Source: Flagellimonas ochracea
GTDB lineage: Bacteria; Bacteroidota; Bacteroidia; Flavobacteriales; Flavobacteriaceae
Direction of reading: 5' to 3'
NCBI RefSeq assembly: GCF_009903685.1
Contig: NZ_JAAABI010000003.1
Span: 62,001-126,000 of the forward strand
Length of the DNA: 64,000 nucleotides
This document shows, piece by piece, positions 1-64,000 of this stretch (position 1 is the stretch's first letter; each line of letters opens with the position of its first letter). The position numbers and the translations under genes were made by a program. The notes beneath the pieces are model-generated. The model was not told the origin of the DNA. It saw only the letters and a list, made by a program, of their open reading frames with translations, and made no database searches.

Positions 1-138
1 GTGCTCATCATTGTTTACGGCAACGGCGGTAACAATGTCTCCAAGTTCCTGGGCCACTTTATGGGCATAGGAGGCCACTTCAAAAGCATTTTTCTTGAAT
101 TTTCCCTTGTCTGATTCGGTATATACTAATACTGGCAT
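1..138 (-). CDS. etfA: Electron transfer flavoprotein alpha subunit, N-terminal part (cut by window edge)
   Basis: The reverse strand from 138 to the window edge encodes an N-terminus beginning MPVLVYTESDKGKFKKNAFE, typical of the EtfA/FixB N-terminal domain. Only about 46 residues are inside the window, so the C-terminal FAD-binding domain is not seen. EtfA pairs with EtfB to move electrons from acyl-CoA dehydrogenases to the quinone pool. It lies 77 bases downstream of etfB on the same strand, the usual etfB-etfA order, and is probably co-transcribed with it. Confidence 0.85.
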   Translation of the reverse strand, partial: MPVLVYTESDKGKFKKNAFEVASYAHKVAQELGDIVTAVAVNNDEH

Positions 139-215
139 AATTTTCTACAATTTCAATTTTTTAAATCCCAAATTCCAAGTGTTTGGTACTTGGTGCTTTG
201 AATTTGATTTTCAAA

Positions 216-962
216 TCAAATTACTTTGGCTTCGTTGTGCAAAAGGTCAACCAATCCACCTACGTTGTCGGCTTCTACCAATTTGACGGGACCTTTTGCT
301 GCAGGTTTTTCAAACTTTTGATCTTGGGTTGGCATAGGTGCGTCCACAGGTTCCACAACATTAAGTGCTTTTTTTCTGGCCATCATGATACCACGCATGT
401 TTGGAATGCGCAAGTCACTTTCTTCTACCAAACCTTTTTGTCCTCCGATAACCAAAGGCAATGTTGTGCTTAGTTTTTCTTTACCGCCGTCAATCTCACG
501 CATCGCCGTGGCATTATTGCCATCAATTTCCAGTCCGATGCAGGTATTCACAAAATTCATATCCAAAAGAGTGGCCATTATTCCTGGTACCATTCCGCCA
601 TTATAATCTATGGACTCACGTCCACCAATAATAAGGTCGTACCCTCCATTTTTTACAACTTCGGCCAATTGTCTCGCTACGAAGAAACCATCCGTGGGCT
701 CGGCATTCACCCTAATGGCTTCATCGGCACCAATGGCAAGTGCTTTACGAATGGTGGGTTCGGTCTGTGGTCCGCCAACAGTGGCCACATGGACTGTAGC
801 ACCCTGCTTTTCTTTGAACCACATGGCACGCGTTAAGCCAAATTCATCGTTGGGGTTGATTACAAATTGTACACCGTTTGTATCAAATTTGGTATCCCCT
901 TCCGTAAAGTTGATTTTGGAAGTGGTATCCGGTACGTTGCTGATGCAAACTAATATCTTCAT
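216..962 (-). CDS. etfB: Electron transfer flavoprotein beta subunit
   Basis: A 248-residue protein starting MKILVCISNVPDTTSKI, with the EtfB/FixA signature around residues 30-75 (VINPNDEFGLTRA, then VGGPQTEPTIRKALAIGADEA). The length fits the family. EtfB forms the FAD- and AMP-containing heterodimer with EtfA that accepts electrons from acyl-CoA dehydrogenases in the cytoplasm. It is the first gene of the leftward etfBA unit. Its start faces pdhB across a 169-base gap holding a -7 box and a perfect palindrome that overlaps the expected -33 position, which suggests repression by a dimeric regulator. Confidence 0.95.
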   Translation of the reverse strand: MKILVCISNVPDTTSKINFTEGDTKFDTNGVQFVINPNDEFGLTRAMWFKEKQGATVHVATVGGPQTEPTIRKALAIGADEAIRVNAEPTDGFFVARQLAEVVKNGGYDLIIGGRESIDYNGGMVPGIMATLLDMNFVNTCIGLEIDGNNATAMREIDGGKEKLSTTLPLVIGGQKGLVEESDLRIPNMRGIMMARKKALNVVEPVDAPMPTQDQKFEKPAAKGPVKLVEADNVGGLVDLLHNEAKVI

Positions 963-984
963 GGTATTTATTAATTTTTCGCAT

Positions 985-992
985 CAAAGATA
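985..992 (-). promoter_or_regulatory. Candidate -7 box of etfBA
   Basis: Read on the minus strand this is TATCTTTG, a full match to the Bacteroidota -7 consensus TAnnTTTG, 22 bases upstream of the etfB start. The expected -33 position falls inside the palindrome at 1008-1031. Confidence 0.6.
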
Positions 993-1007
993 GCTATAAA
1001 ATCCGAA

Positions 1008-1031
1008 ATTTATTATGCATGCATAATAAAT
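1008..1031. promoter_or_regulatory. Perfect 24-bp palindrome, candidate operator between etfB and pdhB
   Basis: The 24 bases are their own reverse complement, centred on ATGCATGCAT with AT-rich arms. The site overlaps where the -33 element of etfB should be and lies upstream of the pdhB -7 box. Size and symmetry suit a winged-helix dimer such as a MarR-type repressor; the regulator is inferred, not seen in the window. Confidence 0.6.
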
Positions 1032-1081
1032 ATTGTGCCTTTTTTTGGTTTTCTACGCACATATGTTGTCTTAGTTTTTTC

Positions 1082-1089
1082 TATTTTTG
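1082..1089 (+). promoter_or_regulatory. Candidate -7 box of pdhB
   Basis: TATTTTTG matches the Bacteroidota -7 consensus TAnnTTTG, 42 bases upstream of the pdhB start. No good -33 element is visible at the usual spacing. Confidence 0.5.
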
Positions 1090-1131
1090 CTTGCATTTTA
1101 AAGCAAATAGAACCAAACCTTATAGGATTAG

Positions 1132-2109
1132 ATGAAAACACTACAGTTTAGGGAAGCCATTGCAGAGGCAATGTCCGAGGAAATGCGCAGGGATGATACC
1201 ATTTATTTAATGGGCGAGGAAGTGGCGGAATACAATGGAGCGTACAAGGCTTCCAAGGGGATGTTGGACGAATTCGGCCCTGAACGCGTAATCGATACAC
1301 CTATCTCTGAACTGGGATTTGCCGGCGTTGGGGTTGGCTCTGCAATGATAGGAAACCGTCCCATCATTGAATTTATGACCTTCAACTTTTCGTTGGTAGG
1401 AATCGACCAGATAATCAACAATGCGGCGAAAATAAGACAAATGTCCGGAGGGCAGTTCAACTGTCCAATCGTTTTTAGGGGGCCTACAGCTTCTGCAGGA
1501 CAATTGGCTGCTACGCATTCCCAGGCTTTTGAAAGTTGGTATGCCAACTGTCCTGGTTTAAAAGTGGTGGTTCCATCAAACCCTGCGGACGCCAAAGGAT
1601 TGTTGAAAACGGCCATTCGTGATGACGACCCTGTCATTTTTATGGAATCGGAACAGATGTATGGAGATAAAGGTGAAGTGCCCGAAGGGGAGTATACCAT
1701 TCCAATAGGTGTTGCCGACATCAAAAGAGAGGGTACCGATGTGACCATTATTTCCTTTGGGAAAATTATCAAGGAAGCCTACAAAGCAGCCGATGAGTTG
1801 GAGAGAGAGGGTATAAGCTGTGAAATCATTGATTTGCGAACGGTACGTCCCATGGACCATGATGCCATTCTCAATTCTGTGAAGAAAACCAATCGAATGG
1901 TGATTTTGGAAGAAGCATGGCCCTTTGGCAATGTGGCCACGGAAATCATATATCACGTTCAAGATAAGGCATTCGATTATTTGGATGCACCTATTGTAAA
2001 ATTGAATACAGCGGATACTCCGGCCCCTTATTCTCCAGTACTTTTGGCAGAATGGTTGCCAAATCATGAAGATGTCATAAAGGCTGTTAAGAAAGTGTTA
2101 TATCGATAA
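1132..2109 (+). CDS. pdhB: Pyruvate dehydrogenase E1 component, beta subunit
   Basis: A 325-residue protein of the thiamine-dependent 2-oxoacid dehydrogenase E1-beta family. The conserved GEEVAEY segment (residues 28-34) carries the glutamate that activates thiamine diphosphate. The ATHSQAFESW segment and the C-terminal transketolase-like domain (SFGKIIKEAYKAADELEREG onward) are intact. With an alpha subunit not in this window it decarboxylates pyruvate and acetylates the lipoyl groups of E2. A branched-chain 2-oxoacid E1-beta is a less likely alternative. The gene is followed by a rho-independent terminator and diverges from etfBA, linking two acetyl-CoA-related functions at one control region. 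Confidence 0.92.
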   Translation: MKTLQFREAIAEAMSEEMRRDDTIYLMGEEVAEYNGAYKASKGMLDEFGPERVIDTPISELGFAGVGVGSAMIGNRPIIEFMTFNFSLVGIDQIINNAAKIRQMSGGQFNCPIVFRGPTASAGQLAATHSQAFESWYANCPGLKVVVPSNPADAKGLLKTAIRDDDPVIFMESEQMYGDKGEVPEGEYTIPIGVADIKREGTDVTIISFGKIIKEAYKAADELEREGISCEIIDLRTVRPMDHDAILNSVKKTNRMVILEEAWPFGNVATEIIYHVQDKAFDYLDAPIVKLNTADTPAPYSPVLLAEWLPNHEDVIKAVKKVLYR

Positions 2110-2135
2110 GTGCAATAATTATGTAAGCTATATTC

Positions 2136-2167
2136 GCCTCGCCGACTTATGTTGACGAGGCTTTTTT
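2136..2167 (+). terminator. Rho-independent terminator after pdhB
   Basis: GCCTCG pairs with CGAGGC around a partly paired loop, followed by six T residues, 26 bases after the pdhB stop. Confidence 0.75.
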
Positions 2168-2265
2168 AAGGAACAGTTTTTGATAGAAATTACTTTTTAA
2201 ACCAAATTAGGACCTGACGCTCGAGAAAACTGGAAATTGGTTTTCTTCTTGCCCACGCACAAATC

Positions 2266-4761
2266 ATGAAAAGATTTCTAACTGTTTTCTTTTTCCTCAC
2301 TTTTTTTTCCCTTTTTTCACAAACTAAGGTGGGAGGTATTGTTTTGGATGAATCGGGAAGTCCCATCGCATTTGCCAATATCTTCTTCAAAAATTCCACC
2401 GATGGCACCATTACAAATGACAATGGTCGTTTTTATCTGGAATCGGAGAATACCTACAGTACACTTTTAGTATCCTTTATTGGATTTGAGACCATGGAAC
2501 TGGAACTTCCGCAAAAAGTAAATTATGGACTCGAAATAGTGCTAAAGGAATCTACAGAGCAACTGAAGGAAGTGGTCATTTATACGGGAAAACAATCCAA
2601 AAAAAATAATCCGGCCATCGACATTCTCAAAAAAATATGGGCAAAAAAGAGAGAAAATGGCGTTCGTAAGTTCAAACAGTATCAGTACGATAAATATGAA
2701 AAAATCGAGTTTGACTTAAATACTATTGACAGTGCATTGATCAAAAGTAAGCTATTTAAAGGCCTGGAATTTATGTTCGATAATCTGGACACCTCACGGG
2801 TAACAGGGAAAACATATCTGCCCTTTTTCTTGAACGAAAGTTTTTCAAGGGTCTACGGGGACAATCAATTGGAAGAGGAGAAAGAGGACGTTCAAGGCAA
2901 TAAGAATTCCGGATTTGAAGGTAACCAATCTATTACAGCTTTTGTAGAGGACTTATATTCTGACTATGATATTTATGACAACTATCTGAAGTTTTTCGAT
3001 AAAAGCTTTACAAGTCCCTTGTCAAAAACTGGGGTGGATACCTATAACTATGTGCTTTCAGATAGTGCCTATATTGATAATAAATGGTGCTATAACATAA
3101 TTTACTATCCCAGAAGGAAAAACGAGCTCACGTTCAAGGGTGACTTTTGGGTGAACGATACCACCTACGCCATCAAGAACATCAATATGCAGGTTACCAG
3201 AAGTGCCAATATAAACTGGGTGAAAGAAATCTATATTGAGCAGGATTTTGAGGTGGTCAACGATTCGGTCTTTTTGCTGAAAAGGGACTATATGTTGAGC
3301 GATTTTAGTTTTTCAAAAAAGGAAAAGTCCAGAGGAGTTTATGGAAAAAGAACAACGGTCTACGACAACTATGCATTTGACCTTAAGCGACCAGAAGAGT
3401 TTTATAAGGCGGAATCTGACCCCTATGACCCCAGGGTGTTTTCCAGGGACAGTGTTTTTTGGAACAATGCCCGATTGGAAAGTTTGAGCGATGATGAATC
3501 GGGCATCTTTAAGTTGTTGGACACCTTAAAAACGGTCCCGAAGTTTCGCACGTACTACGATATAGTGAGCATCTTGGGTTCGGGCTACATAGAAATAGAC
3601 AAATGGAACATTGACATTGGCGACATCTACAGCACTTTTGGTTTCAACGACGCTGAAGGGGCACGTATTCGAGGCGGAGCCAGGACTTATTTTGGCCAAA
3701 ATGACACATGGAGACTGGAAGGCTATATGGCTTATGGATTTTCAGATAAAAAGTTCAAACATGGCTTATCTGGCAAGTTTTTGTTGGACCGAAAAACACG
3801 CCTTATTTTATCTGGAGGTAACCGAAGGGATATTGAACAGTTGGGTCTGAGCTTGACCAGCACCTCGGATGTTTTGGGGAGAAGCATTGCATCATCTTCA
3901 TTGGTTACGGTAGGTGCTAACGACAGACTTACGAACATAAACCTATCTACACTGAATCTAGAGATGGAGCCCTTAAAAAACTTTAGGATTCGTTTGGGGA
4001 GCTCTTTCCGCACGTTGAGTTCAGCACTGCCGACGGCCTTTAGTTTGGATTATATTGATCCTGAAAGTCCAACTGGGACATCTTCAGAGGTTAAACAACT
4101 TGATTTAAATACCACATTGATCTACACACCTGGCAAGAGGACCATTGGTTATGGTGTCGAAAGATCTAACATTAATGATGATCACAGCACTTTGGTTCTT
4201 AATTATACCAAAGGTATACAAGGTTTTTTGGAAAGTGATTTTGATTATGAACGGCTTCAATTTTCATACCAACAACCTTGGCAAGTAGGAGGCTTTGGAA
4301 GATTAACGACTAGCTTGGAACTGGGAAAGACCTTTGGGGAGGTTCCTCTAAGCCTGTTAAGTGTAATTCCAGGAAACCAAACCCTATTCTCGTTGTACAA
4401 CACTTTTCCCAATTTGGATTTTTATGAGTTTGTGACCGACACCTATGCAACACTACATTTGGAACATAATTTTAATGGTAGATTGTTCTCTCGGATCCCG
4501 CTTTTGCGAAAACTGAATCTACGGGAGATTGTGGGATTAAGAGGGGCATGGGGGCAACTGTCTGATGAAAACATTGCTTTGAGCGCTCCGACCAACATAC
4601 CTTTGGTTGCACCCGAGGACCAAATTTATTGGGAATATTCCTTCGGGGTAGGGAATATTTTTAAAATACTGCGAATCGATTTCAACTTTAGGGGCAACTA
4701 TCTGGACAACCCCAACGCCAGACCATTTGGAATTACGGGCACTTTTGGATTCAATTTTTAA
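2266..4761 (+). CDS. DUF5686 outer-membrane protein with carboxypeptidase-regulatory-like domain
   Basis: An 831-residue protein with a Sec signal peptide (MKRFLTVFFFLTFFSLFSQ). A carboxypeptidase-regulatory-like beta-sandwich follows (about residues 22-105, GGIVLDESGSPIAFANIFFK), then a long region rich in aromatic and alternating hydrophobic residues that ends in FNF, as expected of an outer-membrane beta-barrel. This is the DUF5686 architecture, which resembles TonB-dependent receptors without a plug. The function is unknown; a role in surface assembly or uptake is only inferred. The gene stands between the pdhB terminator and ppa. Confidence 0.85.
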   Translation: MKRFLTVFFFLTFFSLFSQTKVGGIVLDESGSPIAFANIFFKNSTDGTITNDNGRFYLESENTYSTLLVSFIGFETMELELPQKVNYGLEIVLKESTEQLKEVVIYTGKQSKKNNPAIDILKKIWAKKRENGVRKFKQYQYDKYEKIEFDLNTIDSALIKSKLFKGLEFMFDNLDTSRVTGKTYLPFFLNESFSRVYGDNQLEEEKEDVQGNKNSGFEGNQSITAFVEDLYSDYDIYDNYLKFFDKSFTSPLSKTGVDTYNYVLSDSAYIDNKWCYNIIYYPRRKNELTFKGDFWVNDTTYAIKNINMQVTRSANINWVKEIYIEQDFEVVNDSVFLLKRDYMLSDFSFSKKEKSRGVYGKRTTVYDNYAFDLKRPEEFYKAESDPYDPRVFSRDSVFWNNARLESLSDDESGIFKLLDTLKTVPKFRTYYDIVSILGSGYIEIDKWNIDIGDIYSTFGFNDAEGARIRGGARTYFGQNDTWRLEGYMAYGFSDKKFKHGLSGKFLLDRKTRLILSGGNRRDIEQLGLSLTSTSDVLGRSIASSSLVTVGANDRLTNINLSTLNLEMEPLKNFRIRLGSSFRTLSSALPTAFSLDYIDPESPTGTSSEVKQLDLNTTLIYTPGKRTIGYGVERSNINDDHSTLVLNYTKGIQGFLESDFDYERLQFSYQQPWQVGGFGRLTTSLELGKTFGEVPLSLLSVIPGNQTLFSLYNTFPNLDFYEFVTDTYATLHLEHNFNGRLFSRIPLLRKLNLREIVGLRGAWGQLSDENIALSAPTNIPLVAPEDQIYWEYSFGVGNIFKILRIDFNFRGNYLDNPNARPFGITGTFGFNF

Positions 4762-4808
4762 TGAATTCCTAAGAAACGATTTCCACAACCTAATCCATTG
4801 TATCTACC

Positions 4809-4816
4809 TATTTTTG
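4809..4816 (+). promoter_or_regulatory. Candidate -7 box of ppa
   Basis: TATTTTTG, a full match to TAnnTTTG, 20 bases before the chosen ppa start. Its position supports the ATG at 4837 over the upstream in-frame ATG at 4798. Confidence 0.5.
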
Positions 4817-4836
4817 CAAAAAGCAAAACCTTAAGC

Positions 4837-5364
4837 ATGACCCAAAAACAACTTGTTACCTTCGACGTGTTGATAGAGATTCCCAAAGGAAGTAGAAATA
4901 AATATGAATATGATTTCGTACTCAATAAAATTCGGTTCGACCGCACCCTTTTCTCCTCTATGATGTATCCTGGGGACTATGGCTTTGTTCCGGAGACCCT
5001 GGCTTTGGACCAAGACCCATTGGATGTATTGGTATTGGGTACAGAACCCACGTATCCCATGGTAGTTATGGAAGTGAAACCCGTTGGCGTTTTCCATATG
5101 ACCGATGAAAAGGGACCGGATGAAAAATTGATTTGTGTACCCGTTTCCGACCCCATTTGGAGCAAACGGAACGATATTAGCGACCTAAACCCTCATAGAT
5201 TGAAGGAAATTGAACACTTTTTTCAGGTCTACAAAGATTTGGAGAAGAAGAAAGTAGATACCGGGGGATGGGGCAATGCTGAGGAAGCCATTGCAATTTA
5301 TCATCAATGTGTGAAAAGGTATGAGGAAAGTGACCACAAGAAGAAACGGACCTTCACCATCTAG
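4837..5364 (+). CDS. ppa: Inorganic pyrophosphatase, soluble family I
   Basis: A 175-residue enzyme (from ATG 4837) that hydrolyses pyrophosphate in the cytoplasm, driving polymerisation reactions. It has the family I signatures: IEIPKGSRNKYEY near the N-terminus and the metal-binding DQDPLDVLVLG segment. An in-frame ATG at 4798 would add 13 residues, but homologues begin near MTQKQ and the candidate -7 box lies between the two starts. The gene is followed by its own terminator and then by the membrane pyrophosphatase gene, so two mechanistically different pyrophosphatases are adjacent. Confidence 0.93.
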   Translation: MTQKQLVTFDVLIEIPKGSRNKYEYDFVLNKIRFDRTLFSSMMYPGDYGFVPETLALDQDPLDVLVLGTEPTYPMVVMEVKPVGVFHMTDEKGPDEKLICVPVSDPIWSKRNDISDLNPHRLKEIEHFFQVYKDLEKKKVDTGGWGNAEEAIAIYHQCVKRYEESDHKKKRTFTI

Positions 5365-5383
5365 TTTTTTTTCACAAGATTTC

Positions 5384-5417
5384 ATGCGCTCTTTTTACCA
5401 AAAGCGCATTTTTTTTA
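5384..5417 (+). terminator. Rho-independent terminator after ppa
   Basis: ATGCGCT pairs with AGCGCAT, followed by eight T residues, 19 bases after the ppa stop. Confidence 0.8.
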
Positions 5418-5433
5418 TTAGTGTGTATTTTAC

Positions 5434-5441
5434 TACTTTTG
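5434..5441 (+). promoter_or_regulatory. Candidate -7 box of hppA
   Basis: TACTTTTG matches TAnnTTTG, 34 bases upstream of the hppA ATG. The -33 position falls in the T tract of the preceding terminator. Confidence 0.5.
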
Positions 5442-5475
5442 CAGCCATTAAAAAAATCTTAAATAACTACAAACT

Positions 5476-7878
5476 ATGGATTTGATCGTAAAGTTTTTGC
5501 CCGTATTTGGTGTCCTGGGCTTGTTGTACGTATTCTTAAAGAATGTATGGATTTCTAAACAGGAAGTCGGGGATGATAAAATGGCAAGAATTGCCAAAAA
5601 TATTGCCGATGGTGCAATGTCTTTCCTAAAGGCAGAATATAAAATATTGAGCATATTCGTTGTGGCCGTTGCTATCCTGCTTTACTTTAAAGGCAGCAAC
5701 GAATCAGGCTCTAATGGTATGGTCGCTGTTTCCTTTATTGTAGGGGCCATTTGTTCTGCATTGGCAGGATTTATTGGAATGAGAGTGGCCACCAAGGCCA
5801 ATGTCAGGACTACAAATGCTGCCAGAACTTCTTTGGGCAAGGCTTTGGAAGTAGCCTTTGCTGGTGGAGCGGTAATGGGTCTTGGAGTTGTGGGACTTGG
5901 TGTTCTTGGATTGAGCGGTCTTTTCATGATATATAGTGGTCAAGGATGGGAAATTGGTGAAGTGTTGAACGTACTTTCCGGTTTCTCTCTAGGGGCTTCT
6001 TCCATTGCGCTTTTTGCCCGTGTAGGTGGAGGTATCTATACCAAAGCTGCCGATGTTGGTGCGGACTTGGTAGGAAAGGTTGAAGCTGGTATTCCTGAAG
6101 ATCACCCGTTGAATCCTGCAACAATTGCGGATAATGTTGGTGACAATGTCGGTGATGTTGCCGGAATGGGAGCTGACCTTTTTGAATCCTATGTAGGTTC
6201 CATTATCGGTACCATGGTATTGGGAGCCGTATTTACCACCCTTCCAGAATTTGCAGGGGCTTATGATGGATTGGGAGCTGTTTATTTACCTTTGGCATTG
6301 GCAGCGGTGGGGATTGTGATGTCGATTATCGGAACATTCTTCGTTCGGGTTAAAGATGGTGGCAACCCACAAACAGCATTGAATATTGGCGAATTCGGTT
6401 CGGCCGCACTAATGTTGGTCGCTTCCTATTTCATAATTAATTCCATGTTACCCGAATCTTGGGTGGAAGCCGGAACAACATATTCTGCCATGGGTGTCTT
6501 TTGGGCAACTATAGCTGGTCTCGTAGCTGGTCTTGCCGTTGGTAAGGTTACAGAATATTATACCGGAACAGGAACTAAACCTGTTAACTCCATTGTACGC
6601 CAGTCCGAAACAGGTGCGGCTACAAACATTATTGCCGGTCTTGGAGTGGGTATGATGTCCACAATGATTCCTATTCTTTTGATTGCTACCGCAATTTTGG
6701 TTTCGCATCACTTTGCCGGTCTTTATGGAATTGCAATTGCTGCGGTGGGAATGTTGGCAAATACAGGAATCCAGTTGGCTGTTGATGCTTATGGACCTAT
6801 TTCTGATAACGCTGGTGGTATTGCCGAGATGGCTGAACTAGATCCAGAAGTTCGTGAGCGTACCGATAAATTGGACGCGGTTGGTAACACTACTGCTGCA
6901 ATTGGTAAAGGTTTTGCGATTGCTTCTGCCGCCTTAACAGCTTTGGCCTTGTTCGCAGCCTTTATGAAAACGGCCAACGTAACCTCTATTGACGTTTCGC
7001 AACCAGATATTATGGCCGGTCTATTGATTGGGGGAATGCTTCCATTTGTATTCTCCGCACTTTCAATGAATGCTGTTGGTAGGGCTGCAATGGCAATGAT
7101 CGAAGAAGTTCGTCGTCAGTTTAGAGATATTCCACAATTAAAAGCTGCGCTGGAAGTAATGCGTAAATATGATTCTGATATTTCCAAAGCAACACCTGAG
7201 GATAGAGCTATTTTTGATGCTGCTGATGGGGTAGCGGAATATGATAAATGTGTTGCTATTTCTACACAAGCTTCCATTAAAGAGATGGTATTGCCAGGTC
7301 TTTTGGCAATCGCTGTTCCAGTAGCAGTAGGATTTATTGGTGGAGCTGAAATGTTGGGTGGTCTTCTTGCAGGTGTTACCACCTGTGGTGTTTTGATGGC
7401 TATTTTCCAATCAAATGCAGGTGGTGCTTGGGATAACGCCAAGAAAACCATTGAAAGTGATGGTAGAAAAGGTTCTGATGCCCACAAAGCCGCTGTAGTT
7501 GGTGATACCGTTGGTGATCCCTTTAAAGATACTTCAGGCCCTTCTTTGAACATCTTGTTGAAGTTGATGTCCGTTGTGGCTTTGGTAATTGCACCAAGTT
7601 TGGTAAGCCTTGCTGCCGCGGATGAGGTTAGTTTGATGAAAGAAGATGGAACTAAGATTTCCATCACTACTGACGGAATGAAAGAAACCAAGGAAATGAT
7701 AAAGGAGTTCAAGGTGGAAATGAGCAATACCGCAGAGGGTGCTTACAAAGCTGTTGTTACTTCTACTGCTGAGGTTGGAGGAGAAGTTGTGGAACAAGTT
7801 AAAGAGTTCACTGGAGCCACAAAAGAAGAAGTTGAAAAATTGGTTGAGACGTACAAAAACGCAATGGCCAAAGAATAG
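5476..7878 (+). CDS. hppA: Membrane-bound ion-pumping pyrophosphatase
   Basis: An 800-residue integral membrane protein that couples pyrophosphate hydrolysis to H+ and/or Na+ export across the inner membrane. The substrate signature [19 protein letters not shown] begins at residue 193, followed by DNVGDNVGD. The C-terminal [15 protein letters not shown] segment is intact. GNTTAA at residues 470-475 has Ala where K+-independent enzymes have Lys, so this is the K+-dependent subclass; H+ versus Na+ specificity cannot be settled by eye. After the last membrane segment there is a hydrophilic, charged tail (about residues 716-800) beyond the usual family end. The gene follows ppa and has its own promoter and terminator. 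Confidence 0.95.
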
Positions 7879-7904
7879 ATAGATTTAGTTCTTTCGAAAA
7901 AATA

Positions 7905-7935
7905 AAAACCACGCCCTTAGCGTGGTTTTTTTTTG
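7905..7935. terminator. Bidirectional terminator after hppA
   Basis: AAAACCACGC pairs with GCGTGGTTTT around a 5-base loop, with T residues on the plus side and A residues on the other. It can serve hppA and, from the other side, the convergent TonB-like gene. Confidence 0.85.
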
Positions 7936-7944
7936 GGTTCCAGT

Positions 7945-8009
7945 GTCAGTTCCAGCGCAGTTGAGATGTAATCATGATCATTAACGTTCTCAACTGCGCT
8001 CGATGTGAC
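7945..8009. repeat. REP-like palindromic repeat, two inverted arms
   Basis: The arm at 7945-7966 (core AGCGCAGTTGAGA) is answered by the inverted arm at 7988-8009 (TCTCAACTGCGCT). It belongs to the same family as the copies at 22451, 28440 and 29156 and sits between the 3' ends of two convergent genes, a typical place for such elements. Confidence 0.7.
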
Positions 8010-8012
8010 GGT

Positions 8013-8717
8013 TTATTGCAACTTAAATGTTATCGGAATGGAGAACGGGACTTTTACAGGATTTCCTCGCTGCTTTCCCGGAGTCATCGAAGGTAGATTG
8101 GAGATAATACGGGCAGCCTCTTTTTCCAAAGTTTCATGGGGGCCTCTCATCCGAACTTCTGAAATACTACCATCCTTTTGAATGGTAAACATGATGTTCA
8201 CCCTACCTTGCAATCCCATTTCCTGTGCAATTTCCGGATATTTAAAGTGCTTTCGAATGTGCTTTTGCATCATTTCCTGAAAGCATTCCTTTTTATCAGT
8301 TTCATTTTCACACCCGGGAAAAACGGGAGCATCTTCAATGAGTATCCAGGGGATGCTTTCGGGTTCGTCAGATTCAGCCACTTCAATATTGTCAACGGCA
8401 ATGACCTCTGTATCCTGGTTGGGGTTCGATGCTTCTATGATGGTCTCAATCTTTTTATCATCATCTTCGATTATTTCTATCACTGGTGGTGCCTGGATAA
8501 TGGGCTTTGGTTTGAGCAATTCAATTTTGGTGATGGGCACCTCTTCAATCAACTCATCCTGAATGGACAAACTCGTATGGTCCCAGTCACTGGCAGGGTA
8601 GTACGTTTTCCATTCCAAGGCCACATAGGCCAGAAGGAGTATGAGGGAAAGACCCATCAAAAAGTAAATGGTGCTGTTCCTTTTTAAGTCCAAATGTGGA
8701 TGTTTTTTTGTTTCCAT
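8013..8717 (-). CDS. TonB-like energy transducer
   Basis: A 234-residue protein taken from METKKHPHLDLKRNS; an ATG three codons upstream is less like homologues. It has a short cytoplasmic N-terminus, one membrane helix (FLMGLSLILLLAYVALEW), an acidic, Pro/Glu-containing periplasmic linker and a TonB C-terminal domain from about residue 145 (KHFKYPEIAQEMGLQGRVNI ... VPFSIPITFKLQ). It should transmit proton motive force from an ExbBD complex to TonB-dependent receptors. No exbB or exbD is adjacent. A near-perfect dyad lies 14 bases upstream of the start. Confidence 0.9.
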   Translation of the reverse strand: METKKHPHLDLKRNSTIYFLMGLSLILLLAYVALEWKTYYPASDWDHTSLSIQDELIEEVPITKIELLKPKPIIQAPPVIEIIEDDDKKIETIIEASNPNQDTEVIAVDNIEVAESDEPESIPWILIEDAPVFPGCENETDKKECFQEMMQKHIRKHFKYPEIAQEMGLQGRVNIMFTIQKDGSISEVRMRGPHETLEKEAARIISNLPSMTPGKQRGNPVKVPFSIPITFKLQ

Positions 8718-8730
8718 AATTTTCAAATTT

Positions 8731-8749
8731 TAGTTTACAGTCTAAACTA
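8731..8749. promoter_or_regulatory. Dyad TAGTTTA-N5-TAAACTA upstream of the TonB-like gene
   Basis: Two perfect 7-base inverted arms separated by 5 bases, 14 bases upstream of the TonB-like start. Size and AT-rich arms resemble operators of BlaI/MecI-type regulators, which in this phylum often sit beside TonB or M56 peptidase genes. The regulator is not in this window. Confidence 0.45.
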
Positions 8750-8885
8750 CCTTGAAAACCAAAGGATAGAAAGTGGGAATGAGCGACCAAGTGTTTTCGT
8801 TGAGGGAACAGTCCAAGGGTCACGTATTAACCTAATAAAATTTGGGGTTTTAAATCAATCTTACAGGATAAGATGTTGATGGTGT

Positions 8886-9275
8886 TTACTTTTTCCTATC
8901 CACAAGAGAGCTGGCCACTAACAATACAAACGCCACTCCGAAACCTAAAAGACCAATATTGATTCCTAAAAGTGTTTTTTCACTTCCATCCAAATATTTC
9001 ATGGAGCCTCCATAGAATTCTTTTAGGCCGAATGCCAACAAAAAACCACCTGTTACCAGCATACTGAGAATCAAGCTTAATTTGGTTTCCTTCTTGGCCC
9101 AAACAAGCCAAAGGCACAATAGTCCAATGCCCGAGTTGGTGAGTAACTGCCATACCTCGTGGATACGTACATGCGGGGTCCAATCGGGATTGAAAACATG
9201 GGTGTCATTGATTTCCAAAAAAGGAACGGCAAAACCAAAAAGAACAACACTGAAGGTGATTACGATTTTTTTCAT
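8886..9275 (-). CDS. Small integral membrane protein of unknown function
   Basis: A 129-residue hydrophobic protein with about four membrane helices: residues 4-19, 42-60, 67-84 and 103-123. I do not recognise a family motif. The N-terminal loop (NDTHVFNPDWTPHVRIHEVW) is rich in His and Trp, which could point to ligand or metal binding at the outer membrane face, but this is speculation. The gene is on the minus strand between the TonB-like gene and the deoxynucleoside kinase, with more than 95 bases on each side, so it is probably transcribed alone. Confidence 0.7.
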   Translation of the reverse strand: MKKIVITFSVVLFGFAVPFLEINDTHVFNPDWTPHVRIHEVWQLLTNSGIGLLCLWLVWAKKETKLSLILSMLVTGGFLLAFGLKEFYGGSMKYLDGSEKTLLGINIGLLGFGVAFVLLVASSLVDRKK

Positions 9276-9374
9276 GGCATCTATTTAAATTTTTGTCCAA
9301 TTCCCGTAATGGGATTAGAATTAAAAATACCAAAAACTAAATTGGAGAAGAGAGTTTTCAGATTTCAAAAACCG

Positions 9375-9989
9375 CTAGAACAATCCGTGGATTTCGCCAT
9401 CAATACGGTTGATTACCTCCCCTAAATGTTCAGGATCATCCACAAAATTAAGACGGTCCACATTAAAAACAAGCAATTTCCCTTTTTCATAGGTGTTGGC
9501 CCAAGCTTCGTAGCGCTCATTCAATCGACTTAGATAATCGATAGAAATAGAATTTTCATATTCCCGGCCCCTTTTATGGATCTGGTTCACCAAGTTGGGA
9601 ATGGAACTTCTTAAATAAATCAATAGATCTGGTGGCTGCACCAGACTTTCCATCAATTCAAAAAGACTTTTATAATTTTCAAAGTCCCGGTTGGTCATTA
9701 AGCCCATGGCGTGTAGGTTGGGTGCAAAAATATGGGCATCCTCGTAAATGGTACGGTCTTGGATCACATTTTTTCCACTTTCCCTGATTCGTAAAATTTG
9801 GCGGTATCGACTGTTAAGGAAGTAAATCTGCAAATTGAAACTCCAGCGCTCCATTTGTGTGTAAAAATCGTCCAAATACGGATTGTCCACCACATCTTCA
9901 AAATGGGCATCCCATTTATAGTGTTTTGCCAACAAATTGGTCAAAGTGGTTTTTCCGGCGCCAATGTTTCCTGCTACCGCAATGTGCAT
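9375..9989 (-). CDS. Deoxynucleoside kinase
   Basis: A 204-residue protein of the deoxynucleoside kinase family, which phosphorylates deoxynucleosides from ATP for nucleotide salvage. The P-loop GNIGAGKTT is at residues 7-15. The substrate-binding E-D pair follows in FEDVVDNPYLDDFY, and the QDRTIYEDAHIFA segment (DRS-like motif) and the lid region KRGREYE are present. The length matches bacterial dAdo/dGuo kinases; the substrate cannot be read from sequence. It is transcribed away from metK. Confidence 0.88.
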   Translation of the reverse strand: MHIAVAGNIGAGKTTLTNLLAKHYKWDAHFEDVVDNPYLDDFYTQMERWSFNLQIYFLNSRYRQILRIRESGKNVIQDRTIYEDAHIFAPNLHAMGLMTNRDFENYKSLFELMESLVQPPDLLIYLRSSIPNLVNQIHKRGREYENSISIDYLSRLNERYEAWANTYEKGKLLVFNVDRLNFVDDPEHLGEVINRIDGEIHGLF

Positions 9990-10103
9990 AGGGTGTTAGT
10001 GTTTTGTTGATTAGGAAAACGGGACTTGCAATATACAAAGTATATCCAGACAGGGAAAAAAAACTAGGTAAAATGAAGTTGGTTTTACCTTTAAAAAACA
10101 AAG

Positions 10104-10134
10104 TTTTAAAATACCATTCAAATATGTACTTTTG
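10104..10134 (+). promoter_or_regulatory. Candidate metK promoter
   Basis: TTTT (near the -33 TTTG), then 19 bases, then TACTTTTG (full -7 match) at 10127-10134. It implies a 5' leader of about 135 bases before metK; I see no riboswitch in this leader. The rest of the 288-base gap shows nothing else. Confidence 0.5.
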
Positions 10135-10277
10135 CCATCAAAATGAGGATAGATTTGACTGATTGCAACCTCTAAAAATGCTAAAGCAGTTTATTTCAAA
10201 CTCGATTTTTGGTTTCTGCATCGAGATTTGTAAACTCTTTAGACAATTCCGTCAAATATTATCCATAAAAAAGTAGA

Positions 10278-11531
10278 ATGGCGTATTTATTTACCTCAGA
10301 ATCTGTAAGTGAAGGACATCCAGATAAGGTCGCAGATCAAATAAGCGATGCATTGTTGGACCATTTTCTGGCTTTTGACCCTGAAAGTAAGGTGGCCTGT
10401 GAAACCTTGGTCACTACTGGGCAGGTGGTGTTGGCGGGAGAAGTGAAGAGTGACACGTATTTGGATGTGCAGAATATTGCTAGAGAAGTCATTAACAAAA
10501 TAGGGTATACCAAGGGAGAATATCAATTTAGTGGCGATTCCTGTGGGGTAATTTCTTTGATCCACGAACAATCCCAAGAAATCAACCAAGGAGTTGATCG
10601 CGGAAGTAAAGAGGAACAAGGAGCGGGAGATCAGGGAATGATGTTTGGTTATGCGACCAAGGAAACACAAAATTTCATGCCCTTGGCTTTGGATATTTCC
10701 CATAAAATGCTGCAAGTATTGGCGGATTTGAGAAGAGAGGGAACACGCATCAACTACCTACGCCCTGATGCCAAGGCGCAGGTCACCATTGAATATTCTG
10801 ATGACAATGTGCCTCAGCGCATCGACACTATTGTTATTTCCACACAGCACGATGAATTCGGAACAGATGCAGAAATGCTGTCCAAAATCAAGGATGATAT
10901 CCTCAATATCCTTATCCCAGAGGTAAAAAAACTGTTGCCGGAGAACATTCAAAAACTCTTTAACGATAAAATAAAATATCACATCAACCCCACGGGCAAG
11001 TTTGTTATCGGTGGCCCACATGGGGATACAGGGCTTACGGGACGAAAAATCATAGTGGATACTTATGGCGGAAAAGGAGCCCATGGAGGTGGCGCCTTTA
11101 GCGGAAAAGACCCCAGCAAAGTGGACCGCAGTGCTGCCTACGCAGCTCGCCACATTGCCAAAAACTTGGTTGCTGCAGGCGTGGCCGATGAGATATTGGT
11201 ACAAGTGAGTTATGCCATTGGGGTTGTTGAACCCACTTCCATTTTCGTGGACACCTATGGAACCGCCAATGTGGATTTAAGTGATGGGGAAATTGCCCAG
11301 AAAGCCTCAAAATTGTTCGATATGCGTCCATTTGCCATCGAGGAACGATTAAAACTTAGAAACCCAATTTACCTTGAGACTGCGGCCTATGGGCACATGG
11401 GCAAAGAACCTAGGTCCCTCACCAAAGTCTTTGAATCGCCCTACAACGGTAGAATTGAGAAAGAAGTGGAACTGTTCACTTGGGAAAAATTGGATATGGT
11501 GGATGATGTTAAAAATGCATTTCAATTGTAA
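10278..11531 (+). CDS. metK: S-adenosylmethionine synthetase
   Basis: A 417-residue methionine adenosyltransferase that makes SAM from methionine and ATP in the cytoplasm. Intact family signatures include [17 protein letters not shown] near the N-terminus, [12 protein letters not shown] (the ATP-binding GAGDQG motif) and [18 protein letters not shown] (the phosphate-binding glycine-rich motif). It stands just upstream of the first SAM-I riboswitch, so SAM production and SAM-sensed methionine synthesis are neighbours, but metK itself has no visible riboswitch. Confidence 0.97.
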
Positions 11532-11570
11532 AAGTTTGTGAAACATTAGGAAATTCAAAACTTCCGTCCC

Positions 11571-11578
11571 TATATTTG
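11571..11578 (+). promoter_or_regulatory. Candidate -7 box for the metY transcript
   Basis: TATATTTG, a full match to TAnnTTTG, 30 bases upstream of the SAM-I riboswitch aptamer. No clear -33 element. Confidence 0.45.
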
Positions 11579-11607
11579 TGGTTCAAAGTTCAAACACGTA
11601 TTGAATA

Positions 11608-11714
11608 GTTATCAAGAAAGGTGGAGGGAATAGACCCTATGAAGCCTTAGCAACCCTTGGACCCCAGTTCCAAGAAGGTGCTAAATTCTATCCCAGAAAA
11701 AGGGAATAGATAAC
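11608..11714 (+). ncRNA. SAM-I (S-box) riboswitch upstream of metY
   Basis: The aptamer core is readable: closing stem GTTATC/GATAAC, the conserved AAGAAAGGTGGAGGGA entry, the CCTTAGCAACCC block and the AAGGTGCTAAATTC block. SAM binding should lower expression of metY and the MetX-AK-HSD fusion downstream. About 118 bases separate the aptamer from the metY start. A GGGCTTTTAAGTCCC element near 11767-11781 may be part of the expression platform, but no strong terminator is visible, so control at translation start is equally possible. Confidence 0.95.
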
Positions 11715-11832
11715 GACAATCGACATATTTCGATTTCACTTTCTTATAACTTTTTGATTTCCTGTGGGCTTTTAAGTCCCAAGGGTTTGACTTTTTATTT
11801 TATCGATTTAATAATTTAAAAAGACAAAAATC

Positions 11833-13131
11833 ATGAGTGATCAAAAGTTTTCAACCAATGCCCTGCATGCAGGGCATGATGTAAAAGCAAACGGAGGAAC
11901 CCGTGCGGTTCCGATTTATCAAAGCACGGCTTACGTGTTCAACGATTCGGACCATGCGGCTAATCTTTTTTCCCTAGCAGAGTTTGGAAACATTTATACT
12001 CGAATAAATAATCCAACAAACGATATTCTTGAACAACGGCTGGCAGCTTTGGAAGGTGGACTAGCCTCCGTGGTGACTTCTTCCGGAACGGGAGCCATCA
12101 ATACTGCTTTGTTGGTACTGCTAAAAGCTGGTGACCACATTGTGGCGTCCAATAGTCTGTATGGAGGAACGTATAATCTTTTTAGCGTGACGCTTCCCCG
12201 TTTTGGCATTACCACCACATTTGTAGATCCATCCGACCCTGCCAATTTTGGAAAAGCGGTCCAAGAAAATACAAGAGCATTCTTTGTGGAATCGCTAGGA
12301 AATCCAAAATTGGATGTTTTGGATCTGAAGGCCATTTCCAGCGAGGCCAAGGCGGCCAAAGTTCCCTTTATAGTGGATAACACGGTGGCCTCTCCAGCGC
12401 TTTTGAATCCCATTGAACATGGTGCCAATATCGTTATCCATTCATTGACCAAATACATCAATGGAAATGGAACAGCACTTGGAGGGGCCATTATTGATGC
12501 AGGAACCTTTGATTGGGCCAATGGAAAATTCCCTGAATTTACCGAACCATCACCCGGTTATCATGGTCTGGTGTATCATGATGCGTTAGGACCAGCAGCA
12601 TTTATTGCAAAGGTTCGGATTGAGGGATTACGTGACCATGGTGCCTGTTTGAGTCCTTTTAACGCCTTTCAGATCATACAAGGCCTTGAAACCTTGGAGG
12701 TCCGTATGAAAAAGCACAGCGAAAATGCCTTGGCTTTGGCCCAATGGTTGGAACAAAGGGATGAGGTCACATGGGTAAATTATCCTGGATTGCGGTCCAG
12801 TGCGTATAAGGCGTTATCGGATGTTTATTTGCCAAAAGGGCAGAGCGGTATTGTCACTTTCGGGGTAAAGGGTGGTTTTGAATCTGCCAAAAAGATTGCG
12901 GACGAAACCAACATTTTCTCTCTGTTGGCCAATATTGGGGACACAAAATCTTTGATTATTCATCCTGCAAGCACTACGCACCAACAGTTGAGTGAAGCGG
13001 ATCAGAAATCTACAGGGGTCACGAAAGACTTGATACGACTTTCCGTTGGATTGGAAGATTTGTCGGACCTAAAAGCGGATCTGGAAAAAGCTTTCGCCAC
13101 AATTGATGCAAAAGTATTGTCCAAATCCTAG
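11833..13131 (+). CDS. metY: O-acetylhomoserine sulfhydrylase (PLP enzyme)
   Basis: A 432-residue Cys/Met-metabolism PLP enzyme. The PLP lysine is residue 207 (HSLTKYINGNGTALGG), and the GTYNLF segment and the C-terminal HPASTTHQQLS motif are in place. Length and the NGNGTALGG context fit the MetY branch, which joins sulfide to O-acetylhomoserine to give homocysteine. It is the first gene behind a SAM-I riboswitch and is followed after 24 bases by the MetX-containing fusion that makes its substrate, which supports the assignment over cystathionine gamma-synthase. Confidence 0.92.
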   Translation: MSDQKFSTNALHAGHDVKANGGTRAVPIYQSTAYVFNDSDHAANLFSLAEFGNIYTRINNPTNDILEQRLAALEGGLASVVTSSGTGAINTALLVLLKAGDHIVASNSLYGGTYNLFSVTLPRFGITTTFVDPSDPANFGKAVQENTRAFFVESLGNPKLDVLDLKAISSEAKAAKVPFIVDNTVASPALLNPIEHGANIVIHSLTKYINGNGTALGGAIIDAGTFDWANGKFPEFTEPSPGYHGLVYHDALGPAAFIAKVRIEGLRDHGACLSPFNAFQIIQGLETLEVRMKKHSENALALAQWLEQRDEVTWVNYPGLRSSAYKALSDVYLPKGQSGIVTFGVKGGFESAKKIADETNIFSLLANIGDTKSLIIHPASTTHQQLSEADQKSTGVTKDLIRLSVGLEDLSDLKADLEKAFATIDAKVLSKS

Positions 13132-13155
13132 AAATATTTAGTTCCTCTAATACAT

Positions 13156-16100
13156 ATGCTGCAACATCTGAAAATAAATCGGTTTCATGCCGAAAGTGGG
13201 GTTGACCAAGACTTAAAACTGTCCTATCAGTTATTTGGTCAACCTTTGCATTCGGCCCCAGTGGTTTTGGTCAACCATGCCCTTACCGGCAACTCCAATG
13301 TAACCGGGGAAACCGGCTGGTGGTCTGATTTGATTGGAGAGGGCAAGTGTATTGATACGGAAGTGTATACAATTTTGGCCTTCAATATCCCTGGAAATGG
13401 ATATGATGGTTTTGTGGTGGAGAACTATAAGGATTTTGTTGCTGGAGATATAGCTCGGATTTTTCTCTCCGGATTGGAACAGTTGAAAATCGACCGTCTA
13501 TTTGCCATTATTGGGGGCTCCCTGGGTGGCGGAATAGCTTGGGAGATGGCGGCCCAGAACCCAAACATAACCCAAAACCTGATTCCTGTAGCGTCTGATT
13601 GGAAATCCACGGATTGGTTGATTGCGAACTGTCAGATTCAGGAACAATTTTTGGTCAATTCCAAACAACCTGTGCATGATGCAAGAATGCATGCCATGCT
13701 CTGTTATCGGACCCCAGAATCATTTAAGGAACGTTTTAAAAGGAGCACCAATGAAGAGTTGCAGGTATTCAATGTGGAAAGTTGGTTAATGCATCACGGT
13801 AAGAAATTGCAAGAGCGATTTCAGTTATCGGCCTATAAATTGATGAATCAGTTGCTGAAGACCATCGATATTACTCGAAATGGCGAGGATACTTTTAAAG
13901 CGCTTCAAGAAAGTGAGACACAGATTCATATTATCGGTGTCAATTCCGATTTGTTCTTTACCGCTGAGGAAAATAAGGAAACGTTTAAAAGATTGGCGCA
14001 GGCCAACGCCAATGTCACCTATGGTGAAGTACAGTCACTCCATGGTCATGATGCTTTTTTGATGGAATTTGAGCAGTTGGAGAAACTTTTGCAGCCCGTT
14101 TTCCAACCTAATCAGGCACAAAAGCATATAAAGGTTCTGAAGTTTGGAGGAAAGTCCTTGGCCAATGGAGCTGGTATCCAAAATGTATTGAATATCATTT
14201 CTGGCAAAGTAAAGGCCAATGAACATTTTGCCCTGGTGGTCTCGGCGAGGGGAAAAGCTACGGACGAATTGGAAAATATGCTGGTCAATGCTTCGATGGG
14301 TCAACCCTTTGAGGAAGACTTTAAAAAGTTCACTTCGTATCAATTGGAAGGCCTTTCCGAAGACAAAATTGAAAAAGAGCTCGGTGCCATCAAAAGGATA
14401 CTTCAGGGAGTTTCGCTTTCGGGAGACTATAGTCCAAAGACCAAAGATGAACTACTTTCTTATGGCGAGCTGATATCTGGAAAAACAATCATTTCCCTTT
14501 TGAATTCTTTAGGACTGAAGGCCGAATTGATTGATTCAAGGAAGCTATTCAAAACAGATGATAATTATGGAAATGCAGAGGTTGATCAGGGTATTTCCAA
14601 AGAAAATGCTATTCGTTCCTTTCATGATTTAGAAGAGGGGACCATTCCAGTAATAACAGGATTTATAGCCTCAAATATGGATGGAGCCACAACAACTCTG
14701 GGAAGAAATGGCACCAATTATTCGGCCGCATTGTTGGCCAACTTTTTGGATGCTTCGGAGCTTATTAACTATACCCATGTTGATGGAATCTTTACCGCAA
14801 ATCCTGATTTGGTCCCGGAAGCCCGACTAATCGATATTATTTCATATGAAGAAGCCAACGAATTGGCCAATTTTGGAGCAAACATTTTGCATGCCAAAAC
14901 CATTATCCCCCTCATAGAAAAAAATATACCCCTGCGGATTTGCAATACATTCAATGCGGAAAGCAAAGGAACTTTGATAGGTCCCAAAACGGATAACGGG
15001 GGAATCAAATCGCTCTCCGTTTTGGAAAACATGGCCTTGGTGAATTTGGAAGGAAGAGGGCTCTTGGGCAAGGTCGGTGTTGATGCCAGAATTTTCAGGA
15101 CTTTAGGACAAAATGGGATTAGTGTGGGGATTATTTCCCAAGGTTCTTCTGAACGGGGAATAGGCTTGGTGGTGGATGCAAATAAGGCCCAGAAGGCAAA
15201 AAAAGTATTGGATTTGGAGTTTGAAACGGATTATTCTCTGCAAGACATCAATCGAATTACGGTTGAAAAAGAGGTGTCGGTTATTTCCATTGTGGGAATG
15301 GACCTGAGTGGCTTTCACAAACCATACAGTGCGTTGGTCAAGAATCAGGTTGTCCCATTGCTCTTTAACAATACAATTACGGGAAGTAATGTGAGTTTAG
15401 TTGTAAAGAGTGCTGATCTGCATAAGGCCGTGAACGTATTACACGGTCAGATTTTTGGCATAGCCAAAAAAGTGAACCTGGCATTATTTGGTCACGGCAA
15501 TGTTGGAGGAACCTTAATCGACCAAATATTGGATTCCCAAATGAGCATAAAAGAACGAAAGGCAATAGAACTGAATATTTTTGCAGTTGCCAATTCCAAA
15601 AAAGTGCTTTTAGATGTAACAGGAATTGGTACTGATTGGAGGGAAAGAATGCAGCATCATGGGTTAGGGTATAACTTGGAAGATATTGTGGCATTCGCCA
15701 GGGCCAACCACTTGGAAAATTTGGTCGCGATTGATAATACAGCGAGTAACACATTTGTCCATCATTATGAAGATTTGATAGCACATGGGTTTGATTTGGT
15801 TTCGTCCAACAAGATTGCAAATACATTGGGCTTTGATAGTTATAAATCGATAAGAACATCACTCTCAGAGAATCAGAAACAGTATTTGTATGAGACTAAT
15901 GTAGGTGCCGGACTTCCTTTAATTGATACAATCAAGTTGCTTCATCTTTCGGGCGAGAACATTGCACGGATCAAAGGGGTTTTTTCGGGTTCCCTAAGCT
16001 ATATTTTTAATACGTTTTCCGAAAAAGATTTTCCTTTCTCCAAGATTGTTAAGGAGGCTGTGGCCAAAGGTTATACAGAACCGGATCCTAGGGAAGACCT

Positions 16101-16542
16101 TTCGGGAAACGATGTGGGCAGGAAGTTGCTGATTTTGGCCCGGGAGTTGGATTTACAAAATGAATTTTCGGATATTTCCATTGAAAACTTGATTCCAGAA
16201 AGATTACAAACAGCAGATTTTCAAGGCTTTTTAGACAATATTGACTCGTTGAACCCAATTTTTGAAAAAAGAAAACAAAAACAAGATAAGGATCATGTAC
16301 TCCGTTATGTTGGAGATTTGCATGGAGATTTGCAGAGAGACAAAGGCATTTTGGAGGTCAAATTGGTCTCCGTACCCAAGGAAAGCGCCTTAGGGCAGGT
16401 AAAAGGGTCCGATTCCATAATAGAAATCTACACCGAATCTTATGGGGAGCACCCATTGGTAATACAGGGTGCAGGAGCAGGGGCAGATGTAACAGCTCGG
16501 GGTGTTTTTGGAGATATTTTGCGGATAGCTGAGAAATTATAG
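13156..16542 (+). CDS. Fusion: homoserine O-acetyltransferase-like domain + aspartokinase + homoserine dehydrogenase
   Basis: A single 1128-residue reading frame joins three enzymes. Residues 1 to about 320 are a MetX-like alpha/beta hydrolase: nucleophile Ser122 (GGSLGGG), Asp265 (NSDLFF) and His298 (HGHDAFL) form a complete triad. Residues from about 326 are aspartokinase, starting KFGGKS at 329, with TLGRNGTNYSA and ACT domains. Residues from about 772 are homoserine dehydrogenase, with GHGNVGG at 779, ETNVGAGLP and DPREDLSGNDVGRK. It would catalyse steps 1 and 3 of the aspartate pathway plus homoserine activation for methionine. It follows metY after 24 bases under the SAM-I riboswitch. 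The stop codon overlaps a REP-like arm. Confidence 0.93.
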   Translation: MLQHLKINRFHAESGVDQDLKLSYQLFGQPLHSAPVVLVNHALTGNSNVTGETGWWSDLIGEGKCIDTEVYTILAFNIPGNGYDGFVVENYKDFVAGDIARIFLSGLEQLKIDRLFAIIGGSLGGGIAWEMAAQNPNITQNLIPVASDWKSTDWLIANCQIQEQFLVNSKQPVHDARMHAMLCYRTPESFKERFKRSTNEELQVFNVESWLMHHGKKLQERFQLSAYKLMNQLLKTIDITRNGEDTFKALQESETQIHIIGVNSDLFFTAEENKETFKRLAQANANVTYGEVQSLHGHDAFLMEFEQLEKLLQPVFQPNQAQKHIKVLKFGGKSLANGAGIQNVLNIISGKVKANEHFALVVSARGKATDELENMLVNASMGQPFEEDFKKFTSYQLEGLSEDKIEKELGAIKRILQGVSLSGDYSPKTKDELLSYGELISGKTIISLLNSLGLKAELIDSRKLFKTDDNYGNAEVDQGISKENAIRSFHDLEEGTIPVITGFIASNMDGATTTLGRNGTNYSAALLANFLDASELINYTHVDGIFTANPDLVPEARLIDIISYEEANELANFGANILHAKTIIPLIEKNIPLRICNTFNAESKGTLIGPKTDNGGIKSLSVLENMALVNLEGRGLLGKVGVDARIFRTLGQNGISVGIISQGSSERGIGLVVDANKAQKAKKVLDLEFETDYSLQDINRITVEKEVSVISIVGMDLSGFHKPYSALVKNQVVPLLFNNTITGSNVSLVVKSADLHKAVNVLHGQIFGIAKKVNLALFGHGNVGGTLIDQILDSQMSIKERKAIELNIFAVANSKKVLLDVTGIGTDWRERMQHHGLGYNLEDIVAFARANHLENLVAIDNTASNTFVHHYEDLIAHGFDLVSSNKIANTLGFDSYKSIRTSLSENQKQYLYETNVGAGLPLIDTIKLLHLSGENIARIKGVFSGSLSYIFNTFSEKDFPFSKIVKEAVAKGYTEPDPREDLSGNDVGRKLLILARELDLQNEFSDISIENLIPERLQTADFQGFLDNIDSLNPIFEKRKQKQDKDHVLRYVGDLHGDLQRDKGILEVKLVSVPKESALGQVKGSDSIIEIYTESYGEHPLVIQGAGAGADVTARGVFGDILRIAEKL

Positions 16543-16560
16543 CTTCGACTTCGCTCAGCT
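16541..16560. repeat. REP-like arm overlapping the stop of the MetX-AK-HSD fusion
   Basis: AGCTTCGACTTCGCTCAGCT, an inverted-repeat hairpin whose first bases are the last two of the TAG stop codon. It is the same family as the hairpins at 16665 and 17015. The next 100 bases show no gene. Confidence 0.65.
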
Positions 16561-16664
16561 ACCTGTTCACGGTTTTTGACTGTAGCAAATTGTTTTTTAT
16601 AATAAGAATGAATCTTTATATGGATATAAAATGATTTACTTTGATCAAGATTGATTCAATTTCG

Positions 16665-16688
16665 GTGGCTGAGCGTAGTCGAAGCCAC
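16665..16688. repeat. Left 24-bp hairpin flanking the GIY-YIG pseudogene
   Basis: GTGGCT and AGCCAC form a perfect 6-bp stem around GAGCGTAGTCGA. Its reverse complement matches the hairpin at 17015-17038 at 22 of 24 positions. It ends 12 bases before the pseudogene ATG. Confidence 0.75.
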
Positions 16689-16700
16689 AATGATTTCTAT

Positions 16701-17013
16701 ATGAGAGGATACGTTAACATATTGGAATGTTCAGATGGAAGTTATTACACGGGCAGTACTAGATTTGAACAAAAGAATCATGGAGCATCAAGATGGTAAA
16801 GGAGCAAACCACACCAAAAAAAGATTGCCTGTTAAATTGGTTTAGATTGAAGAATATTTGAGTATTAAAAGAGCCTTTGAGCGTGAAAAACAAATTCAGG
16901 GTTGGTCCAGGGCTAAAAAAGAAGCACTTGTAAATGGAGAATTTGTAATTCTACCCAATTTGGCAGAATGCAAGAATCAGACACACTATGAATATTTTAA
17001 GGAGAGAAGGTAA
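16701..17013 (+). pseudogene. GIY-YIG single-domain endonuclease, broken by a frameshift and a stop
   Basis: From ATG 16701 the reading starts MRGYVNILECSDGSYYTGST, the catalytic GIY-YIG opening (here GYV...YYTGS). The frame is lost just after, near 16767-16772. In another frame the rest of the domain is plain: RIMEHQDGKGANHTKKRLPV, then a TAG where a Tyr codon is expected (16843-16845), then SIKRAFEREKQIQGWSRAKK and a C-terminus ending KERR at 17013. The intact product would be about 100 residues, like the small UvrC-type GIY-YIG proteins common in Flavobacteria. The gene is bracketed by inverted copies of one hairpin repeat, the right one starting 2 bases after the stop, so the whole 16665-17038 unit looks like a decayed mobile element. 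Confidence 0.85.
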
Positions 17014-17014
17014 A

Positions 17015-17038
17015 GTGGCTTCGACAAAGCTCAGCCAC
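17015..17038. repeat. Right 24-bp hairpin flanking the GIY-YIG pseudogene
   Basis: GTGGCT/AGCCAC stem around TCGACAAAGCTC, in opposite orientation to the hairpin at 16665-16688 with 22 of 24 bases in common. It begins directly after the pseudogene stop and ends 17 bases before the next gene. Confidence 0.75.
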
Positions 17039-17054
17039 CCAACAAAAAGCTATA

Positions 17055-18221
17055 ATGGAAAGCAAAAAATTTGAAACGGAAGCGATTCGCACACAAATGG
17101 AACGGTCCCAATTTTTGGAGCACTCGGTACCTTTGTATTTGACTTCCAGTTTTGTTTTTGAGGATGCTGAGGACATGCGTGCTTCTTTTGCCGAAGAAAA
17201 AGACAGAAATATATATTCGCGCTATGCCAATCCCAACTCCTCGGAATTTATAGAAAAGGTCTGTAAAATGGAAAGCGCTGAGAATGGATTCGCCTTTGCC
17301 TCTGGAATGGCAGCCGTGTATTCCACCTTTGCAGCCTTGTTGGAAAGTGGAGATCACATAGTCTCATCCAGAAGCATTTTTGGCTCGACCCATTCATTGT
17401 TTTCACAGTATTTTCCAAAATGGAACATTTCAACCAGCTACTTTGATGTCCATAAATTGGAATCAGTGGAGGAGATAATCACTCCAAAGACCAAAATATT
17501 GTATGCAGAGTCACCTACAAATCCTGGGGTAGATCTATTGGATCTGGAGGCTTTGGGTAAGATTGCAAAAAAGCATGGACTGATTTTTATTGTGGACAAC
17601 TGTTTTGCATCCCCCTATCTACAACAACCCATAAAATTTGGAGCCGATTTGGTCATTCATTCGGGCACCAAGCTTATGGATGGCCAAGGAAGGGTACTGG
17701 CTGGAATTACGGTGGGAAGCAATGAATTGGTAGATAAGATTTATAGATTTTCCCGGATAACCGGTCCGGCACTCTCACCTTTCAATGCCTGGATATTGTC
17801 CAAAAGTTTGGAAACTTTGGCCATTCGTGTGGATAGACACTGCGAAAATGCACTAAAGCTCGCCACGTATTTGGAAAATCATGAAAGAGTTGCATGGGTA
17901 AAATATCCCTTTTTAAAATCACACCCACAGTACGAAATAGCCAAAAGACAAATGAAAGCTGGCGGGTGTGTTGTTGCTTTCGAATTGAAAGGAGGTCTTG
18001 ATGCAGGAAGAAAATTCTTCGATAGTATCAAATTACTTTCCCTATCAGCCAATTTGGGCGACTCCAGAAGCATAGTTACACATCCCGCATCTACTACCCA
18101 TAGCAAGTTGACCAAGGAGGAGCGGGCTTCGGTTGGCATTACGGATGGCATGGTCCGAATATCCGTCGGATTGGAACATATTGACGACATTATAGCGGAC
18201 ATAGGGCAAGCTTTGGGATAG
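17055..18221 (+). CDS. metZ: Second homoserine-type sulfhydrylase / trans-sulfuration PLP enzyme
   Basis: A 388-residue Cys/Met-metabolism PLP enzyme, shorter than the MetY at 11833. The PLP lysine is residue 206 (HSGTKLMDGQGRVLAG), and HPASTTHSKLT is near the C-terminus. The DGQGRVLAG context resembles O-succinylhomoserine sulfhydrylases (MetZ); cystathionine gamma-synthase is an alternative. In this setting an O-acetylated substrate made by the upstream MetX domain is plausible. It follows the MetX-AK-HSD fusion but is separated from it by the 512-base repeat and pseudogene region, so it may have lost operon coupling. Confidence 0.85.
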   Translation: MESKKFETEAIRTQMERSQFLEHSVPLYLTSSFVFEDAEDMRASFAEEKDRNIYSRYANPNSSEFIEKVCKMESAENGFAFASGMAAVYSTFAALLESGDHIVSSRSIFGSTHSLFSQYFPKWNISTSYFDVHKLESVEEIITPKTKILYAESPTNPGVDLLDLEALGKIAKKHGLIFIVDNCFASPYLQQPIKFGADLVIHSGTKLMDGQGRVLAGITVGSNELVDKIYRFSRITGPALSPFNAWILSKSLETLAIRVDRHCENALKLATYLENHERVAWVKYPFLKSHPQYEIAKRQMKAGGCVVAFELKGGLDAGRKFFDSIKLLSLSANLGDSRSIVTHPASTTHSKLTKEERASVGITDGMVRISVGLEHIDDIIADIGQALG

Positions 18222-18279
18222 GCAGCGCAATCAAATGATAACATGCTAAGGAGAATTAATTTTTGGCTATCTTCGTATG

Positions 18280-18690
18280 ATGCTCTCCAAGAAAACAAAA
18301 TATGGGCTAAAGGCCTTGACCTATTTGGCTTCTGTTGACGGAAAGGAACCGGTTCAAATTGCTGAGATAGCCAAACATGAGAATATTTCACAGAAATTTT
18401 TGGAAAGCATATTACTCACGCTCAGACGCAATGGTTTTTTGGGATCCAAAAAAGGCAAGGGAGGAGGTTATTACCTGATAAAACAGCCAGAGGATATTAA
18501 GATGACGTCCGTAATGCGGGTTTTGGAAGGCCCTATTGCCATGGTACCTTGTGTTAGCCTGAACTTCTACGAGAAATGTGATGACTGCCCAGATGAAAAT
18601 AAGTGTTCCGTACACAAACTGATGCTTCAGGTACGTGATAGTGCCTTGAATGTATATCGAAATAACACCTTGGCCGACCTTATTTCCTAA
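18280..18690 (+). CDS. Rrf2-family transcriptional regulator of sulfur assimilation (inferred)
   Basis: A 136-residue Rrf2 protein: N-terminal winged helix (MLSKKTKYGLKALTYLA, AKHENISQKFLESILLTLRR, GSKKGKGGGYYL), then a cysteine-bearing region (PCVSLNFYEKCDDCP ... NKCSVH) with four Cys as in IscR or sensor Rrf2 proteins, so a cluster or thiol signal is possible. Two ATGs are in tandem (18277 and 18280); homologues begin MLSKK. A near-consensus -7 box (TATCTTCG, 18268-18275) sits 4 bases before, so the message may be leaderless. It precedes cysH and sulfite reductase and, like CymR, probably controls them; inverted half-sites lie just ahead of cysH. Confidence 0.9.
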   Translation: MLSKKTKYGLKALTYLASVDGKEPVQIAEIAKHENISQKFLESILLTLRRNGFLGSKKGKGGGYYLIKQPEDIKMTSVMRVLEGPIAMVPCVSLNFYEKCDDCPDENKCSVHKLMLQVRDSALNVYRNNTLADLIS

Positions 18691-18770
18691 TAAAATCCCA
18701 AAGACTTTTCTCAGAATGTTTAAGAATTTGATAAAATTCAGCGGTTTTTTCTTAAAATCCATTAAAACTA

Positions 18771-18836
18771 TAGGATAAAAGTAATTTTATTATCCTTTTA
18801 ACGATTTGATAAGTGGATAGTTTTATCTTTATCCTA
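18771..18836. promoter_or_regulatory. Cluster of inverted TAGGATAAA half-sites ahead of cysH
   Basis: TAGGATAAA at 18771-18779, TTATCCT at 18790-18796 (AGGATAA-N11-TTATCCT, both arms perfect) and TTTATCCTA at 18828-18836. A 13-base direct repeat with one mismatch (ATTAAAAC[T/C]ATAG) flanks the group at 18761 and 18836. These are candidate binding sites of the Rrf2 protein encoded upstream. Confidence 0.55.
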
Positions 18837-18858
18837 TTAAAACCATAGACTTTATCTA

Positions 18859-19482
18859 ATGAAAGTTGATATTGATTTAGAGTATTACAACAGACAATTT
18901 CGGGGGATACCTCCGGAAGAAATAATTACTTGGGCTCTTCAGCTGTCCAGCAGAAGAATTGTTACCACTAGTTTTGGGAAGTATTCGGCAGTGCTGCTGA
19001 ATACGTTTCATAATATAGATCCCAATATTAATGTTGTTTGGTGTGATACGGGCTACAACTTGCCGGAGACGTATGAGCATGCCTCGTACTTGACGCGTAA
19101 GCTAGATTTAAACCTGAACACCTATGTTCCAAGGGAGACCAAGGCATTTACAGAGCATAGACTTGGTTTTCCCACAGCTGACCAACCCGAGCACAAGGAG
19201 TTTTCCGAAATTGTAAAGTTGGAACCCTTTCGACGGGCATTGGCTAAACATCAGCCCGATGTTTGGTTTACAAATATTCGAATACGTCAAACAGCATTGA
19301 GGAGCTCAAAAGACATTTTGAGTTTCAGCAAGGAAGGCATTCTTAAAGTAAGCCCCTTTTACTATTGGTCCGATGAGGATTTGGATGAATATTTGGAGGC
19401 GCATGATTTACCCAAGAATAGCACCTATTTTGATCCGGTCAAAGCGCTGGAAACCAGGGAGTGCGGAATTCATTTTCAATAG
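18859..19482 (+). CDS. cysH: Phosphoadenosine/adenosine phosphosulfate reductase family protein
   Basis: A 207-residue PAPS reductase-family enzyme that reduces activated sulfate to sulfite with thioredoxin or glutaredoxin. The PP-loop-like SFGKYSAVLL comes near residue 39, WCDTGYNLPETYEHA follows, and the catalytic Cys202 lies in the terminal ECGIHFQ. The CC and CxxC cysteines that bind the 4Fe-4S cluster of APS reductases are absent, which favours PAPS as substrate. It opens the sulfite-reduction operon but no sulfate adenylyltransferase (cysD, cysN) or APS kinase gene is adjacent. Candidate Rrf2 half-sites lie just upstream. Confidence 0.85.
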   Translation: MKVDIDLEYYNRQFRGIPPEEIITWALQLSSRRIVTTSFGKYSAVLLNTFHNIDPNINVVWCDTGYNLPETYEHASYLTRKLDLNLNTYVPRETKAFTEHRLGFPTADQPEHKEFSEIVKLEPFRRALAKHQPDVWFTNIRIRQTALRSSKDILSFSKEGILKVSPFYYWSDEDLDEYLEAHDLPKNSTYFDPVKALETRECGIHFQ

Positions 19483-19498
19483 AATTACCTGATGTGTT

Positions 19499-19524
19499 GA
19501 AGTAGGAGAAGTCCATGCTACTTC
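19499..19524 (+). other. Hairpin between cysH and sulfite reductase
   Basis: GAAGTAG and CTACTTC form a perfect 7-bp stem around 12 bases, without a T tract. It may be a processing or stability element in the 103-base cysH-sir spacer. Confidence 0.35.
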
Positions 19525-19585
19525 TAGGGATTATTTGAAATGGTGCAACATTAAAACCTATTAAATAGATAGGAATAGTATATAA

Positions 19586-21676
19586 ATGAAAAGTTTTAGA
19601 ACAGAAATAGAGAGTCCGGTTGTCGAGAAAGACATTATTGACTTGGAACGTAAGATTCGCCAGTTCAAGGAGGGTACGATAGATGAGGAAAAATTCCGTA
19701 GTCTTCGTTTGGCAAGAGGGGTCTACGGACAGCGTCAGCCCGGGGTGCAGATGGTACGGATTAAATTGCCCTATGGTAAAGTAACCTCTCATCAATTATT
19801 GCGGATAACCGATGTTTCTGATGAATATTCTAGAGGTCGTTTGCATATTACCACACGCCAAGACATTCAAATTCATTATGTGGATTTGGAAAGGACCCCA
19901 GAGTTGTGGGCACAATTGGAAAAGGATGAAGTAACACTTCGTGAGGCCTGCGGAAATACGGTCCGAAATGTTACTGCCAGCGAAACGGCCGGGATTGACG
20001 TAGATGAGCCATTTGATGTTTCACCCTACGCCCAAGCAGTTTTTGAATACTTCCTCCGAAATCCAATAGGTCAGGAAATGGGTAGAAAATTCAAGGTCTC
20101 CTTTTCGGCAAGTGATGCCGATACTGGCCTTTCTTACATGCACGATTTGGGATTCATCGCTAAAAGTAAAGATGGGATTAGAGGTTTCAAGGTGATGATA
20201 GGGGGTGGTTTGGGTTCCCAGCCAAGGCAGGCCGACGAACTTTACAGCTTTTTGCCCACGGATAAGATAATTCCAATGATGGAAGGGGTTATCCGAGTTT
20301 TTGACCGGTACGGTGAGCGAAAAAGTCGTGCCAAGGCCCGGATGAAATTTTTATTGAAAGATATTGGTCTCGAGGGTTTCAAAATGCTGTTGGAAGAAGA
20401 GCAATTGGCAATTCCACATCAAACCTATCCTATTGATTACGAGAAATATCCAAAAACAAAGGTTGCCAATGTCAAAATTCCTGAAGTAAAAATTGAAGAA
20501 AATCAGGCATTTCAACAATGGAAATCGACCAACTTGGTTCCCCAAAAACAAGAGGGATATGTAGCCATTGGAATTAAAGTGCTTTTGGGCGATTTCTACA
20601 CGGACAAGGCCAGGAAATTGGCCAAGCTTGTACAGGATTATGCAGCTGGTGAAATTCGTTTGTCCCTGAGACAAAATATACTGATTCCTTACGTAAAGGA
20701 AGAATTGGTTCCTTTCTTTTATAGGGAACTTAAAAAGTTGGGCTTTGCCGAGGCGGGCTACAACAAAGCCTTGGATATCACTGCGTGTCCGGGAACGGAT
20801 ACCTGTAATTTGGGGATTGCCAGTAGTACCGGTATAGCGGATGAACTGGAGCGGGTCATAAAGGCGGAATATCCAAGTTACATCAACAACCCTGACGTGG
20901 TTATCAAAATTAGTGGCTGTATGAATGCTTGTGGACAGCATACCATGGCCCATATTGGATTTCAAGGGATGTCCATTAGGACCAAAGATAAACTAGTAGC
21001 CCCTGCGCTGCAGGTATTGTTGGGTGGAGGAAACTATGGCAACGGTAAAGGGAGGTTTGCAGATAAAGTGGCCAAGATTCCCAGTAAGCGTGGACCGCAA
21101 GCTTTACGTTTAATATTGGACGATTACGAAGCCCATGGAAATGGAGCCTCTTTCACGGAATACTATGTGGAAAAAGGAGAACATTATTTCTACGACTTTT
21201 TAAAACCATTGACGGATACCGATAACCTTACCCAAGACGACTTCATTGACTGGGGAAATGACGAAAAATATAAAAAAGAGATTGGCATTGGTGAATGTGC
21301 AGGTGTGATAGTTGATTTGGTAGCTACACTTTTTTTGGAGAGCCAGGAAAAGATTGAAAATGCACAGGAAGCCATTGAGGAACAAAAATGGGCTGCGAGT
21401 ATCTATTACTCATATCAATCCATTGTCAATTCCGCCAAGGCTTTGTTGACGGCGGAAAAGTTGAAAACCAATACCCATGCAAGCATCATCAGGGATTTTG
21501 ACAGACTTTATGTGAAGACTGGAAAAATAGCATTTGCCTATGGTTTTGAGGCATTGGCGCTTCAACTCAACAAAAATCAACCATCCGAAGAATTTGCAAA
21601 GAAATACATGGAGGATGCCAAAAGTGTATTGGAGCGTTTGGAAGCCTATAGAAAATTAGAATTGGAACATGCATAA
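19586..21676 (+). CDS. Sulfite (nitrite/sulfite) reductase with C-terminal HEPN-like domain
   Basis: A 696-residue siroheme and 4Fe-4S enzyme. The two ferredoxin-like half domains and both siroheme domains are present. Cluster ligands are Cys401 and Cys407 (ACPGTDTC) with Cys445 and Cys449 (GCMNACGQH). From about residue 585 there is an extra helical region (ESQEKIENAQEAIEEQKWAA ... SIYYSYQSIVNSAKALL) typical of HEPN domains. It lacks the R-x4-6-H motif of HEPN RNases, so RNase activity is unlikely. It should reduce sulfite to sulfide for homocysteine synthesis; the neighbours cysH, cobA and a ferredoxin-NADP reductase support sulfite over nitrite. The stop overlaps cobA by 8 bases. Confidence 0.9.
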   Translation: MKSFRTEIESPVVEKDIIDLERKIRQFKEGTIDEEKFRSLRLARGVYGQRQPGVQMVRIKLPYGKVTSHQLLRITDVSDEYSRGRLHITTRQDIQIHYVDLERTPELWAQLEKDEVTLREACGNTVRNVTASETAGIDVDEPFDVSPYAQAVFEYFLRNPIGQEMGRKFKVSFSASDADTGLSYMHDLGFIAKSKDGIRGFKVMIGGGLGSQPRQADELYSFLPTDKIIPMMEGVIRVFDRYGERKSRAKARMKFLLKDIGLEGFKMLLEEEQLAIPHQTYPIDYEKYPKTKVANVKIPEVKIEENQAFQQWKSTNLVPQKQEGYVAIGIKVLLGDFYTDKARKLAKLVQDYAAGEIRLSLRQNILIPYVKEELVPFFYRELKKLGFAEAGYNKALDITACPGTDTCNLGIASSTGIADELERVIKAEYPSYINNPDVVIKISGCMNACGQHTMAHIGFQGMSIRTKDKLVAPALQVLLGGGNYGNGKGRFADKVAKIPSKRGPQALRLILDDYEAHGNGASFTEYYVEKGEHYFYDFLKPLTDTDNLTQDDFIDWGNDEKYKKEIGIGECAGVIVDLVATLFLESQEKIENAQEAIEEQKWAASIYYSYQSIVNSAKALLTAEKLKTNTHASIIRDFDRLYVKTGKIAFAYGFEALALQLNKNQPSEEFAKKYMEDAKSVLERLEAYRKLELEHA

Positions 21677-22445
21677 CGGAAAACTTACAGTTGTGGGTGC
21701 AGGCCCTGGAGATGTAGACCTCATTACGTTGAAAGGCATTAAAGCCTTGCAAAATGCGGATGTGATTTTGTATGACGCTCTGGTAAACCAAGAGCTTTTG
21801 GAGTATGCACAGAGGGCAGAAAAAATCTTTGTGGGCAAGCGCAAAGGCTGTTACGCTTATCAACAAGAACAAATCAATGAATTGATTGTACAAAGAGCCA
21901 GTTTGGGATTACATGTATTGCGCTTAAAAGGAGGAGACCCTTTTGTATTTGGAAGAGGGGCTGAAGAAATGGAATACGCTGCCCAATTTGGTATTGAAGT
22001 TTCTGTAGTACCTGGTATTTCTTCATCAGTTTCAGTGCCAGCTTCTCAAAACATTCCTGTTACTAAAAGAGGTGCGGCCGAGAGCTTTTGGGTCATCACA
22101 GGTACCACAAAAGAGCATAAATTATCAGGAGACGTGGCATTGGCTGCGAAATCAAATGCCACAGTGGTCATACTCATGGGCATGTCTAAATTGGGGCAGA
22201 TTATGCAATGTTTTGCCGAAGAGGGTAAGCAGGATACCCCTGTGGCCATTATCCAAAACGGAACCATGGATAACGAAAAGGTAGGCATTGGGACTGTTGC
22301 TTCCATTGAGGACAAGGCAAAGGAGCAGCAGTTATCCAATCCTGCCATCATCATTATAGGCGAGGTTGTTGATAATCGTCAGCGCTTACTGGATATCCAG
22401 AGAGCATATCAAAAAAAGGGAGAAGAATTGTTTGAAAAAGTATAA
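21669..22445 (+). CDS. cobA: Uroporphyrinogen-III C-methyltransferase
   Basis: A 258-residue SUMT that uses two SAM to make precorrin-2, the precursor of siroheme. Signatures are VGAGPGDVDLITLKG at residues 8-22 and LRLKGGDPFVFGRGAEE in the middle. It overlaps the sulfite reductase gene by 8 bases, so translation is coupled, and it supplies that enzyme's cofactor. No precorrin-2 dehydrogenase/ferrochelatase gene follows here, so the last siroheme steps must be encoded elsewhere. Confidence 0.95.
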   Translation: MHNGKLTVVGAGPGDVDLITLKGIKALQNADVILYDALVNQELLEYAQRAEKIFVGKRKGCYAYQQEQINELIVQRASLGLHVLRLKGGDPFVFGRGAEEMEYAAQFGIEVSVVPGISSSVSVPASQNIPVTKRGAAESFWVITGTTKEHKLSGDVALAAKSNATVVILMGMSKLGQIMQCFAEEGKQDTPVAIIQNGTMDNEKVGIGTVASIEDKAKEQQLSNPAIIIIGEVVDNRQRLLDIQRAYQKKGEELFEKV

Positions 22446-22450
22446 AAATT

Positions 22451-22497
22451 GTCAGGTCGAACGCCCAACTTCATGAAGGACAAGCAGTCGAGACCTC
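22451..22497. repeat. REP-like repeat between cobA and the ferredoxin-NADP reductase gene
   Basis: GTCAGGTCGAACGC at the left pairs with GCAGTCGAGACCT at the right, with about 20 extra bases including the palindrome CTTCATGAAG between the arms. It belongs to the same family as 28440-28514 but lies inside an apparent operon. Confidence 0.6.
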
Positions 22498-22512
22498 AAT
22501 AAAAGACAAATT

Positions 22513-23574
22513 ATGATAAAAACGGACATACTTATAATTGGAGCAGGACCCACAGGATTGTTCACGGTTTTCGAAGCAGGCTTGCTAAAACTAAAATGCC
22601 ACTTGATTGATGCATTGCCGCAACCAGGCGGACAATGCTCCGAAATCTATCCTAAAAAACCCATATACGATATCCCTGCCTATCCCGAGATACTCGCAGG
22701 AGACTTGGTGGATAAATTAATGGAGCAAATCAAGCCGTTTGAACCCGGTTTCACTTTGGGGGAACGGGCAGAGACTTTGGAAAAGCAAGAAGACGGTTCT
22801 TTTATTGTAACGACAAACAAGGGAACCGAACATCATGCCTCCGTGGTCGTCATCGCTGGGGGATTGGGCTCTTTTGAACCCAGAAAACCGTTGATTTCCA
22901 ATATTGGCAATTTTGAGGATAAAGGTGTCTCGTACATCATTAAGAATCCCGAAGTTTTTCGAAACAAAAAAGTGGTCATCGCTGGAGGTGGGGACTCCGC
23001 CTTGGACTGGGCCATATTTCTAACAGATGTCGCTTCAGAGGTCGCATTGGTACATCGCAGAAATGAGTTCCGAGGAGCTTTGGATTCTGTGGAAAAGGCA
23101 AGAGAATTGGCGAAATTGGGTAAAATCCAGTTGTATACAGAAGCTGAAGTGTCAGAAATACATGGAAAGGAAGAGGTACAAGCCGTTGTGATTAAATACA
23201 ACGATAAGCAAAGAGATAAATCCTATGTGGAAACGGATTTTTTTATCCCACTTTTTGGCTTATCACCCAAACTGGGGCCAATAGGTGACTGGGGATTGGA
23301 AATTGAGAAGAATGCCATCAAGGTAAATAACGCTAGAGATTATCAGACCAATATTCCGGGTGTATTTGCCATCGGCGATGTAAATACCTATGAAGGTAAG
23401 CTAAAGTTGATTCTTTCTGGATTCCATGAAGCAGCAGTAATGTGCCAGTTTGCATATCAAATTATTAATCCAAATAAACGATACGTAATGAAATATACCA
23501 CTGTTGGCGGTGTACAAGGATTCGACGGAACCAAAAAAGAAGCCAAGAAAGAGGTGGTGCAAAGTATAGTCTAA
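22513..23574 (+). CDS. Ferredoxin--NADP(+) reductase, thioredoxin-reductase-like type
   Basis: A 353-residue FAD/NADP oxidoreductase. The FAD-binding motif GAGPTGLFTVFEAGLL is at residues 10-25, the NADP-binding GGGDSALDWAIFL in the middle and the FAD-closing GVFAIGDVNTY near residue 290. It lacks the CxxC redox pair of thioredoxin reductases, so it matches the YumC/TrxR-like ferredoxin reductases. Placed last in the cysH-sir-cobA group, it probably feeds electrons through ferredoxin to the sulfite reductase. A strong terminator follows. Confidence 0.9.
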   Translation: MIKTDILIIGAGPTGLFTVFEAGLLKLKCHLIDALPQPGGQCSEIYPKKPIYDIPAYPEILAGDLVDKLMEQIKPFEPGFTLGERAETLEKQEDGSFIVTTNKGTEHHASVVVIAGGLGSFEPRKPLISNIGNFEDKGVSYIIKNPEVFRNKKVVIAGGGDSALDWAIFLTDVASEVALVHRRNEFRGALDSVEKARELAKLGKIQLYTEAEVSEIHGKEEVQAVVIKYNDKQRDKSYVETDFFIPLFGLSPKLGPIGDWGLEIEKNAIKVNNARDYQTNIPGVFAIGDVNTYEGKLKLILSGFHEAAVMCQFAYQIINPNKRYVMKYTTVGGVQGFDGTKKEAKKEVVQSIV

Positions 23575-23601
23575 AGTTTTTAGGTTATGTTGAGTTAGTC
23601 A

Positions 23602-23636
23602 AACCTTCCATTGTTTTACTTTGGAAGGTTTTTTTG
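23602..23636 (+). terminator. Terminator of the sulfite-reduction operon
   Basis: AACCTTCC pairs with GGAAGGTT around 13 bases, followed by T residues, 28 bases after the reductase stop. Confidence 0.85.
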
Positions 23637-23654
23637 CGAAAAGCTTCAAATTTT

Positions 23655-23662
23655 TAATTTTG
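23655..23662 (+). promoter_or_regulatory. Candidate -7 box of the kelch-like lipoprotein gene
   Basis: TAATTTTG matches TAnnTTTG, 30 bases before the ATG at 23693. Confidence 0.45.
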
Positions 23663-23692
23663 TAGTATATTTCCTAAATAATTCATAACCTC

Positions 23693-25018
23693 ATGTCGAA
23701 ATTCCGTATTCCCTCATTTTTGATCAAGTCCTTTCTAATTCCAGTCATCATTGTTGTCTACGCATGCAGCAGCAGCGAAAATGAAGAGTCTCTTCCCGAT
23801 AATTCTGGAGGAGATACCGAATCCCCGACAACCCCTGAAGAGGAACAAAATATGCCTCCGAATGCCTTTAATTTGATTGAAGTGGCCAATGACTCAGAAT
23901 CAGTGGAGCTAAGTCCCAATTTTGAATGGGAGTTTGCCACAGATCCAGAAAACGAAGCAATAACCTATTCCTTTTTTCTAGATACATCCGAGAATCCAAC
24001 CACTCAACTGGCAACTAATTTAAGTGATACCAGTTATAATCTAGAAGCCGAATTGGAGTTGGGGACTACCTACTATTGGCAGGTTGAGGCAAGTGATGCT
24101 TCCGGAAATACGACGATAAGTGCAATTTTTAGTTTTACTACTAAACCAATAGGTTCTTTTGTTGCCCAACCAGATTTTGGCTTTCGTCATCATGCTGCGG
24201 TAACAGAGCTGAATGGCAGATTGTATATGCTGGGAGGTTTTGGCACGGTCAACGGAGCACCACAGCACTATTTAGATGATGTTTGGAGCAGTGATGATGG
24301 GGAAGTATGGACTCTTGAAGCGGATAACCCTGGTTTTATTGCTCGTGCCCTTCACCCTTTAGTGGCTTTTAACGACAAAATGTTTTTAATAGGAGGCTTT
24401 AGAGCTAATGGGCCATCGAATGATATTTGGAGTTCAACGGATGGCAAGAATTGGGTAATGGAAACTGCCAATGCTGAATTCCCAGAGGATTGGGGCCATA
24501 AAATGTTGCATTTCAATGACAAACTTTGGTTGATTACAGGGGGGTCTAACAATGAGTCTAATAGAAGTGTTTGGAATAGTGAAAATGGAGTGAATTGGAC
24601 TCGTGTTGTTGAAGATATAGGTTTTTCCTTAAATCTCGATTTAGAGGCAGTGGTCTTCAACAACCGCATGTGGGTGATTGTAAATGATGAGATCCATAGT
24701 AGTGATAATGGAATTGATTGGACCTTAGAACTGGAAGATGCACCATTTGCGGATTTAGGAACATCCGGCTTCTCCTTAAAAGAATATTCTCTTGTTGTAC
24801 ACAATGGAAAGATGGTTCTGATGGTTAGCCGGCAAGACACTTCGGAGTCGGCAGATATATGGAGCAGCTCCAACGGAAAAGACTGGATTTTAGAACATAC
24901 ACAAACCGCTTTTCCTAACCGTGAAGACAATTCTTTTATTTCCTTTGGAGGAAAGATTTACATAATGCTAGGATTTAACGACCAAGGCTTTTTGGGCGAT
25001 ATTTGGACGCTTGACTGA
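23693..25018 (+). CDS. Lipoprotein with fibronectin-like domain and kelch-like beta-propeller
   Basis: A 441-residue protein with a lipoprotein signal (lipobox VVYAC, Cys at residue 25) and an acidic Ser/Glu/Thr/Pro linker. A fibronectin type III-like domain (about 60-150, ending TTYYWQVEASDASGNTTI) is followed by about six repeats of the kind LYMLGGF ... DDVWSSDDGEVWTLE, WSSTDGKNWVMET and WNSENGVNWTRV. These are kelch/sialidase-like propeller blades. It is probably anchored at the cell envelope. The ligand is unknown. It stands alone between a terminator and the second SAM riboswitch and is unlikely to belong to the sulfur block. Confidence 0.8.
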   Translation: MSKFRIPSFLIKSFLIPVIIVVYACSSSENEESLPDNSGGDTESPTTPEEEQNMPPNAFNLIEVANDSESVELSPNFEWEFATDPENEAITYSFFLDTSENPTTQLATNLSDTSYNLEAELELGTTYYWQVEASDASGNTTISAIFSFTTKPIGSFVAQPDFGFRHHAAVTELNGRLYMLGGFGTVNGAPQHYLDDVWSSDDGEVWTLEADNPGFIARALHPLVAFNDKMFLIGGFRANGPSNDIWSSTDGKNWVMETANAEFPEDWGHKMLHFNDKLWLITGGSNNESNRSVWNSENGVNWTRVVEDIGFSLNLDLEAVVFNNRMWVIVNDEIHSSDNGIDWTLELEDAPFADLGTSGFSLKEYSLVVHNGKMVLMVSRQDTSESADIWSSSNGKDWILEHTQTAFPNREDNSFISFGGKIYIMLGFNDQGFLGDIWTLD

Positions 25019-25076
25019 TTGCAAATGGAGATAAGGCAAAATTTATCTGTTCTGACTACAAGAAACCCTTTCTTTT

Positions 25077-25108
25077 TTTGGATTTAATTGAAGAGCATTG
25101 TTTATTTG
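25077..25108 (+). promoter_or_regulatory. Candidate promoter of the methionine synthase transcript
   Basis: TTTG at 25077-25080, then 20 bases, then TTTATTTG (one mismatch to TAnnTTTG) at 25101-25108, 27 bases upstream of the SAM-I aptamer. Confidence 0.5.
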
Positions 25109-25135
25109 TGACCTAGTTCATTTTAAAATTGATTT

Positions 25136-25273
25136 GTTATCAAGAAAGGTGGAGGGATTGGACCCTGTGAAACCTTAGCAACCCTCGGTTTATCCTGATG
25201 CACATCAGGATCTGAGAAGGTGCTACATTCTACCCTTGTTTCCGGTTTTGGAAAATTTAGTGGGAAGGATAAC
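25136..25273 (+). ncRNA. SAM-I (S-box) riboswitch upstream of split metH
   Basis: The closing stem GTTATC/GATAAC, the AAGAAAGGTGGAGGGATT entry, CCTTAGCAACCC and AAGGTGCTACATTC match the first aptamer at 11608. Its P3 arm is longer: a perfect 8-bp hairpin ATCCTGAT-gcac-ATCAGGAT (25192-25211) is set between CTCGG and CTGAG. It should reduce expression of the methionine synthase genes when SAM is high. About 100 bases separate it from the start; no clear terminator is seen there, only a degenerate REP-like repeat. Confidence 0.95.
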
Positions 25274-25335
25274 GTAAATACATTCCATCGTATTTTCTAC
25301 GCTTTTCTTGATAATTAAAAACTGTTTCCTCATGA

Positions 25336-25357
25336 GCTTCCGCTGAGTGCGGCGAAG
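25336..25357. repeat. Degenerate REP-like repeat in the metH leader
   Basis: The reverse complement reads CTTCGCCGCACTCAGCGGAAGC, close to the CTTCGACTACGCTCAGCC core of the hairpins at 16665 and 17015. It lies between the riboswitch and the start codon, where it could affect translation. Confidence 0.4.
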
Positions 25358-25376
25358 AGGGGGCTTTAGTAGTGTT

Positions 25377-26381
25377 ATGAAAATTGAGAAAATTTTACAG
25401 GAGAGAATTTTGGTGCTGGATGGCGCCATGGGCACCATGCTGCAACACTATAAGTTTGAGGAAGGGGACTTCAGGGGAGATCGCTTTAAGGATTGGCCAC
25501 TTCCCCTTAAAGGAAACAACGACCTATTGTCCTTGACCCAGCCTCAGGCCATCGCAGAAATTCATCGAAAATATTTTGAGGCCGGGGCTGATATTGCGGA
25601 AACCAATACCTTTTCAGGCACCTCTATAGCCATGACGGATTATGGTATGGAAGAGTTGGTATATGAGCTGAATTTTGAATCGGCCAAGATTGCTAAAAAA
25701 GTTGCACAGGAATTTACTGAAAGGGAACCGCACAAACCTAGATTTGTGGCCGGAAGTATCGGTCCCACGAACAAGACGGCGAGCATGTCACCCGATGTCA
25801 ATGATCCAGGTTTTCGTGCAGTTTCATTCGATGACCTCAGGAAAGCTTATAAAGAACAGGCAGCCGCTTTATTGGATGGAGGAGCGGATATTTTATTGGT
25901 GGAGACCATTTTCGACACCTTGAATGCCAAGGCGGCCTTGTTTGCCATTGAAGAAGTGAGGGATGAACGGAATATAGAGGTCCCGGTAATGGTGAGTGGT
26001 ACCATTACCGATGCATCGGGACGTACCTTATCTGGCCAAACAGCGGAAGCGTTTTTAATTTCCATTTCCCATATTCCCATTTTGTCCGTGGGATTTAATT
26101 GCGCCCTGGGAGCAAAACAACTGACCCCACATCTTGAAGTGTTGTCCGCAAAATCAGACTTTGCCGTATCGGCCCATCCCAATGCTGGACTGCCCAATGC
26201 CTTTGGAGCATATGATGAGACTCCGGAACAGATGGCAGCACAGATCAAAGAATATTTGGATAAGGGTCTGGTGAATATTGTAGGTGGATGTTGCGGAACC
26301 ACGCCGAAACATATCAAGGCCATTGCGGATTTGGTAAAAAAGTATCAACCCAGAAAACTTTCAGTACCCATTTTGGAATAA
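25377..26381 (+). CDS. metH: Methionine synthase, homocysteine-binding half (split MetH)
   Basis: A 334-residue protein corresponding to the N-terminal homocysteine S-methyltransferase domain of MetH (start at ATG 25377, [20 protein letters not shown]; an upstream in-frame ATG at 25347 reads through repeat sequence). The zinc-binding cysteines are in FNCALGA and GGCCGTTP. It delivers activated homocysteine to the methylcobalamin held by the second half, encoded 4 bases downstream. It is regulated by the SAM-I riboswitch ahead of it. Confidence 0.93.
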
Positions 26382-26385
26382 AAAT

Positions 26386-29142
26386 ATGGCTGGAGAAAGT
26401 AAACAACGGTATTTAAAATTAAGTGGTCTGGAACCACTGGTCATTACCCCGGAAAGTAATTTCATCAATGTTGGGGAAAGGACCAATGTGGCCGGTTCCA
26501 AAAAATTTCTTCGATTGATAAAGGAGGAAAAATATGACGAAGCTTTGGAAGTAGCTCGCCACCAAGTAGAAGGGGGCGCCCAAATTATCGATGTAAACAT
26601 GGATGATGGCCTTATTGATGGCAAGGAGGCCATGGTCAAGTTCCTCAATTTGATTGCTTCAGAACCGGACATTGCCCGAGTTCCTGTTATGATTGATAGT
26701 TCCAAATGGGAGATTATAGAAGCAGGACTTCAGGTTGTACAGGGGAAATGCGTAGTGAATTCAATTAGCTTGAAGGAGGGTGAGGAAGAATTTGTTCGAC
26801 AGGCTCAATTGATCAAACGTTATGGTTCAGCAGTTATCATAATGGCCTTTGATGAGGTGGGACAGGCGGACAATCTCCAGCGACGCATCGAAATAGCTAG
26901 ACGATCATATGATATTTTGGTCAACAGGGTCAAGTTGCCCCCGGAGGACATCATTTTTGATCTCAATATTTTCCCTGTGGCAACGGGGATGGAAGAGCAT
27001 AAATGCAATGCGCTTGATTTTATCGAAGGCACCCGGTGGGTAAAGGAAAATCTGCCGTATTGTAGCGTAAGTGGAGGGGTCAGTAACGTTTCTTTCTCCT
27101 TTCGCGGAAATAATACGGTCCGTGAAGCGATGCACTCTGCTTTTTTGTACCATGCCATTAAGGCAGGGATGAACATGGGTATTGTGAACCCGGCTATGCT
27201 GGAGGTATATGATGATATTCCAAAAGATTTATTGGAACATGTGGAAGACGTTTTACTCAATAGGAGGGATGATGCCACAGAACGACTTTTGGAATTTGCC
27301 GAGAGTGTGGTCAGCAAGACCAGGGAAAGCAAAGTGGATTTGTCCTGGCGAGAAGAGCCACTTCAAGACCGGATTACCCGGGCCCTGGTCAAAGGAATTG
27401 ATCAATACATTGTCGAAGATGTCGAGGAGGCCCGGTTGCAATCCAAAAGGCCTTTGGATGTGATTGAAGGACACTTAATGAAGGGGATGAACGTGGTGGG
27501 CGATTTGTTCGGAAGTGGAAAAATGTTTTTGCCCCAAGTGGTAAAATCGGCAAGAGTAATGAAAAAGGCTGTAGCTCACCTTACTCCTTTCATTGAAGCA
27601 TCCAAGGATAAGAACACTAGGGCAGCCGGGAAAATATTGATGGCAACCGTAAAAGGGGATGTACATGACATTGGTAAAAATATTGTAAGCGTCGTTCTTG
27701 CCTGCAATAACTATGAAATTATCGATTTGGGGGTAATGGTCCCTCCAGAGAAAATCATAAGTACGGCCAAGCAAGAACAAGTTGATATCATTGGTTTAAG
27801 TGGTCTGATTACCCCATCGTTGGATGAAATGGTCTTTTTGGCCAAGGAAATGGAGCGCCAAGATTTTAAGGTTCCCCTATTGATTGGAGGCGCAACCACC
27901 AGTAAGGCGCATACAGCTGTAAAAATTGACCCGGTGTACAGTCAGGCTGTAGTGCATGTGAATGATGCATCCCGAGCAGTTACCGTAGTGGGCGATTTAC
28001 TGCAAAAAGAAACTTCGGGCGGCTATAAGAAATCCGTTAAGTTCGATTATGAAAGCTTTAGGGAAAAGTTTTTAAATCGAACCAAACAGAAAGAGTATTT
28101 GAGCTTGGATGCAGCTCGAAAAAATAAACTTCAAATTGAATGCAATCCTGCCGACATAAAGAAACCAAATAGGTTGGGGATTCAGGTTTGGGAGGATTTT
28201 GATTTGAGCCGATTAAAAGAATTTATCGATTGGACTCCCTTTTTCCGAAGTTGGGATTTACACGGCAAGTACCCTAACATTCTTTCGGAGGATGTTGTTG
28301 GCAAGCAAGCCAAGGAGCTTTTCGAGGATGCACAGGACATGCTCAAAAAAGTACTGGACAAAAAACTACTCAAGGGAAAAGCGATTTTTGGATTGTTTTC
28401 TGCCAACCAAATTAATGAAGATGATATTGAGGTGTACTTGTCACCTCAAGCGGAGTCGAGAGGTGTTGGGGAGGAGAAAACTTCATCAGATTTCTCGACT
28501 GCACTCGAAATGACGGATGAAGCAGAAACTTTCATATTTAGAACCCTCCGTCAGCAACTAAAAAAGCGGGATGGAGTTCCCAACATTGCATTGGCTGACT
28601 TTATTGCCCCGAAAGCTTCGGGAATTCATGATTATATGGGTTGTTTCTGTGTTACCGCTGGTTTTGGCACACAAGAATTGGCCGCTGAGTTCGAAAGGAA
28701 CCACGACGATTACAGTTCCATAATGATAAAGGCCCTAGCGGACCGGTTGGCAGAAGCTTTTGCAGAATATCTCCATAAAGAGATTCGCACCAAATTCTGG
28801 GGCTATGCGGGAGATGAAAATTTGGATAATGAAGCGCTTATTGATGAAAAGTACCGGGGAATTCGACCGGCCCCAGGATACCCCGCATGTCCAGACCATT
28901 TGGAAAAGGAAACCATCTGGGAATTGTTGGGTGTACAGGAAAAAATTGGTGTGGAATTGACCGAAAGTCTGGCCATGTGGCCAGCAGCAAGTGTGAGCGG
29001 ATATTACTTTGGCCATCCTAAATCAAAGTATTTTGGATTGGGAAAAATAAAACAAGATCAAGTGGCCGATTTTGCAAAGAGGAAAAAAATAACGGTAGAG
29101 AAAGCGCAAAAGTGGCTAGCTCCCAATATTTTGGAAGAATAG
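26386..29142 (+). CDS. metH: Methionine synthase, folate-, cobalamin- and reactivation-domain half (split MetH)
   Basis: A 918-residue protein with a pterin-binding domain (about 18-290, [17 protein letters not shown]), a cobalamin cap (about 320-415), a B12-binding domain with the lower-ligand motif DVHDIG at 424-429, and a SAM-dependent reactivation domain (about 590-918, ending near [12 protein letters not shown] and KYFGLGKI). Together with the preceding gene it methylates homocysteine from 5-methyltetrahydrofolate. Around residues 685-710 the reactivation domain carries about 25 extra residues encoded by an in-frame 75-bp REP-like repeat. The frame stays open, so the protein is probably functional. 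Confidence 0.95.
28440..28514. repeat. REP-like repeat inserted in frame inside metH
   Basis: The arm at 28440-28465 (GTCACCTCAAGCGGAGTCGA then GAGGTG) is followed by an inverted arm at 28489-28514 (GATTTCTCGACTGCACTCGA then AATGAC). The total is 75 bp, a multiple of three, inside the coding sequence of the reactivation domain. The arms match the intergenic family members at 7945 and 29156. Confidence 0.8.
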
Positions 29143-29155
29143 CATTAGGGATTGA

Positions 29156-29220
29156 GGTTTTGTCGAAGCTCCTTTTCTGTCATTTCGAGCGGAGTCGAGA
29201 AAAGGAAAAGAGCGACAACC
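29156..29220. repeat. REP-like repeat between metH and metF
   Basis: The core GTCATTTCGAGCGGAGTCGA is enclosed by CCTTTTCT/AGAAAAGG and an outer imperfect stem (GGTTTTGTCG/CGACAACC). The rest of the 139-base metH-metF gap shows no other feature. Confidence 0.7.
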
Positions 29221-29281
29221 GAAAGCCCGACCCAAAGGGTAATGCAAAAGGGGTTCTTAAAATGAGAATCAACATAGAATT

Positions 29282-30235
29282 ATGAAGGTAACGGACCATA
29301 TTAAAAATTCAGACGGGGAAACTTTGTTCAGTTTTGAAATAATCCCACCCGTAAAAGGAAGGAGCATTCAAGAATTATACAATAACATTGATCCCTTAAT
29401 GGAGTTTGAACCTCCATTTGTGGATGTGACCACTTCGCGTGAGGAATATATATACATTGACCGGGATGGGTTGCTCGACAAAAAACTGACCCGTATGCGC
29501 CCTGGCACCCTCGGAATCTGTGCTTCCATCAAACATAAATATGATGTGGACACGGTGCCTCATGTGCTCTGCGGAGGATTTACCAAGGAAGAAACTGAAT
29601 ATTTGCTGGTGGACTGTCACTATTTGGGGATTGACAATGTAATGGCACTTCGTGGTGATGCCATGAAAGAAGAGAAATATTTTGAGCCAACCCGGGGAGG
29701 GCATCAATATGCCTCTGATTTGGTCAAGCAAATTCAGAGCATGAACCGCGGCAACTACCTTCATGAGGTAATAGAAACCGATAATTGCGCCAATTTTTGT
29801 GTAGGGGTCGCAGGATATCCTGAAAAACACATGGAGGCCCCTTCGCTAAAATCAGATCTAAAAAGATTGAAAGAAAAAGTGGAGCTTGGCGCCGATTATG
29901 TGGTCACCCAAATGTTCTTCGACAACAAAAAATTCTTTGAATTTGTGGAAGCCGCAAGGGAAATGGGGATTACGGTTCCCATTATACCAGGAATAAAACC
30001 GATTGCGGTAAAGAGACACTTGCAATTACTACCGCAGGTATTCCGCGTGGATATTCCGGAAGATTTGGTAGAAGCCGTGGAATTGTGCAAAAACAATAAG
30101 GAAGTACGTCAGGTTGGAGTGGAATGGTGTATTCAACAGTCGAAGGAACTCAAAGAGGCCGGGGTTCCTGTTCTGCACTATTATTCCATGGGAAAATCGG
30201 ATAATATCAAGGCCATTGCCAAGGAGGTTTTTTAA
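29282..30235 (+). CDS. metF: Methylenetetrahydrofolate reductase
   Basis: A 317-residue FAD enzyme that reduces 5,10-methylenetetrahydrofolate to 5-methyltetrahydrofolate, the methyl donor for MetH. Family features are FSFEIIPPVKG at the N-terminus with the catalytic Glu, VDVTTSREEY, ALRGDAMKEE and the GADYVVTQMFFDNKKF segment. It lies after metH on the same strand, so it likely shares the riboswitch-controlled transcript despite the repeat between them. Confidence 0.95.
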   Translation: MKVTDHIKNSDGETLFSFEIIPPVKGRSIQELYNNIDPLMEFEPPFVDVTTSREEYIYIDRDGLLDKKLTRMRPGTLGICASIKHKYDVDTVPHVLCGGFTKEETEYLLVDCHYLGIDNVMALRGDAMKEEKYFEPTRGGHQYASDLVKQIQSMNRGNYLHEVIETDNCANFCVGVAGYPEKHMEAPSLKSDLKRLKEKVELGADYVVTQMFFDNKKFFEFVEAAREMGITVPIIPGIKPIAVKRHLQLLPQVFRVDIPEDLVEAVELCKNNKEVRQVGVEWCIQQSKELKEAGVPVLHYYSMGKSDNIKAIAKEVF

Positions 30236-30254
30236 TTTCCTACTTTAGTGGCCC

Positions 30255-31355
30255 ATGAAGCACCTACTAACCATTCTCACATTCTTGAGTTTTTGTTATG
30301 GTTTTTCACAAAACCCAGAAACACCAAAGAAGTATGTTTTGGATGCCAATATATACTACGGTTCCATTTTTTTACACAACCCTGATATTTCCCACCTGAT
30401 AACCAATCATCCTGGAGGCGTTATCTTGGGATTGAGCCGCAAGCGCTATGGCAACGAGCCGTGGGAAGCAGAATATGGCTATCCCGATACAGGATTTTCA
30501 TTTGTGTATCAGGACATGAACAATGCTACCCTGGGGAAGCATTTTGGACTTTATGGGCATTACAATTTTTATTTCTTCAAGCGAAACCTTCAGTTTCGAA
30601 TAGCCCAGGGAATATCGTACAATACAAATCCGTATGACAAGGATAAAAACTTTCGAAACAATGCATATGGTTCAAATTTGTTGGCCTCCACCATACTTCT
30701 CTTGAACTATCACAAAGAAAATTTGATTGATGGTCTGGGTATGAAAGCAGGAATCTCATTGATTCATTATTCCAATGCCAATTTTAAGGCTCCCAACACT
30801 TCTACCAATACCATAGCCTTTAACTTCGGTTTTACCTACGATTTGGATGAAGGGAAAACCTATGGATACGTTGAGCCCAAACCGATGGAGAAAGTAAGTG
30901 AACCCATACGTTACAACTTTGCGCTACGCGGAGGGATTAATGAAAGTGATGTGGTCAATTCAGGGCAGTATGGATTTTGGTTGGTTTCGGCCTATGCAGA
31001 TAAGCGTTTGGGTAGAAAGAGTGCAATTCAACTGGGAACAGATGTGTTTTTTTCGAACTTCCTAAAGGAGTTGATTCGTTTTCAGTCCATCGCATTTCCT
31101 GAAAATGAGGTAGCACCTGATACAGATTTTAAAAGAGTGGGACTGTTTTTAGGCCATGAACTGTTTATCAACAAAATTAGTGCCATTGCTCAACTGGGGT
31201 ACTACGTCTATTACCCGTTTGACTTCGAGGGGAGAGTGTACAATCGCATTGGCCTGAAGCGATATTTTGGGGACAAAATGTACGGTGCCATTACCCTAAA
31301 ATCTCATGGGGCCAAAGCAGAAGCTGTGGAATTTGGAGTTGGAATTAGACTATGA
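30255..31355 (+). CDS. PagL-like lipid A deacylase / acyloxyacyl hydrolase family outer-membrane protein
   Basis: A 366-residue secreted protein (signal MKHLLTILTFLSFCYGFSQ) rich in aromatic beta strands. The ISLIHYSNANFKAPNTSTN segment (around residue 175) matches the His-x-Ser active-site region of PagL lipid A 3-O-deacylases. The second half (from about residue 215) repeats a barrel-like pattern, making the protein about twice the length of PagL. It probably resides in the outer membrane and acts on lipid A, though activity on this substrate is inferred. Its stop overlaps the next start by 4 bases (ATGA). Confidence 0.75.
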   Translation: MKHLLTILTFLSFCYGFSQNPETPKKYVLDANIYYGSIFLHNPDISHLITNHPGGVILGLSRKRYGNEPWEAEYGYPDTGFSFVYQDMNNATLGKHFGLYGHYNFYFFKRNLQFRIAQGISYNTNPYDKDKNFRNNAYGSNLLASTILLLNYHKENLIDGLGMKAGISLIHYSNANFKAPNTSTNTIAFNFGFTYDLDEGKTYGYVEPKPMEKVSEPIRYNFALRGGINESDVVNSGQYGFWLVSAYADKRLGRKSAIQLGTDVFFSNFLKELIRFQSIAFPENEVAPDTDFKRVGLFLGHELFINKISAIAQLGYYVYYPFDFEGRVYNRIGLKRYFGDKMYGAITLKSHGAKAEAVEFGVGIRL

Positions 31356-32155
31356 AAATTGTGAAGTACAAAATACAAAGGACAATGTGTCACCTTGAAA
31401 GGACTTTAAGGGCTTATTTGATGCTTTTTGCTTTGCTGTTGATTTCCTGCAACGGCGACAATGTTCCCGATTGTTTTCAAAACGCTGGGGATTTAACCCG
31501 CAAGACTGTTGAGGTACCTGATTTTAGTACCATTACCGTTTTTGAAAACCTCAATTTGGTGTTGAAGCAAGGTACAGAACAAGAAGTGGAAATAGAGACC
31601 GGGGAATTTCTTCTCAACGAAGTATCTGCCGAGGTGGTTGATGATAGGCTCATTCTTCGGAATGATAATGGTTGCAATTTTGTAAGAGACTATGGATTGA
31701 CCACGGTTTATGTGACTGCGCCCAACATTTCCCAAATTCGAAGCAGTACAGGACTATTGATCTCCAGTGACGGGGTATTGGATTATCCTGAAATCAATTT
31801 GATAGCAGAAAGTTTCACAAATCCAGAAACGGAAACCACCGATGGTTCCTTTGATTTGCAATTGAATGCTACAACAGTCCGTATAGTGGTGAATGGTATT
31901 GCCTATTTCAAGCTTGGAGGCACTACGGATAATTTTACTGTTACTGTGGCCGCTGGTGATAGTAGAATAGAAGCTGAAGATTTAGCAGCTCAAATTGTGA
32001 GTTTGAACCATAGAGGCTCCAATGATGTATTTGTGAATCCACAGCAACGAATCGAGGGGGTCATTCGCGGTACAGGAAATGTGATCAGTATCAATCGTCC
32101 TCCTGAAATTGAAGTGGAAGAACTTTTTAATGGCCGATTGATTTTTAATGATTGA
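31352..32155 (+). CDS. GIN-domain (DUF2807) lipoprotein
   Basis: A 267-residue protein with a lipobox in MLFALLLISCNGD. The DUF2807/GIN beta-helix domain follows (DFSTITVFENLNLVLKQGTE, then repeated strands with a V-R-I pattern). The ATG at 31352 overlaps the preceding stop (ATGA), which implies coupling; later in-frame ATGs at 31385 or 31421 would give a more typical signal peptide, so the exact start is unsure. The family is envelope-associated, with no established function. Confidence 0.82.
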   Translation: MKIVKYKIQRTMCHLERTLRAYLMLFALLLISCNGDNVPDCFQNAGDLTRKTVEVPDFSTITVFENLNLVLKQGTEQEVEIETGEFLLNEVSAEVVDDRLILRNDNGCNFVRDYGLTTVYVTAPNISQIRSSTGLLISSDGVLDYPEINLIAESFTNPETETTDGSFDLQLNATTVRIVVNGIAYFKLGGTTDNFTVTVAAGDSRIEAEDLAAQIVSLNHRGSNDVFVNPQQRIEGVIRGTGNVISINRPPEIEVEELFNGRLIFND

Positions 32156-32230
32156 AATGGTCGTTTCACCTTCTTCTAAAATCCATGGAAACCAATGATT
32201 TTCTCACTACATTCGGAAGGATAAATTTAT

Positions 32231-33322
32231 ATGGTGAGCGCATTCCTGACTTTTTTTAAGAGGCTATTTTCGACAGAAAAGGAAACGCCAAAGCTATTGG
32301 ATGGTCTTCAAGGAATTGTGTTGACCGATGCTATATTTCATAATCTCGTCGCGGAAGGAAAAGTGCCTGGGATGTCGGTTACCATCATGAGAAACAACGA
32401 AATGCTACTCCAAAAAGGATATGGGTATGCTGATTTGGAACAAGGTATTCCTGTGCATCCAACAAAGACTGTTTTCCGTATTGCCAGCATCTCTAAATGC
32501 ATTACCGGGTTGGCTTTGGGTAAAATGATTGAGGAACAAATAGTGGATTTGGATGCTTCATTTTATAATTACGTCCCCTATTATCCCAAGAAAAAGTACA
32601 GCTTTACCCTACGTCAATTGGCAGGTCATACCGCAGGTGTTCGCAGTTATAGGGGAAAGGAATACGCACTGAACAAACCATATTCCATTAAAGATAGCAT
32701 TGAAGTATTCCAAGGTGACCCCTTGGTTTTTGAACCAGGAAAGGGTTATTTGTACAACAGTTTCGATTTTGTCCTGCTCTCTTTGGGGATGCAGGAAGCT
32801 GCTGGGATACCTTTTGAAAATTATGTGAAAGAAAAGGTGCTAAAACCCTTGGGCATGAAAAACACCTTTGTTCCACCCATGGATAACAATTCGAATGGAG
32901 TTAAAAATCTAGCCCAATGCTACACAAAAATCACCACGGGATTCAAAAAGGCTATCCCAGTAAACAATTTTTATAAGGTGGCAGGAGGCGGCTTTTTGTC
33001 ATCTAGTGAAAATATTGCGAGAATGGGTCAAGCCATTTTGCAAGGCAAGCTGCTCAAAAAGGAAACTTATAATTTGCTGTTGACCTCACAGACGGTAAAT
33101 GGAAAACCTACATATTATGGATTGGGTTTTCAAGTGAGTGAAGATGCCAAAGGGAGAAAATTTATGGGTCACGTGGGCAACAGCGTTGGCGCATATACCA
33201 ACTTTTTTATATATCCAAAGGAACAGTTGGTGGTTGTGGTCTTAATCAATTCGACGGACCCAAAGGTGCAAGAGGAATTGGATAGGGCCATTGATGCCTT
33301 ATTGGATTTGCCAAGCTCATAA
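32231..33322 (+). CDS. Serine hydrolase, class C beta-lactamase / D-Ala-D-Ala peptidase-like
   Basis: A 363-residue protein of the beta-lactamase-related family. It has the SxxK motif S86-I-S-K89, a YNS (Y-x-N-like) motif in GYLYNSFDFVLL, and GHVGNSVGAY as the third, HxG-type motif. No classical signal peptide is visible, though the N-terminus has a hydrophobic stretch (VSAFLTFFKRLF). Such enzymes are peptidases or esterases; resistance to beta-lactams is not implied. The next gene starts 25 bases after the stop. Confidence 0.85.
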   Translation: MVSAFLTFFKRLFSTEKETPKLLDGLQGIVLTDAIFHNLVAEGKVPGMSVTIMRNNEMLLQKGYGYADLEQGIPVHPTKTVFRIASISKCITGLALGKMIEEQIVDLDASFYNYVPYYPKKKYSFTLRQLAGHTAGVRSYRGKEYALNKPYSIKDSIEVFQGDPLVFEPGKGYLYNSFDFVLLSLGMQEAAGIPFENYVKEKVLKPLGMKNTFVPPMDNNSNGVKNLAQCYTKITTGFKKAIPVNNFYKVAGGGFLSSSENIARMGQAILQGKLLKKETYNLLLTSQTVNGKPTYYGLGFQVSEDAKGRKFMGHVGNSVGAYTNFFIYPKEQLVVVVLINSTDPKVQEELDRAIDALLDLPSS

Positions 33323-33347
33323 AATTTGTGGAAATTTATTCACACAG

Positions 33348-34076
33348 ATGGCTTTGAGATTTTTTCAATTAACGATACCGCTATTTTTATTGTTTTTCAT
33401 GGCAAGCTTACATGCCGGGGAAAGGAGTTTTTCGTTCGAAGACTTCTTGGCACAAGAAAATTATGTTGATGACGAACTTACCTCCCAAGAGTGGAAAAAG
33501 TTTAAGTATTTTGAGGATCAGTTAGAGTCATCCCCGTTGTCCAAAGAAGAGAAAGAAAGTAGATTGACGGGCTATGCCAAGGATTCTATTCAAATCTTGA
33601 AAGTGAAGCTTGTGGCAATCAAAGTTCTGAACGAACGGAATTTATTGCATCGCGACATTGTTGAGAACAAAAACTATTACCTGGAACTGCTAAAAAAGTT
33701 CAAAGAAAGTGATATCCCTCTGGCAGAATATTTGTTTTTGGAGGAGAAGATTGCCTATTTGGACCAAGGAGCTTTGAAAAGAAAATTAAACTGGAGCACT
33801 GGGTTGAACATCGGTCTTATTTTTCTGGTCCTTTTGTTGACAGTATTGGCTTTTCGTTTTTGGCGAGGACAACGCAAACCACACCTTGTTGAACTGAGTA
33901 AACAAGAAACCTTGGTCCGTAATCTTATTTTACAGGGAAAAAGCAACAAGGAAATAGCCAACGAACTTTTTATTAGTTTGAGCACTGTCAAGAGCCACAT
34001 CACCAATATCTATGCAAAGCTTCAGGTGTCAGGCAGGCGGGAGCTATTGCAAAACGGGACCGGTACTAGCACTTAA
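33348..34076 (+). CDS. Membrane-anchored LuxR-type HTH protein
   Basis: A 242-residue protein from ATG 33348 (MALRFFQLTIPLFLLFFMAS, a signal peptide or anchor). It has an extracytoplasmic charged helical region (about 25-145), one membrane helix (GLNIGLIFLVLLLTVLAFRF, about 150-169) and a C-terminal LuxR/GerE HTH (LSKQETLVRNLILQGKSNKE, then IANELFISLSTVKSH). The HTH on the cytoplasmic side with a periplasmic helical domain suggests direct transmembrane signalling to DNA without a kinase. Upstream in-frame ATGs at 33291 and 33294 overlap the preceding gene and are less likely. The signal is unknown. Confidence 0.8.
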   Translation: MALRFFQLTIPLFLLFFMASLHAGERSFSFEDFLAQENYVDDELTSQEWKKFKYFEDQLESSPLSKEEKESRLTGYAKDSIQILKVKLVAIKVLNERNLLHRDIVENKNYYLELLKKFKESDIPLAEYLFLEEKIAYLDQGALKRKLNWSTGLNIGLIFLVLLLTVLAFRFWRGQRKPHLVELSKQETLVRNLILQGKSNKEIANELFISLSTVKSHITNIYAKLQVSGRRELLQNGTGTST

Positions 34077-34094
34077 TTCAGACCTGTTGATTTC

Positions 34095-34102
34095 TATTTT
34101 TG
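34095..34102 (+). promoter_or_regulatory. Candidate -7 box of the DUF2723 gene
   Basis: TATTTTTG matches TAnnTTTG, 41 bases before the ATG at 34144. Confidence 0.4.
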
Positions 34103-34143
34103 ATTTCCCATGGTAATTTCTTTGTAGGAGAAATTGGTGTGAT

Positions 34144-37100
34144 ATGGAGTACAAAAAATGGGATGTTTTATTGGGCTGGACAGTGTTTTTAAATGCATTG
34201 GTCACCTACACGTTGACCATAGAGCCCACAGTCAGTTTTTGGGATACCGGAGAATATATTGCTACTTCTGCCAAGTTGGAGGTGGCACACCCACCAGGAG
34301 CTCCTCTTTTTCAAATGATAGGGGCCTTTTTTGCAATTTTTGCCAGAGAAGCTGGGCAAGTTGCCGTTATGATGAATTATGTATCCTGCATATCAAGTGC
34401 GTTTACCATTCTTTTTCTTTTTTGGACCATTACCAATCTAACACAAAAGTTGGCCTTACAAAAGGGAAAAATCACAGCTGATAAGGCCATCATTGTTTTG
34501 GGCAGTGGATTGGTGGGTGCATTATCCTTCACCTATTCCGACAGTTTTTGGTTCAATGCCACGGAAACTGAGGTGTACGCCATGGCGAGTTTCATCATGG
34601 CACTTTTAATGTGGTTGGGTCTTAAATGGATGGATAATTTGAAAAAACCCAGGGCAAACAAATGGTTGCTATTGATTTGTTTTATAATTGGACTCACATT
34701 TGGTATACAGTTCATGGGTTTTTTGACGATTCCGTCATTGGTGTTGCTATTTTATTTCAAAAATTTCAAAAAAATCACGACCAAAAATTTTGTTTTGGCC
34801 AATGTAATTGCAATAGCAATTTTGTTTTTTGTATTTAAATTTTCACTGACCTATACACTAAGACTGTTTGCTTGGGGAGAAATCTTCTTTGTAAACCAAT
34901 TTGGACTGCCCTTCAATTCGGGCTCGCTGATTATTGCGTTGGGCTTTTTGGCGACATTTTATTTTGGCTTACGATTCACAAGAAAAAAAAACCTTGTCTT
35001 TGCCAACACGTTGACACTCTGTATGCTTTTTTTGTTCTTGGGTTTTTCTTCTTGGTTGCTTTTGCCCATTCGTGCAAGCGTCCATGTTGGCATCAATGAA
35101 AACGACCCATCGGATGCAAGAAAATTACTGGCTTATTACAACCGGGAACAATATCCAAGTACCGATAGTCCTTTTTATGGCGTATACTATACGGATAGAT
35201 TTGCTCCATCTGGGGGTGATGAAGATGACAATCCAAAATATGAAAGGGACGAAAAGCTGGGAAAATATATAATTGTTAATGATTATGAAGATGCGGTTCA
35301 AGGGCCTAATAAAAGACACATTGGCCTTTTTCCTAGAATGTGGAGCAGGGAACATGCGGAAAATTACATCAAGTTTTTTGGTCCATTAAAATTTCAAATA
35401 CAACCACAATACCGATCTAATGCTGCGTTAACAGAGACCATGGAAGAATTCAAAAGAGGTTATGCAAATGCGGATATTGATGACGAGGGCTATGTTAAAT
35501 TTTTAAATGATTTTAGCAAATATATCGATGTTCAGCCCCCTTCCATTTTGGACAACCTCAAATACATGTTCCAATATCAGTTCGGTTATATGTACGTTCG
35601 TTATTTTATGTGGAACTTTGTTGGCCGGCAGAACGATGTTCAGGGAAGGTATGATGGCAATGGACAATGGCTGAGTGGCATCAAAGCACTGGACAGTGTT
35701 CGATTGGGTAGCCAAGAAAGCCTTCCCAGCGATTTTCTTGGCAACAAGGCGCGTAACACCTATTTTTTCTTACCATTATTGTTGGGTATTATTGGGCTTA
35801 TGTTCCAAGCTTCATCCAATCCAAAACAATTCTGGGTACTTTTTGTATTCTTTATATTTACTGGGCTGGCGATTCAGTTTTATACCAATCCACCTATATT
35901 TCAACCCCGTGAGCGTGATTATTCTTTAGTAGGTTCTTTTTACGCATTTACTGTTTGGATCGGTATTGGGACCTATTGTTTATTCGATGTATTTCAAAAA
36001 TATATTAAAGCAAAAGCAGGTGCTTTAACAGCAGTGGCACTAAGTCTATGTGCGGTGCCTTTGGTAATGGTTTCCCAAAACTGGGATGACCATGACCGGT
36101 CGAATAGATACACGGCCAGAGCTTCTGCAAAGGCATATCTCGATTCTACACAACGCGATGCTGGGGCCATATTGTTCACGATAGGAGATAACGATAATTT
36201 TCCATTGTGGTACCTTCAGGAAATCGAAGGATATCGAACGGATGTAAGGGTCATTGTCACCAGTTATTTCGCAACCGATTGGTACATTGACCAGATGAAA
36301 CGAAAAGCCTATAAAAGCGATCCCATTCCTTCACAGCTTACCCATGACAAATATAATTATGGCAGCCGAGATGTCATTTATTATCAAGGAATTACGGACA
36401 ATCGTTGGGACATTAAAGACTTTATGGATTGGATTTCGAGCGATCATCCACAGACCAAGTTTGGCCACTTATTAAAAATGCGGGGAGCAGATCTTATGGA
36501 GTATCCCAAAAGTACCCAAAATATGGTCTATTATCCTACGAATAAGATTCGCATCCTTGTAAACAAGAAAAATGTATTGGAAAGTAGTTTGGTAAAGCAA
36601 AAGGATTCCGCATTGATTGTCGATTATATCGATATTGACTTACCCGATTATCTGACCAAGAATAGAATGATGATGCTCGATATTATTGCCAATAACGATT
36701 GGGAACGACCCATTTACTTTTCTGGGGGAAGTTTTGATGATGCTGAATATATTTGGATGAAGGACTATTTGCAGTCAGATGGACTGGCTTATAAGTTGGT
36801 TCCCATAAAGACAGCTTACGATGGTGGCTTTAAAATGGGAAGAGTGGATACGGAGCTATCTTATGATATCGTGAAGAAATGGGACTGGGGAAATTCAGGC
36901 AATCTGGATATTTATCATGACCCACAGACCAGAAAACAATTTGGAGTGACCTTTAGATTGAGTTTGGCTAAATTGGTGGAAGGGCTCATTGAAGAGAAAA
37001 AAATGCATAAGGCCCTGGAAATTATTGAAATTGCCATGCAAAATATACCATTTGAACGGTATGGTTATTATATGTTTGTGGAACCTTTTTTGGAGGGATA

Positions 37101-37464
37101 TTATAAGGTTGGAGAATATAAAAAAGCACAGAAACTATTCGAAAAATTAAAAAAAGTCTACCAAGAACATCTGGACTATTTGGCCGCAATGGACTTGCAA
37201 GAACAATATTTGAAGATGGAAGACATATTTTCCAACCTGCAGGGCTACCAACGAAGTTTGGAAATCTTTCAAGAACAGGATAATGCCGAATTGGCAGAAA
37301 AAGAAGAAAACATATTCAATTCCTATTTCTTAAAATTTCAATATCTGCTCCAAGAATATACTCCGAATATGCTACAAATTTCAGAATGGGAGAAAAGGAG
37401 TTTTCAAAACAAGAATATAGATGAAAATACTACTCAATCAATGAGCGACTTTATTCTGTTCTAA
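34144..37464 (+). CDS. DUF2723 (GT117-type) membrane protein
   Basis: A 1106-residue protein whose N-terminus (FLNALVTYTLTIEPTVSFWD, then TGEYIATSAKLEVAHPPGAP) is the DUF2723 signature. The early Asp-Thr-Gly-Glu and His-Pro-Pro-Gly resemble lipid-linked glycosyltransferases of the GT-C fold. Multiple membrane helices occupy about residues 10-310 and 540-640. A soluble region follows (about 650-950), and the C-terminus (950-1106) has TPR-like helix pairs (MHKALEIIEIAMQNIPFERY). Transfer of a sugar to an envelope acceptor is inferred; homologues are called glycosyltransferase family 117. Its 3' end overlaps the convergent decarboxylase gene by 27 bases. Confidence 0.85.
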   Translation: MEYKKWDVLLGWTVFLNALVTYTLTIEPTVSFWDTGEYIATSAKLEVAHPPGAPLFQMIGAFFAIFAREAGQVAVMMNYVSCISSAFTILFLFWTITNLTQKLALQKGKITADKAIIVLGSGLVGALSFTYSDSFWFNATETEVYAMASFIMALLMWLGLKWMDNLKKPRANKWLLLICFIIGLTFGIQFMGFLTIPSLVLLFYFKNFKKITTKNFVLANVIAIAILFFVFKFSLTYTLRLFAWGEIFFVNQFGLPFNSGSLIIALGFLATFYFGLRFTRKKNLVFANTLTLCMLFLFLGFSSWLLLPIRASVHVGINENDPSDARKLLAYYNREQYPSTDSPFYGVYYTDRFAPSGGDEDDNPKYERDEKLGKYIIVNDYEDAVQGPNKRHIGLFPRMWSREHAENYIKFFGPLKFQIQPQYRSNAALTETMEEFKRGYANADIDDEGYVKFLNDFSKYIDVQPPSILDNLKYMFQYQFGYMYVRYFMWNFVGRQNDVQGRYDGNGQWLSGIKALDSVRLGSQESLPSDFLGNKARNTYFFLPLLLGIIGLMFQASSNPKQFWVLFVFFIFTGLAIQFYTNPPIFQPRERDYSLVGSFYAFTVWIGIGTYCLFDVFQKYIKAKAGALTAVALSLCAVPLVMVSQNWDDHDRSNRYTARASAKAYLDSTQRDAGAILFTIGDNDNFPLWYLQEIEGYRTDVRVIVTSYFATDWYIDQMKRKAYKSDPIPSQLTHDKYNYGSRDVIYYQGITDNRWDIKDFMDWISSDHPQTKFGHLLKMRGADLMEYPKSTQNMVYYPTNKIRILVNKKNVLESSLVKQKDSALIVDYIDIDLPDYLTKNRMMMLDIIANNDWERPIYFSGGSFDDAEYIWMKDYLQSDGLAYKLVPIKTAYDGGFKMGRVDTELSYDIVKKWDWGNSGNLDIYHDPQTRKQFGVTFRLSLAKLVEGLIEEKKMHKALEIIEIAMQNIPFERYGYYMFVEPFLEGYYKVGEYKKAQKLFEKLKKVYQEHLDYLAAMDLQEQYLKMEDIFSNLQGYQRSLEIFQEQDNAELAEKEENIFNSYFLKFQYLLQEYTPNMLQISEWEKRSFQNKNIDENTTQSMSDFILF

Positions 37465-38889
37465 AAATTCATTGGCAAATTGGTTGCATTGCGCCAGTGT
37501 TTCTTTCACGTCATCCAACGTTGTCCTCGGATTAATCAAGCACATGCGCAATACCACTTGACCGTGAAGCAGGGTTGTAACCAAAAGTGCTTTTCTGGAT
37601 GATACCACGCTTTCTGAGATATATTGATTGATGGCATCCAATTCGTTTTCGCTGTATTTGTCCTTAATAGGATGATACCTAAAGTTGATGACCGCTAGCG
37701 TAGCAGGAAAGACCACTTCCCAGTTCTTACTGGTCCGCAAAATGGATTCCACTTCTTCTGCAAGCTCAATGTTATACGTTATGGCATCCCTAAACTCTTT
37801 TAAACCAAAAGTTTTCAAAGACATATAAAACTTCAACGCCCTGAACCTTCGGGTCAACTGTATACCATGGTCATAAAAATTGATTTCGGAAGGGTTCCCT
37901 TCAATATCCCTGAGATATTCCGGTTTTTCAGTGAAAGTATGACTGAGGTGTTTGTGGTTGCGTACCAAAAGACAGCCCATCTCATACGGCTGAAAAAACC
38001 ATTTATGCGGATCTACGGTCAACGAATCGGCCTTTGTCATACCTTTCATCAACGGTCTTCCTTTTTCAGACAGATATGCAACGGCACCATAGGCACCGTC
38101 AATATGAAACCAAATATTTTCTTGTTTGCAAATAGCGGCCAATTCGTTTAATGGGTCAACTGTACCGGTGTTTGTAGTGCCCGATGTGGCTATCAGACAA
38201 AAGGGATGGAGCCCATCCAATCGGTCCTTGGCAATGCAGTTTTTTAGTTTATTAACAGCAAACTTGAGTTCGATATCCGTAGGAATGATTCGGATCTGTT
38301 CTTTTTTGAATCCCAAAACCCGGATGGCCTTTATGTTGGAAGAATGGGCTTGATCCGAAAGATAGATTACAGCCTTGGAAAAATCATCCCCACACTTTAT
38401 TCTTCGAGCTGTTGCCAAAGCGGTCAAATTGGCCATGGAACCCCCACTTGTAAAAATGCCACCCCCTTTTTTCTTGGGAAATCCAAATAATTTCAACAGC
38501 CATTGGATGGTGATGATTTCCAGCTCTGCAGCAGCCGGAGAAGCTACCCATCCCCCTGAAAAAATGTTGTAGCCTGTAGCCAAAGCATCTGCCATTACGC
38601 TTACATAGTTGCTGGGACCCGGCACAAAGGAGTAGGCTTTTGGATGGGACAAATTAGTACTGTTGGTCATTACCTTTTCCAGAACAAAATCCAAGACTTG
38701 ATTGGGCTCCATGCCTTTTTCTGGAGCTTCTTCCAGAAAAAGCGAGTCCATTTCTTCTCTAGAACCTATAGCGACGGGTAGCTTTTGGTGTTGGGTGGTC
38801 AAGTGGTCCACTATGGCATCCACAACACGGTAACCATAGGTTTTCATGGTGTTTTTTGATAATTCCAGCCTGGCGCGGTTCTTCTTCAT
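37438..38889 (-). CDS. PLP-dependent amino acid decarboxylase (group II)
   Basis: A 483-residue group II decarboxylase of the aromatic-L-amino-acid / diaminobutyrate / glutamate decarboxylase type. The PLP lysine is Lys296 (TVDPHKWFFQPYEMG). Upstream are the cofactor residues GGSMANLTAL and WFHIDGAYG. The substrate cannot be told by eye: aromatic amino acids, 2,4-diaminobutyrate or aspartate are all possible. The gene overlaps the 3' end of the DUF2723 gene by 27 bases on the opposite strand and is not clearly linked to gldA upstream. Confidence 0.88.
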   Translation of the reverse strand: MKKNRARLELSKNTMKTYGYRVVDAIVDHLTTQHQKLPVAIGSREEMDSLFLEEAPEKGMEPNQVLDFVLEKVMTNSTNLSHPKAYSFVPGPSNYVSVMADALATGYNIFSGGWVASPAAAELEIITIQWLLKLFGFPKKKGGGIFTSGGSMANLTALATARRIKCGDDFSKAVIYLSDQAHSSNIKAIRVLGFKKEQIRIIPTDIELKFAVNKLKNCIAKDRLDGLHPFCLIATSGTTNTGTVDPLNELAAICKQENIWFHIDGAYGAVAYLSEKGRPLMKGMTKADSLTVDPHKWFFQPYEMGCLLVRNHKHLSHTFTEKPEYLRDIEGNPSEINFYDHGIQLTRRFRALKFYMSLKTFGLKEFRDAITYNIELAEEVESILRTSKNWEVVFPATLAVINFRYHPIKDKYSENELDAINQYISESVVSSRKALLVTTLLHGQVVLRMCLINPRTTLDDVKETLAQCNQFANEFLEQNKVAH

Positions 38890-38912
38890 AAAATGGGTTT
38901 GAATCTGAACCT

Positions 38913-38920
38913 CAAAAATA
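38913..38920 (-). promoter_or_regulatory. Candidate -7 box of the decarboxylase gene
   Basis: Minus-strand TATTTTTG, a full TAnnTTTG match, 23 bases upstream of the start. Confidence 0.45.
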
Positions 38921-38956
38921 CCACAAATCGGATAGTTGAAATGTACAATCAGCTTA

Positions 38957-39850
38957 CTAAGAGGTCAATTCAGTAAAAAGACTTTCCAAATTCTTGTTTT
39001 TGCGGTTTAGCTGTAACGTTTTTAGTTTGTTGTCATGCGCAAAATCAAAAACAGCAGGACGCATATCCTTATCCGTTCTGAAGCTAATCTCATAAACAAA
39101 ACCACCAACATTCTTTACTTGGGCAACATGTGACATCTGCTTTAACAACATTTCTTCGACACGATAATCAAACTCTACTACGATTATTTGTTCCTTAGTT
39201 TCACGAAGCTCATCCAGTTTCTTGTCGGCCACCAATTTTCCTTTGTTGATGATGATGACCCGATCACAGATTTCCTCCACTTCCTTCATGATGTGTGTGG
39301 AAAGCAAGATGGTTTTATGTTTCCCAATTTCTCGAATCAATTTCCGGATTTCCATCAACTGATTGGGATCGAGACCTGTGGTGGGTTCATCCAATATGAG
39401 TACCTCTGGGTCGTGCAATAGCGCTGCCGCCAATCCCACACGCTGTCGATATCCTTTGGACAACTGCCCAATTTTTTTGTAGGACTCTGGAGTGAGTCCG
39501 GTTTGTTCAATGATATCATTGATCATGGTTTTTGATATCCCGTGCACTTCAGCATGGAAAGCCAAATATTCCCTTACATACATATCCAAATAAAGTGGGT
39601 TATGCTCCGGAAGATAACCAAGACTTTTTTGTACATCCCGTTCAGCAGTAAGCACATCAAACCCATTGACCTCGGCGGTTCCGGTGTCGGCTTTATAGTA
39701 GGTGGTCAAAATACGCATCATAGTGGATTTACCAGCTCCGTTTGGCCCCAAAAAGCCAACAATCTCTCCTTTTTTTATCGAAAAGGAAACATCATTCAGT
39801 GCTTTCTGTTGACCGAACGTTTTAGTGATGTTTTGGACCTTGATTGACAT
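38957..39850 (-). CDS. gldA: Gliding-motility ABC transporter ATP-binding protein GldA
   Basis: A 297-residue ABC ATPase: Walker A GPNGAGKST at 35-43, signature LSKGYRQRVGLA, Walker B VLILDEPTTGLDP and the H-loop STHIMKEVEEICD. Length and the C-terminal region fit GldA, the ATPase of the GldA-GldF-GldG exporter required for flavobacterial gliding. gldF and gldG are not adjacent here, as is common. A general exporter role is the cautious alternative. Confidence 0.9.
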   Translation of the reverse strand: MSIKVQNITKTFGQQKALNDVSFSIKKGEIVGFLGPNGAGKSTMMRILTTYYKADTGTAEVNGFDVLTAERDVQKSLGYLPEHNPLYLDMYVREYLAFHAEVHGISKTMINDIIEQTGLTPESYKKIGQLSKGYRQRVGLAAALLHDPEVLILDEPTTGLDPNQLMEIRKLIREIGKHKTILLSTHIMKEVEEICDRVIIINKGKLVADKKLDELRETKEQIIVVEFDYRVEEMLLKQMSHVAQVKNVGGFVYEISFRTDKDMRPAVFDFAHDNKLKTLQLNRKNKNLESLFTELTS

Positions 39851-39868
39851 ACGGCGAAGTTTGATTTC

Positions 39869-39876
39869 AAAAATAC
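39869..39876 (-). promoter_or_regulatory. Candidate -7 box of gldA
   Basis: Minus-strand TATTTTTG, a full match, 18 bases upstream of the gldA start. The region from here to about 40060 has no gene that I can support. Confidence 0.45.
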
Positions 39877-40088
39877 ACTTTTGATATATATGAGGACCCT
39901 ATCAGATGGATTGAACTGGAAGTGAACTACTTTTGGTATGGTCTGGGCAATTGAAATTCACAAAAAACAGGCGTTTATTCAAAATAATTTGCAACAAATT
40001 TGGGTTTTTTGAGTAAAATTCAAAAAAAGAGAGTCAAGACAAGGGTTTTTCATTTGAATGGCTATCTTAGCCCAAGATTAGTGTAACA

Positions 40089-40160
40089 ATGACAAGAACG
40101 TATTTCTGGAACGGGTTCTACTTTTACTTCTTTTTTAAGAGAGATGAGGGACTGTTCTGA
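40089..40160 (+). CDS. Phe/Tyr-rich leader peptide of the aromatic operon
   Basis: A 23-codon reading frame ATG to TGA, starting MTRT and continuing YFWNGFYFYFFF (codons 5-16, 40101-40136), then KRDEGLF. Seven of 23 codons are Phe, three Tyr and one Trp. It lies about 140 bases upstream of pheA and is followed by a rho-independent terminator, the arrangement of classical attenuation leaders such as pheL. Ribosome stalling at scarce Phe or Tyr would keep the terminator from forming. The size and the upstream gap explain why gene callers would miss it. Confidence 0.85.
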   Translation: MTRTYFWNGFYFYFFFKRDEGLF

Positions 40161-40216
40161 ATACGATTAAAGTATATCACAATATAAAGTCCCGGTAAAA
40201 ACGGGGCTTTTTTTTT
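40148..40216 (+). promoter_or_regulatory. Attenuator: antiterminator and terminator ahead of pheA
   Basis: The terminator stem AAAGTCCCG (40186-40194) with CGGGGCTTT (40202-40210) is followed by a T tract to 40216. GGGACT at 40148-40153, inside the last codons of the leader peptide, can pair with AGTCCC at 40188-40193, the left half of the terminator. These are mutually exclusive. A ribosome stalled on the Phe/Tyr codons leaves GGGACT free (read-through); a ribosome at the stop codon covers it (termination). The antiterminator stem is short (6 bp), so other pairings may help. Confidence 0.8.
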
Positions 40217-40262
40217 GAATGAAATCCAAATTTGCCTATGTGAATTTGATGATTGAATTCAT

Positions 40263-40278
40263 CCGAAACTTGTTTCGG
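40263..40278. repeat. Short hairpin CCGAAAC-tt-GTTTCGG upstream of pheA
   Basis: A perfect 7-bp inverted repeat, with outer ATTCAT/ATGAAT arms, just before the pheA start (40298). It resembles the other common flavobacterial dispersed palindrome built on CCTGAAACTTGTTTCAGG-type sequence, and it is close enough to the start to affect initiation. Confidence 0.5.
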
Positions 40279-40297
40279 GATATAATGAATTATTATA

Positions 40298-41128
40298 ATG
40301 TCTTTAAAAGTAGCCATACAAGGAATCAAAGGGTCTAACCACCATCAGGTGGCGAAGGAATTTTTCGGAGAGGAAATCCAATTATTGGAGTGTCTTTCCT
40401 TCGATGCTGTGATTGACCATTTGTTGGATGGGAGTGCCGATAAGGGAATCATGGCACTAGAAAACTCCATCGTCGGATCTATCATACCCAACTACAACTT
40501 GGTATACCACAACTGTATTCACATTATTGGTGAGCACTATTTAAACATACACCACAATCTAATGGTATTGAAAGGAACTTCCATTGAAAAAATAAAAGAA
40601 GTTCATTCACATCCTATGGCCCTATTGCAGTGTAAAGAGTTTTTAAAGTCCTATCCGCATATAAAATTGGTAGAAAGTGTGGATACTGCCGAGACCGCAA
40701 AGCGCATCAAAGAGGGTAGGTTGACCAATATTGCTGCCATTGCTCCAAAAATGGCTGCAGATCTCTATGATTTGGATATTATTGCTCCTGAAATACAGAC
40801 CATTAAGAACAACGCCACTCGTTTTATCATTCTAAAAAAACAAAACAAGGTGCTGCCCAAGGAGGAAATAAACAAAGCATCCTTGCGGTTTATAACCGAT
40901 CACAAAAGAGGGAGCTTGGCAACGGTATTGAATGTGATGAGCGACTGTAATATGAACCTTACGAAAATACAATCCCTCCCGGTAATAGAGACTCCTTGGA
41001 AATATGCCTTTTTTGTGGATGTAACATTTGATGAATACGAACATTTTTCCAAGGCCAAATCGTTGTTGAAGATAATGTCTGAAGATTTTAGGGTATTGGG
41101 AGAATACAAAAATGCTTTGTTGCTATGA
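40298..41128 (+). CDS. pheA: Prephenate dehydratase
   Basis: A 276-residue enzyme converting prephenate to phenylpyruvate. The catalytic domain has the T174-R175-F176 motif (NNATRF). A C-terminal ACT domain spans about residues 190-270 (KRGSLATVLNVMSDCNMNLT). The Phe-binding ESRP motif of the ACT domain is replaced by QSLP, so feedback inhibition by Phe may be weak, which fits control by attenuation instead. There is no chorismate mutase domain; that activity is supplied by the fourth gene of the operon. The stop overlaps the next start (ATGA). Confidence 0.93.
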   Translation: MSLKVAIQGIKGSNHHQVAKEFFGEEIQLLECLSFDAVIDHLLDGSADKGIMALENSIVGSIIPNYNLVYHNCIHIIGEHYLNIHHNLMVLKGTSIEKIKEVHSHPMALLQCKEFLKSYPHIKLVESVDTAETAKRIKEGRLTNIAAIAPKMAADLYDLDIIAPEIQTIKNNATRFIILKKQNKVLPKEEINKASLRFITDHKRGSLATVLNVMSDCNMNLTKIQSLPVIETPWKYAFFVDVTFDEYEHFSKAKSLLKIMSEDFRVLGEYKNALLL

Positions 41129-42267
41129 CTACCGCAGATAGATTAGATAGTGTGCAAGAATACTACTTCTCCAAGAAGTTGAGGGAAGTAAGGGGACTCA
41201 TGGAACAAGGCCGTCCCATAATCAACATGGGGATAGGTAGTCCCGATTTGGCACCATCTCCTGATGTTTTAAAAACGCTGACAACAGCTATTGCTGATTC
41301 GGGAGCCCACCAATACCAGAGCTATCAGGGTCTTCCAGAACTTAGAAAGGCCATTGCAGACTTTTATCAAAGAAAATTTGACGTTTCGGTTGATGCTGCA
41401 CAAGAGATTTTGCCCCTTATGGGCTCCAAAGAAGGCATAATGCATATCAGCATGGCTTTTTTGAATGAGGGCGACCAAGTGCTTTTGCCCAATCCTGGAT
41501 ACCCTACCTATGGGGCTGTGACCAAACTTGTGGGAGGAGAACCTATTTATTACGACCTTAAAGCTGAAAACGGTTGGTTTCCAGATTTGGAACAGCTCTC
41601 CAAAATGGATTTGTCAAAAGTAAAACTGATGTGGGCAAGCTACCCCCATATGCCCACTGGGGCAACAGCTACAAAATCACAGCTGAAAGCATTGGTAGAT
41701 TTTGTAAAAAAACATGATATTCTTTTGGTCAATGATAACCCATACAGCTTCGTACTTTCCAAAAACCCTACGAGCATCTTATCCATTGACGGGGCCAAAG
41801 ATTGCACCATGGAACTAAATAGTTTGAGCAAGACATTTAACATGGCAGGTTGGCGTGTAGGTATGGTTTTGGGTAATGCTGACCATATTACGGCCATACT
41901 AAAGGTAAAAAGTAATATGGATTCCGGTATGTTCTACGGCATTCAGAAAGGTGCTGTGGTTGCTTTGCAAAGTGGCACTGAGTGGTTTGACACATTGGAT
42001 CAAGTTTACAATAAGAGAAGAGAACTTATGTTCCAATTAGTCGAAAAGTTAGATTGCGAATACGATAAAGATGCAGTTGGAATGTTCGTATGGAGCAAGT
42101 TACCTAAGAACTCACCTCCTTCCGAAGCGTTCATTGATGAGATACTGTATGAGAAGGACATCTTCATTGCACCGGGAACCATATTTGGCAGCAATGGAGA
42201 AGGATACATCCGATTTTCGCTTTGCGTAAAGGAAGAAAAAATTAAAGAAGCTCTGGAAAGATTTTAG
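41125..42267 (+). CDS. Class I/II aminotransferase of the aromatic operon
   Basis: A 380-residue fold-type I PLP aminotransferase. The PLP lysine is Lys236 (SLSKTFNMAGWRVG), and the conserved YPHMPTGA and NDNPYSF segments precede it. Set between pheA and tyrA with a 4-base overlap upstream and 2 bases to the next gene, it most likely transaminates phenylpyruvate and 4-hydroxyphenylpyruvate to Phe and Tyr. An LL-diaminopimelate- or aspartate-type specificity cannot be excluded from sequence alone. Confidence 0.9.
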   Translation: MTTADRLDSVQEYYFSKKLREVRGLMEQGRPIINMGIGSPDLAPSPDVLKTLTTAIADSGAHQYQSYQGLPELRKAIADFYQRKFDVSVDAAQEILPLMGSKEGIMHISMAFLNEGDQVLLPNPGYPTYGAVTKLVGGEPIYYDLKAENGWFPDLEQLSKMDLSKVKLMWASYPHMPTGATATKSQLKALVDFVKKHDILLVNDNPYSFVLSKNPTSILSIDGAKDCTMELNSLSKTFNMAGWRVGMVLGNADHITAILKVKSNMDSGMFYGIQKGAVVALQSGTEWFDTLDQVYNKRRELMFQLVEKLDCEYDKDAVGMFVWSKLPKNSPPSEAFIDEILYEKDIFIAPGTIFGSNGEGYIRFSLCVKEEKIKEALERF

Positions 42268-42269
42268 GT

Positions 42270-43130
42270 ATGAACGTAGTCGTTGTCGGAATAGGATTGA
42301 TAGGTGGGTCTTTTGCCAAAGATGTAAAGGCACTATATCCAAACGTTCATATAATTGGGATTGACAATAGTGACAATCATCTGGAGGAAGCTTTGGAGCT
42401 GCAAATCATAGACGAAAAGGGGAGTTACGACGCCTTGTCACAGGCCGATGTAATCTTCGTGAGTATTCCGGTCAACGCTATGGTCAGGGAATTGCCAAAG
42501 ATCTTGGATGCCGTAGGAGAGGAAACCGTTGTGATCGATGCAGGTTCTACCAAAGAGTTGATATGCCAGTCGGTGGCGGAACACCCAAAGAGAAGAAATT
42601 TTATGGCATGCCACCCCATTGCGGGGACTGAATTTTCAGGACCATCAGCGGCTATGGAAGGCTTGTATGAGGGAAAGACCAACATCATCTGTGAGGTGGA
42701 AAAGACGGCTTTTAAATTGCAGGAACGCGCTTTAGCTATTTTTCAGGATATGAAAATGCGCATTCGGTACATGAATCCAGTGGCCCACGATAAACACATT
42801 GCATATGTAAGCCATTTATCTCATATCAGCTCGTTTATGCTGGGAAAAACGGTTATCGAAAAGGAGAAAAACGAACGGGACATTTTCGATATGGCGGGGA
42901 GTGGTTTTGAAAGTACGGTCAGGTTGGCGAAAAGCTCACCGGAAATGTGGACACCCATTTTTGAGCAGAATCGTGAAAATGTGGTCGAAACTTTGGAGGA
43001 ATACATCCAAAATCTGGAAACTTTCAAACAATTATTGAAGGATAAGGATTTTGATAACGTCTATCGCGAAATGAGTGACACGAATAGAATAAAACAAATA
43101 TTAAAAGGAATTCCACTTACAAAAAAATAG
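42270..43130 (+). CDS. tyrA: Prephenate dehydrogenase
   Basis: A 286-residue NAD(P)-dependent dehydrogenase converting prephenate to 4-hydroxyphenylpyruvate. The N-terminal Rossmann motif is VVGIGLIGGSFA at residues 5-16. The substrate-binding segment MACHPIAGTEFSGP and the helical C-terminal dimerisation domain (HIAYVSHLSHISSFML) are present. It lacks an ACT domain. Tightly spaced in the aromatic operon (2 bases after the aminotransferase, 8 before the DAHP synthase). Confidence 0.93.
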   Translation: MNVVVVGIGLIGGSFAKDVKALYPNVHIIGIDNSDNHLEEALELQIIDEKGSYDALSQADVIFVSIPVNAMVRELPKILDAVGEETVVIDAGSTKELICQSVAEHPKRRNFMACHPIAGTEFSGPSAAMEGLYEGKTNIICEVEKTAFKLQERALAIFQDMKMRIRYMNPVAHDKHIAYVSHLSHISSFMLGKTVIEKEKNERDIFDMAGSGFESTVRLAKSSPEMWTPIFEQNRENVVETLEEYIQNLETFKQLLKDKDFDNVYREMSDTNRIKQILKGIPLTKK

Positions 43131-43138
43131 AACATAGT

Positions 43139-44221
43139 ATGGAAAACAATAAGCAAATGCGAAAATGGTTGGATGATATGAACCTGCCACATCCGTTGGT
43201 AATAGCCGGACCGTGTAGTGCTGAAACCGAGGAGCAGGTTTTGAAGGTGGCCCATGATCTGAAGGACACTGATGTGAACTATTATCGAGCAGGAATCTGG
43301 AAACCCAGAACACGTCCAGGTAATTTTGAGGGAGTTGGGGCCATTGGATTGAAATGGCTTCAAAAGGTAAAGGAGGAAACCGGATTGAAAACAGCTACTG
43401 AAGTAGCCAATAGAACCCATGTAGATCTGGCTCTGGAACACGATGTTGACTTATTATGGATAGGCGCAAGATCCACAGTTAGCCCTTTTATTGTGCAAGA
43501 AATTGCAGATGCGCTGAAAGGAACGGATAAAGTCGTTTTGGTCAAAAATCCCGTAAATCCAGATTTGTCCCTTTGGCTTGGAGCCGTTGAAAGACTAAAC
43601 TCTGCCAATATTGAAAAATTAGGGGTCATTCATCGAGGTTTTTCCACGTACGAAAAAACAAAGTATCGCAACATTCCAGAATGGCAGTTGGTCATCGAGT
43701 TGCAGACACGTTACCCAGATTTGCCCATTATCAACGATCCAAGCCATATTACAGGAAAACGGAATATGATTTTTGATGTATCCCAGACCGCATTGGATTT
43801 AAATTTTGATGGGTTGATGATTGAGACCCACTGCGATCCAGACAATGCCTGGAGTGATGCCGCACAACAAGTAACCCCGGATAGATTGGTTCAGATTATG
43901 AAAAACCTTCGAATTAGAAAAGAAACCGACGAACAAGCCGAGTACAATAGTAAGTTGAGCAATCTAAGGGCACAGATAGATGTAATCGACAATCAGTTGA
44001 TTGAGATTATGGGAAAGCGGATGAAAGTCTCGGACGAAATCGGAGCCCTCAAAAAGAAACGAAACGTGGCGGTGCTGCAAAGTAACAGATGGAATGCCAT
44101 TTTAGGCAATATGATCTTGGAAGGAGAACAACGAGGACTGAGTGAAGAATTTGTCTTGAAAATGTTCAAGGCAATACACCAAGAATCTATAAACCATCAA
44201 GAAAAAATCATCAATACGTAA
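43139..44221 (+). CDS. Bifunctional DAHP synthase / chorismate mutase
   Basis: A 360-residue fusion. Residues 1 to about 265 are a type I-beta 3-deoxy-7-phosphoheptulonate synthase (PLVIAGPCSAETEEQVL, AGIWKPRTRPGNFEG, NDPSHITGKR). Residues from about 270 are an AroQ chorismate mutase (LRAQIDVIDNQLIEIMGKRM, then VSDEIGALKKKRNV). It covers both the entry step of the shikimate pathway and the branch point to Phe/Tyr. As last gene of the operon it is under the same leader-peptide attenuator, so Phe/Tyr supply would gate the whole route. Confidence 0.95.
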   Translation: MENNKQMRKWLDDMNLPHPLVIAGPCSAETEEQVLKVAHDLKDTDVNYYRAGIWKPRTRPGNFEGVGAIGLKWLQKVKEETGLKTATEVANRTHVDLALEHDVDLLWIGARSTVSPFIVQEIADALKGTDKVVLVKNPVNPDLSLWLGAVERLNSANIEKLGVIHRGFSTYEKTKYRNIPEWQLVIELQTRYPDLPIINDPSHITGKRNMIFDVSQTALDLNFDGLMIETHCDPDNAWSDAAQQVTPDRLVQIMKNLRIRKETDEQAEYNSKLSNLRAQIDVIDNQLIEIMGKRMKVSDEIGALKKKRNVAVLQSNRWNAILGNMILEGEQRGLSEEFVLKMFKAIHQESINHQEKIINT

Positions 44222-44242
44222 TAAAATCAAATTTGATCACAG

Positions 44243-44287
44243 AGCCATTCAGACAGCTAAAATTGGTTTTGAATGGCTTTTTTTGCG
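44243..44287 (+). terminator. Terminator of the aromatic operon
   Basis: AGCCATTC pairs with GAATGGCT around 20 bases, followed by T residues. Confidence 0.8.
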
Positions 44288-44344
44288 TTCTACTGTAACA
44301 ATTTTTTATAAAGTACATCTTTATGAAAATTAAACACTACTGAA

Positions 44345-45019
44345 ATGAAAAAACTATATCTATTTTGTTTACTGTGGGCGCCATTTTCTGTTTTTTCCCA
44401 AAGGACAATCGATACGGAAGTTGGTGAATTTGATGCCATCAAGGTTTTTGACCTCATAGAAGTCAATCTGATACAATCTGATGAGAATAGGATTATGATA
44501 AAAGGTTGGAACGTGGACAATATTAAGTGGACGAACAAGGGAGGTGTACTGAAATTGCGAATGCAGTTTGACAAAAAATTTCAAGGCGAGGACACCATGA
44601 TTGAGGTCTATTATACCAATTTGGATGTTATTGATGGCAATGAGGGAGCCCAAATAACATGTAACGAATTGGTTAAAAAGAGCAAAATTGAACTCCGCGC
44701 ACAAGAGGGGGCAAGGATACATATTGGCATGGATGTGGATTATGTGGATGTAAGAGCTGTTACAGGCGGTATTGTACAAGCCTCGGGATTGGCTAAAAAC
44801 CAAACCATTGTGTTGAATACTGGTGGTATTTTTGAGGGACGAAACCTGAAGACGATCAATACCGACATTAAAATTTCAGCCGGAGGAGAGGCGGATGTTT
44901 TCGCCTCTGAGCAAGTGGACATAAATGTTAGGGCAGGGGGAGATGTAACCGTATATGGTAAGCCTCGAAAAGTGCATAAAAAAACTTTTGTAGGAGGCAG
45001 GGTCTATATAAAGGACTAA
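44345..45019 (+). CDS. GIN-domain (DUF2807) secreted protein
   Basis: A 224-residue protein with a signal peptide (MKKLYLFCLLWAPFSVFSQ) and a DUF2807/GIN beta-helix domain. The pattern IKVFDLIEVNLIQSDENRIM is followed by regularly spaced glycine turns (NTGGIFEGRNLKTI, SAGGEADVFA, RAGGDVTVYG). It is a paralogue in family, not in close sequence, of the lipoprotein at 31352. It is likely periplasmic or surface; the function is unknown. A bidirectional terminator separates it from the next, convergent gene. Confidence 0.85.
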   Translation: MKKLYLFCLLWAPFSVFSQRTIDTEVGEFDAIKVFDLIEVNLIQSDENRIMIKGWNVDNIKWTNKGGVLKLRMQFDKKFQGEDTMIEVYYTNLDVIDGNEGAQITCNELVKKSKIELRAQEGARIHIGMDVDYVDVRAVTGGIVQASGLAKNQTIVLNTGGIFEGRNLKTINTDIKISAGGEADVFASEQVDINVRAGGDVTVYGKPRKVHKKTFVGGRVYIKD

Positions 45020-45037
45020 ACTAAAAGAAACAGCAAC

Positions 45038-45074
45038 AAAAAAAGCCCTTTGTGATCACAAAGGGCTTTTTTTT
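45038..45074. terminator. Perfect bidirectional terminator between convergent genes
   Basis: A 36-bp perfect palindrome (45038-45073) centred on TGTGATCACA, with an A tract on the left, GCCCTTTG/CAAAGGGC arms and a T tract on the right. It can stop transcription from both sides. Confidence 0.9.
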
Positions 45075-45086
45075 AAAACAGGTTTT

Positions 45087-45527
45087 TTATTTCCTGAAAA
45101 TATATCGCGTGATAAAGATCCCCTGTCCATCGCCTTTACCTCCTTCGCTTTCAACGCCGCTGACCACAAAGGCCAGTTCCCATCCGTTGGCAATCATATC
45201 ATTGATCATGGAAGTGATCAAAGCGTCGTTGGCAGCAATATTCTGGAAACGGATACCTCCCAAATTGTAGAAGTTGAGCAATTTGGTCTCCTCAAAGTTC
45301 TTCACTCTGATTTCTCCCCTCTTGGATTTGTTACGAGTATTGTCCTCTTCGGTCTGTACGCTGGTGTACTCCCGATAGTCTTTATCTTCAAGTGCATGGA
45401 CGATTCGGGACCTTCCCAAACCATTGGGCACTATGGATTCCACACTAGTAATTACCTTGTACTCTTGCGCATTGGCGCTGAACGTTGCAGCTAGGGCTAT
45501 CACTGCTAGGAATAAGATTTTTTTCAT
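45087..45527 (-). CDS. Small secreted protein of unknown function
   Basis: A 146-residue protein with a clear signal peptide (MKKILFLAVIALAATFSANA). The mature region is mixed alpha/beta and ends with VESEGGKGDGQGIFITRYIF. NGWELAFVVSGVES recalls DUF4177-like short domains (NGWEL is common there), but I cannot assign the family. It stands alone on the minus strand with a terminator downstream and a full -7 box upstream. Confidence 0.75.
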   Translation of the reverse strand: MKKILFLAVIALAATFSANAQEYKVITSVESIVPNGLGRSRIVHALEDKDYREYTSVQTEEDNTRNKSKRGEIRVKNFEETKLLNFYNLGGIRFQNIAANDALITSMINDMIANGWELAFVVSGVESEGGKGDGQGIFITRYIFRK

Positions 45528-45560
45528 AATTTAATTATAATTGATTATTAACTCTGTTAA

Positions 45561-45568
45561 CAAAGATA
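45561..45568 (-). promoter_or_regulatory. Candidate -7 box of the small secreted protein gene
   Basis: Minus-strand TATCTTTG, a full TAnnTTTG match, 33 bases upstream of the start. Confidence 0.5.
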
Positions 45569-45621
45569 TACGTACAACAAGTAAGATTATTGTTTCTTTG
45601 TAGTGAAAATATGAACAAATA

Positions 45622-46563
45622 GTGCGGGGAACTGTTTATAAATCCACAGGAAGCTGGTATACCATAAAATCTGAGGACGGTAAATTTTACAATTGCCGAA
45701 TAAAAGGAAAATTTCGGATCCAGGATATTAAAAGCACCAACCCCGTAGCGGTAGGCGACCAGGTGGAATTTCAATTGGAACAGACCGGAGATGAATCAAT
45801 CGGTGTAATTGCGGAAATTAAAGATAGGAAGAATTACATCATTCGAAAATCTGTCAAACTCTCCAAACAAACGCATATCATAGCTGCTAATTTAGATCAG
45901 GTTTTTCTGTTGGTCACCTTGAACAACCCAACCACCTACACCATATTTATTGACCGTTTTTTGGCAACCGCAGAGGCTTATGATATTCCAGTAGTGATTT
46001 TATTCAACAAAATAGATGCCTACGACCCCGATGAAATGGTTGAGGTGGACCATCTGTTTCAACTATACAGTGAAATCGGGTATCATTGTCTCAAGATAAG
46101 TGCCAAAACCAAGCATAATGTGAATCAGGTAAAAGAGCTGATGAAAGATAAGATAAGTATGTTCACCGGTCATTCTGGTGTAGGTAAGTCTACCTTAATT
46201 AATGCTGTAGAACCGAATATGGAGCTTCGAACCGCCGAAATATCAGAACAGCATCAGCAGGGACAACATACGACCACCTTTGCCGAAATGTACGATCTCT
46301 CTTTTGGAGCAAGAATCATCGATACCCCTGGCATCAAGGGTTTTGGCATTGTGGATATGGAACCAGAGGAAATAGGGGATTATTTTCCTGAGTTTTTCAA
46401 GCTTAAATCCGAATGTAAATTCAACAACTGCCTGCATTTGGACGAGCCCAAGTGTGCCGTGAAACAAGCCTTGGAAGATGGTGAGCTAGCTTGGAGTCGT
46501 TATCGCAGCTATATCCAAATGGTAACTGGTGAGGAAGATGACAACTTTAGGGATAGATCATGA
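45622..46563 (+). CDS. rsgA: Ribosome small-subunit-dependent GTPase A
   Basis: A 313-residue circularly permuted GTPase for 30S subunit maturation. It has an N-terminal OB fold (GTVYKSTGSWYTIKSEDGKF), NKID (G4) ahead of the P-loop GHSGVGKST, then DTPGIKGFG (G3), and a C-terminal zinc knuckle (CKFNNCLHLDEPKC). The start is a GTG at 45622: it matches homologues (M-x-GTVYKSTGSW), while the ATG 10 bases upstream opens only the micro-frame MNK whose stop overlaps the GTG (TAGTG). The stop overlaps dtd by 4 bases (ATGA). Confidence 0.94.
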   Translation: MRGTVYKSTGSWYTIKSEDGKFYNCRIKGKFRIQDIKSTNPVAVGDQVEFQLEQTGDESIGVIAEIKDRKNYIIRKSVKLSKQTHIIAANLDQVFLLVTLNNPTTYTIFIDRFLATAEAYDIPVVILFNKIDAYDPDEMVEVDHLFQLYSEIGYHCLKISAKTKHNVNQVKELMKDKISMFTGHSGVGKSTLINAVEPNMELRTAEISEQHQQGQHTTTFAEMYDLSFGARIIDTPGIKGFGIVDMEPEEIGDYFPEFFKLKSECKFNNCLHLDEPKCAVKQALEDGELAWSRYRSYIQMVTGEEDDNFRDRS

Positions 46564-47012
46564 GGGCAGTGGTGCAAAGAGTCTCAAAAGCAAGCGTTGT
46601 AGTAGATGGAAAATCGATATCGTCCATTGGGCAGGGACTATTGGTATTATTGGGAATTGAGGATGCCGATGTAAAGGAGGATATTGAATGGCTGTCCAAA
46701 AAACTGGTGAACCTGCGTATATTTAACGATGACCAAGGCGTGATGAACCTTTCCATTTTGGATGTTGGCGGGGACATTATCGTAGTAAGCCAATTTACCT
46801 TACATGCCTTGACCAAAAAAGGGAACAGACCCTCATACATAAAAGCATCCAAACCGGAAACTGCCATATCCATCTATGAAGAATTTGTTGGCGAGCTGGA
46901 AAAAAATCTTGGCAGAAAAGTGGGAACAGGAATCTTTGGCGCCGACATGAAAGTGGAATTGTTGAATGATGGGCCCGTAACTATTTTTATGGATACAAAA
47001 AACCGAGAATAA
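46560..47012 (+). CDS. dtd: D-aminoacyl-tRNA deacylase
   Basis: A 150-residue DTD that cleaves D-amino acids and misplaced glycine from tRNA. It has MRAVVQRVSKASVVV at the start, the catalytic SQFTLHA segment (SQFTL motif) and the GIFGADMKVELLNDGPVTI signature, whose Gly-x-Pro-equivalent GPVT is the cross-subunit motif. Translation is probably coupled to rsgA through the ATGA overlap. Confidence 0.96.
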   Translation: MRAVVQRVSKASVVVDGKSISSIGQGLLVLLGIEDADVKEDIEWLSKKLVNLRIFNDDQGVMNLSILDVGGDIIVVSQFTLHALTKKGNRPSYIKASKPETAISIYEEFVGELEKNLGRKVGTGIFGADMKVELLNDGPVTIFMDTKNRE

Positions 47013-47092
47013 ATGTTGTTTGCCTAAATAGTTTTTCTTTTTTGTAAGAATTTGGTCATATTAGTACCGAAAAAACCAACCAATACCATTTA

Positions 47093-48994
47093 ATGCGATT
47101 TCCAAACCTACTATTTTTCTTACTCAGTTTACAACTATCTTTTTCACAAAACTACAGTTATCAGACAATACCGGCGGAACTATTAAAAAATGCAGATGCA
47201 GTTGCTAGAATCGATGAGATGAACATTCAAATCGATGCTATTGACAAAATGACCTATGCGGTAAAGTCTGTTATCACCGTTTTGAACAACTCAGGTAATC
47301 GCTTTGCTAGAACAAGAGCATTTTATGATAAGGAAAAGAAGATAAAGAGATTAGAGGTTGTGGCATATGATGCCTTTGGAAACGAATTGGAGCGTATCAA
47401 AAAAAAGGATTTTAACGATATCGCTGCTGTTGACGGCTTTTCACTCTATTTGGATGATAGATTACTTTATTACAGATATGTGCCGGTACAGTATCCTTAT
47501 ACCTTGGAGTTTACCTATGAAGTGCAAACCTCTGACACCGGAGCTATTCCGCCTTGGTATTTTTTGTCCGGCTACGGCATAAGTGTGGAAGATAGTCAGT
47601 TTTCCATAACTTATCCATCGTTGGAGCTTAAGCCTATTGTGTTGGAAAAAAACCTCTCCAATATTTCAGTTCAAAAAAAGGAAGAAGAAAGTAAAATAGT
47701 TTACACGGCCAAAAGTTTACCTGCTCTTGAGGAGGAGAGCTTAAGTCCCCCCTTCCAATCAATATCACCAAGACTTGCTTCTAGATTACGAAAATTTAAC
47801 TATAAAGGATTTGAAGCGGAAGTGAATACTTGGAAAGATATGGGGAGTTGGATAGACGATAAGCTTTTGACAGGTAGAACTGAACTGGACCAAGAAACAG
47901 TTACTATGGCTAAAACTCTAGTGGAGGGTGTCGACGATGACCTTGAAAAAGCCAAAATAATATACAAATATGTGCAAGATAATACAAGATACATTAGTGT
48001 ACAGATTGGAATTGGTGGCCTTCAACCTATTGCGGCGATTGAAGTTGATAGAGTGAAATACGGAGATTGTAAAGGGCTTTCCAATTATACTATGGCATTA
48101 TTAAAGGCAGTTGGTGTTGAATCATATTATGCAGTGGTCCAAGCTGGAAACAATAAAATTGATTTTGAAGAAGATTTTGCTGATTTGTCACAAGGAAACC
48201 ACGCTATTGTTGCTATCCCCTACAACGACGAATATCATTGGATTGACTGTACTTCCCAAGTTCACCCTTTTGGATTTATAGGGGATTTCACGGACGACAG
48301 AAAAGTATTGCTAGTTAAGCCTGACGGTGGTGAAATTGTTACAACAACCGCATATCTTGACGAAGAGAATCGTCAAAAAACGAAATCATCGCTTACCGTT
48401 ATGGAAGATTTTTCCATAGATGGTGAGGTCACAATAGAAACAAGAGGAGTTCAATATGATAATCGGTTCAATTTGGCAAGCGATTCCCATGACAATATTG
48501 TAAAGTATTACCGAAATTTTTGGGACAATATTAATGGACTTGAAATAAAAGAATACAGCTTTAACAATGATAAGGAAGATGTTGTTTTTACTGAAAATGT
48601 GAAAGTATCAGCCATTGATTATATTTCTAAAAATGGGAATACTCTTTTGTTGACTCTCAATGCATTTAACAGTAATAACTATGTTCCTCCAAGGTATAGA
48701 AACAGAAAGTTGCCTTTCAGGATTCAGAGAGGGTATTTAGATGAGGATGAGTGCGTTATTAAGATACCAGACAGCTTTCAGGTTAGCGATTTGCCAGACA
48801 AAATTTTAAAAGAAACAAAGTTTGGAATCTACGAGGTAGAAGTGAACAGAAAAGATGCCAATCGAATAGTTTACAAAAGAAAACTTCTTATTAGGCAAGG
48901 AAATTACAATAAAGAAGATTATGGCGACTACAGGACCTTTAGAAGGACTATTGCAAAATATGACAATCAAAAAATTATATTATTAAACCAATAG
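47093..48994 (+). CDS. DUF3857 / transglutaminase-like protein with intact Cys
   Basis: A 633-residue secreted protein (signal LLFFLLSLQLSFSQ). It has an N-terminal DUF3857 beta domain (about 30-230), a transglutaminase-like domain (about 270-400) with Cys326 in YGDCKGLSNY, His in GNHAIVAIP and Asp in HWIDCTS, and a C-terminal DUF3858-like region. The full Cys-His-Asp triad is present, so protease or transglutaminase-type activity is possible. It is periplasmic or outer-membrane facing. A related but apparently inactive protein follows after 3 bases. Both genes look AT-richer than their neighbours. Confidence 0.85.
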   Translation: MRFPNLLFFLLSLQLSFSQNYSYQTIPAELLKNADAVARIDEMNIQIDAIDKMTYAVKSVITVLNNSGNRFARTRAFYDKEKKIKRLEVVAYDAFGNELERIKKKDFNDIAAVDGFSLYLDDRLLYYRYVPVQYPYTLEFTYEVQTSDTGAIPPWYFLSGYGISVEDSQFSITYPSLELKPIVLEKNLSNISVQKKEEESKIVYTAKSLPALEEESLSPPFQSISPRLASRLRKFNYKGFEAEVNTWKDMGSWIDDKLLTGRTELDQETVTMAKTLVEGVDDDLEKAKIIYKYVQDNTRYISVQIGIGGLQPIAAIEVDRVKYGDCKGLSNYTMALLKAVGVESYYAVVQAGNNKIDFEEDFADLSQGNHAIVAIPYNDEYHWIDCTSQVHPFGFIGDFTDDRKVLLVKPDGGEIVTTTAYLDEENRQKTKSSLTVMEDFSIDGEVTIETRGVQYDNRFNLASDSHDNIVKYYRNFWDNINGLEIKEYSFNNDKEDVVFTENVKVSAIDYISKNGNTLLLTLNAFNSNNYVPPRYRNRKLPFRIQRGYLDEDECVIKIPDSFQVSDLPDKILKETKFGIYEVEVNRKDANRIVYKRKLLIRQGNYNKEDYGDYRTFRRTIAKYDNQKIILLNQ

Positions 48995-48997
48995 AAA

Positions 48998-50947
48998 ATG
49001 ACTAAGAATATTACAATCATTGTGATTGCTATGTTTACAATGTTTCCGCTACAAGCCCAAAATTTCAAATTTGGCAAGATCACCAAGGAAGAACTCAAAG
49101 AACAATTCTATACAAAAGATTCATCAGCTCCAGCGGCTTACTTGCTCAAAAAAAGAAACTCATACTATAGATATGCAAAAGGAAGTGGGCTCCAACTAAT
49201 CACTGAAATTCATAAAAGGATAAAAATCTACAATACTGAGGGGTTTGATTATGCATCTGAGACTATCAATTTATATGAAAATAGCGGAGGTTCAGATGAA
49301 AGTGCAACTAAAATTAAAGGTTACGCATATACTTTGGAAGGTGATGAAATAGTGAAAACCAAATTAGAGAAAGAGGATATTTTTAAATCCAAGTACTCAA
49401 AAAACAGAAATCAGATAAAATTCACGATGCCCAACGTTAAGGCTGGTTCGGTGGTAGAATATGAATACAGCATCATTTCTCCATTTGTTCAGAGTATAGA
49501 TGAATTCGTATTTCAACATTCCATTCCAATCAAGAGACTTGAAGCAAAAATGAAAATTTTGGAATACTTCAAGTTTAATCAAAGACAAAAGGGCTTTTTA
49601 GCCTTGAATCCCGAAACAAAAAAATATATGGACACCAGTCTGGGGTTAATGGTTTCAGAAATGCTATATAATCTTAATGACATTCCAGCATTAAAAGAAG
49701 AGAAATTTGTTTCCAACATTAAAAATTTTCGGGCTGGCGTTAAGTTTGAAATCGTTTCTTTGGAAATTCCAGGAAGCACTCATAAGGTATACTCCAAAAC
49801 TTGGGATGATGTTGTAAAGACAATTTATCAGAGCAGTTCATTTGGTGATGCTATAACTAGAAATGGATATTTCAAGGATGAATTGGACTTAGAAATCGAA
49901 GGACTAATAAATCCAGAAGAAAAAATTGAGAAAATACTTGAATTTGTAAAGAAAAAGGTGAAATGGAACTCTTACCGGGGTTTTGGAACCTATGAGGGAA
50001 CAAAAAAAGCCTTTAAAGAAGGAACAGGAAACTCAGCTGACATTAATCTTATGCTGGTTTCCATGTTAAAATATGCTAAAGTAACTGCACATCCTGTTTT
50101 GGTAAGTACAAGAGATCACGGGGTTCCAATGTTTCCTACTTTAGAAGGCTATAATTATGTTTTAGCCGCCGCCAAAGTAGGCAATGAGTATTGTCTTCTA
50201 GATGCTACCAATACTTTCAGTACTATAGACGTCTTGCCAACAAGAGCTTTGAATTGGTATGGACGTATGGTTTCCGAAGGTGGAAATTCAGAAATTGTTG
50301 ATTTGATGCCAAAGAAAAAATCTACTGATATTGTTATGATGAGTGTGGATTTGAACGAGGATGGATCGATAATAGCAAAGTATAGACAACAATACAATAA
50401 AAACAATGCTTATTTGTTTAGAAATATTTTTAATAAGGGAAGTCAGGAATCTTTTTTAGAAGAGCTAGAGAAAGAACAAGGACAGATAGAAATCTCTGAA
50501 TACCAGCTCAAAAACAATTATGATTTGGACAAACCGATTGTTCAAAGTTTTCAGTTTTTCAAAGAAGACGCCTTTGAATCAATAGGGGGAAAATTATATT
50601 TCTCCCCAATGTTTCATTTATGTAGCACTGAAAGCCCATTTAAATCTGATAAAAGAGAGTTTCCGGTGGATTACGGTTATCCGTGGGAGGACAAATATTT
50701 AATTACCATAAATCTTCCCGATGGATATAAGGTCGAATCATTGCCAGAACCAGTGGCGATGGCACTTCCTGAAAACTTGGGGACCTTTAGGTATAACATT
50801 TCTTCCAACCCAAAGACTATTAATTTAAGAGCTTCTATAAGTATGAATTCGGCGGTCATTCCCTCTCATCATTATATATCTCTTAAAGAATTTTACAGGC
50901 AAATTGTTGAGAAAGAAACAGAAAAAGTAGTTTTGTCCAAAATCTAG
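48998..50947 (+). CDS. DUF3857 / transglutaminase-like protein, catalytic Cys replaced
   Basis: A 649-residue secreted protein (signal MTKNITIIVIAMFTMFPLQA) with the same DUF3857 plus transglutaminase-like layout as the preceding gene. At the catalytic position it reads GTGNSADINLML, with Ser346 where the other has Cys, so it is probably a pseudo-enzyme or a Ser variant. The tandem of one active-looking and one inactive-looking member suggests a heteromeric or chaperone relation, which is inference only. Confidence 0.83.
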   Translation: MTKNITIIVIAMFTMFPLQAQNFKFGKITKEELKEQFYTKDSSAPAAYLLKKRNSYYRYAKGSGLQLITEIHKRIKIYNTEGFDYASETINLYENSGGSDESATKIKGYAYTLEGDEIVKTKLEKEDIFKSKYSKNRNQIKFTMPNVKAGSVVEYEYSIISPFVQSIDEFVFQHSIPIKRLEAKMKILEYFKFNQRQKGFLALNPETKKYMDTSLGLMVSEMLYNLNDIPALKEEKFVSNIKNFRAGVKFEIVSLEIPGSTHKVYSKTWDDVVKTIYQSSSFGDAITRNGYFKDELDLEIEGLINPEEKIEKILEFVKKKVKWNSYRGFGTYEGTKKAFKEGTGNSADINLMLVSMLKYAKVTAHPVLVSTRDHGVPMFPTLEGYNYVLAAAKVGNEYCLLDATNTFSTIDVLPTRALNWYGRMVSEGGNSEIVDLMPKKKSTDIVMMSVDLNEDGSIIAKYRQQYNKNNAYLFRNIFNKGSQESFLEELEKEQGQIEISEYQLKNNYDLDKPIVQSFQFFKEDAFESIGGKLYFSPMFHLCSTESPFKSDKREFPVDYGYPWEDKYLITINLPDGYKVESLPEPVAMALPENLGTFRYNISSNPKTINLRASISMNSAVIPSHHYISLKEFYRQIVEKETEKVVLSKI

Positions 50948-50952
50948 GCAAA

Positions 50953-51279
50953 ATGAACATAGAAAACGCTCAAAAAGCCGTTGATGAATGGATCAACAAC
51001 CATGGGGTCCGCTATTTTAACGAATTGACCAATATGGCCCAGCTAACCGAAGAAGTGGGCGAAGTGGCACGAATCATTGCCCGTCGGTATGGGGAACAAA
51101 GTGAAAAGGAATCCGATAAAAACAAAGATTTGGGCGAGGAACTGGCCGATGTGCTGTTCGTAGTACTCTGTTTGGCCAATCAAACAGGTGTGGATCTTCA
51201 AACAGCGTTTGACAAAAAATTGGAGCTTAAGGCAAAACGGGACCACGACCGGCATCAAAATAACAAAAAGCTCAAATAA
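50953..51279 (+). CDS. MazG-like nucleotide pyrophosphohydrolase
   Basis: A 108-residue all-alpha NTP pyrophosphohydrolase. The metal-binding EExxE-type motif is in QLTEEVGEVARIIARRYGEQ and ELADVLFVVLCLANQ supplies the second acidic set. Such proteins hydrolyse noncanonical or excess (d)NTPs to monophosphates. It starts 5 bases after the DUF3857 gene and precedes aroA. Confidence 0.9.
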   Translation: MNIENAQKAVDEWINNHGVRYFNELTNMAQLTEEVGEVARIIARRYGEQSEKESDKNKDLGEELADVLFVVLCLANQTGVDLQTAFDKKLELKAKRDHDRHQNNKKLK

Positions 51280-51316
51280 AGTTAGGTCCTAGAAGTGACT
51301 TTCAGCACGTTTTTTC

Positions 51317-51324
51317 TAGTTTTG
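51317..51324 (+). promoter_or_regulatory. Candidate -7 box of aroA
   Basis: TAGTTTTG matches TAnnTTTG, 24 bases before the TTG start of aroA. Confidence 0.45.
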
Positions 51325-51348
51325 AAGTTCAATTAAACGAATTCATTC

Positions 51349-52578
51349 TTGAAAATCAAGCTTTCCGCACCTACCGAAAAATCATTAAAAAAAACAATAC
51401 AGATCACAGGCTCAAAAAGTGAGACCAATCGCTTGTTATTGATTCAAGCTCTTTTTCCCAACATTCAAATTGAGAATCCGTCCAATTCAGACGACGCCCG
51501 AGTGATGCAAAAGGGCCTTCAAACCGGTTCTGGGGTGGTCGATATTCACCATGCTGGTACGGCCATGCGATTTTTGACTGCTTATTTTGCTTCTCAAGAA
51601 GGTAAAAATGTGACATTGACCGGCTCGCATCGAATGCAGGAAAGGCCAATCGCTGTTTTGGTAGAGGCATTGAGAACATTAGGGGCGGATATAGCATATG
51701 AAAAAAATGAAGGCTATCCCCCCTTAAAAATCTCAGGAAAAAAACTGATCAAAAGCAAGGTGTCCCTGCCTGCGAATATTAGCAGTCAATACATTTCTGC
51801 ATTGTTGTTGGTTGCACCCAGTCTAGAACGTGGCCTAGAATTGGAACTTATCGGAAAAATAACATCCGTTCCTTACCTAAAGATGACTTTGGCCCTGCTA
51901 AATCAGATTGGTGTGGAGACTAGGTTTGAAGAAAATCAGATAAAGGTGAACCCAATCCAAAAAGTTAAGGAAACTACTTTGGTTGTGGAATCGGATTGGA
52001 GTTCTGCCAGCTATTTTTACAGTATTGCAGCGCTTTGTGAAGTTGGGACTCAAATTCAATTGTCGTCTTACAAGAAAGACTCGCTGCAGGGAGACAGTGT
52101 TTTAAAAGAAATCTATGAAGACTTTGGAGTGGAGACTATATTCTCCGGGACCAGCATGACGCTTAAAAAAACAAAAGACAGTCCATTGTCTGAGGTCAAC
52201 TATAATCTTTCCAATGCACCGGATATAGCCCAAACTCTCGCTATTACCTGTTTAGGCTTGGGTATGGGCTGCCATCTCACGGGATTACATACCCTTCCCA
52301 TAAAAGAAACCGATCGCTTGGCAGCATTGCAAACTGAGCTGAGCAAACTGGGAGCAAACGTCTCCATTGATGATGAAAGTTTGACGCTGGAACCTGCTTC
52401 CAAACCTAAGCCCAATGTGTCGATAGATACCTATAATGATCACAGGATGGCCATGGCCTTTGCTCCATTGGCCATCAAAGTAAATCTGCTCATCAATGAA
52501 GCCGAGGTAGTATCCAAGTCGTATCCCGATTTTTGGAAGGATCTTAAAACCCTTGGTTTTGAAATTAAGGAAGTCTAA
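51349..52578 (+). CDS. aroA: 3-phosphoshikimate 1-carboxyvinyltransferase (EPSP synthase)
   Basis: A 409-residue enzyme making EPSP from shikimate-3-phosphate and phosphoenolpyruvate. The start appears to be TTG at 51349 (M-K-I-K-L-S-A-P), because no in-frame ATG or GTG lies nearby and homologues begin here. Family motifs: GSKSETNRLLLIQAL (substrate loop), HAGTAMRFLTAYFA (the LNAGTAxR-like motif reads HAGTAMR), RMQERPI (RPM-like) and NDHRMAMAFAPLA near the C-terminus. The usual NAG of the TAMR motif is HAG here. It stands apart from the aromatic operon at 40-44 kb. Confidence 0.93.
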   Translation: MKIKLSAPTEKSLKKTIQITGSKSETNRLLLIQALFPNIQIENPSNSDDARVMQKGLQTGSGVVDIHHAGTAMRFLTAYFASQEGKNVTLTGSHRMQERPIAVLVEALRTLGADIAYEKNEGYPPLKISGKKLIKSKVSLPANISSQYISALLLVAPSLERGLELELIGKITSVPYLKMTLALLNQIGVETRFEENQIKVNPIQKVKETTLVVESDWSSASYFYSIAALCEVGTQIQLSSYKKDSLQGDSVLKEIYEDFGVETIFSGTSMTLKKTKDSPLSEVNYNLSNAPDIAQTLAITCLGLGMGCHLTGLHTLPIKETDRLAALQTELSKLGANVSIDDESLTLEPASKPKPNVSIDTYNDHRMAMAFAPLAIKVNLLINEAEVVSKSYPDFWKDLKTLGFEIKEV

Positions 52579-52601
52579 CAGACATTTAATCATCAAATTA
52601 C

Positions 52602-52633
52602 TTGACATCCCCCTTGCCGAGGTTGTATATTTG
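52602..52633 (+). promoter_or_regulatory. Promoter of queA
   Basis: TTG at 52602-52604, 21 bases, then TATATTTG (full -7 match) at 52626-52633, 31 bases before the queA ATG. One of the best Bacteroidota-type promoters in the window. Confidence 0.65.
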
Positions 52634-52664
52634 CGGTCTTTGAAAAAAACCAAAATACGCCTTA

Positions 52665-53714
52665 ATGAAATTATCGAACTTCAGTTTTGAATTACCTAAA
52701 GAATTGTTGGCCGAATACCCTTCGGAAAACCGGGATGAGTCCAAACTCATGGTAGTACACCGCGATACCGGAAAAATTGAACATAAAATGTTCAAGGACC
52801 TTATCGATTATTTCGATGAGGGCGATGTTCTTGTCTTGAACAATACAAAGGTATTTCCAGCAAGGCTATATGGGAATAAGGAAAAAACAGGAGCACGGAT
52901 TGAAGTTTTTTTGTTACGTGAACTGAATCAAGAACAGCGTCTTTGGGATGTTTTGGTAGACCCGGCCCGAAAAATCAGGATAGGGAACAAACTCTACTTT
53001 GGGGAAGATGAAAATTTGGTGGCCGAGGTCATTGACAATACTACCTCAAGAGGGAGGACACTTCGATTTTTATATGACGGTTCTTATACCGATTTCAGAA
53101 GAAAACTTCGTGAGCTTGGGCAAACGCCGCTGCCCAAATATATCAAGCGTGAAGTAGAACCTGAAGATGAGGTAAGGTACCAGACCATTTACGCAAAATA
53201 TGAAGGTGCCGTTGCAGCGCCCACAGCTGGTTTGCATTTCTCCAAACACTTGCTGAAACGTTTGGAAATAAAAGGAATTAATTTTGCTGAACTCACTTTG
53301 CACGTTGGTTTGGGAACCTTCAATCCTGTGGAAGTGGAAGATTTGTCCAAACATAAAATGGACAGTGAGGAGTTGGTGATTGATGAAAAAGCAACCGAAA
53401 TTGTCAACAGCGCCAAAAAGAACAAGAAAAAAGTATGTGCCGTGGGCACCACGGTAATGCGAGGTTTGGAAAGTGCAGTTTCTTCAGAGCATACGCTGAA
53501 CACTTTTGAGGGATGGACCAACAAGTTCATTTTCCCTCCTTACGAGTTTAGCATAGCCAACTGCATGGTGACCAATTTTCATCTACCAAAATCGACCTTG
53601 TTGATGATGATATCGGCTTTTGCAGGACATGATTTGATGAAAAAAGCATACAAGCAGGCCATTCTGGAAGGATATCGTTTCTATTCCTATGGGGACGCGA
53701 TGCTTATCCTTTAA
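52665..53714 (+). CDS. queA: S-adenosylmethionine:tRNA ribosyltransferase-isomerase
   Basis: A 349-residue QueA that transfers the ribosyl group of SAM to preQ1-modified tRNA to form epoxyqueuosine. Recognisable segments: [20 protein letters not shown] at the N-terminus, [29 protein letters not shown]-like [13 protein letters not shown] and [19 protein letters not shown]. It has its own promoter and a terminator downstream. Confidence 0.96.
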
Positions 53715-53735
53715 AAAATAAAAACTACATAGTGC

Positions 53736-53770
53736 AAATCCCGTTGGCTCCTAAACCGGCGGGATTTTTT
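53736..53770 (+). terminator. Terminator after queA
   Basis: AAATCCCG pairs with CGGGATTT around 16 bases, ending in a T tract, 21 bases after the queA stop. The rlmN -7 box begins only 7 bases further on. Confidence 0.8.
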
Positions 53771-53776
53771 TGTGGT

Positions 53777-53784
53777 TATCTTTG
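53777..53784 (+). promoter_or_regulatory. Candidate -7 box of rlmN
   Basis: TATCTTTG, a full match, whose last base is 5 bases before the rlmN ATG at 53790. Transcription would start at or next to the ATG, giving a leaderless message. Confidence 0.55.
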
Positions 53785-53789
53785 CACCA

Positions 53790-54830
53790 ATGGAAGTGAA
53801 AAAGAAAGACATACGGGCACTTACCAAAGAGCAATTGCGTGCTTTTTTTGAGGACAGGGGGGATAAGGTCTTTCGTGGCAATCAGGTCTACGAGTGGTTA
53901 TGGCAGAAATCCGTACACACATTCGATGCCATGACCAACTTGTCTAAAGAAACCCGACAGATGTTGGAGGAGAACTTTGTCATCAACCATATAAAGGTGG
54001 ACACGATGCAGCGAAGCTCTGATGGCACTATTAAGAATGCCGTGAAGCTTCATGATGAATTGGTAGTGGAGTCAGTGCTCATCCCTACCGATACCCGAAC
54101 CACCGCATGTGTGTCGAGCCAAGTGGGATGCAGTCTGGACTGCCGTTTTTGTGCCACTGCGAGGTTAAAGCGCATGCGAAACCTCAATCCCGATGAAATA
54201 TATGACCAAGTGGTGGCCATAGACAATCAAAGTCGTTTGTATTTTGATAGGCCTTTAAGCAATATAGTCTTCATGGGTATGGGAGAGCCTTTAATGAACT
54301 ACAATAATGTATTGAAGGCCATTGAAAAAATTACCTCACCAGAAGGATTGGGCATGTCACCGAAGCGGATTACTGTTTCAACTTCAGGCGTACCCAAAAT
54401 GATAAAAAAAATGGCCGATGAGGAAGTAAAATTCAAGTTGGCCGTTTCGTTGCATTCAGCTATTGATGAGGTACGTACTTCCATCATGCCCTTTAATGCC
54501 ACTTTTCCATTAAAAGATTTAAGGGAGGCATTGGAGTATTGGTACAGTAAGACCAAAAATCGAATCACTTATGAATATGTTGTTTGGAAAGGAATCAATG
54601 ACACACAGGAGGCTGTGGATGCTTTGGTGAAATTTTGTAGGTTTGCCCCTTCCAAAGTCAACCTGATTGAGTACAATCCCATTGACAACGGCGAATTCCA
54701 GCAGGCGGAAGACACGGCTTTGGAGATGTATCAAAAAACATTGAAATCCCATGGGATTACGGTAACTGTTCGAAGATCAAGAGGAAAGGACATTGATGCT
54801 GCATGTGGACAGTTGGCCAATAAATCCTGA
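53790..54830 (+). CDS. rlmN: Dual-specificity RNA methyltransferase RlmN
   Basis: A 346-residue radical SAM enzyme that methylates C2 of A2503 in 23S rRNA and A37 in some tRNAs. The radical SAM motif is CSLDCRFC (C-x3-C-x2-C); the GMGEPLMNYNNVLKA segment and the C-terminal catalytic Cys (IDAACGQLA) are present. An in-frame ATG at 53772 adds MVIFAP, but a -7 box at 53777-53784 makes the ATG at 53790 the likely start. The radical SAM and mutated-Cys chemistry is that of RlmN, not the resistance enzyme Cfr, since flavobacterial housekeeping context and length fit RlmN. Confidence 0.94.
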   Translation: MEVKKKDIRALTKEQLRAFFEDRGDKVFRGNQVYEWLWQKSVHTFDAMTNLSKETRQMLEENFVINHIKVDTMQRSSDGTIKNAVKLHDELVVESVLIPTDTRTTACVSSQVGCSLDCRFCATARLKRMRNLNPDEIYDQVVAIDNQSRLYFDRPLSNIVFMGMGEPLMNYNNVLKAIEKITSPEGLGMSPKRITVSTSGVPKMIKKMADEEVKFKLAVSLHSAIDEVRTSIMPFNATFPLKDLREALEYWYSKTKNRITYEYVVWKGINDTQEAVDALVKFCRFAPSKVNLIEYNPIDNGEFQQAEDTALEMYQKTLKSHGITVTVRRSRGKDIDAACGQLANKS

Positions 54831-54832
54831 AT

Positions 54833-55327
54833 TTATAAAGTGATTTCTACATGCTTCCGCATTCGCGAATGATGGTCGAATTCATCTTCCATACTGTAAG
54901 CACAGATTAACCAAAGTTTTCTTCCTTTGGTCAAATCAAAATGATAATCATCAAAAGCCTTAATGGGTATGGAAAAGGTAACCGTTGTGATTCCATTTTC
55001 TTCCGAACCTGAAGAATTTATTATCTGGGATTCAGAATTCAAGCTTTTTACAGGTTGTGGGTTGCCGGCACTGACTACATAGAAGTCTTCTGCAGTTACT
55101 TTAGAACCGGTCACTCCGACCATGATTAAATTACTGCCAACGATATCGTCTTTAGAATTAAATCCCAGAGCCACCCATCCATCATCTGGAGCTGAGGCAG
55201 TAAAACTCACGACTTCATCATGATGTTGCCATGAAACTTTCATGCGTTCCACCTGTATTTCTTGTGCGTAGCAATTGGACACTAAGAAAATAAAAAATGG
55301 AAAAGGTATGATATTGAGGTTCACCAT
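54833..55327 (-). CDS. DOMON-domain secreted protein
   Basis: A 164-residue protein with a signal peptide (IIPFPFFIFLVSNCYAQ) and one DOMON domain: strands MKVSWQHHDEVVSFTASAP, DGWVALGFNS, NLIMVGV and the C-terminal FDHHSRMRKHVEITL. DOMON domains bind heme or sugars; the Met/His-rich ends could provide heme ligands as in cytochrome domains of dehydrogenases, but this is inference. It diverges from the prenyl synthase gene. Confidence 0.82.
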   Translation of the reverse strand: MVNLNIIPFPFFIFLVSNCYAQEIQVERMKVSWQHHDEVVSFTASAPDDGWVALGFNSKDDIVGSNLIMVGVTGSKVTAEDFYVVSAGNPQPVKSLNSESQIINSSGSEENGITTVTFSIPIKAFDDYHFDLTKGRKLWLICAYSMEDEFDHHSRMRKHVEITL

Positions 55328-55416
55328 GTTGTTTCGATTTTTTGATTGTCAAGAACTAAGCTAAGCCTTACCATATTATTTTGCTCTTAACACCTAGTTA
55401 AAAACATTGGTATAAG

Positions 55417-55424
55417 TATCTTTG
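55417..55424 (+). promoter_or_regulatory. Candidate -7 box of the prenyl synthase gene
   Basis: TATCTTTG, a full match, 8 bases before the ATG at 55433, so the 5' leader would be only a few bases long. Confidence 0.5.
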
Positions 55425-55432
55425 AAACCGCG

Positions 55433-56407
55433 ATGAAGATTGTATCTCAAATTAGGGAACCGATAGACCAGGAAATGGAGCTTTTTGAGGAAAAGTTCCA
55501 TAAATCCATGTCTTCCAAAGTCGCGCTGTTCAATAGGATAACGTATTACATTGTCAACCGAAAAGGGAAACAAATGCGTCCCATGTTTGTGTTTCTCACG
55601 GCCAAATTGTTAAATGGGGAGGTAAACGAAAGAACCTATTGCGGTGCCTCGATTATAGAATTGATTCACACGGCCAGTCTGGTGCATGATGACGTGGTGG
55701 ATGACAGCCACAAACGAAGAGGTTTCTTCTCCATCAATGCACTTTGGAAAAATAAGATAGCGGTTCTAGTGGGCGATTTTCTGTTCTCCAAAGGCGTATT
55801 GGTAGCTTTGGAAAACAAGGATTACGATTTGTTGCATATTATTTCCAATGCGGTACGCGACATGAGCGAGGGTGAGCTGCTCCAAATTGAGAAGGCACGC
55901 CTTTTGGATATCACGGAAGAAGTCTACTATGATATAATCCGACAAAAGACAGCTACATTAATAGCAGCCTGTTGCAGCATGGGAGCTTGCTCTGTAAAAC
56001 CTGAATCTGAAGAAGTGGAAACTTTTAGAAGATTTGGAGAGTTATGCGGTATGGCCTTTCAGATTAAGGATGACCTTTTTGATTATGGCACCGAAAAAAT
56101 TGGAAAACCTACGGGAATTGATATCAAAGAGCAAAAAATGACCCTTCCCCTTATTTATGCGCTCAACAACAGCGAAAAAGACAAAAAACGCTGGTTGATC
56201 AATTCCATTAAAAATCATAATAAGAATAAGAAAAGGGTAAAGGAAGTGATTGCCTATGTAAAAGAAAAAGGTGGACTGGAGTACGCCGTATCCAAAATGT
56301 TGGAATTCAAGGATGAGGCTTTGGGCTTATTGGACAGCTACCCCGATTCTGAATACAAAAGTGCATTGACTTTGATGGTCAATTATGTGGTAGACCGTGA
56401 AAAGTAA
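55433..56407 (+). CDS. ispB: Polyprenyl diphosphate synthase (octaprenyl type)
   Basis: A 324-residue trans-prenyltransferase. The first aspartate-rich motif is DDVVDD (SLVHDDVVDDSHKRRG), the second DDLFD (FQIKDDLFDYGTEKIGKPTG), and GKQMRPMF supplies the IPP-binding residues. Length and motifs fit long-chain synthases that make the menaquinone side chain; product length is not readable from sequence. Small residues before the first motif (TAS) agree with a long product. Confidence 0.9.
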   Translation: MKIVSQIREPIDQEMELFEEKFHKSMSSKVALFNRITYYIVNRKGKQMRPMFVFLTAKLLNGEVNERTYCGASIIELIHTASLVHDDVVDDSHKRRGFFSINALWKNKIAVLVGDFLFSKGVLVALENKDYDLLHIISNAVRDMSEGELLQIEKARLLDITEEVYYDIIRQKTATLIAACCSMGACSVKPESEEVETFRRFGELCGMAFQIKDDLFDYGTEKIGKPTGIDIKEQKMTLPLIYALNNSEKDKKRWLINSIKNHNKNKKRVKEVIAYVKEKGGLEYAVSKMLEFKDEALGLLDSYPDSEYKSALTLMVNYVVDREK

Positions 56408-56417
56408 ATGCCCTTGG

Positions 56418-56654
56418 TTACATGGCCTGTTCCATTTCTTTGGTGAATTCTTCTTTATAAAAAACCCGTTTGCAGTGGGAACACTCTGCAAATTGTTCCG
56501 TTTTGATCGTAAAGATTGGAATCCAAAACAGATGAGCATAGTTAGGTTGGGACACAACGGTCATGGTGCCCGTTTGGTTGCAATGGGGACAGGCTACCCT
56601 TTTTAGCATTTTGCTTTCTTTTTTGCCCGGCCTTGTTCCGAAAAAGAGAATCAT
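56418..56654 (-). CDS. Small zinc-ribbon protein
   Basis: A 78-residue protein from MILFFGTRPGKKESKM (an ATG 6 codons upstream at 56672 is possible). It has two CxxC pairs: CPHC (ACPHCNQTG) and CSHC (AECSHCKRVF), the zinc-ribbon-15 arrangement, separated by FWIPIFTIKTEQ. The function is unknown. It is convergent with the prenyl synthase gene, leaving 10 bases between the stops, and its start faces dnaG across a palindrome. Confidence 0.85.
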   Translation of the reverse strand: MILFFGTRPGKKESKMLKRVACPHCNQTGTMTVVSQPNYAHLFWIPIFTIKTEQFAECSHCKRVFYKEEFTKEMEQAM

Positions 56655-56723
56655 TTTGAAGTGTTGAAACATAAAGATATCCCATTTGGGTCATCTTTTC
56701 AATAGTGACTCAAACACACACTT

Positions 56724-56741
56724 TTTGGAACCGGTTCCAAA
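56724..56741. promoter_or_regulatory. Perfect 18-bp palindrome centred on GGAACCGGTTCC
   Basis: TTTGGAACCGGTTCCAAA, its own reverse complement, in the 177-base gap between the zinc-ribbon gene and dnaG. The central CG-containing dyad is like LacI-family operators. No LacI regulator is present in the window. Confidence 0.5.
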
Positions 56742-56831
56742 TATGAAGAAATGCCTTTATGATCTAACGAAAATGTCCGTTCAAAAATTTTGTTTTTAAT
56801 TACCTTTAAAGACTTATAGAAAGAATTGCCG

Positions 56832-58802
56832 TTGATTACCAAGAATACCATAGACCAAGTATACGAAACCGCCAGAGTAGAGGAGGTTATTGGTGACTTT
56901 GTCCAATTGAAAAAATCCGGTTCCAACTTTAAAGGATTAAGTCCTTTTACCGACGAGCGGACCCCCAGCTTTATGGTGTCCCCAGTAAAGCAGATTTGGA
57001 AAGATTTCAGCAGCGGTAAGGGAGGCAATGTTGTGGCCTTTTTGATGGAGCACGAACATTTTACCTACCCTGAAGCGATAAAGTATCTGGCCAAAAAATA
57101 CAATATTGAAGTAGAGGAAACCGAACAGACCAATGAAGATAAGGAGAAAGCCAATGAGCGGGAGAGCATGTATTTGGTGTCGGAGTATGCGCAAAAGTAT
57201 TTCTCAAAAACCCTATGGACAACTGAACCAGGAAAGGCAATTGGACTTACCTATTTTAAAGAACGTGGTTTTACCGATGAGACCATAAAAAAGTTTGGGC
57301 TGGGCTACAGTCTGGATCAATGGGAAGCTTTTACCCAAAACGCTTTGGGGGAAGGATACCAACTGGAGTTTCTGGAAAAAACGGGATTGACTATTGTAAA
57401 AGAACAAGCAGGCGGAGCTAACAGGCAGTTCGACCGATTCAAAGGACGGGTCATGTTTCCCATCCACTCCATGAGTGGCAGGGTGTTGGGTTTTGGAGGT
57501 CGTATTTTGACCAACGATAAAAAGGCGGCCAAGTACCTCAATTCCCCTGAAAGTGAGATCTATCATAAAAGTAAGGTGCTGTATGGCATTTATTTTGCCA
57601 AGCAGGCCATTGCCAAAGAAGACAATTGCTATTTGGTGGAAGGGTACACCGACGTTATTCAAATGAATCAAAGTGGGGTGGAAAATGTGGTGGCTTCCAG
57701 TGGAACGGCATTGACTCCTGAACAGATTCGGTTGATCAATCGGCTAACGAATAACATTACCGTGCTTTTTGATGGCGATGCTGCGGGTTTACGCGCTTCC
57801 CTGAGAGGAATCGACCTGATTCTGGAACAAGGAATGAACGTTAAGGTCTGTACTTTTCCTGAAGGTGAGGATCCAGACAGTTTTGCCAAAAACAATTCCT
57901 ACGAGGACTTGGTGCTGTATTTGGAAGAAAACTCCAAAGATTTCATTCAATTTAAAACTTCGTTACTTGCAAAGGAGGCGGCAAACGACCCCATTAAAAG
58001 AGCAGACACGGTTAGGGATATTGTAAATAGCATCAGCAAGATCCCAGATCGGATAAAAAAGGAAATCTATATTCAGGAATGTGCCAAAATGATGGATATT
58101 TCTGAAGAGGTGCTCTATAATACGTTGGCCCAAATAGACAAAAAAGAATTTGCCAATGCCCAAAAAATTAAAAAACAGAAGCAAAAGGCGTTTGAAGTTG
58201 TCAAGCCTGATCCGGTTGAAAAGGTAGATGTGCAATATGAGATGGAGCGAAAAATTATTGAGATGCTTCTTCTATACGGCAACCAAAAACAGGAATTTGA
58301 GGATTTGGTACTTAAAGAAAATGAAGAGGGTGAGTTGGTCTTGGAGCCTGAGATTGTTGAGGCGAAGGTGTATGAAAAAGTGTATCTGGACCTTCAGGAA
58401 GATGAAATTGAGTTGACCAACGAACAGTTCCGGACAATCTATTATACTTTGATAGAAGACTTAAATGAGAACGAAGAGTTTTCGATAAATGCTTTTTTGT
58501 CCAAATTGGACCAAAAGATTGTTCCTGAGGTGTCTTCCATTTTAATGGAAGAGGAGCAATACGTGCTTCACAATTGGGAACGTAAGGATATCTACCCCAA
58601 GGAAAAACAACATGGTGTGGCCCAATTGGTAGATGAAACCATACTAACGTTGCGTTGTAACTTGATAAAAAATCGGATTAAAAAATTGCAACAAAACACC
58701 GAAGGCCAGAATGGGGACAACTCGGAAGTTTTGGAAGAAATCGTCAATTACCTTCAATTGAACAAACTGCTGAACGCTAAGCTTAATCGTGTGCTTTCAT
58801 AA
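56832..58802 (+). CDS. dnaG: DNA primase lacking zinc ligands
   Basis: A replication primase of about 656 residues. The start is not ATG: TTG at 56832 (M-I-T-K-N-T-I-D) fits homologues; TTG at 56826 is possible and would give 658 residues. The N-terminal CHC2-type fold is recognisable (SPFTDERTPSF ... WKDFSSGKGGNVVAFLME), but the four zinc ligands are Ser, Thr, Asp and Ser (positions 39, 42, 60, 63 counted from 56826). The Toprim domain is intact (VEGYTDVIQMNQSG, FDGDAAG). The C-terminal helicase-binding region is long and acidic. Confidence 0.94.
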   Translation: MITKNTIDQVYETARVEEVIGDFVQLKKSGSNFKGLSPFTDERTPSFMVSPVKQIWKDFSSGKGGNVVAFLMEHEHFTYPEAIKYLAKKYNIEVEETEQTNEDKEKANERESMYLVSEYAQKYFSKTLWTTEPGKAIGLTYFKERGFTDETIKKFGLGYSLDQWEAFTQNALGEGYQLEFLEKTGLTIVKEQAGGANRQFDRFKGRVMFPIHSMSGRVLGFGGRILTNDKKAAKYLNSPESEIYHKSKVLYGIYFAKQAIAKEDNCYLVEGYTDVIQMNQSGVENVVASSGTALTPEQIRLINRLTNNITVLFDGDAAGLRASLRGIDLILEQGMNVKVCTFPEGEDPDSFAKNNSYEDLVLYLEENSKDFIQFKTSLLAKEAANDPIKRADTVRDIVNSISKIPDRIKKEIYIQECAKMMDISEEVLYNTLAQIDKKEFANAQKIKKQKQKAFEVVKPDPVEKVDVQYEMERKIIEMLLLYGNQKQEFEDLVLKENEEGELVLEPEIVEAKVYEKVYLDLQEDEIELTNEQFRTIYYTLIEDLNENEEFSINAFLSKLDQKIVPEVSSILMEEEQYVLHNWERKDIYPKEKQHGVAQLVDETILTLRCNLIKNRIKKLQQNTEGQNGDNSEVLEEIVNYLQLNKLLNAKLNRVLS

Positions 58803-58828
58803 AAAAATCCTAGGGATTGCCCAGGATT
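58801..58828 (-). terminator. Terminator of the response regulator gene (minus strand)
   Basis: AATCCT pairs with AGGATT (plus GGG/CCC inside). On the minus strand it is followed by seven T residues, overlapping the dnaG stop codon. Confidence 0.7.
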
Positions 58829-58850
58829 CTAATTGTAAAGGATGTAAGTG

Positions 58851-59480
58851 CTAATATAGTTCCAAAGCCTTGGCTTGTTGCAACAGGTCCACCAAATTAT
58901 CAACGTTTAATTTTTTCATTAAACGGGCTTTGTAGGTGCTGACCGTTTTTTCATTTAGGTTGAGACCCTCTGCCACTTCCTTGTTTCTTTTGCCACTGGC
59001 CAAAAGTTTCAATACCTCTACCTCTCTCGAAGAGAGTTTTCTAAAGAACCTTCTTGGTTTCTGTGTGCCTTCATCAAAAGCAAGGCGTTGGGCAAGTTCG
59101 TTGGTGATGAACATATTGCCTGTACTTACCTTTTTTACGGCAGAAACAATGTAATCCAAATCGGAACTTTTAGACAAGTATCCGTAGGCTCCGGCACGAA
59201 TGGTGCTCAGGGCATAAACATCTTCAGACTGTCCGCTGAACATCAAGGTTTTAATGTTTGGGAATTCCTGTTTTAACTTCCGCAATGTGGCAATACCATT
59301 AATTTCTGGAATGTCCATTTCAAGAATCACTACGTCGGGGGTAACTTTTTCAAGGACCTCGAACAGTTCCGTAGTGGTGGAAACATCTGCAATAATTTCC
59401 ATTTCTGAACTGGATTCGAGTACCTGCTTTATTCCTAGTCGAACTATGGGATGGTTGTCAGCAATTAAAACTTTTATCAT
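58851..59480 (-). CDS. NarL/FixJ-type response regulator with Glu at the phospho-acceptor site
   Basis: A 209-residue protein: receiver domain 1-120 and LuxR HTH about 143-205 (LSSREVEVLKLLASGKRNKE, then VAEGLNLNEKTVSTYKARLM). At the phospho-acceptor position the sequence is VVILEMDIPE, with Glu54 instead of Asp; the acidic pair is D8-N9 instead of D-D; Ser82 and Lys104 are conserved. Glu often mimics phospho-Asp, so the protein may be constitutively active or controlled otherwise. No sensor kinase gene is adjacent. It is convergent with dnaG. Confidence 0.9.
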   Translation of the reverse strand: MIKVLIADNHPIVRLGIKQVLESSSEMEIIADVSTTTELFEVLEKVTPDVVILEMDIPEINGIATLRKLKQEFPNIKTLMFSGQSEDVYALSTIRAGAYGYLSKSSDLDYIVSAVKKVSTGNMFITNELAQRLAFDEGTQKPRRFFRKLSSREVEVLKLLASGKRNKEVAEGLNLNEKTVSTYKARLMKKLNVDNLVDLLQQAKALELY

Positions 59481-59632
59481 TCGCCTATTTATTTGGTTTT
59501 AGTACTTATTTACTTACATAAAGATGGCAAGCAAGATAGCGATTTAGGGTCGTAAATTTGTAATTTTTTTCTTAAAACCTTAGTTTTTTTGGGGTTTTTT
59601 TCGTTTTAATCAGGGGTTTTTCCGTCAAAAAG

Positions 59633-60421
59633 CTACTTTAAGTGTGCAGGAATTTCGCAAATAGGTATAGGAATCATCTTATGCTTGTTGTTTGTGTTGT
59701 ATCTTTTATAAATATCAAACACCGTTTTTTCCCTGCCTGTAAACTCATCCGAAGTCTTGCCTATATTGTCCATTTTCATGGCCCATTCCAGTTCTGGATA
59801 CGAGGCTCCAATTTGGTCTTCGTCAGTCCTGCTATCCCCCCAAAGCCCATCCGTTGGTGGAGCAGTCATAATATCCTCATTTACACCCAAAACCCTTCCG
59901 AGTTCATATACTTCTGTCTTGAGCAAATCCGCAATTGGGCTAAGGTCCACGCCGCCATCGCCATATTTTGTGTAAAACCCTATTCCAAAGTCTTCAACTT
60001 TGTTGCCGGTCCCCGCTACCAAATATCCTTTTAGCGCAGCAAAGTAATACAGTGTGGTCATGCGCAGTCGAGCCCGTGTATTGGCAAGCGACATGTGTCG
60101 GTCCTCTTCATTTTCCACTTTGGGTAGGGAAGCCACCAAACTGTCAAAAACGGGCGTTAGGTTCACAGGCTGTCTGTTTACATTTGGAAAATTTTCCATC
60201 AACCATTCAATATGCCTGTCTGCACGGGTCACTTGGTTCTTGCCTTGGTGTATGGGCATTTCAACACATAGAAGATTTAGATTTGTTTTGGCGCACAGCG
60301 TGGAGGTCACGGCAGAATCAATTCCCCCAGAAACGCCAACGACAAATCCATCACAATTTGCTTTTTGAGCATAGTTTTTTAACCAATCCACAATATGGGT
60401 GATTACCTTTTCCGTTTGCAT
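59633..60421 (-). CDS. nadE: NAD synthetase
   Basis: A 262-residue ammonia-dependent-type NAD+ synthetase that amidates deamido-NAD. The PP-loop is SGGIDSAV at about residues 30-37, and GTGNKVEDFGIGFYTKYGDG is the family segment. There is no glutaminase (nitrilase) domain. It diverges from gldB with 57 bases between, the arrangement seen in other Flavobacteria. The 152 bases between the response regulator and this gene's end region show no feature. Confidence 0.95.
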   Translation of the reverse strand: MQTEKVITHIVDWLKNYAQKANCDGFVVGVSGGIDSAVTSTLCAKTNLNLLCVEMPIHQGKNQVTRADRHIEWLMENFPNVNRQPVNLTPVFDSLVASLPKVENEEDRHMSLANTRARLRMTTLYYFAALKGYLVAGTGNKVEDFGIGFYTKYGDGGVDLSPIADLLKTEVYELGRVLGVNEDIMTAPPTDGLWGDSRTDEDQIGASYPELEWAMKMDNIGKTSDEFTGREKTVFDIYKRYNTNNKHKMIPIPICEIPAHLK

Positions 60422-60446
60422 ATATCTCTTTTTAGATTCAATAAAT

Positions 60447-60454
60447 TACCTTTG
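60447..60454 (+). promoter_or_regulatory. Candidate -7 box of gldBC
   Basis: TACCTTTG matches TAnnTTTG, 24 bases before the gldB ATG at 60479. It supports this start over the upstream in-frame ATG at 60395. Confidence 0.5.
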
Positions 60455-60478
60455 TGCCCTGTAAATTTAAACGCTGTC

Positions 60479-61480
60479 ATGCTAATAATAAAGAGGTTGT
60501 CCAAATACTTTAATTTAAGTGTACTGGTTGGTTTTGCTTTTTGTGTGATGTGTTGCTTTATGATGAGCTGTAAAGAAGCGGATAAGACCGAAGACACCAT
60601 TTCAAAAACCCAAATTGACTTGCAAATTCTTCGATTTGACCGTGAATTTGCAAAAGCTTCTCCTAAGGAGATCCCGCAGCTTAAAAAAAAGTATCCCTAT
60701 CTTTTTCCAGACCAGTTTCCTGACAGTGTTTGGATTGCGAAATTATCCGATACCCTTCAACAGGAACTCTCTGAAGAAGTGGAGCAAACATTTGGTGATT
60801 TTGATCAAGAAACCGAGGATTTAAAGTCCCTGTTTCAACACACAGCCTATTATTTTCCAAATTTTGAGGTGCCCAAAGTGATTACATTGACCTCCGATGT
60901 GCGTTACAAAGACCGTATCATATTGACCGATACCTTATTATTGATAGGTTTGGATAATTATTTGGGAAAGGACCATCGATTTTACCAAGGGTTGCAGCGA
61001 TATATTGCTTCTGGACTTGACAAAGGATATCTTACCTCTGATATCGCAAGTGCCTTTTCGAAAAAGGTGCTTCGCCTCCCAAACAATCGCACCTTTTTGT
61101 CTCGAATGATTTATTATGGCAAAGAATTGTACCTAAAGGATAAATTGCTTCCGCTGCTGTCCGATGCCCAAAAAATTGGATATTCCGAAGAAGAAATGGA
61201 GTGGGCCAGGGCCAATGAGGAGCAGATTTGGCGCTATTTTGTTGAGCGCGAATTGCTCTACAGCACCGATTCGGAACTGGACAGACGGTTTTTGGATCCA
61301 GCACCTTTCTCAAAGTTCCGTCTGGCCTTGGACAATGAGTCGCCCGGCAGATTGGGCAGGTATATGGGCTGGCAGGTTGTTAGGGCCTTTATGGATAAAA
61401 ATAATATTGGATTGCAACGGCTTTTAGATATGCCCGCTGCGGAAATTTTGCAAGAATCAAACTATAAACCAAGAAAATAG
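60479..61480 (+). CDS. gldB: Gliding motility lipoprotein GldB
   Basis: A 333-residue lipoprotein (lipobox CCFMMSC in the first 27 residues) essential for flavobacterial gliding and type IX secretion-linked surface movement. It has the family's charged N-terminal region (QIDLQILRFDREFAKASP), a peptidase-like helical core (LIGLDNYLGKDHRFY, then YIASGLDKGYL) and the RLGRYMGWQVVRAFM ending. The start at 60479 is chosen because it gives a proper lipoprotein signal and follows the -7 box. gldC begins at the very next base. Confidence 0.93.
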   Translation: MLIIKRLSKYFNLSVLVGFAFCVMCCFMMSCKEADKTEDTISKTQIDLQILRFDREFAKASPKEIPQLKKKYPYLFPDQFPDSVWIAKLSDTLQQELSEEVEQTFGDFDQETEDLKSLFQHTAYYFPNFEVPKVITLTSDVRYKDRIILTDTLLLIGLDNYLGKDHRFYQGLQRYIASGLDKGYLTSDIASAFSKKVLRLPNNRTFLSRMIYYGKELYLKDKLLPLLSDAQKIGYSEEEMEWARANEEQIWRYFVERELLYSTDSELDRRFLDPAPFSKFRLALDNESPGRLGRYMGWQVVRAFMDKNNIGLQRLLDMPAAEILQESNYKPRK

Positions 61481-61813
61481 ATGGCTGTTGTACATACTTC
61501 AGAGATAAAATTGAAAGTGGGATTGGATGAAAACCGCGTGCCAGAAGAACTGACCTGGTCGGCCGAAGACGGAGGAATTAACAGTGAAGAGGCCAAAGCC
61601 CTTCTGTTGTCCGTCTGGGATAGTAAAAACAAGGAGTCTCTTAAAATTGACCTTTGGACCAAGGATATGCCCGTTGAAGAAATGAAAATCTTTTTTCATC
61701 AAACCCTGGTCACGATGGCGGATACTTTTTATAAGGCTACCCAAGACGAAAAGATGACGGCTACCATGAAGGACTTCTGCGAATACTTTGCAGAAAAGCT
61801 GGAGTTGAAATAG
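61481..61813 (+). CDS. gldC: Gliding motility protein GldC
   Basis: A 110-residue cytoplasmic protein that starts directly after the gldB stop. The sequence (SEIKLKVGLDENRVPEELTW, then FHQTLVTMADTFYKATQDEK) matches GldC, which assists gliding in an auxiliary way, possibly through GldB. Tight coupling with gldB and the divergent nadE reproduce the known gene order. Confidence 0.93.
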   Translation: MAVVHTSEIKLKVGLDENRVPEELTWSAEDGGINSEEAKALLLSVWDSKNKESLKIDLWTKDMPVEEMKIFFHQTLVTMADTFYKATQDEKMTATMKDFCEYFAEKLELK

Positions 61814-61866
61814 TGTTTGTTTCATAAGAATTTGCCAGTCTCCTTTTTTTTCTTATTTTATAGACT

Positions 61867-62241
61867 ATGATAGGAGAAGAAAAGAAGGAAAACAAAGCAT
61901 TTTTAAAAAAGTCGGTAGAATATCTCGAAGGAAGAGGGTTTGACAACATAAAAGTAGATCTGTCCGGACATGAACGCCCTAAATCATTTCGAACAAAATC
62001 AGGTGATGTTCAGGTCGCAGCGGACATTTCTGCCACCAAAAATGGCAGAAAGTACTTTTTTGACATTAGTCTAAAGACCAAAAAACCCAAGTTGCTGAAA
62101 TCGAAGTGGTTGTTACTGGATACCGTTGCCCGTTTAAAATCCAACAGTTTTAAGATTATTACCACCAAGGGCCATTTAAAGTTCACCGATGACCTTTTGA
62201 ATGAGGTCAATCTTACGAATAAGGAACCCATACGCATTTAA
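61867..62241 (+). CDS. Conserved-looking hypothetical protein
   Basis: A 124-residue soluble basic protein that I do not recognise. It has an N-terminal helix (EEKKENKAFLKKSVEYLEGR), a strand (FDNIKVDL), then GDVQVAADISATKNGRKYFF with the Asp-x-Ser-x-Lys element DISLK. The order helix, strand, D..., (D/E)-x-K with a following helix recalls small PD-(D/E)xK nuclease-like folds, but this is a weak analogy. It lies between gldBC and another unassigned gene, all on the plus strand. Confidence 0.65.
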   Translation: MIGEEKKENKAFLKKSVEYLEGRGFDNIKVDLSGHERPKSFRTKSGDVQVAADISATKNGRKYFFDISLKTKKPKLLKSKWLLLDTVARLKSNSFKIITTKGHLKFTDDLLNEVNLTNKEPIRI

Positions 62242-62256
62242 TTATTCCCCAACAAT

Positions 62257-62679
62257 TTGAGAGTTTCTAAAAAGCCCAAGACCAAAGCGCATCAAAATGG
62301 CGTGAGTAAGGAGGATTCGTTATCCCTTATTTTTGTTTACAATGCCAATTCGGGTGCCAAAAATGCATTGTTGGACAGCATGCACAAAGTGTTCAGTCCA
62401 TCAACATACGAATGCAGTCTGTGCAATATCACATTTGGGCTTGTGGGTGAAAATCAAGTATGGAAGAAATTCCGTCAAGAGAGCGACCACAAGATGGAGT
62501 TTCTGCACAGAGATGAATTCCAAAAAAAATATGCCAGTAAGTTTGGACACAAATTCACTTTTCCAGTAGTTCTTGTTCAAGGAAAAAACGAATTGGAGCT
62601 TTTTATCTCCACCCAAGAATTGAATGCGTTGACAACATCTAAAGAGTTGAAGGGACTTATAAACCAACGGGCCCGTTAA
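62257..62679 (+). CDS. Hypothetical protein with two CxxC-like cysteines
   Basis: A protein of up to 140 residues from TTG 62257; a GTG start at 62302 (MSKEDSLSLIFVYNANSG) is a good alternative, giving 125 residues. No in-frame ATG precedes the conserved part. The core LIFVYNANSGAKNALLDSMH is followed by CSLCNITFG, with one CxxC pair, then VWKKFRQESDHKMEFLHRDE. The pattern resembles a flavobacterial family sometimes labelled GTPase, without any GTPase motif. The function is unknown. It overlaps the convergent engB end by 4 bases. Confidence 0.7.
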   Translation: MRVSKKPKTKAHQNGVSKEDSLSLIFVYNANSGAKNALLDSMHKVFSPSTYECSLCNITFGLVGENQVWKKFRQESDHKMEFLHRDEFQKKYASKFGHKFTFPVVLVQGKNELELFISTQELNALTTSKELKGLINQRAR

Positions 62680-63290
62680 GAAGTGGCTTTAAAATAATCT
62701 TGGTTTATGCCATCTATATAACTCAATAATTCTTCCCGTCCAATATGCTTCGCAGAGGAGGTAACAAAATAAGGTGGCGTCTCCTCCCATGAACCGTCCA
62801 ACAATTGCTGAAGATAGTCTTTTACCTTTTGGTCCAAATCGGAAGGTTTAATTTTGTCCGCCTTCGTAAAAATAATGGCGAAAGGAATCTGATTTTCTCC
62901 TAACCAATCCATGAACTCCAAGTCAATGGGTTGCGGTTCATGACGAACATCCACCAAAACAAATCCGCAGACCAGTTGCTTTCTTTTTTCAAAATACTCC
63001 GTAATGTATTTTTGAAAAATCTTTTTGTCCTTTTTGGAAACCTTGGCGTACCCGTATCCCGGTAAATCCACTAAAAACCAATTTCCATTAATTTTGAAAT
63101 GATTGATCAATTGGGTTTTGCCAGGTCTTCCTGAAGTTTTGGCCAGACTTTTTCGCCCCGTCAACATGTTGATCAGGGATGATTTTCCCACGTTGGAACG
63201 TCCTATAAAGGCATACTCGGGCAATGGCTCATTGGGGCAATGGGCCACATTGGAATTGCTCATTACAAATTCCGCCGAAGTTATTTTCAT
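62676..63290 (-). CDS. engB: Ribosome biogenesis GTP-binding protein YsxC/EngB
   Basis: A 204-residue GTPase needed for 50S subunit assembly. The P-loop is GRSNVGKSS at about residues 30-38, then G2 threonines in AKTSGRPGKTQ, G3 DLPGYGYA, G4 TKAD and G5 SSAK. The frame is open upstream to 63374, but homologues start at MKITSAEFV (63290), 2 bases after the hydrolase stop. Probably co-transcribed with the hydrolase. Confidence 0.95.
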   Translation of the reverse strand: MKITSAEFVMSNSNVAHCPNEPLPEYAFIGRSNVGKSSLINMLTGRKSLAKTSGRPGKTQLINHFKINGNWFLVDLPGYGYAKVSKKDKKIFQKYITEYFEKRKQLVCGFVLVDVRHEPQPIDLEFMDWLGENQIPFAIIFTKADKIKPSDLDQKVKDYLQQLLDGSWEETPPYFVTSSAKHIGREELLSYIDGINQDYFKATS

Positions 63291-63292
63291 GG

Positions 63293-64000
63293 TTAGAAGT
63301 TGCGTTTGGCCAACCAGGCCTCCAATATCACATTGAATTCCTCTGGGTGTTCCATCATGGGTGCATGTCCACATTTTGATATCCAGAACAGGTCTGAATC
63401 CGGCAAGAGCTCATGAAATTCCTTGGCCACGTTAGGTGGGGTTACCGTATCGTTTTCTCCCCAAATAATACACGTAGGGGTGTGCATGTGTGGTAGATCT
63501 TTGGACATATTATGCCTAATGGCACTTTTGGCAATGGCCAATGTCTTCACCAATTTCATGCGGTCGTTCACAGTGGCAAAAACCTCATCCACTATTTCCT
63601 TGGTAGCTACCGCAGGGTCGTAAAAAACGTCCTGTGCTTTCTTTTTAATGAATTCGTAATCACCACGTTTTGGATAACCGTCGCCCATGGCGCTTTCATA
63701 CAATCCCGAACTACCAGTGATCACGAGGGCCTTGACCATTTCAGGAAACATTTTGGTATGAAGCAATCCGATATGGCCTCCAAGGGAATTTCCCAAAAGA
63801 ATCACATCTTTTAATCCTTTGAATTCAATAAACCCTTCCAAGAACTTGGCAAAATTCTTTACCGTTGTCTTGAGCATGGGCATGTCATAAATGGGCAGTT
63901 CCGGAATCAACACTTTATACCCTTTTGAAGGGAAGTATTCAGATACTCCTTGAAAGTTGCTCAACCCACCCATAAGACCATGTAGAATAATCATGGGTGT
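63293..64000 (-). CDS. Alpha/beta hydrolase, N-terminus beyond window
   Basis: At least 235 residues are visible, and the frame runs off the right edge; an in-frame ATG at 63994 is internal (the TPMIILHGLMG strand normally follows an N-terminal extension). The oxyanion segment HGLMGGLSNF, nucleophile Ser in GNSLGG, Asp in WGENDTVTP and His in CGHAPMMEHP form a complete triad. The substrate is unknown. Its 3' end lies 2 bases before the engB start, so the two form an operon. Confidence 0.85.
   Translation of the reverse strand, partial: TPMIILHGLMGGLSNFQGVSEYFPSKGYKVLIPELPIYDMPMLKTTVKNFAKFLEGFIEFKGLKDVILLGNSLGGHIGLLHTKMFPEMVKALVITGSSGLYESAMGDGYPKRGDYEFIKKKAQDVFYDPAVATKEIVDEVFATVNDRMKLVKTLAIAKSAIRHNMSKDLPHMHTPTCIIWGENDTVTPPNVAKEFHELLPDSDLFWISKCGHAPMMEHPEEFNVILEAWLAKRNF

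Follow-up and report, generated by a model that had tools for sequence, protein, structure and literature searches.

What turns the genes for phenylalanine and tyrosine synthesis on and off in flavobacteria? The question is raised by a locus of Flagellimonas ochracea in which a very short frame, rich in Phe and Tyr codons, lies upstream of pheA. This locus belongs to a stretch of 64,000 nucleotides that is here called the window, and positions are those of the window unless stated otherwise. The initial annotation took the short frame for the leader peptide of a classical attenuator; its claims are discussed below together with the evidence gathered from related genomes.

The leader frame, its terminator and the operon

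The leader peptide gene, MTRTYFWNGFYFYFFFKRDEGLF, was defined from the frame call and its conservation in relatives; it occupies positions 40089-40160 of the forward strand, has 23 codons, of which ten specify Phe or Tyr and one Trp, and ends with a stop codon at 40158-40160. Codons 5-16, YFWNGFYFYFFF (40101-40136, forward strand), are regarded as the control codons from the substitution ratios given below; they specify Tyr, Phe and one Trp, with Asn-Gly at codons 8-9. A gap of 25 bases separates the leader from an intrinsic terminator (40186-40216, forward strand), whose hairpin, 40186-40210, has nine pairs, five of them G-C, and whose T tract runs to 40216; another 87 bases lie between the hairpin and pheA. 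The aromatic run at codons 5-16, the rho-independent terminator after the leader, and the complementarity of GGGACT in the last leader codons (40148-40153) to AGTCCC of the terminator (40188-40193) had all been pointed out in the initial annotation, and each was confirmed.

Downstream, on the same strand, are pheA (40298-41128), encoding prephenate dehydratase (PF00800, PDT, 195.8 bits with a cut-off of 25.2; the NCBIfam prephenate dehydratase profile gave 196.2 bits, under its cut-off of 219), a gene for a class I/II aminotransferase (41125-42267; PF00155, 214.1 bits), tyrA for prephenate dehydrogenase (42270-43130; NCBIfam NF006307, 394.9 bits, cut-off 295), and a gene for a DAHP synthase-chorismate mutase fusion (43139-44221; PF00793, 126.5 bits, and PF01817, 77.5 bits). 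The Pfam and NCBIfam profiles bear out the gene assignments that had been proposed for this operon, and the same order is kept in 76 of the 80 named loci. The gene upstream of the leader, gldA, is on the opposite strand. PheA is up to 90% identical to its counterparts on named contigs, an identity by which the window falls among the Muricauda/Flagellimonas-like members of the Flavobacteriaceae.

The promoters of Bacteroidetes consist of TTG, about 19 bases and TAnnTTTG, the -7 element being also written TAnnTTnG. A candidate -7 element that fits the latter form, TATCTTAG, is present at 40063-40070 on the forward strand; the window shows this -7 part alone, with no evident TTG at the expected distance upstream. 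Among 146 genomes of the family, 96 have TTG-N18-20-TANNTTNG within 75 bases before the leader, compared with 1.5 per 146 in shuffled sequences.

A covariance model (R1) built from relatives together with the window sequence gave a single strong full-length match in the F. ochracea genome, the window locus itself, with 131.3 bits. A second genomic copy of the attenuator was rejected: the 23 other matches all score at most 33.9 bits, 20 of them cover the 3' part alone, and the second-best (33.9 bits) corresponds to the 3' part with the terminator only.

Conservation of the leader and constraint on its codons

A pheA gene was found in 178 of 199 genomes, and 150 places were listed and examined. 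Using the looser version of the frame scan (at least six aromatic codons in 12), a Phe/Tyr-rich frame was detected before pheA in 146 of the 150 Flavobacteriaceae genomes, each of which represents a genus of its own, and in 144 of the 150 it was accompanied by a scored terminator. The initial annotation had named the lack of a conserved frame or terminator in relatives as evidence against its reading; these counts do not refute it. A stricter frame, with at least seven Phe, Tyr or Trp codons in 12 and within 500 bases 5' of pheA, was seen in 144 of the 149 family genomes and in 42 of 1490 dinucleotide shuffles; the leader frame is real, and far above chance. Frame and terminator are also present in 79 of the 80 named loci, the 80th having 149 bases upstream. 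In one of the genomes in which the frame was uncounted (G048) the sequence ends 128 bases upstream of pheA, and an aromatic run and a terminator are visible by eye; two others (G195 and G095) have the frame and a hairpin visible by eye that the scan did not count as a terminator. No leader was seen upstream of pheA in G013, G023 and G035, the last with 373 bases available; G013 and G035 (L369 and L371) retain the whole operon.

Outside the family, 34 pheA loci from other families of the Bacteroidia were examined, comprising 33 of the 34 matches of one search plus G383. The leader is clear, as judged by eye, in 21 of them, borderline in two (G485 and G535) and absent from 11; of the 21, a terminator was found in 18 by one scan and in G229 and G275 by another. 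Outside the class, none of 29 loci of the phylum, which were the top-scoring matches and not a fair sample, showed a frame with 6/12 aromatic codons. Within the order, no leader precedes pheA in five genomes of family f2 (G210, G399, G453, G465 and G290), while four order-mates (G613, G612, G636 and G626) do carry it; in G210 and G399 the aminotransferase, tyrA and DAHP synthase genes are also absent beside pheA. From this distribution, leader-peptide attenuation looks like the usual control of Phe and Tyr synthesis across the Flavobacteriaceae, extending into other families of the Bacteroidia.

A different arrangement was observed in G632, where two tandem leader-terminator units, both Phe-rich and without Tyr, precede pheA (L372:160-440). 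This genome, which is 83% complete, has no tyrA match within the 6.4 kb analysed at the locus, nor any match to PF02153 genome-wide. Prephenate dehydrogenase was likewise unmatched in G579, whose leader has one Tyr codon, and in G554, whose leader has four; matches to this enzyme are only weak in several genomes, which limits the comparison with Tyr codons.

The constraint on the codons was evaluated with 73 unique 23-codon leaders from the named loci, taken with no residue filter. For codons 10-16, pS is 0.502 and pN is 0.030, and the resulting pN/pS ratio of 0.059 compares with 0.298 for codons 5-7, 0.804 for codons 2-4 and 0.767 for codons 17-20; third codon positions drift and the identity of Phe and Tyr is retained. 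An earlier run used 94 unique 23-codon leaders of 108 and a pattern that demanded aromatic residues at codons 7, 10, 12 and 14, and its pN was biased because this pattern selected the rows; the unfiltered repeat gave nearly the same result. By these ratios, the amino acids of the aromatic run are maintained by purifying selection, and from the coding constraint we infer that the leader frame is translated.

Both Phe and Tyr codons are present in all 146 leaders of the family, with at least two of each in 145. Among the 73 unique leaders mentioned above, codon 7 stands for Trp 59 times, for Tyr 8 times and for Phe 6 times. The proposal that one leader senses both Phe and Tyr, and perhaps Trp, thus has good support for the first two residues, from conservation, coding constraint and compensated helices; Trp is only suggested, as a possible but unproven sensed residue. 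Codons 13-15 (40125-40133) are near-fixed in their nucleotides (TAC in 66, TTC in 73 and TTT in 71 of the 73 leaders), a constancy that exceeds the need for particular amino acids, and the predicted fold has a small inner hairpin with AAGAGAG at this place.

Alternative helices and the position of the ribosome

Three helices are predicted on the forward strand. Strand 1 (40099-40119), defined from the predicted fold and the pairing in relatives, would pair with strand 2 (40148-40165), which comprises the last leader codons and the stop, through 40099-40105/40159-40165, 40108-40114/40152-40158 and 40116-40119/40148-40151. GGGACT in strand 2 is one half of the antiterminator, its partner being AGTCCC in strand 3 (40186-40194), the 5' arm of the terminator. 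Folding of 40080-40218 gave the 1:2 helix together with the terminator (3:4 helix), with a z-score of -2.14. When the 3' arm of the terminator was omitted, the GGGACT/AGTCCC antiterminator appeared in the minimum-energy structure; the stability of this truncated fold is no better than that of shuffles (z 0.40), and the antiterminator is absent from its centroid structure.

Pairing in relatives was followed in two alignments, A1 (103 unique of 107 leaders) and A2 (62 unique of 75), and another 62 leaders are part of neither; A1 and A2 were chosen by peptide patterns that include the last residues, and the within-group percentages lean towards pairing because these patterns overlap strand 2. In the first group (Maribacter/Muricauda-like), 98.1% of the cells are paired in the terminator, with two-sided changes in five pairs, and 96.5% in the antiterminator, with two-sided changes in three. 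The 1:2 helix of this group, in a register of two subgroups that was the analyst's choice, is paired in 95.1% and 75.5% of the cells, against 64.4% and 53.6% in the best slid controls. For the second group, ATTATACATA with TATGTATAAT forms the 1:2 helix, which is 88.5% paired (best slid control, 64.7%), the antiterminator is 98.4% paired with no covariation, and the terminator is 99.2% paired.

The end of the leader and the terminator arm were also compared between lineages, using 165 leaders with a scanned terminator outside the named loci and ignoring kinship. Where the arm is GTCCC (n=48), GGGAC is found near the leader end in 36 and GAGAC in none; where it is GTCTC (n=79), GAGAC is found in 43, or 76 counting G-U pairs, and GGGAC in 3; GGAAC, a non-complement that gauges the level expected by chance, is found in 14 of these 79. 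This matching is clear-cut one way only, because GGGAC ends could form G-U pairs with GTCTC arms (47/48). GTCCT arms (n=17) are accompanied by AGGAC in 6, or 13 counting G-U, and the smaller classes seldom have the exact complement (ATCCC, 1/7; GTTCC, 1/4). Over the full set of 244 leaders for which the scan had located a terminator, again ignoring kinship, the pairing score with the partner of the same genome was 17.1 for helix 2:3 and 16.7 for helix 1:2, against 14.2 (sd 0.18) and 13.0 (sd 0.23) with a foreign partner. Codons 7 and 23 pair in 77 of 124 rows, and none of 10000 shuffles exceeded 72; the result is modest, since the rows were picked by residue pattern, with groups mixed and kinship ignored.

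These comparisons support three mutually exclusive helices, and the last leader codons usually differ so as to match a changed terminator arm. Compensatory changes in both stems, which had been suggested as a check, are seen as the two-sided changes in the terminator and antiterminator of the first group and as the arm matching between lineages. The locus therefore combines the features of a leader-peptide attenuator, namely an aromatic frame, a terminator, the exclusivity of 2:3 and 3:4, and a 1:2 helix that overlaps the control codons and the stop.

To model the effect of a ribosome, the RNA was folded with the terminator lacking its 3' arm, the ribosome being assumed to cover 13 bases counted from the start of the codon. 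For the window sequence, the predicted occupancy of the 5' arm by the antiterminator is 0.64-0.72 with the ribosome on the aromatic codons and 0.08 with the ribosome at the stop; eight hand-picked relatives gave the same direction, the weakest being G314 (0.52-0.75 vs 0.33). Since the antiterminator has an occupancy of 0.59 in the window even without a ribosome, the 1:2 helix would not be a clean guard. Once the full terminator of the window has been made, folding prefers it in almost all states, with 0.95 when the ribosome is on the first of the aromatic codons; the switch must therefore be kinetic, and be decided while RNA polymerase passes.

Mechanism, rival readings and known attenuators

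The locus is very probably a ribosome-mediated transcription attenuator of the pheA-aminotransferase-tyrA-DAHP synthase/chorismate mutase operon that senses charged tRNA-Phe and tRNA-Tyr, as the sequence comparisons and the folding models suggest. A ribosome would translate the 23-codon frame as RNA polymerase transcribes the leader. With ample charged tRNA-Phe and tRNA-Tyr, the ribosome would get to the stop codon (40158-40160) and cover strand 2, the terminator hairpin (40186-40210) would form, and transcription would end. If Phe or Tyr is short, the ribosome would stall within codons 5-16 and mask strand 1, leaving strand 2 free to pair with strand 3 through GGGACT and AGTCCC; the terminator would then not form in time, and the operon would be transcribed. 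Stalling, read-through and the amino-acid signal are the steps that we infer; that stalling for lack of Phe or Tyr turns the operon on is suggested by the wide conservation of the tiny gene and its stop signal. The identification as a leader-peptide attenuator made in the initial annotation thus has good support, from the conservation of the element, from the constraint on its codons and from helices that exclude one another and show compensating changes. A broader proposal, which we put forward tentatively as having a somewhat less than even chance, is that this leader works as an OR gate that responds to a shortage of Phe or Tyr and, for most of the group, of Trp as well, through the interchangeable aromatic codon 7. 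Such a gate would open the entire pathway that leads from DAHP synthase to Phe and Tyr, would be ancestral to much of the Bacteroidia, and would have been kept as the peptide, the terminator and the helices changed in concert.

Other explanations can be considered for the same data. An RNA structure that directly binds Phe, Tyr, another ligand or a protein, as a riboswitch or a protein-controlled attenuator with an incidental frame, would agree with the structured 5' region and terminator before the operon and with the near-fixed nucleotides of codons 13-15; however, the low pN/pS of codons 10-16 points to selection on translation, the helices overlap the control codons and the stop codon like those of leader-peptide attenuators, and no Rfam family reaches its cut-off here, so that this reading is very unlikely. 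No riboswitch or T-box was listed at the locus by the Rfam search with E up to 10, and a sub-threshold match to a PyrR binding site was listed in it. We consider it very unlikely that the leader product acts as a small protein in its own right, or as an arrest peptide that senses something other than charged tRNA. Its sequence in the named loci (mostly YFWN.FYFYFFF) is indeed more constant than control codons would need, but the constancy of its ends largely fits helices 2:3 and 1:2, and between groups the peptide drifts widely while its richness in Phe and Tyr stays (e.g., MTVHYTYFNNWFYFFFSKRNEALYV and MKSFTYAYYFFFYFYFYHKVEREFVCIK).

The last reading, an ordinary terminator of an upstream unit next to a chance frame, would draw on the fact that terminators are common and that many places in the F. 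ochracea genome match the 3' part of R1 with low scores. It is extremely improbable, given that gldA is transcribed from the other strand and that frame and terminator occur together in 144 of the 150 family genomes, a conservation that weighs against this reading. If the ribosome-mediated attenuator is confirmed, it would imply transcription-translation coupling in flavobacteria, and leaders of this type would be ready-made sensors of aromatic amino acids for these bacteria. According to parts of PMC9723704, flavobacterial mRNAs are without Shine-Dalgarno sequences.

The design itself is classical. Enterobacterial pheL has a short Phe-rich leader gene, exclusive helices and an intrinsic terminator before pheA, a likeness that extends to the locus described here; ilvL and thrL of enterobacteria are leaders for more than one amino acid, and resemble it in that one leader answers several residues, although these are other amino acids in another lineage. 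Unlike pheL, the F. ochracea leader mixes Tyr with Phe and its operon also holds tyrA and DAHP synthase-chorismate mutase; the Rfam family Phe_leader (RF01859) gave 23.7 bits at the locus (E 0.091), under its cut-off of 55. A 2010 survey by Lopatovskaya and colleagues is said to have possibly predicted some attenuators in Bacteroidetes.

Another related element is the Bacteroid-trp RNA (RF01692), a predicted attenuator of Bacteroidetes (PMC2864571, Table 1), which is stated in part of PMC6414381 to resemble a Trp leader-peptide attenuator; it differs in having Trp codons, another sequence and a position upstream of trpE, and it was not listed at the window locus (cut-off 49 bits). Frames reminiscent of leader peptides are mentioned for B. 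thetaiotaomicron in a portion of PMC7366714. In the relevant passage of a 2010 survey (PMC2965389), leader-peptide attenuation, ermC aside, is said to have been known only in Proteobacteria and Actinobacteria before the authors' case in Firmicutes. A literature search, thin on subscription journals, found no description of a Phe/Tyr leader in this phylum. Nevertheless, sections of PMC9723704 (2021) report that pheA of Flavobacterium psychrophilum is preceded by a structured and conserved 5' element, present in other genera of the Flavobacteriaceae and with no Rfam hit, and they describe strong clues for leader-peptide attenuation ahead of amino-acid operons in this species. The two elements are alike in being structured, shared by several genera and absent from Rfam, and they are probably the same; the section on the F. 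psychrophilum element gives no leader sequence, Phe/Tyr assignment, helix comparison or spread beyond the family. With this report and with Bacteroid-trp in Rfam, the suggestion that such a leader might be undescribed in the lineage does not hold. The element had been noticed earlier in outline, and the dual Phe and Tyr control region is its less usual aspect.

Other leaders were observed in the F. ochracea genome. A Trp leader, MKNHIANTWWWINLRRTS, with the residues WWW and a terminator (L132, G000:C33:318954-319066, minus strand), scores 66.3 bits as Bacteroid-trp; trpE (PF04715 and PF00425) begins about 490 bases beyond it, with a GIY-YIG gene (PF01541, 30.2 bits) between them. A His leader, MRINNTHHHLYPCSQAR, lies upstream of hisG (L306, G000:C11, near 780.9 kb, minus strand) and is followed by a terminator-like hairpin recognised by eye. 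No leader of ilvD was obvious by eye in this genome, which with its Phe/Tyr, Trp and His leaders carries three of the same design. The window also contains two SAM riboswitches (RF00162), at 11606-11716 and 25134-25275, and a SAM-II riboswitch (RF01726) at 10139-10194.
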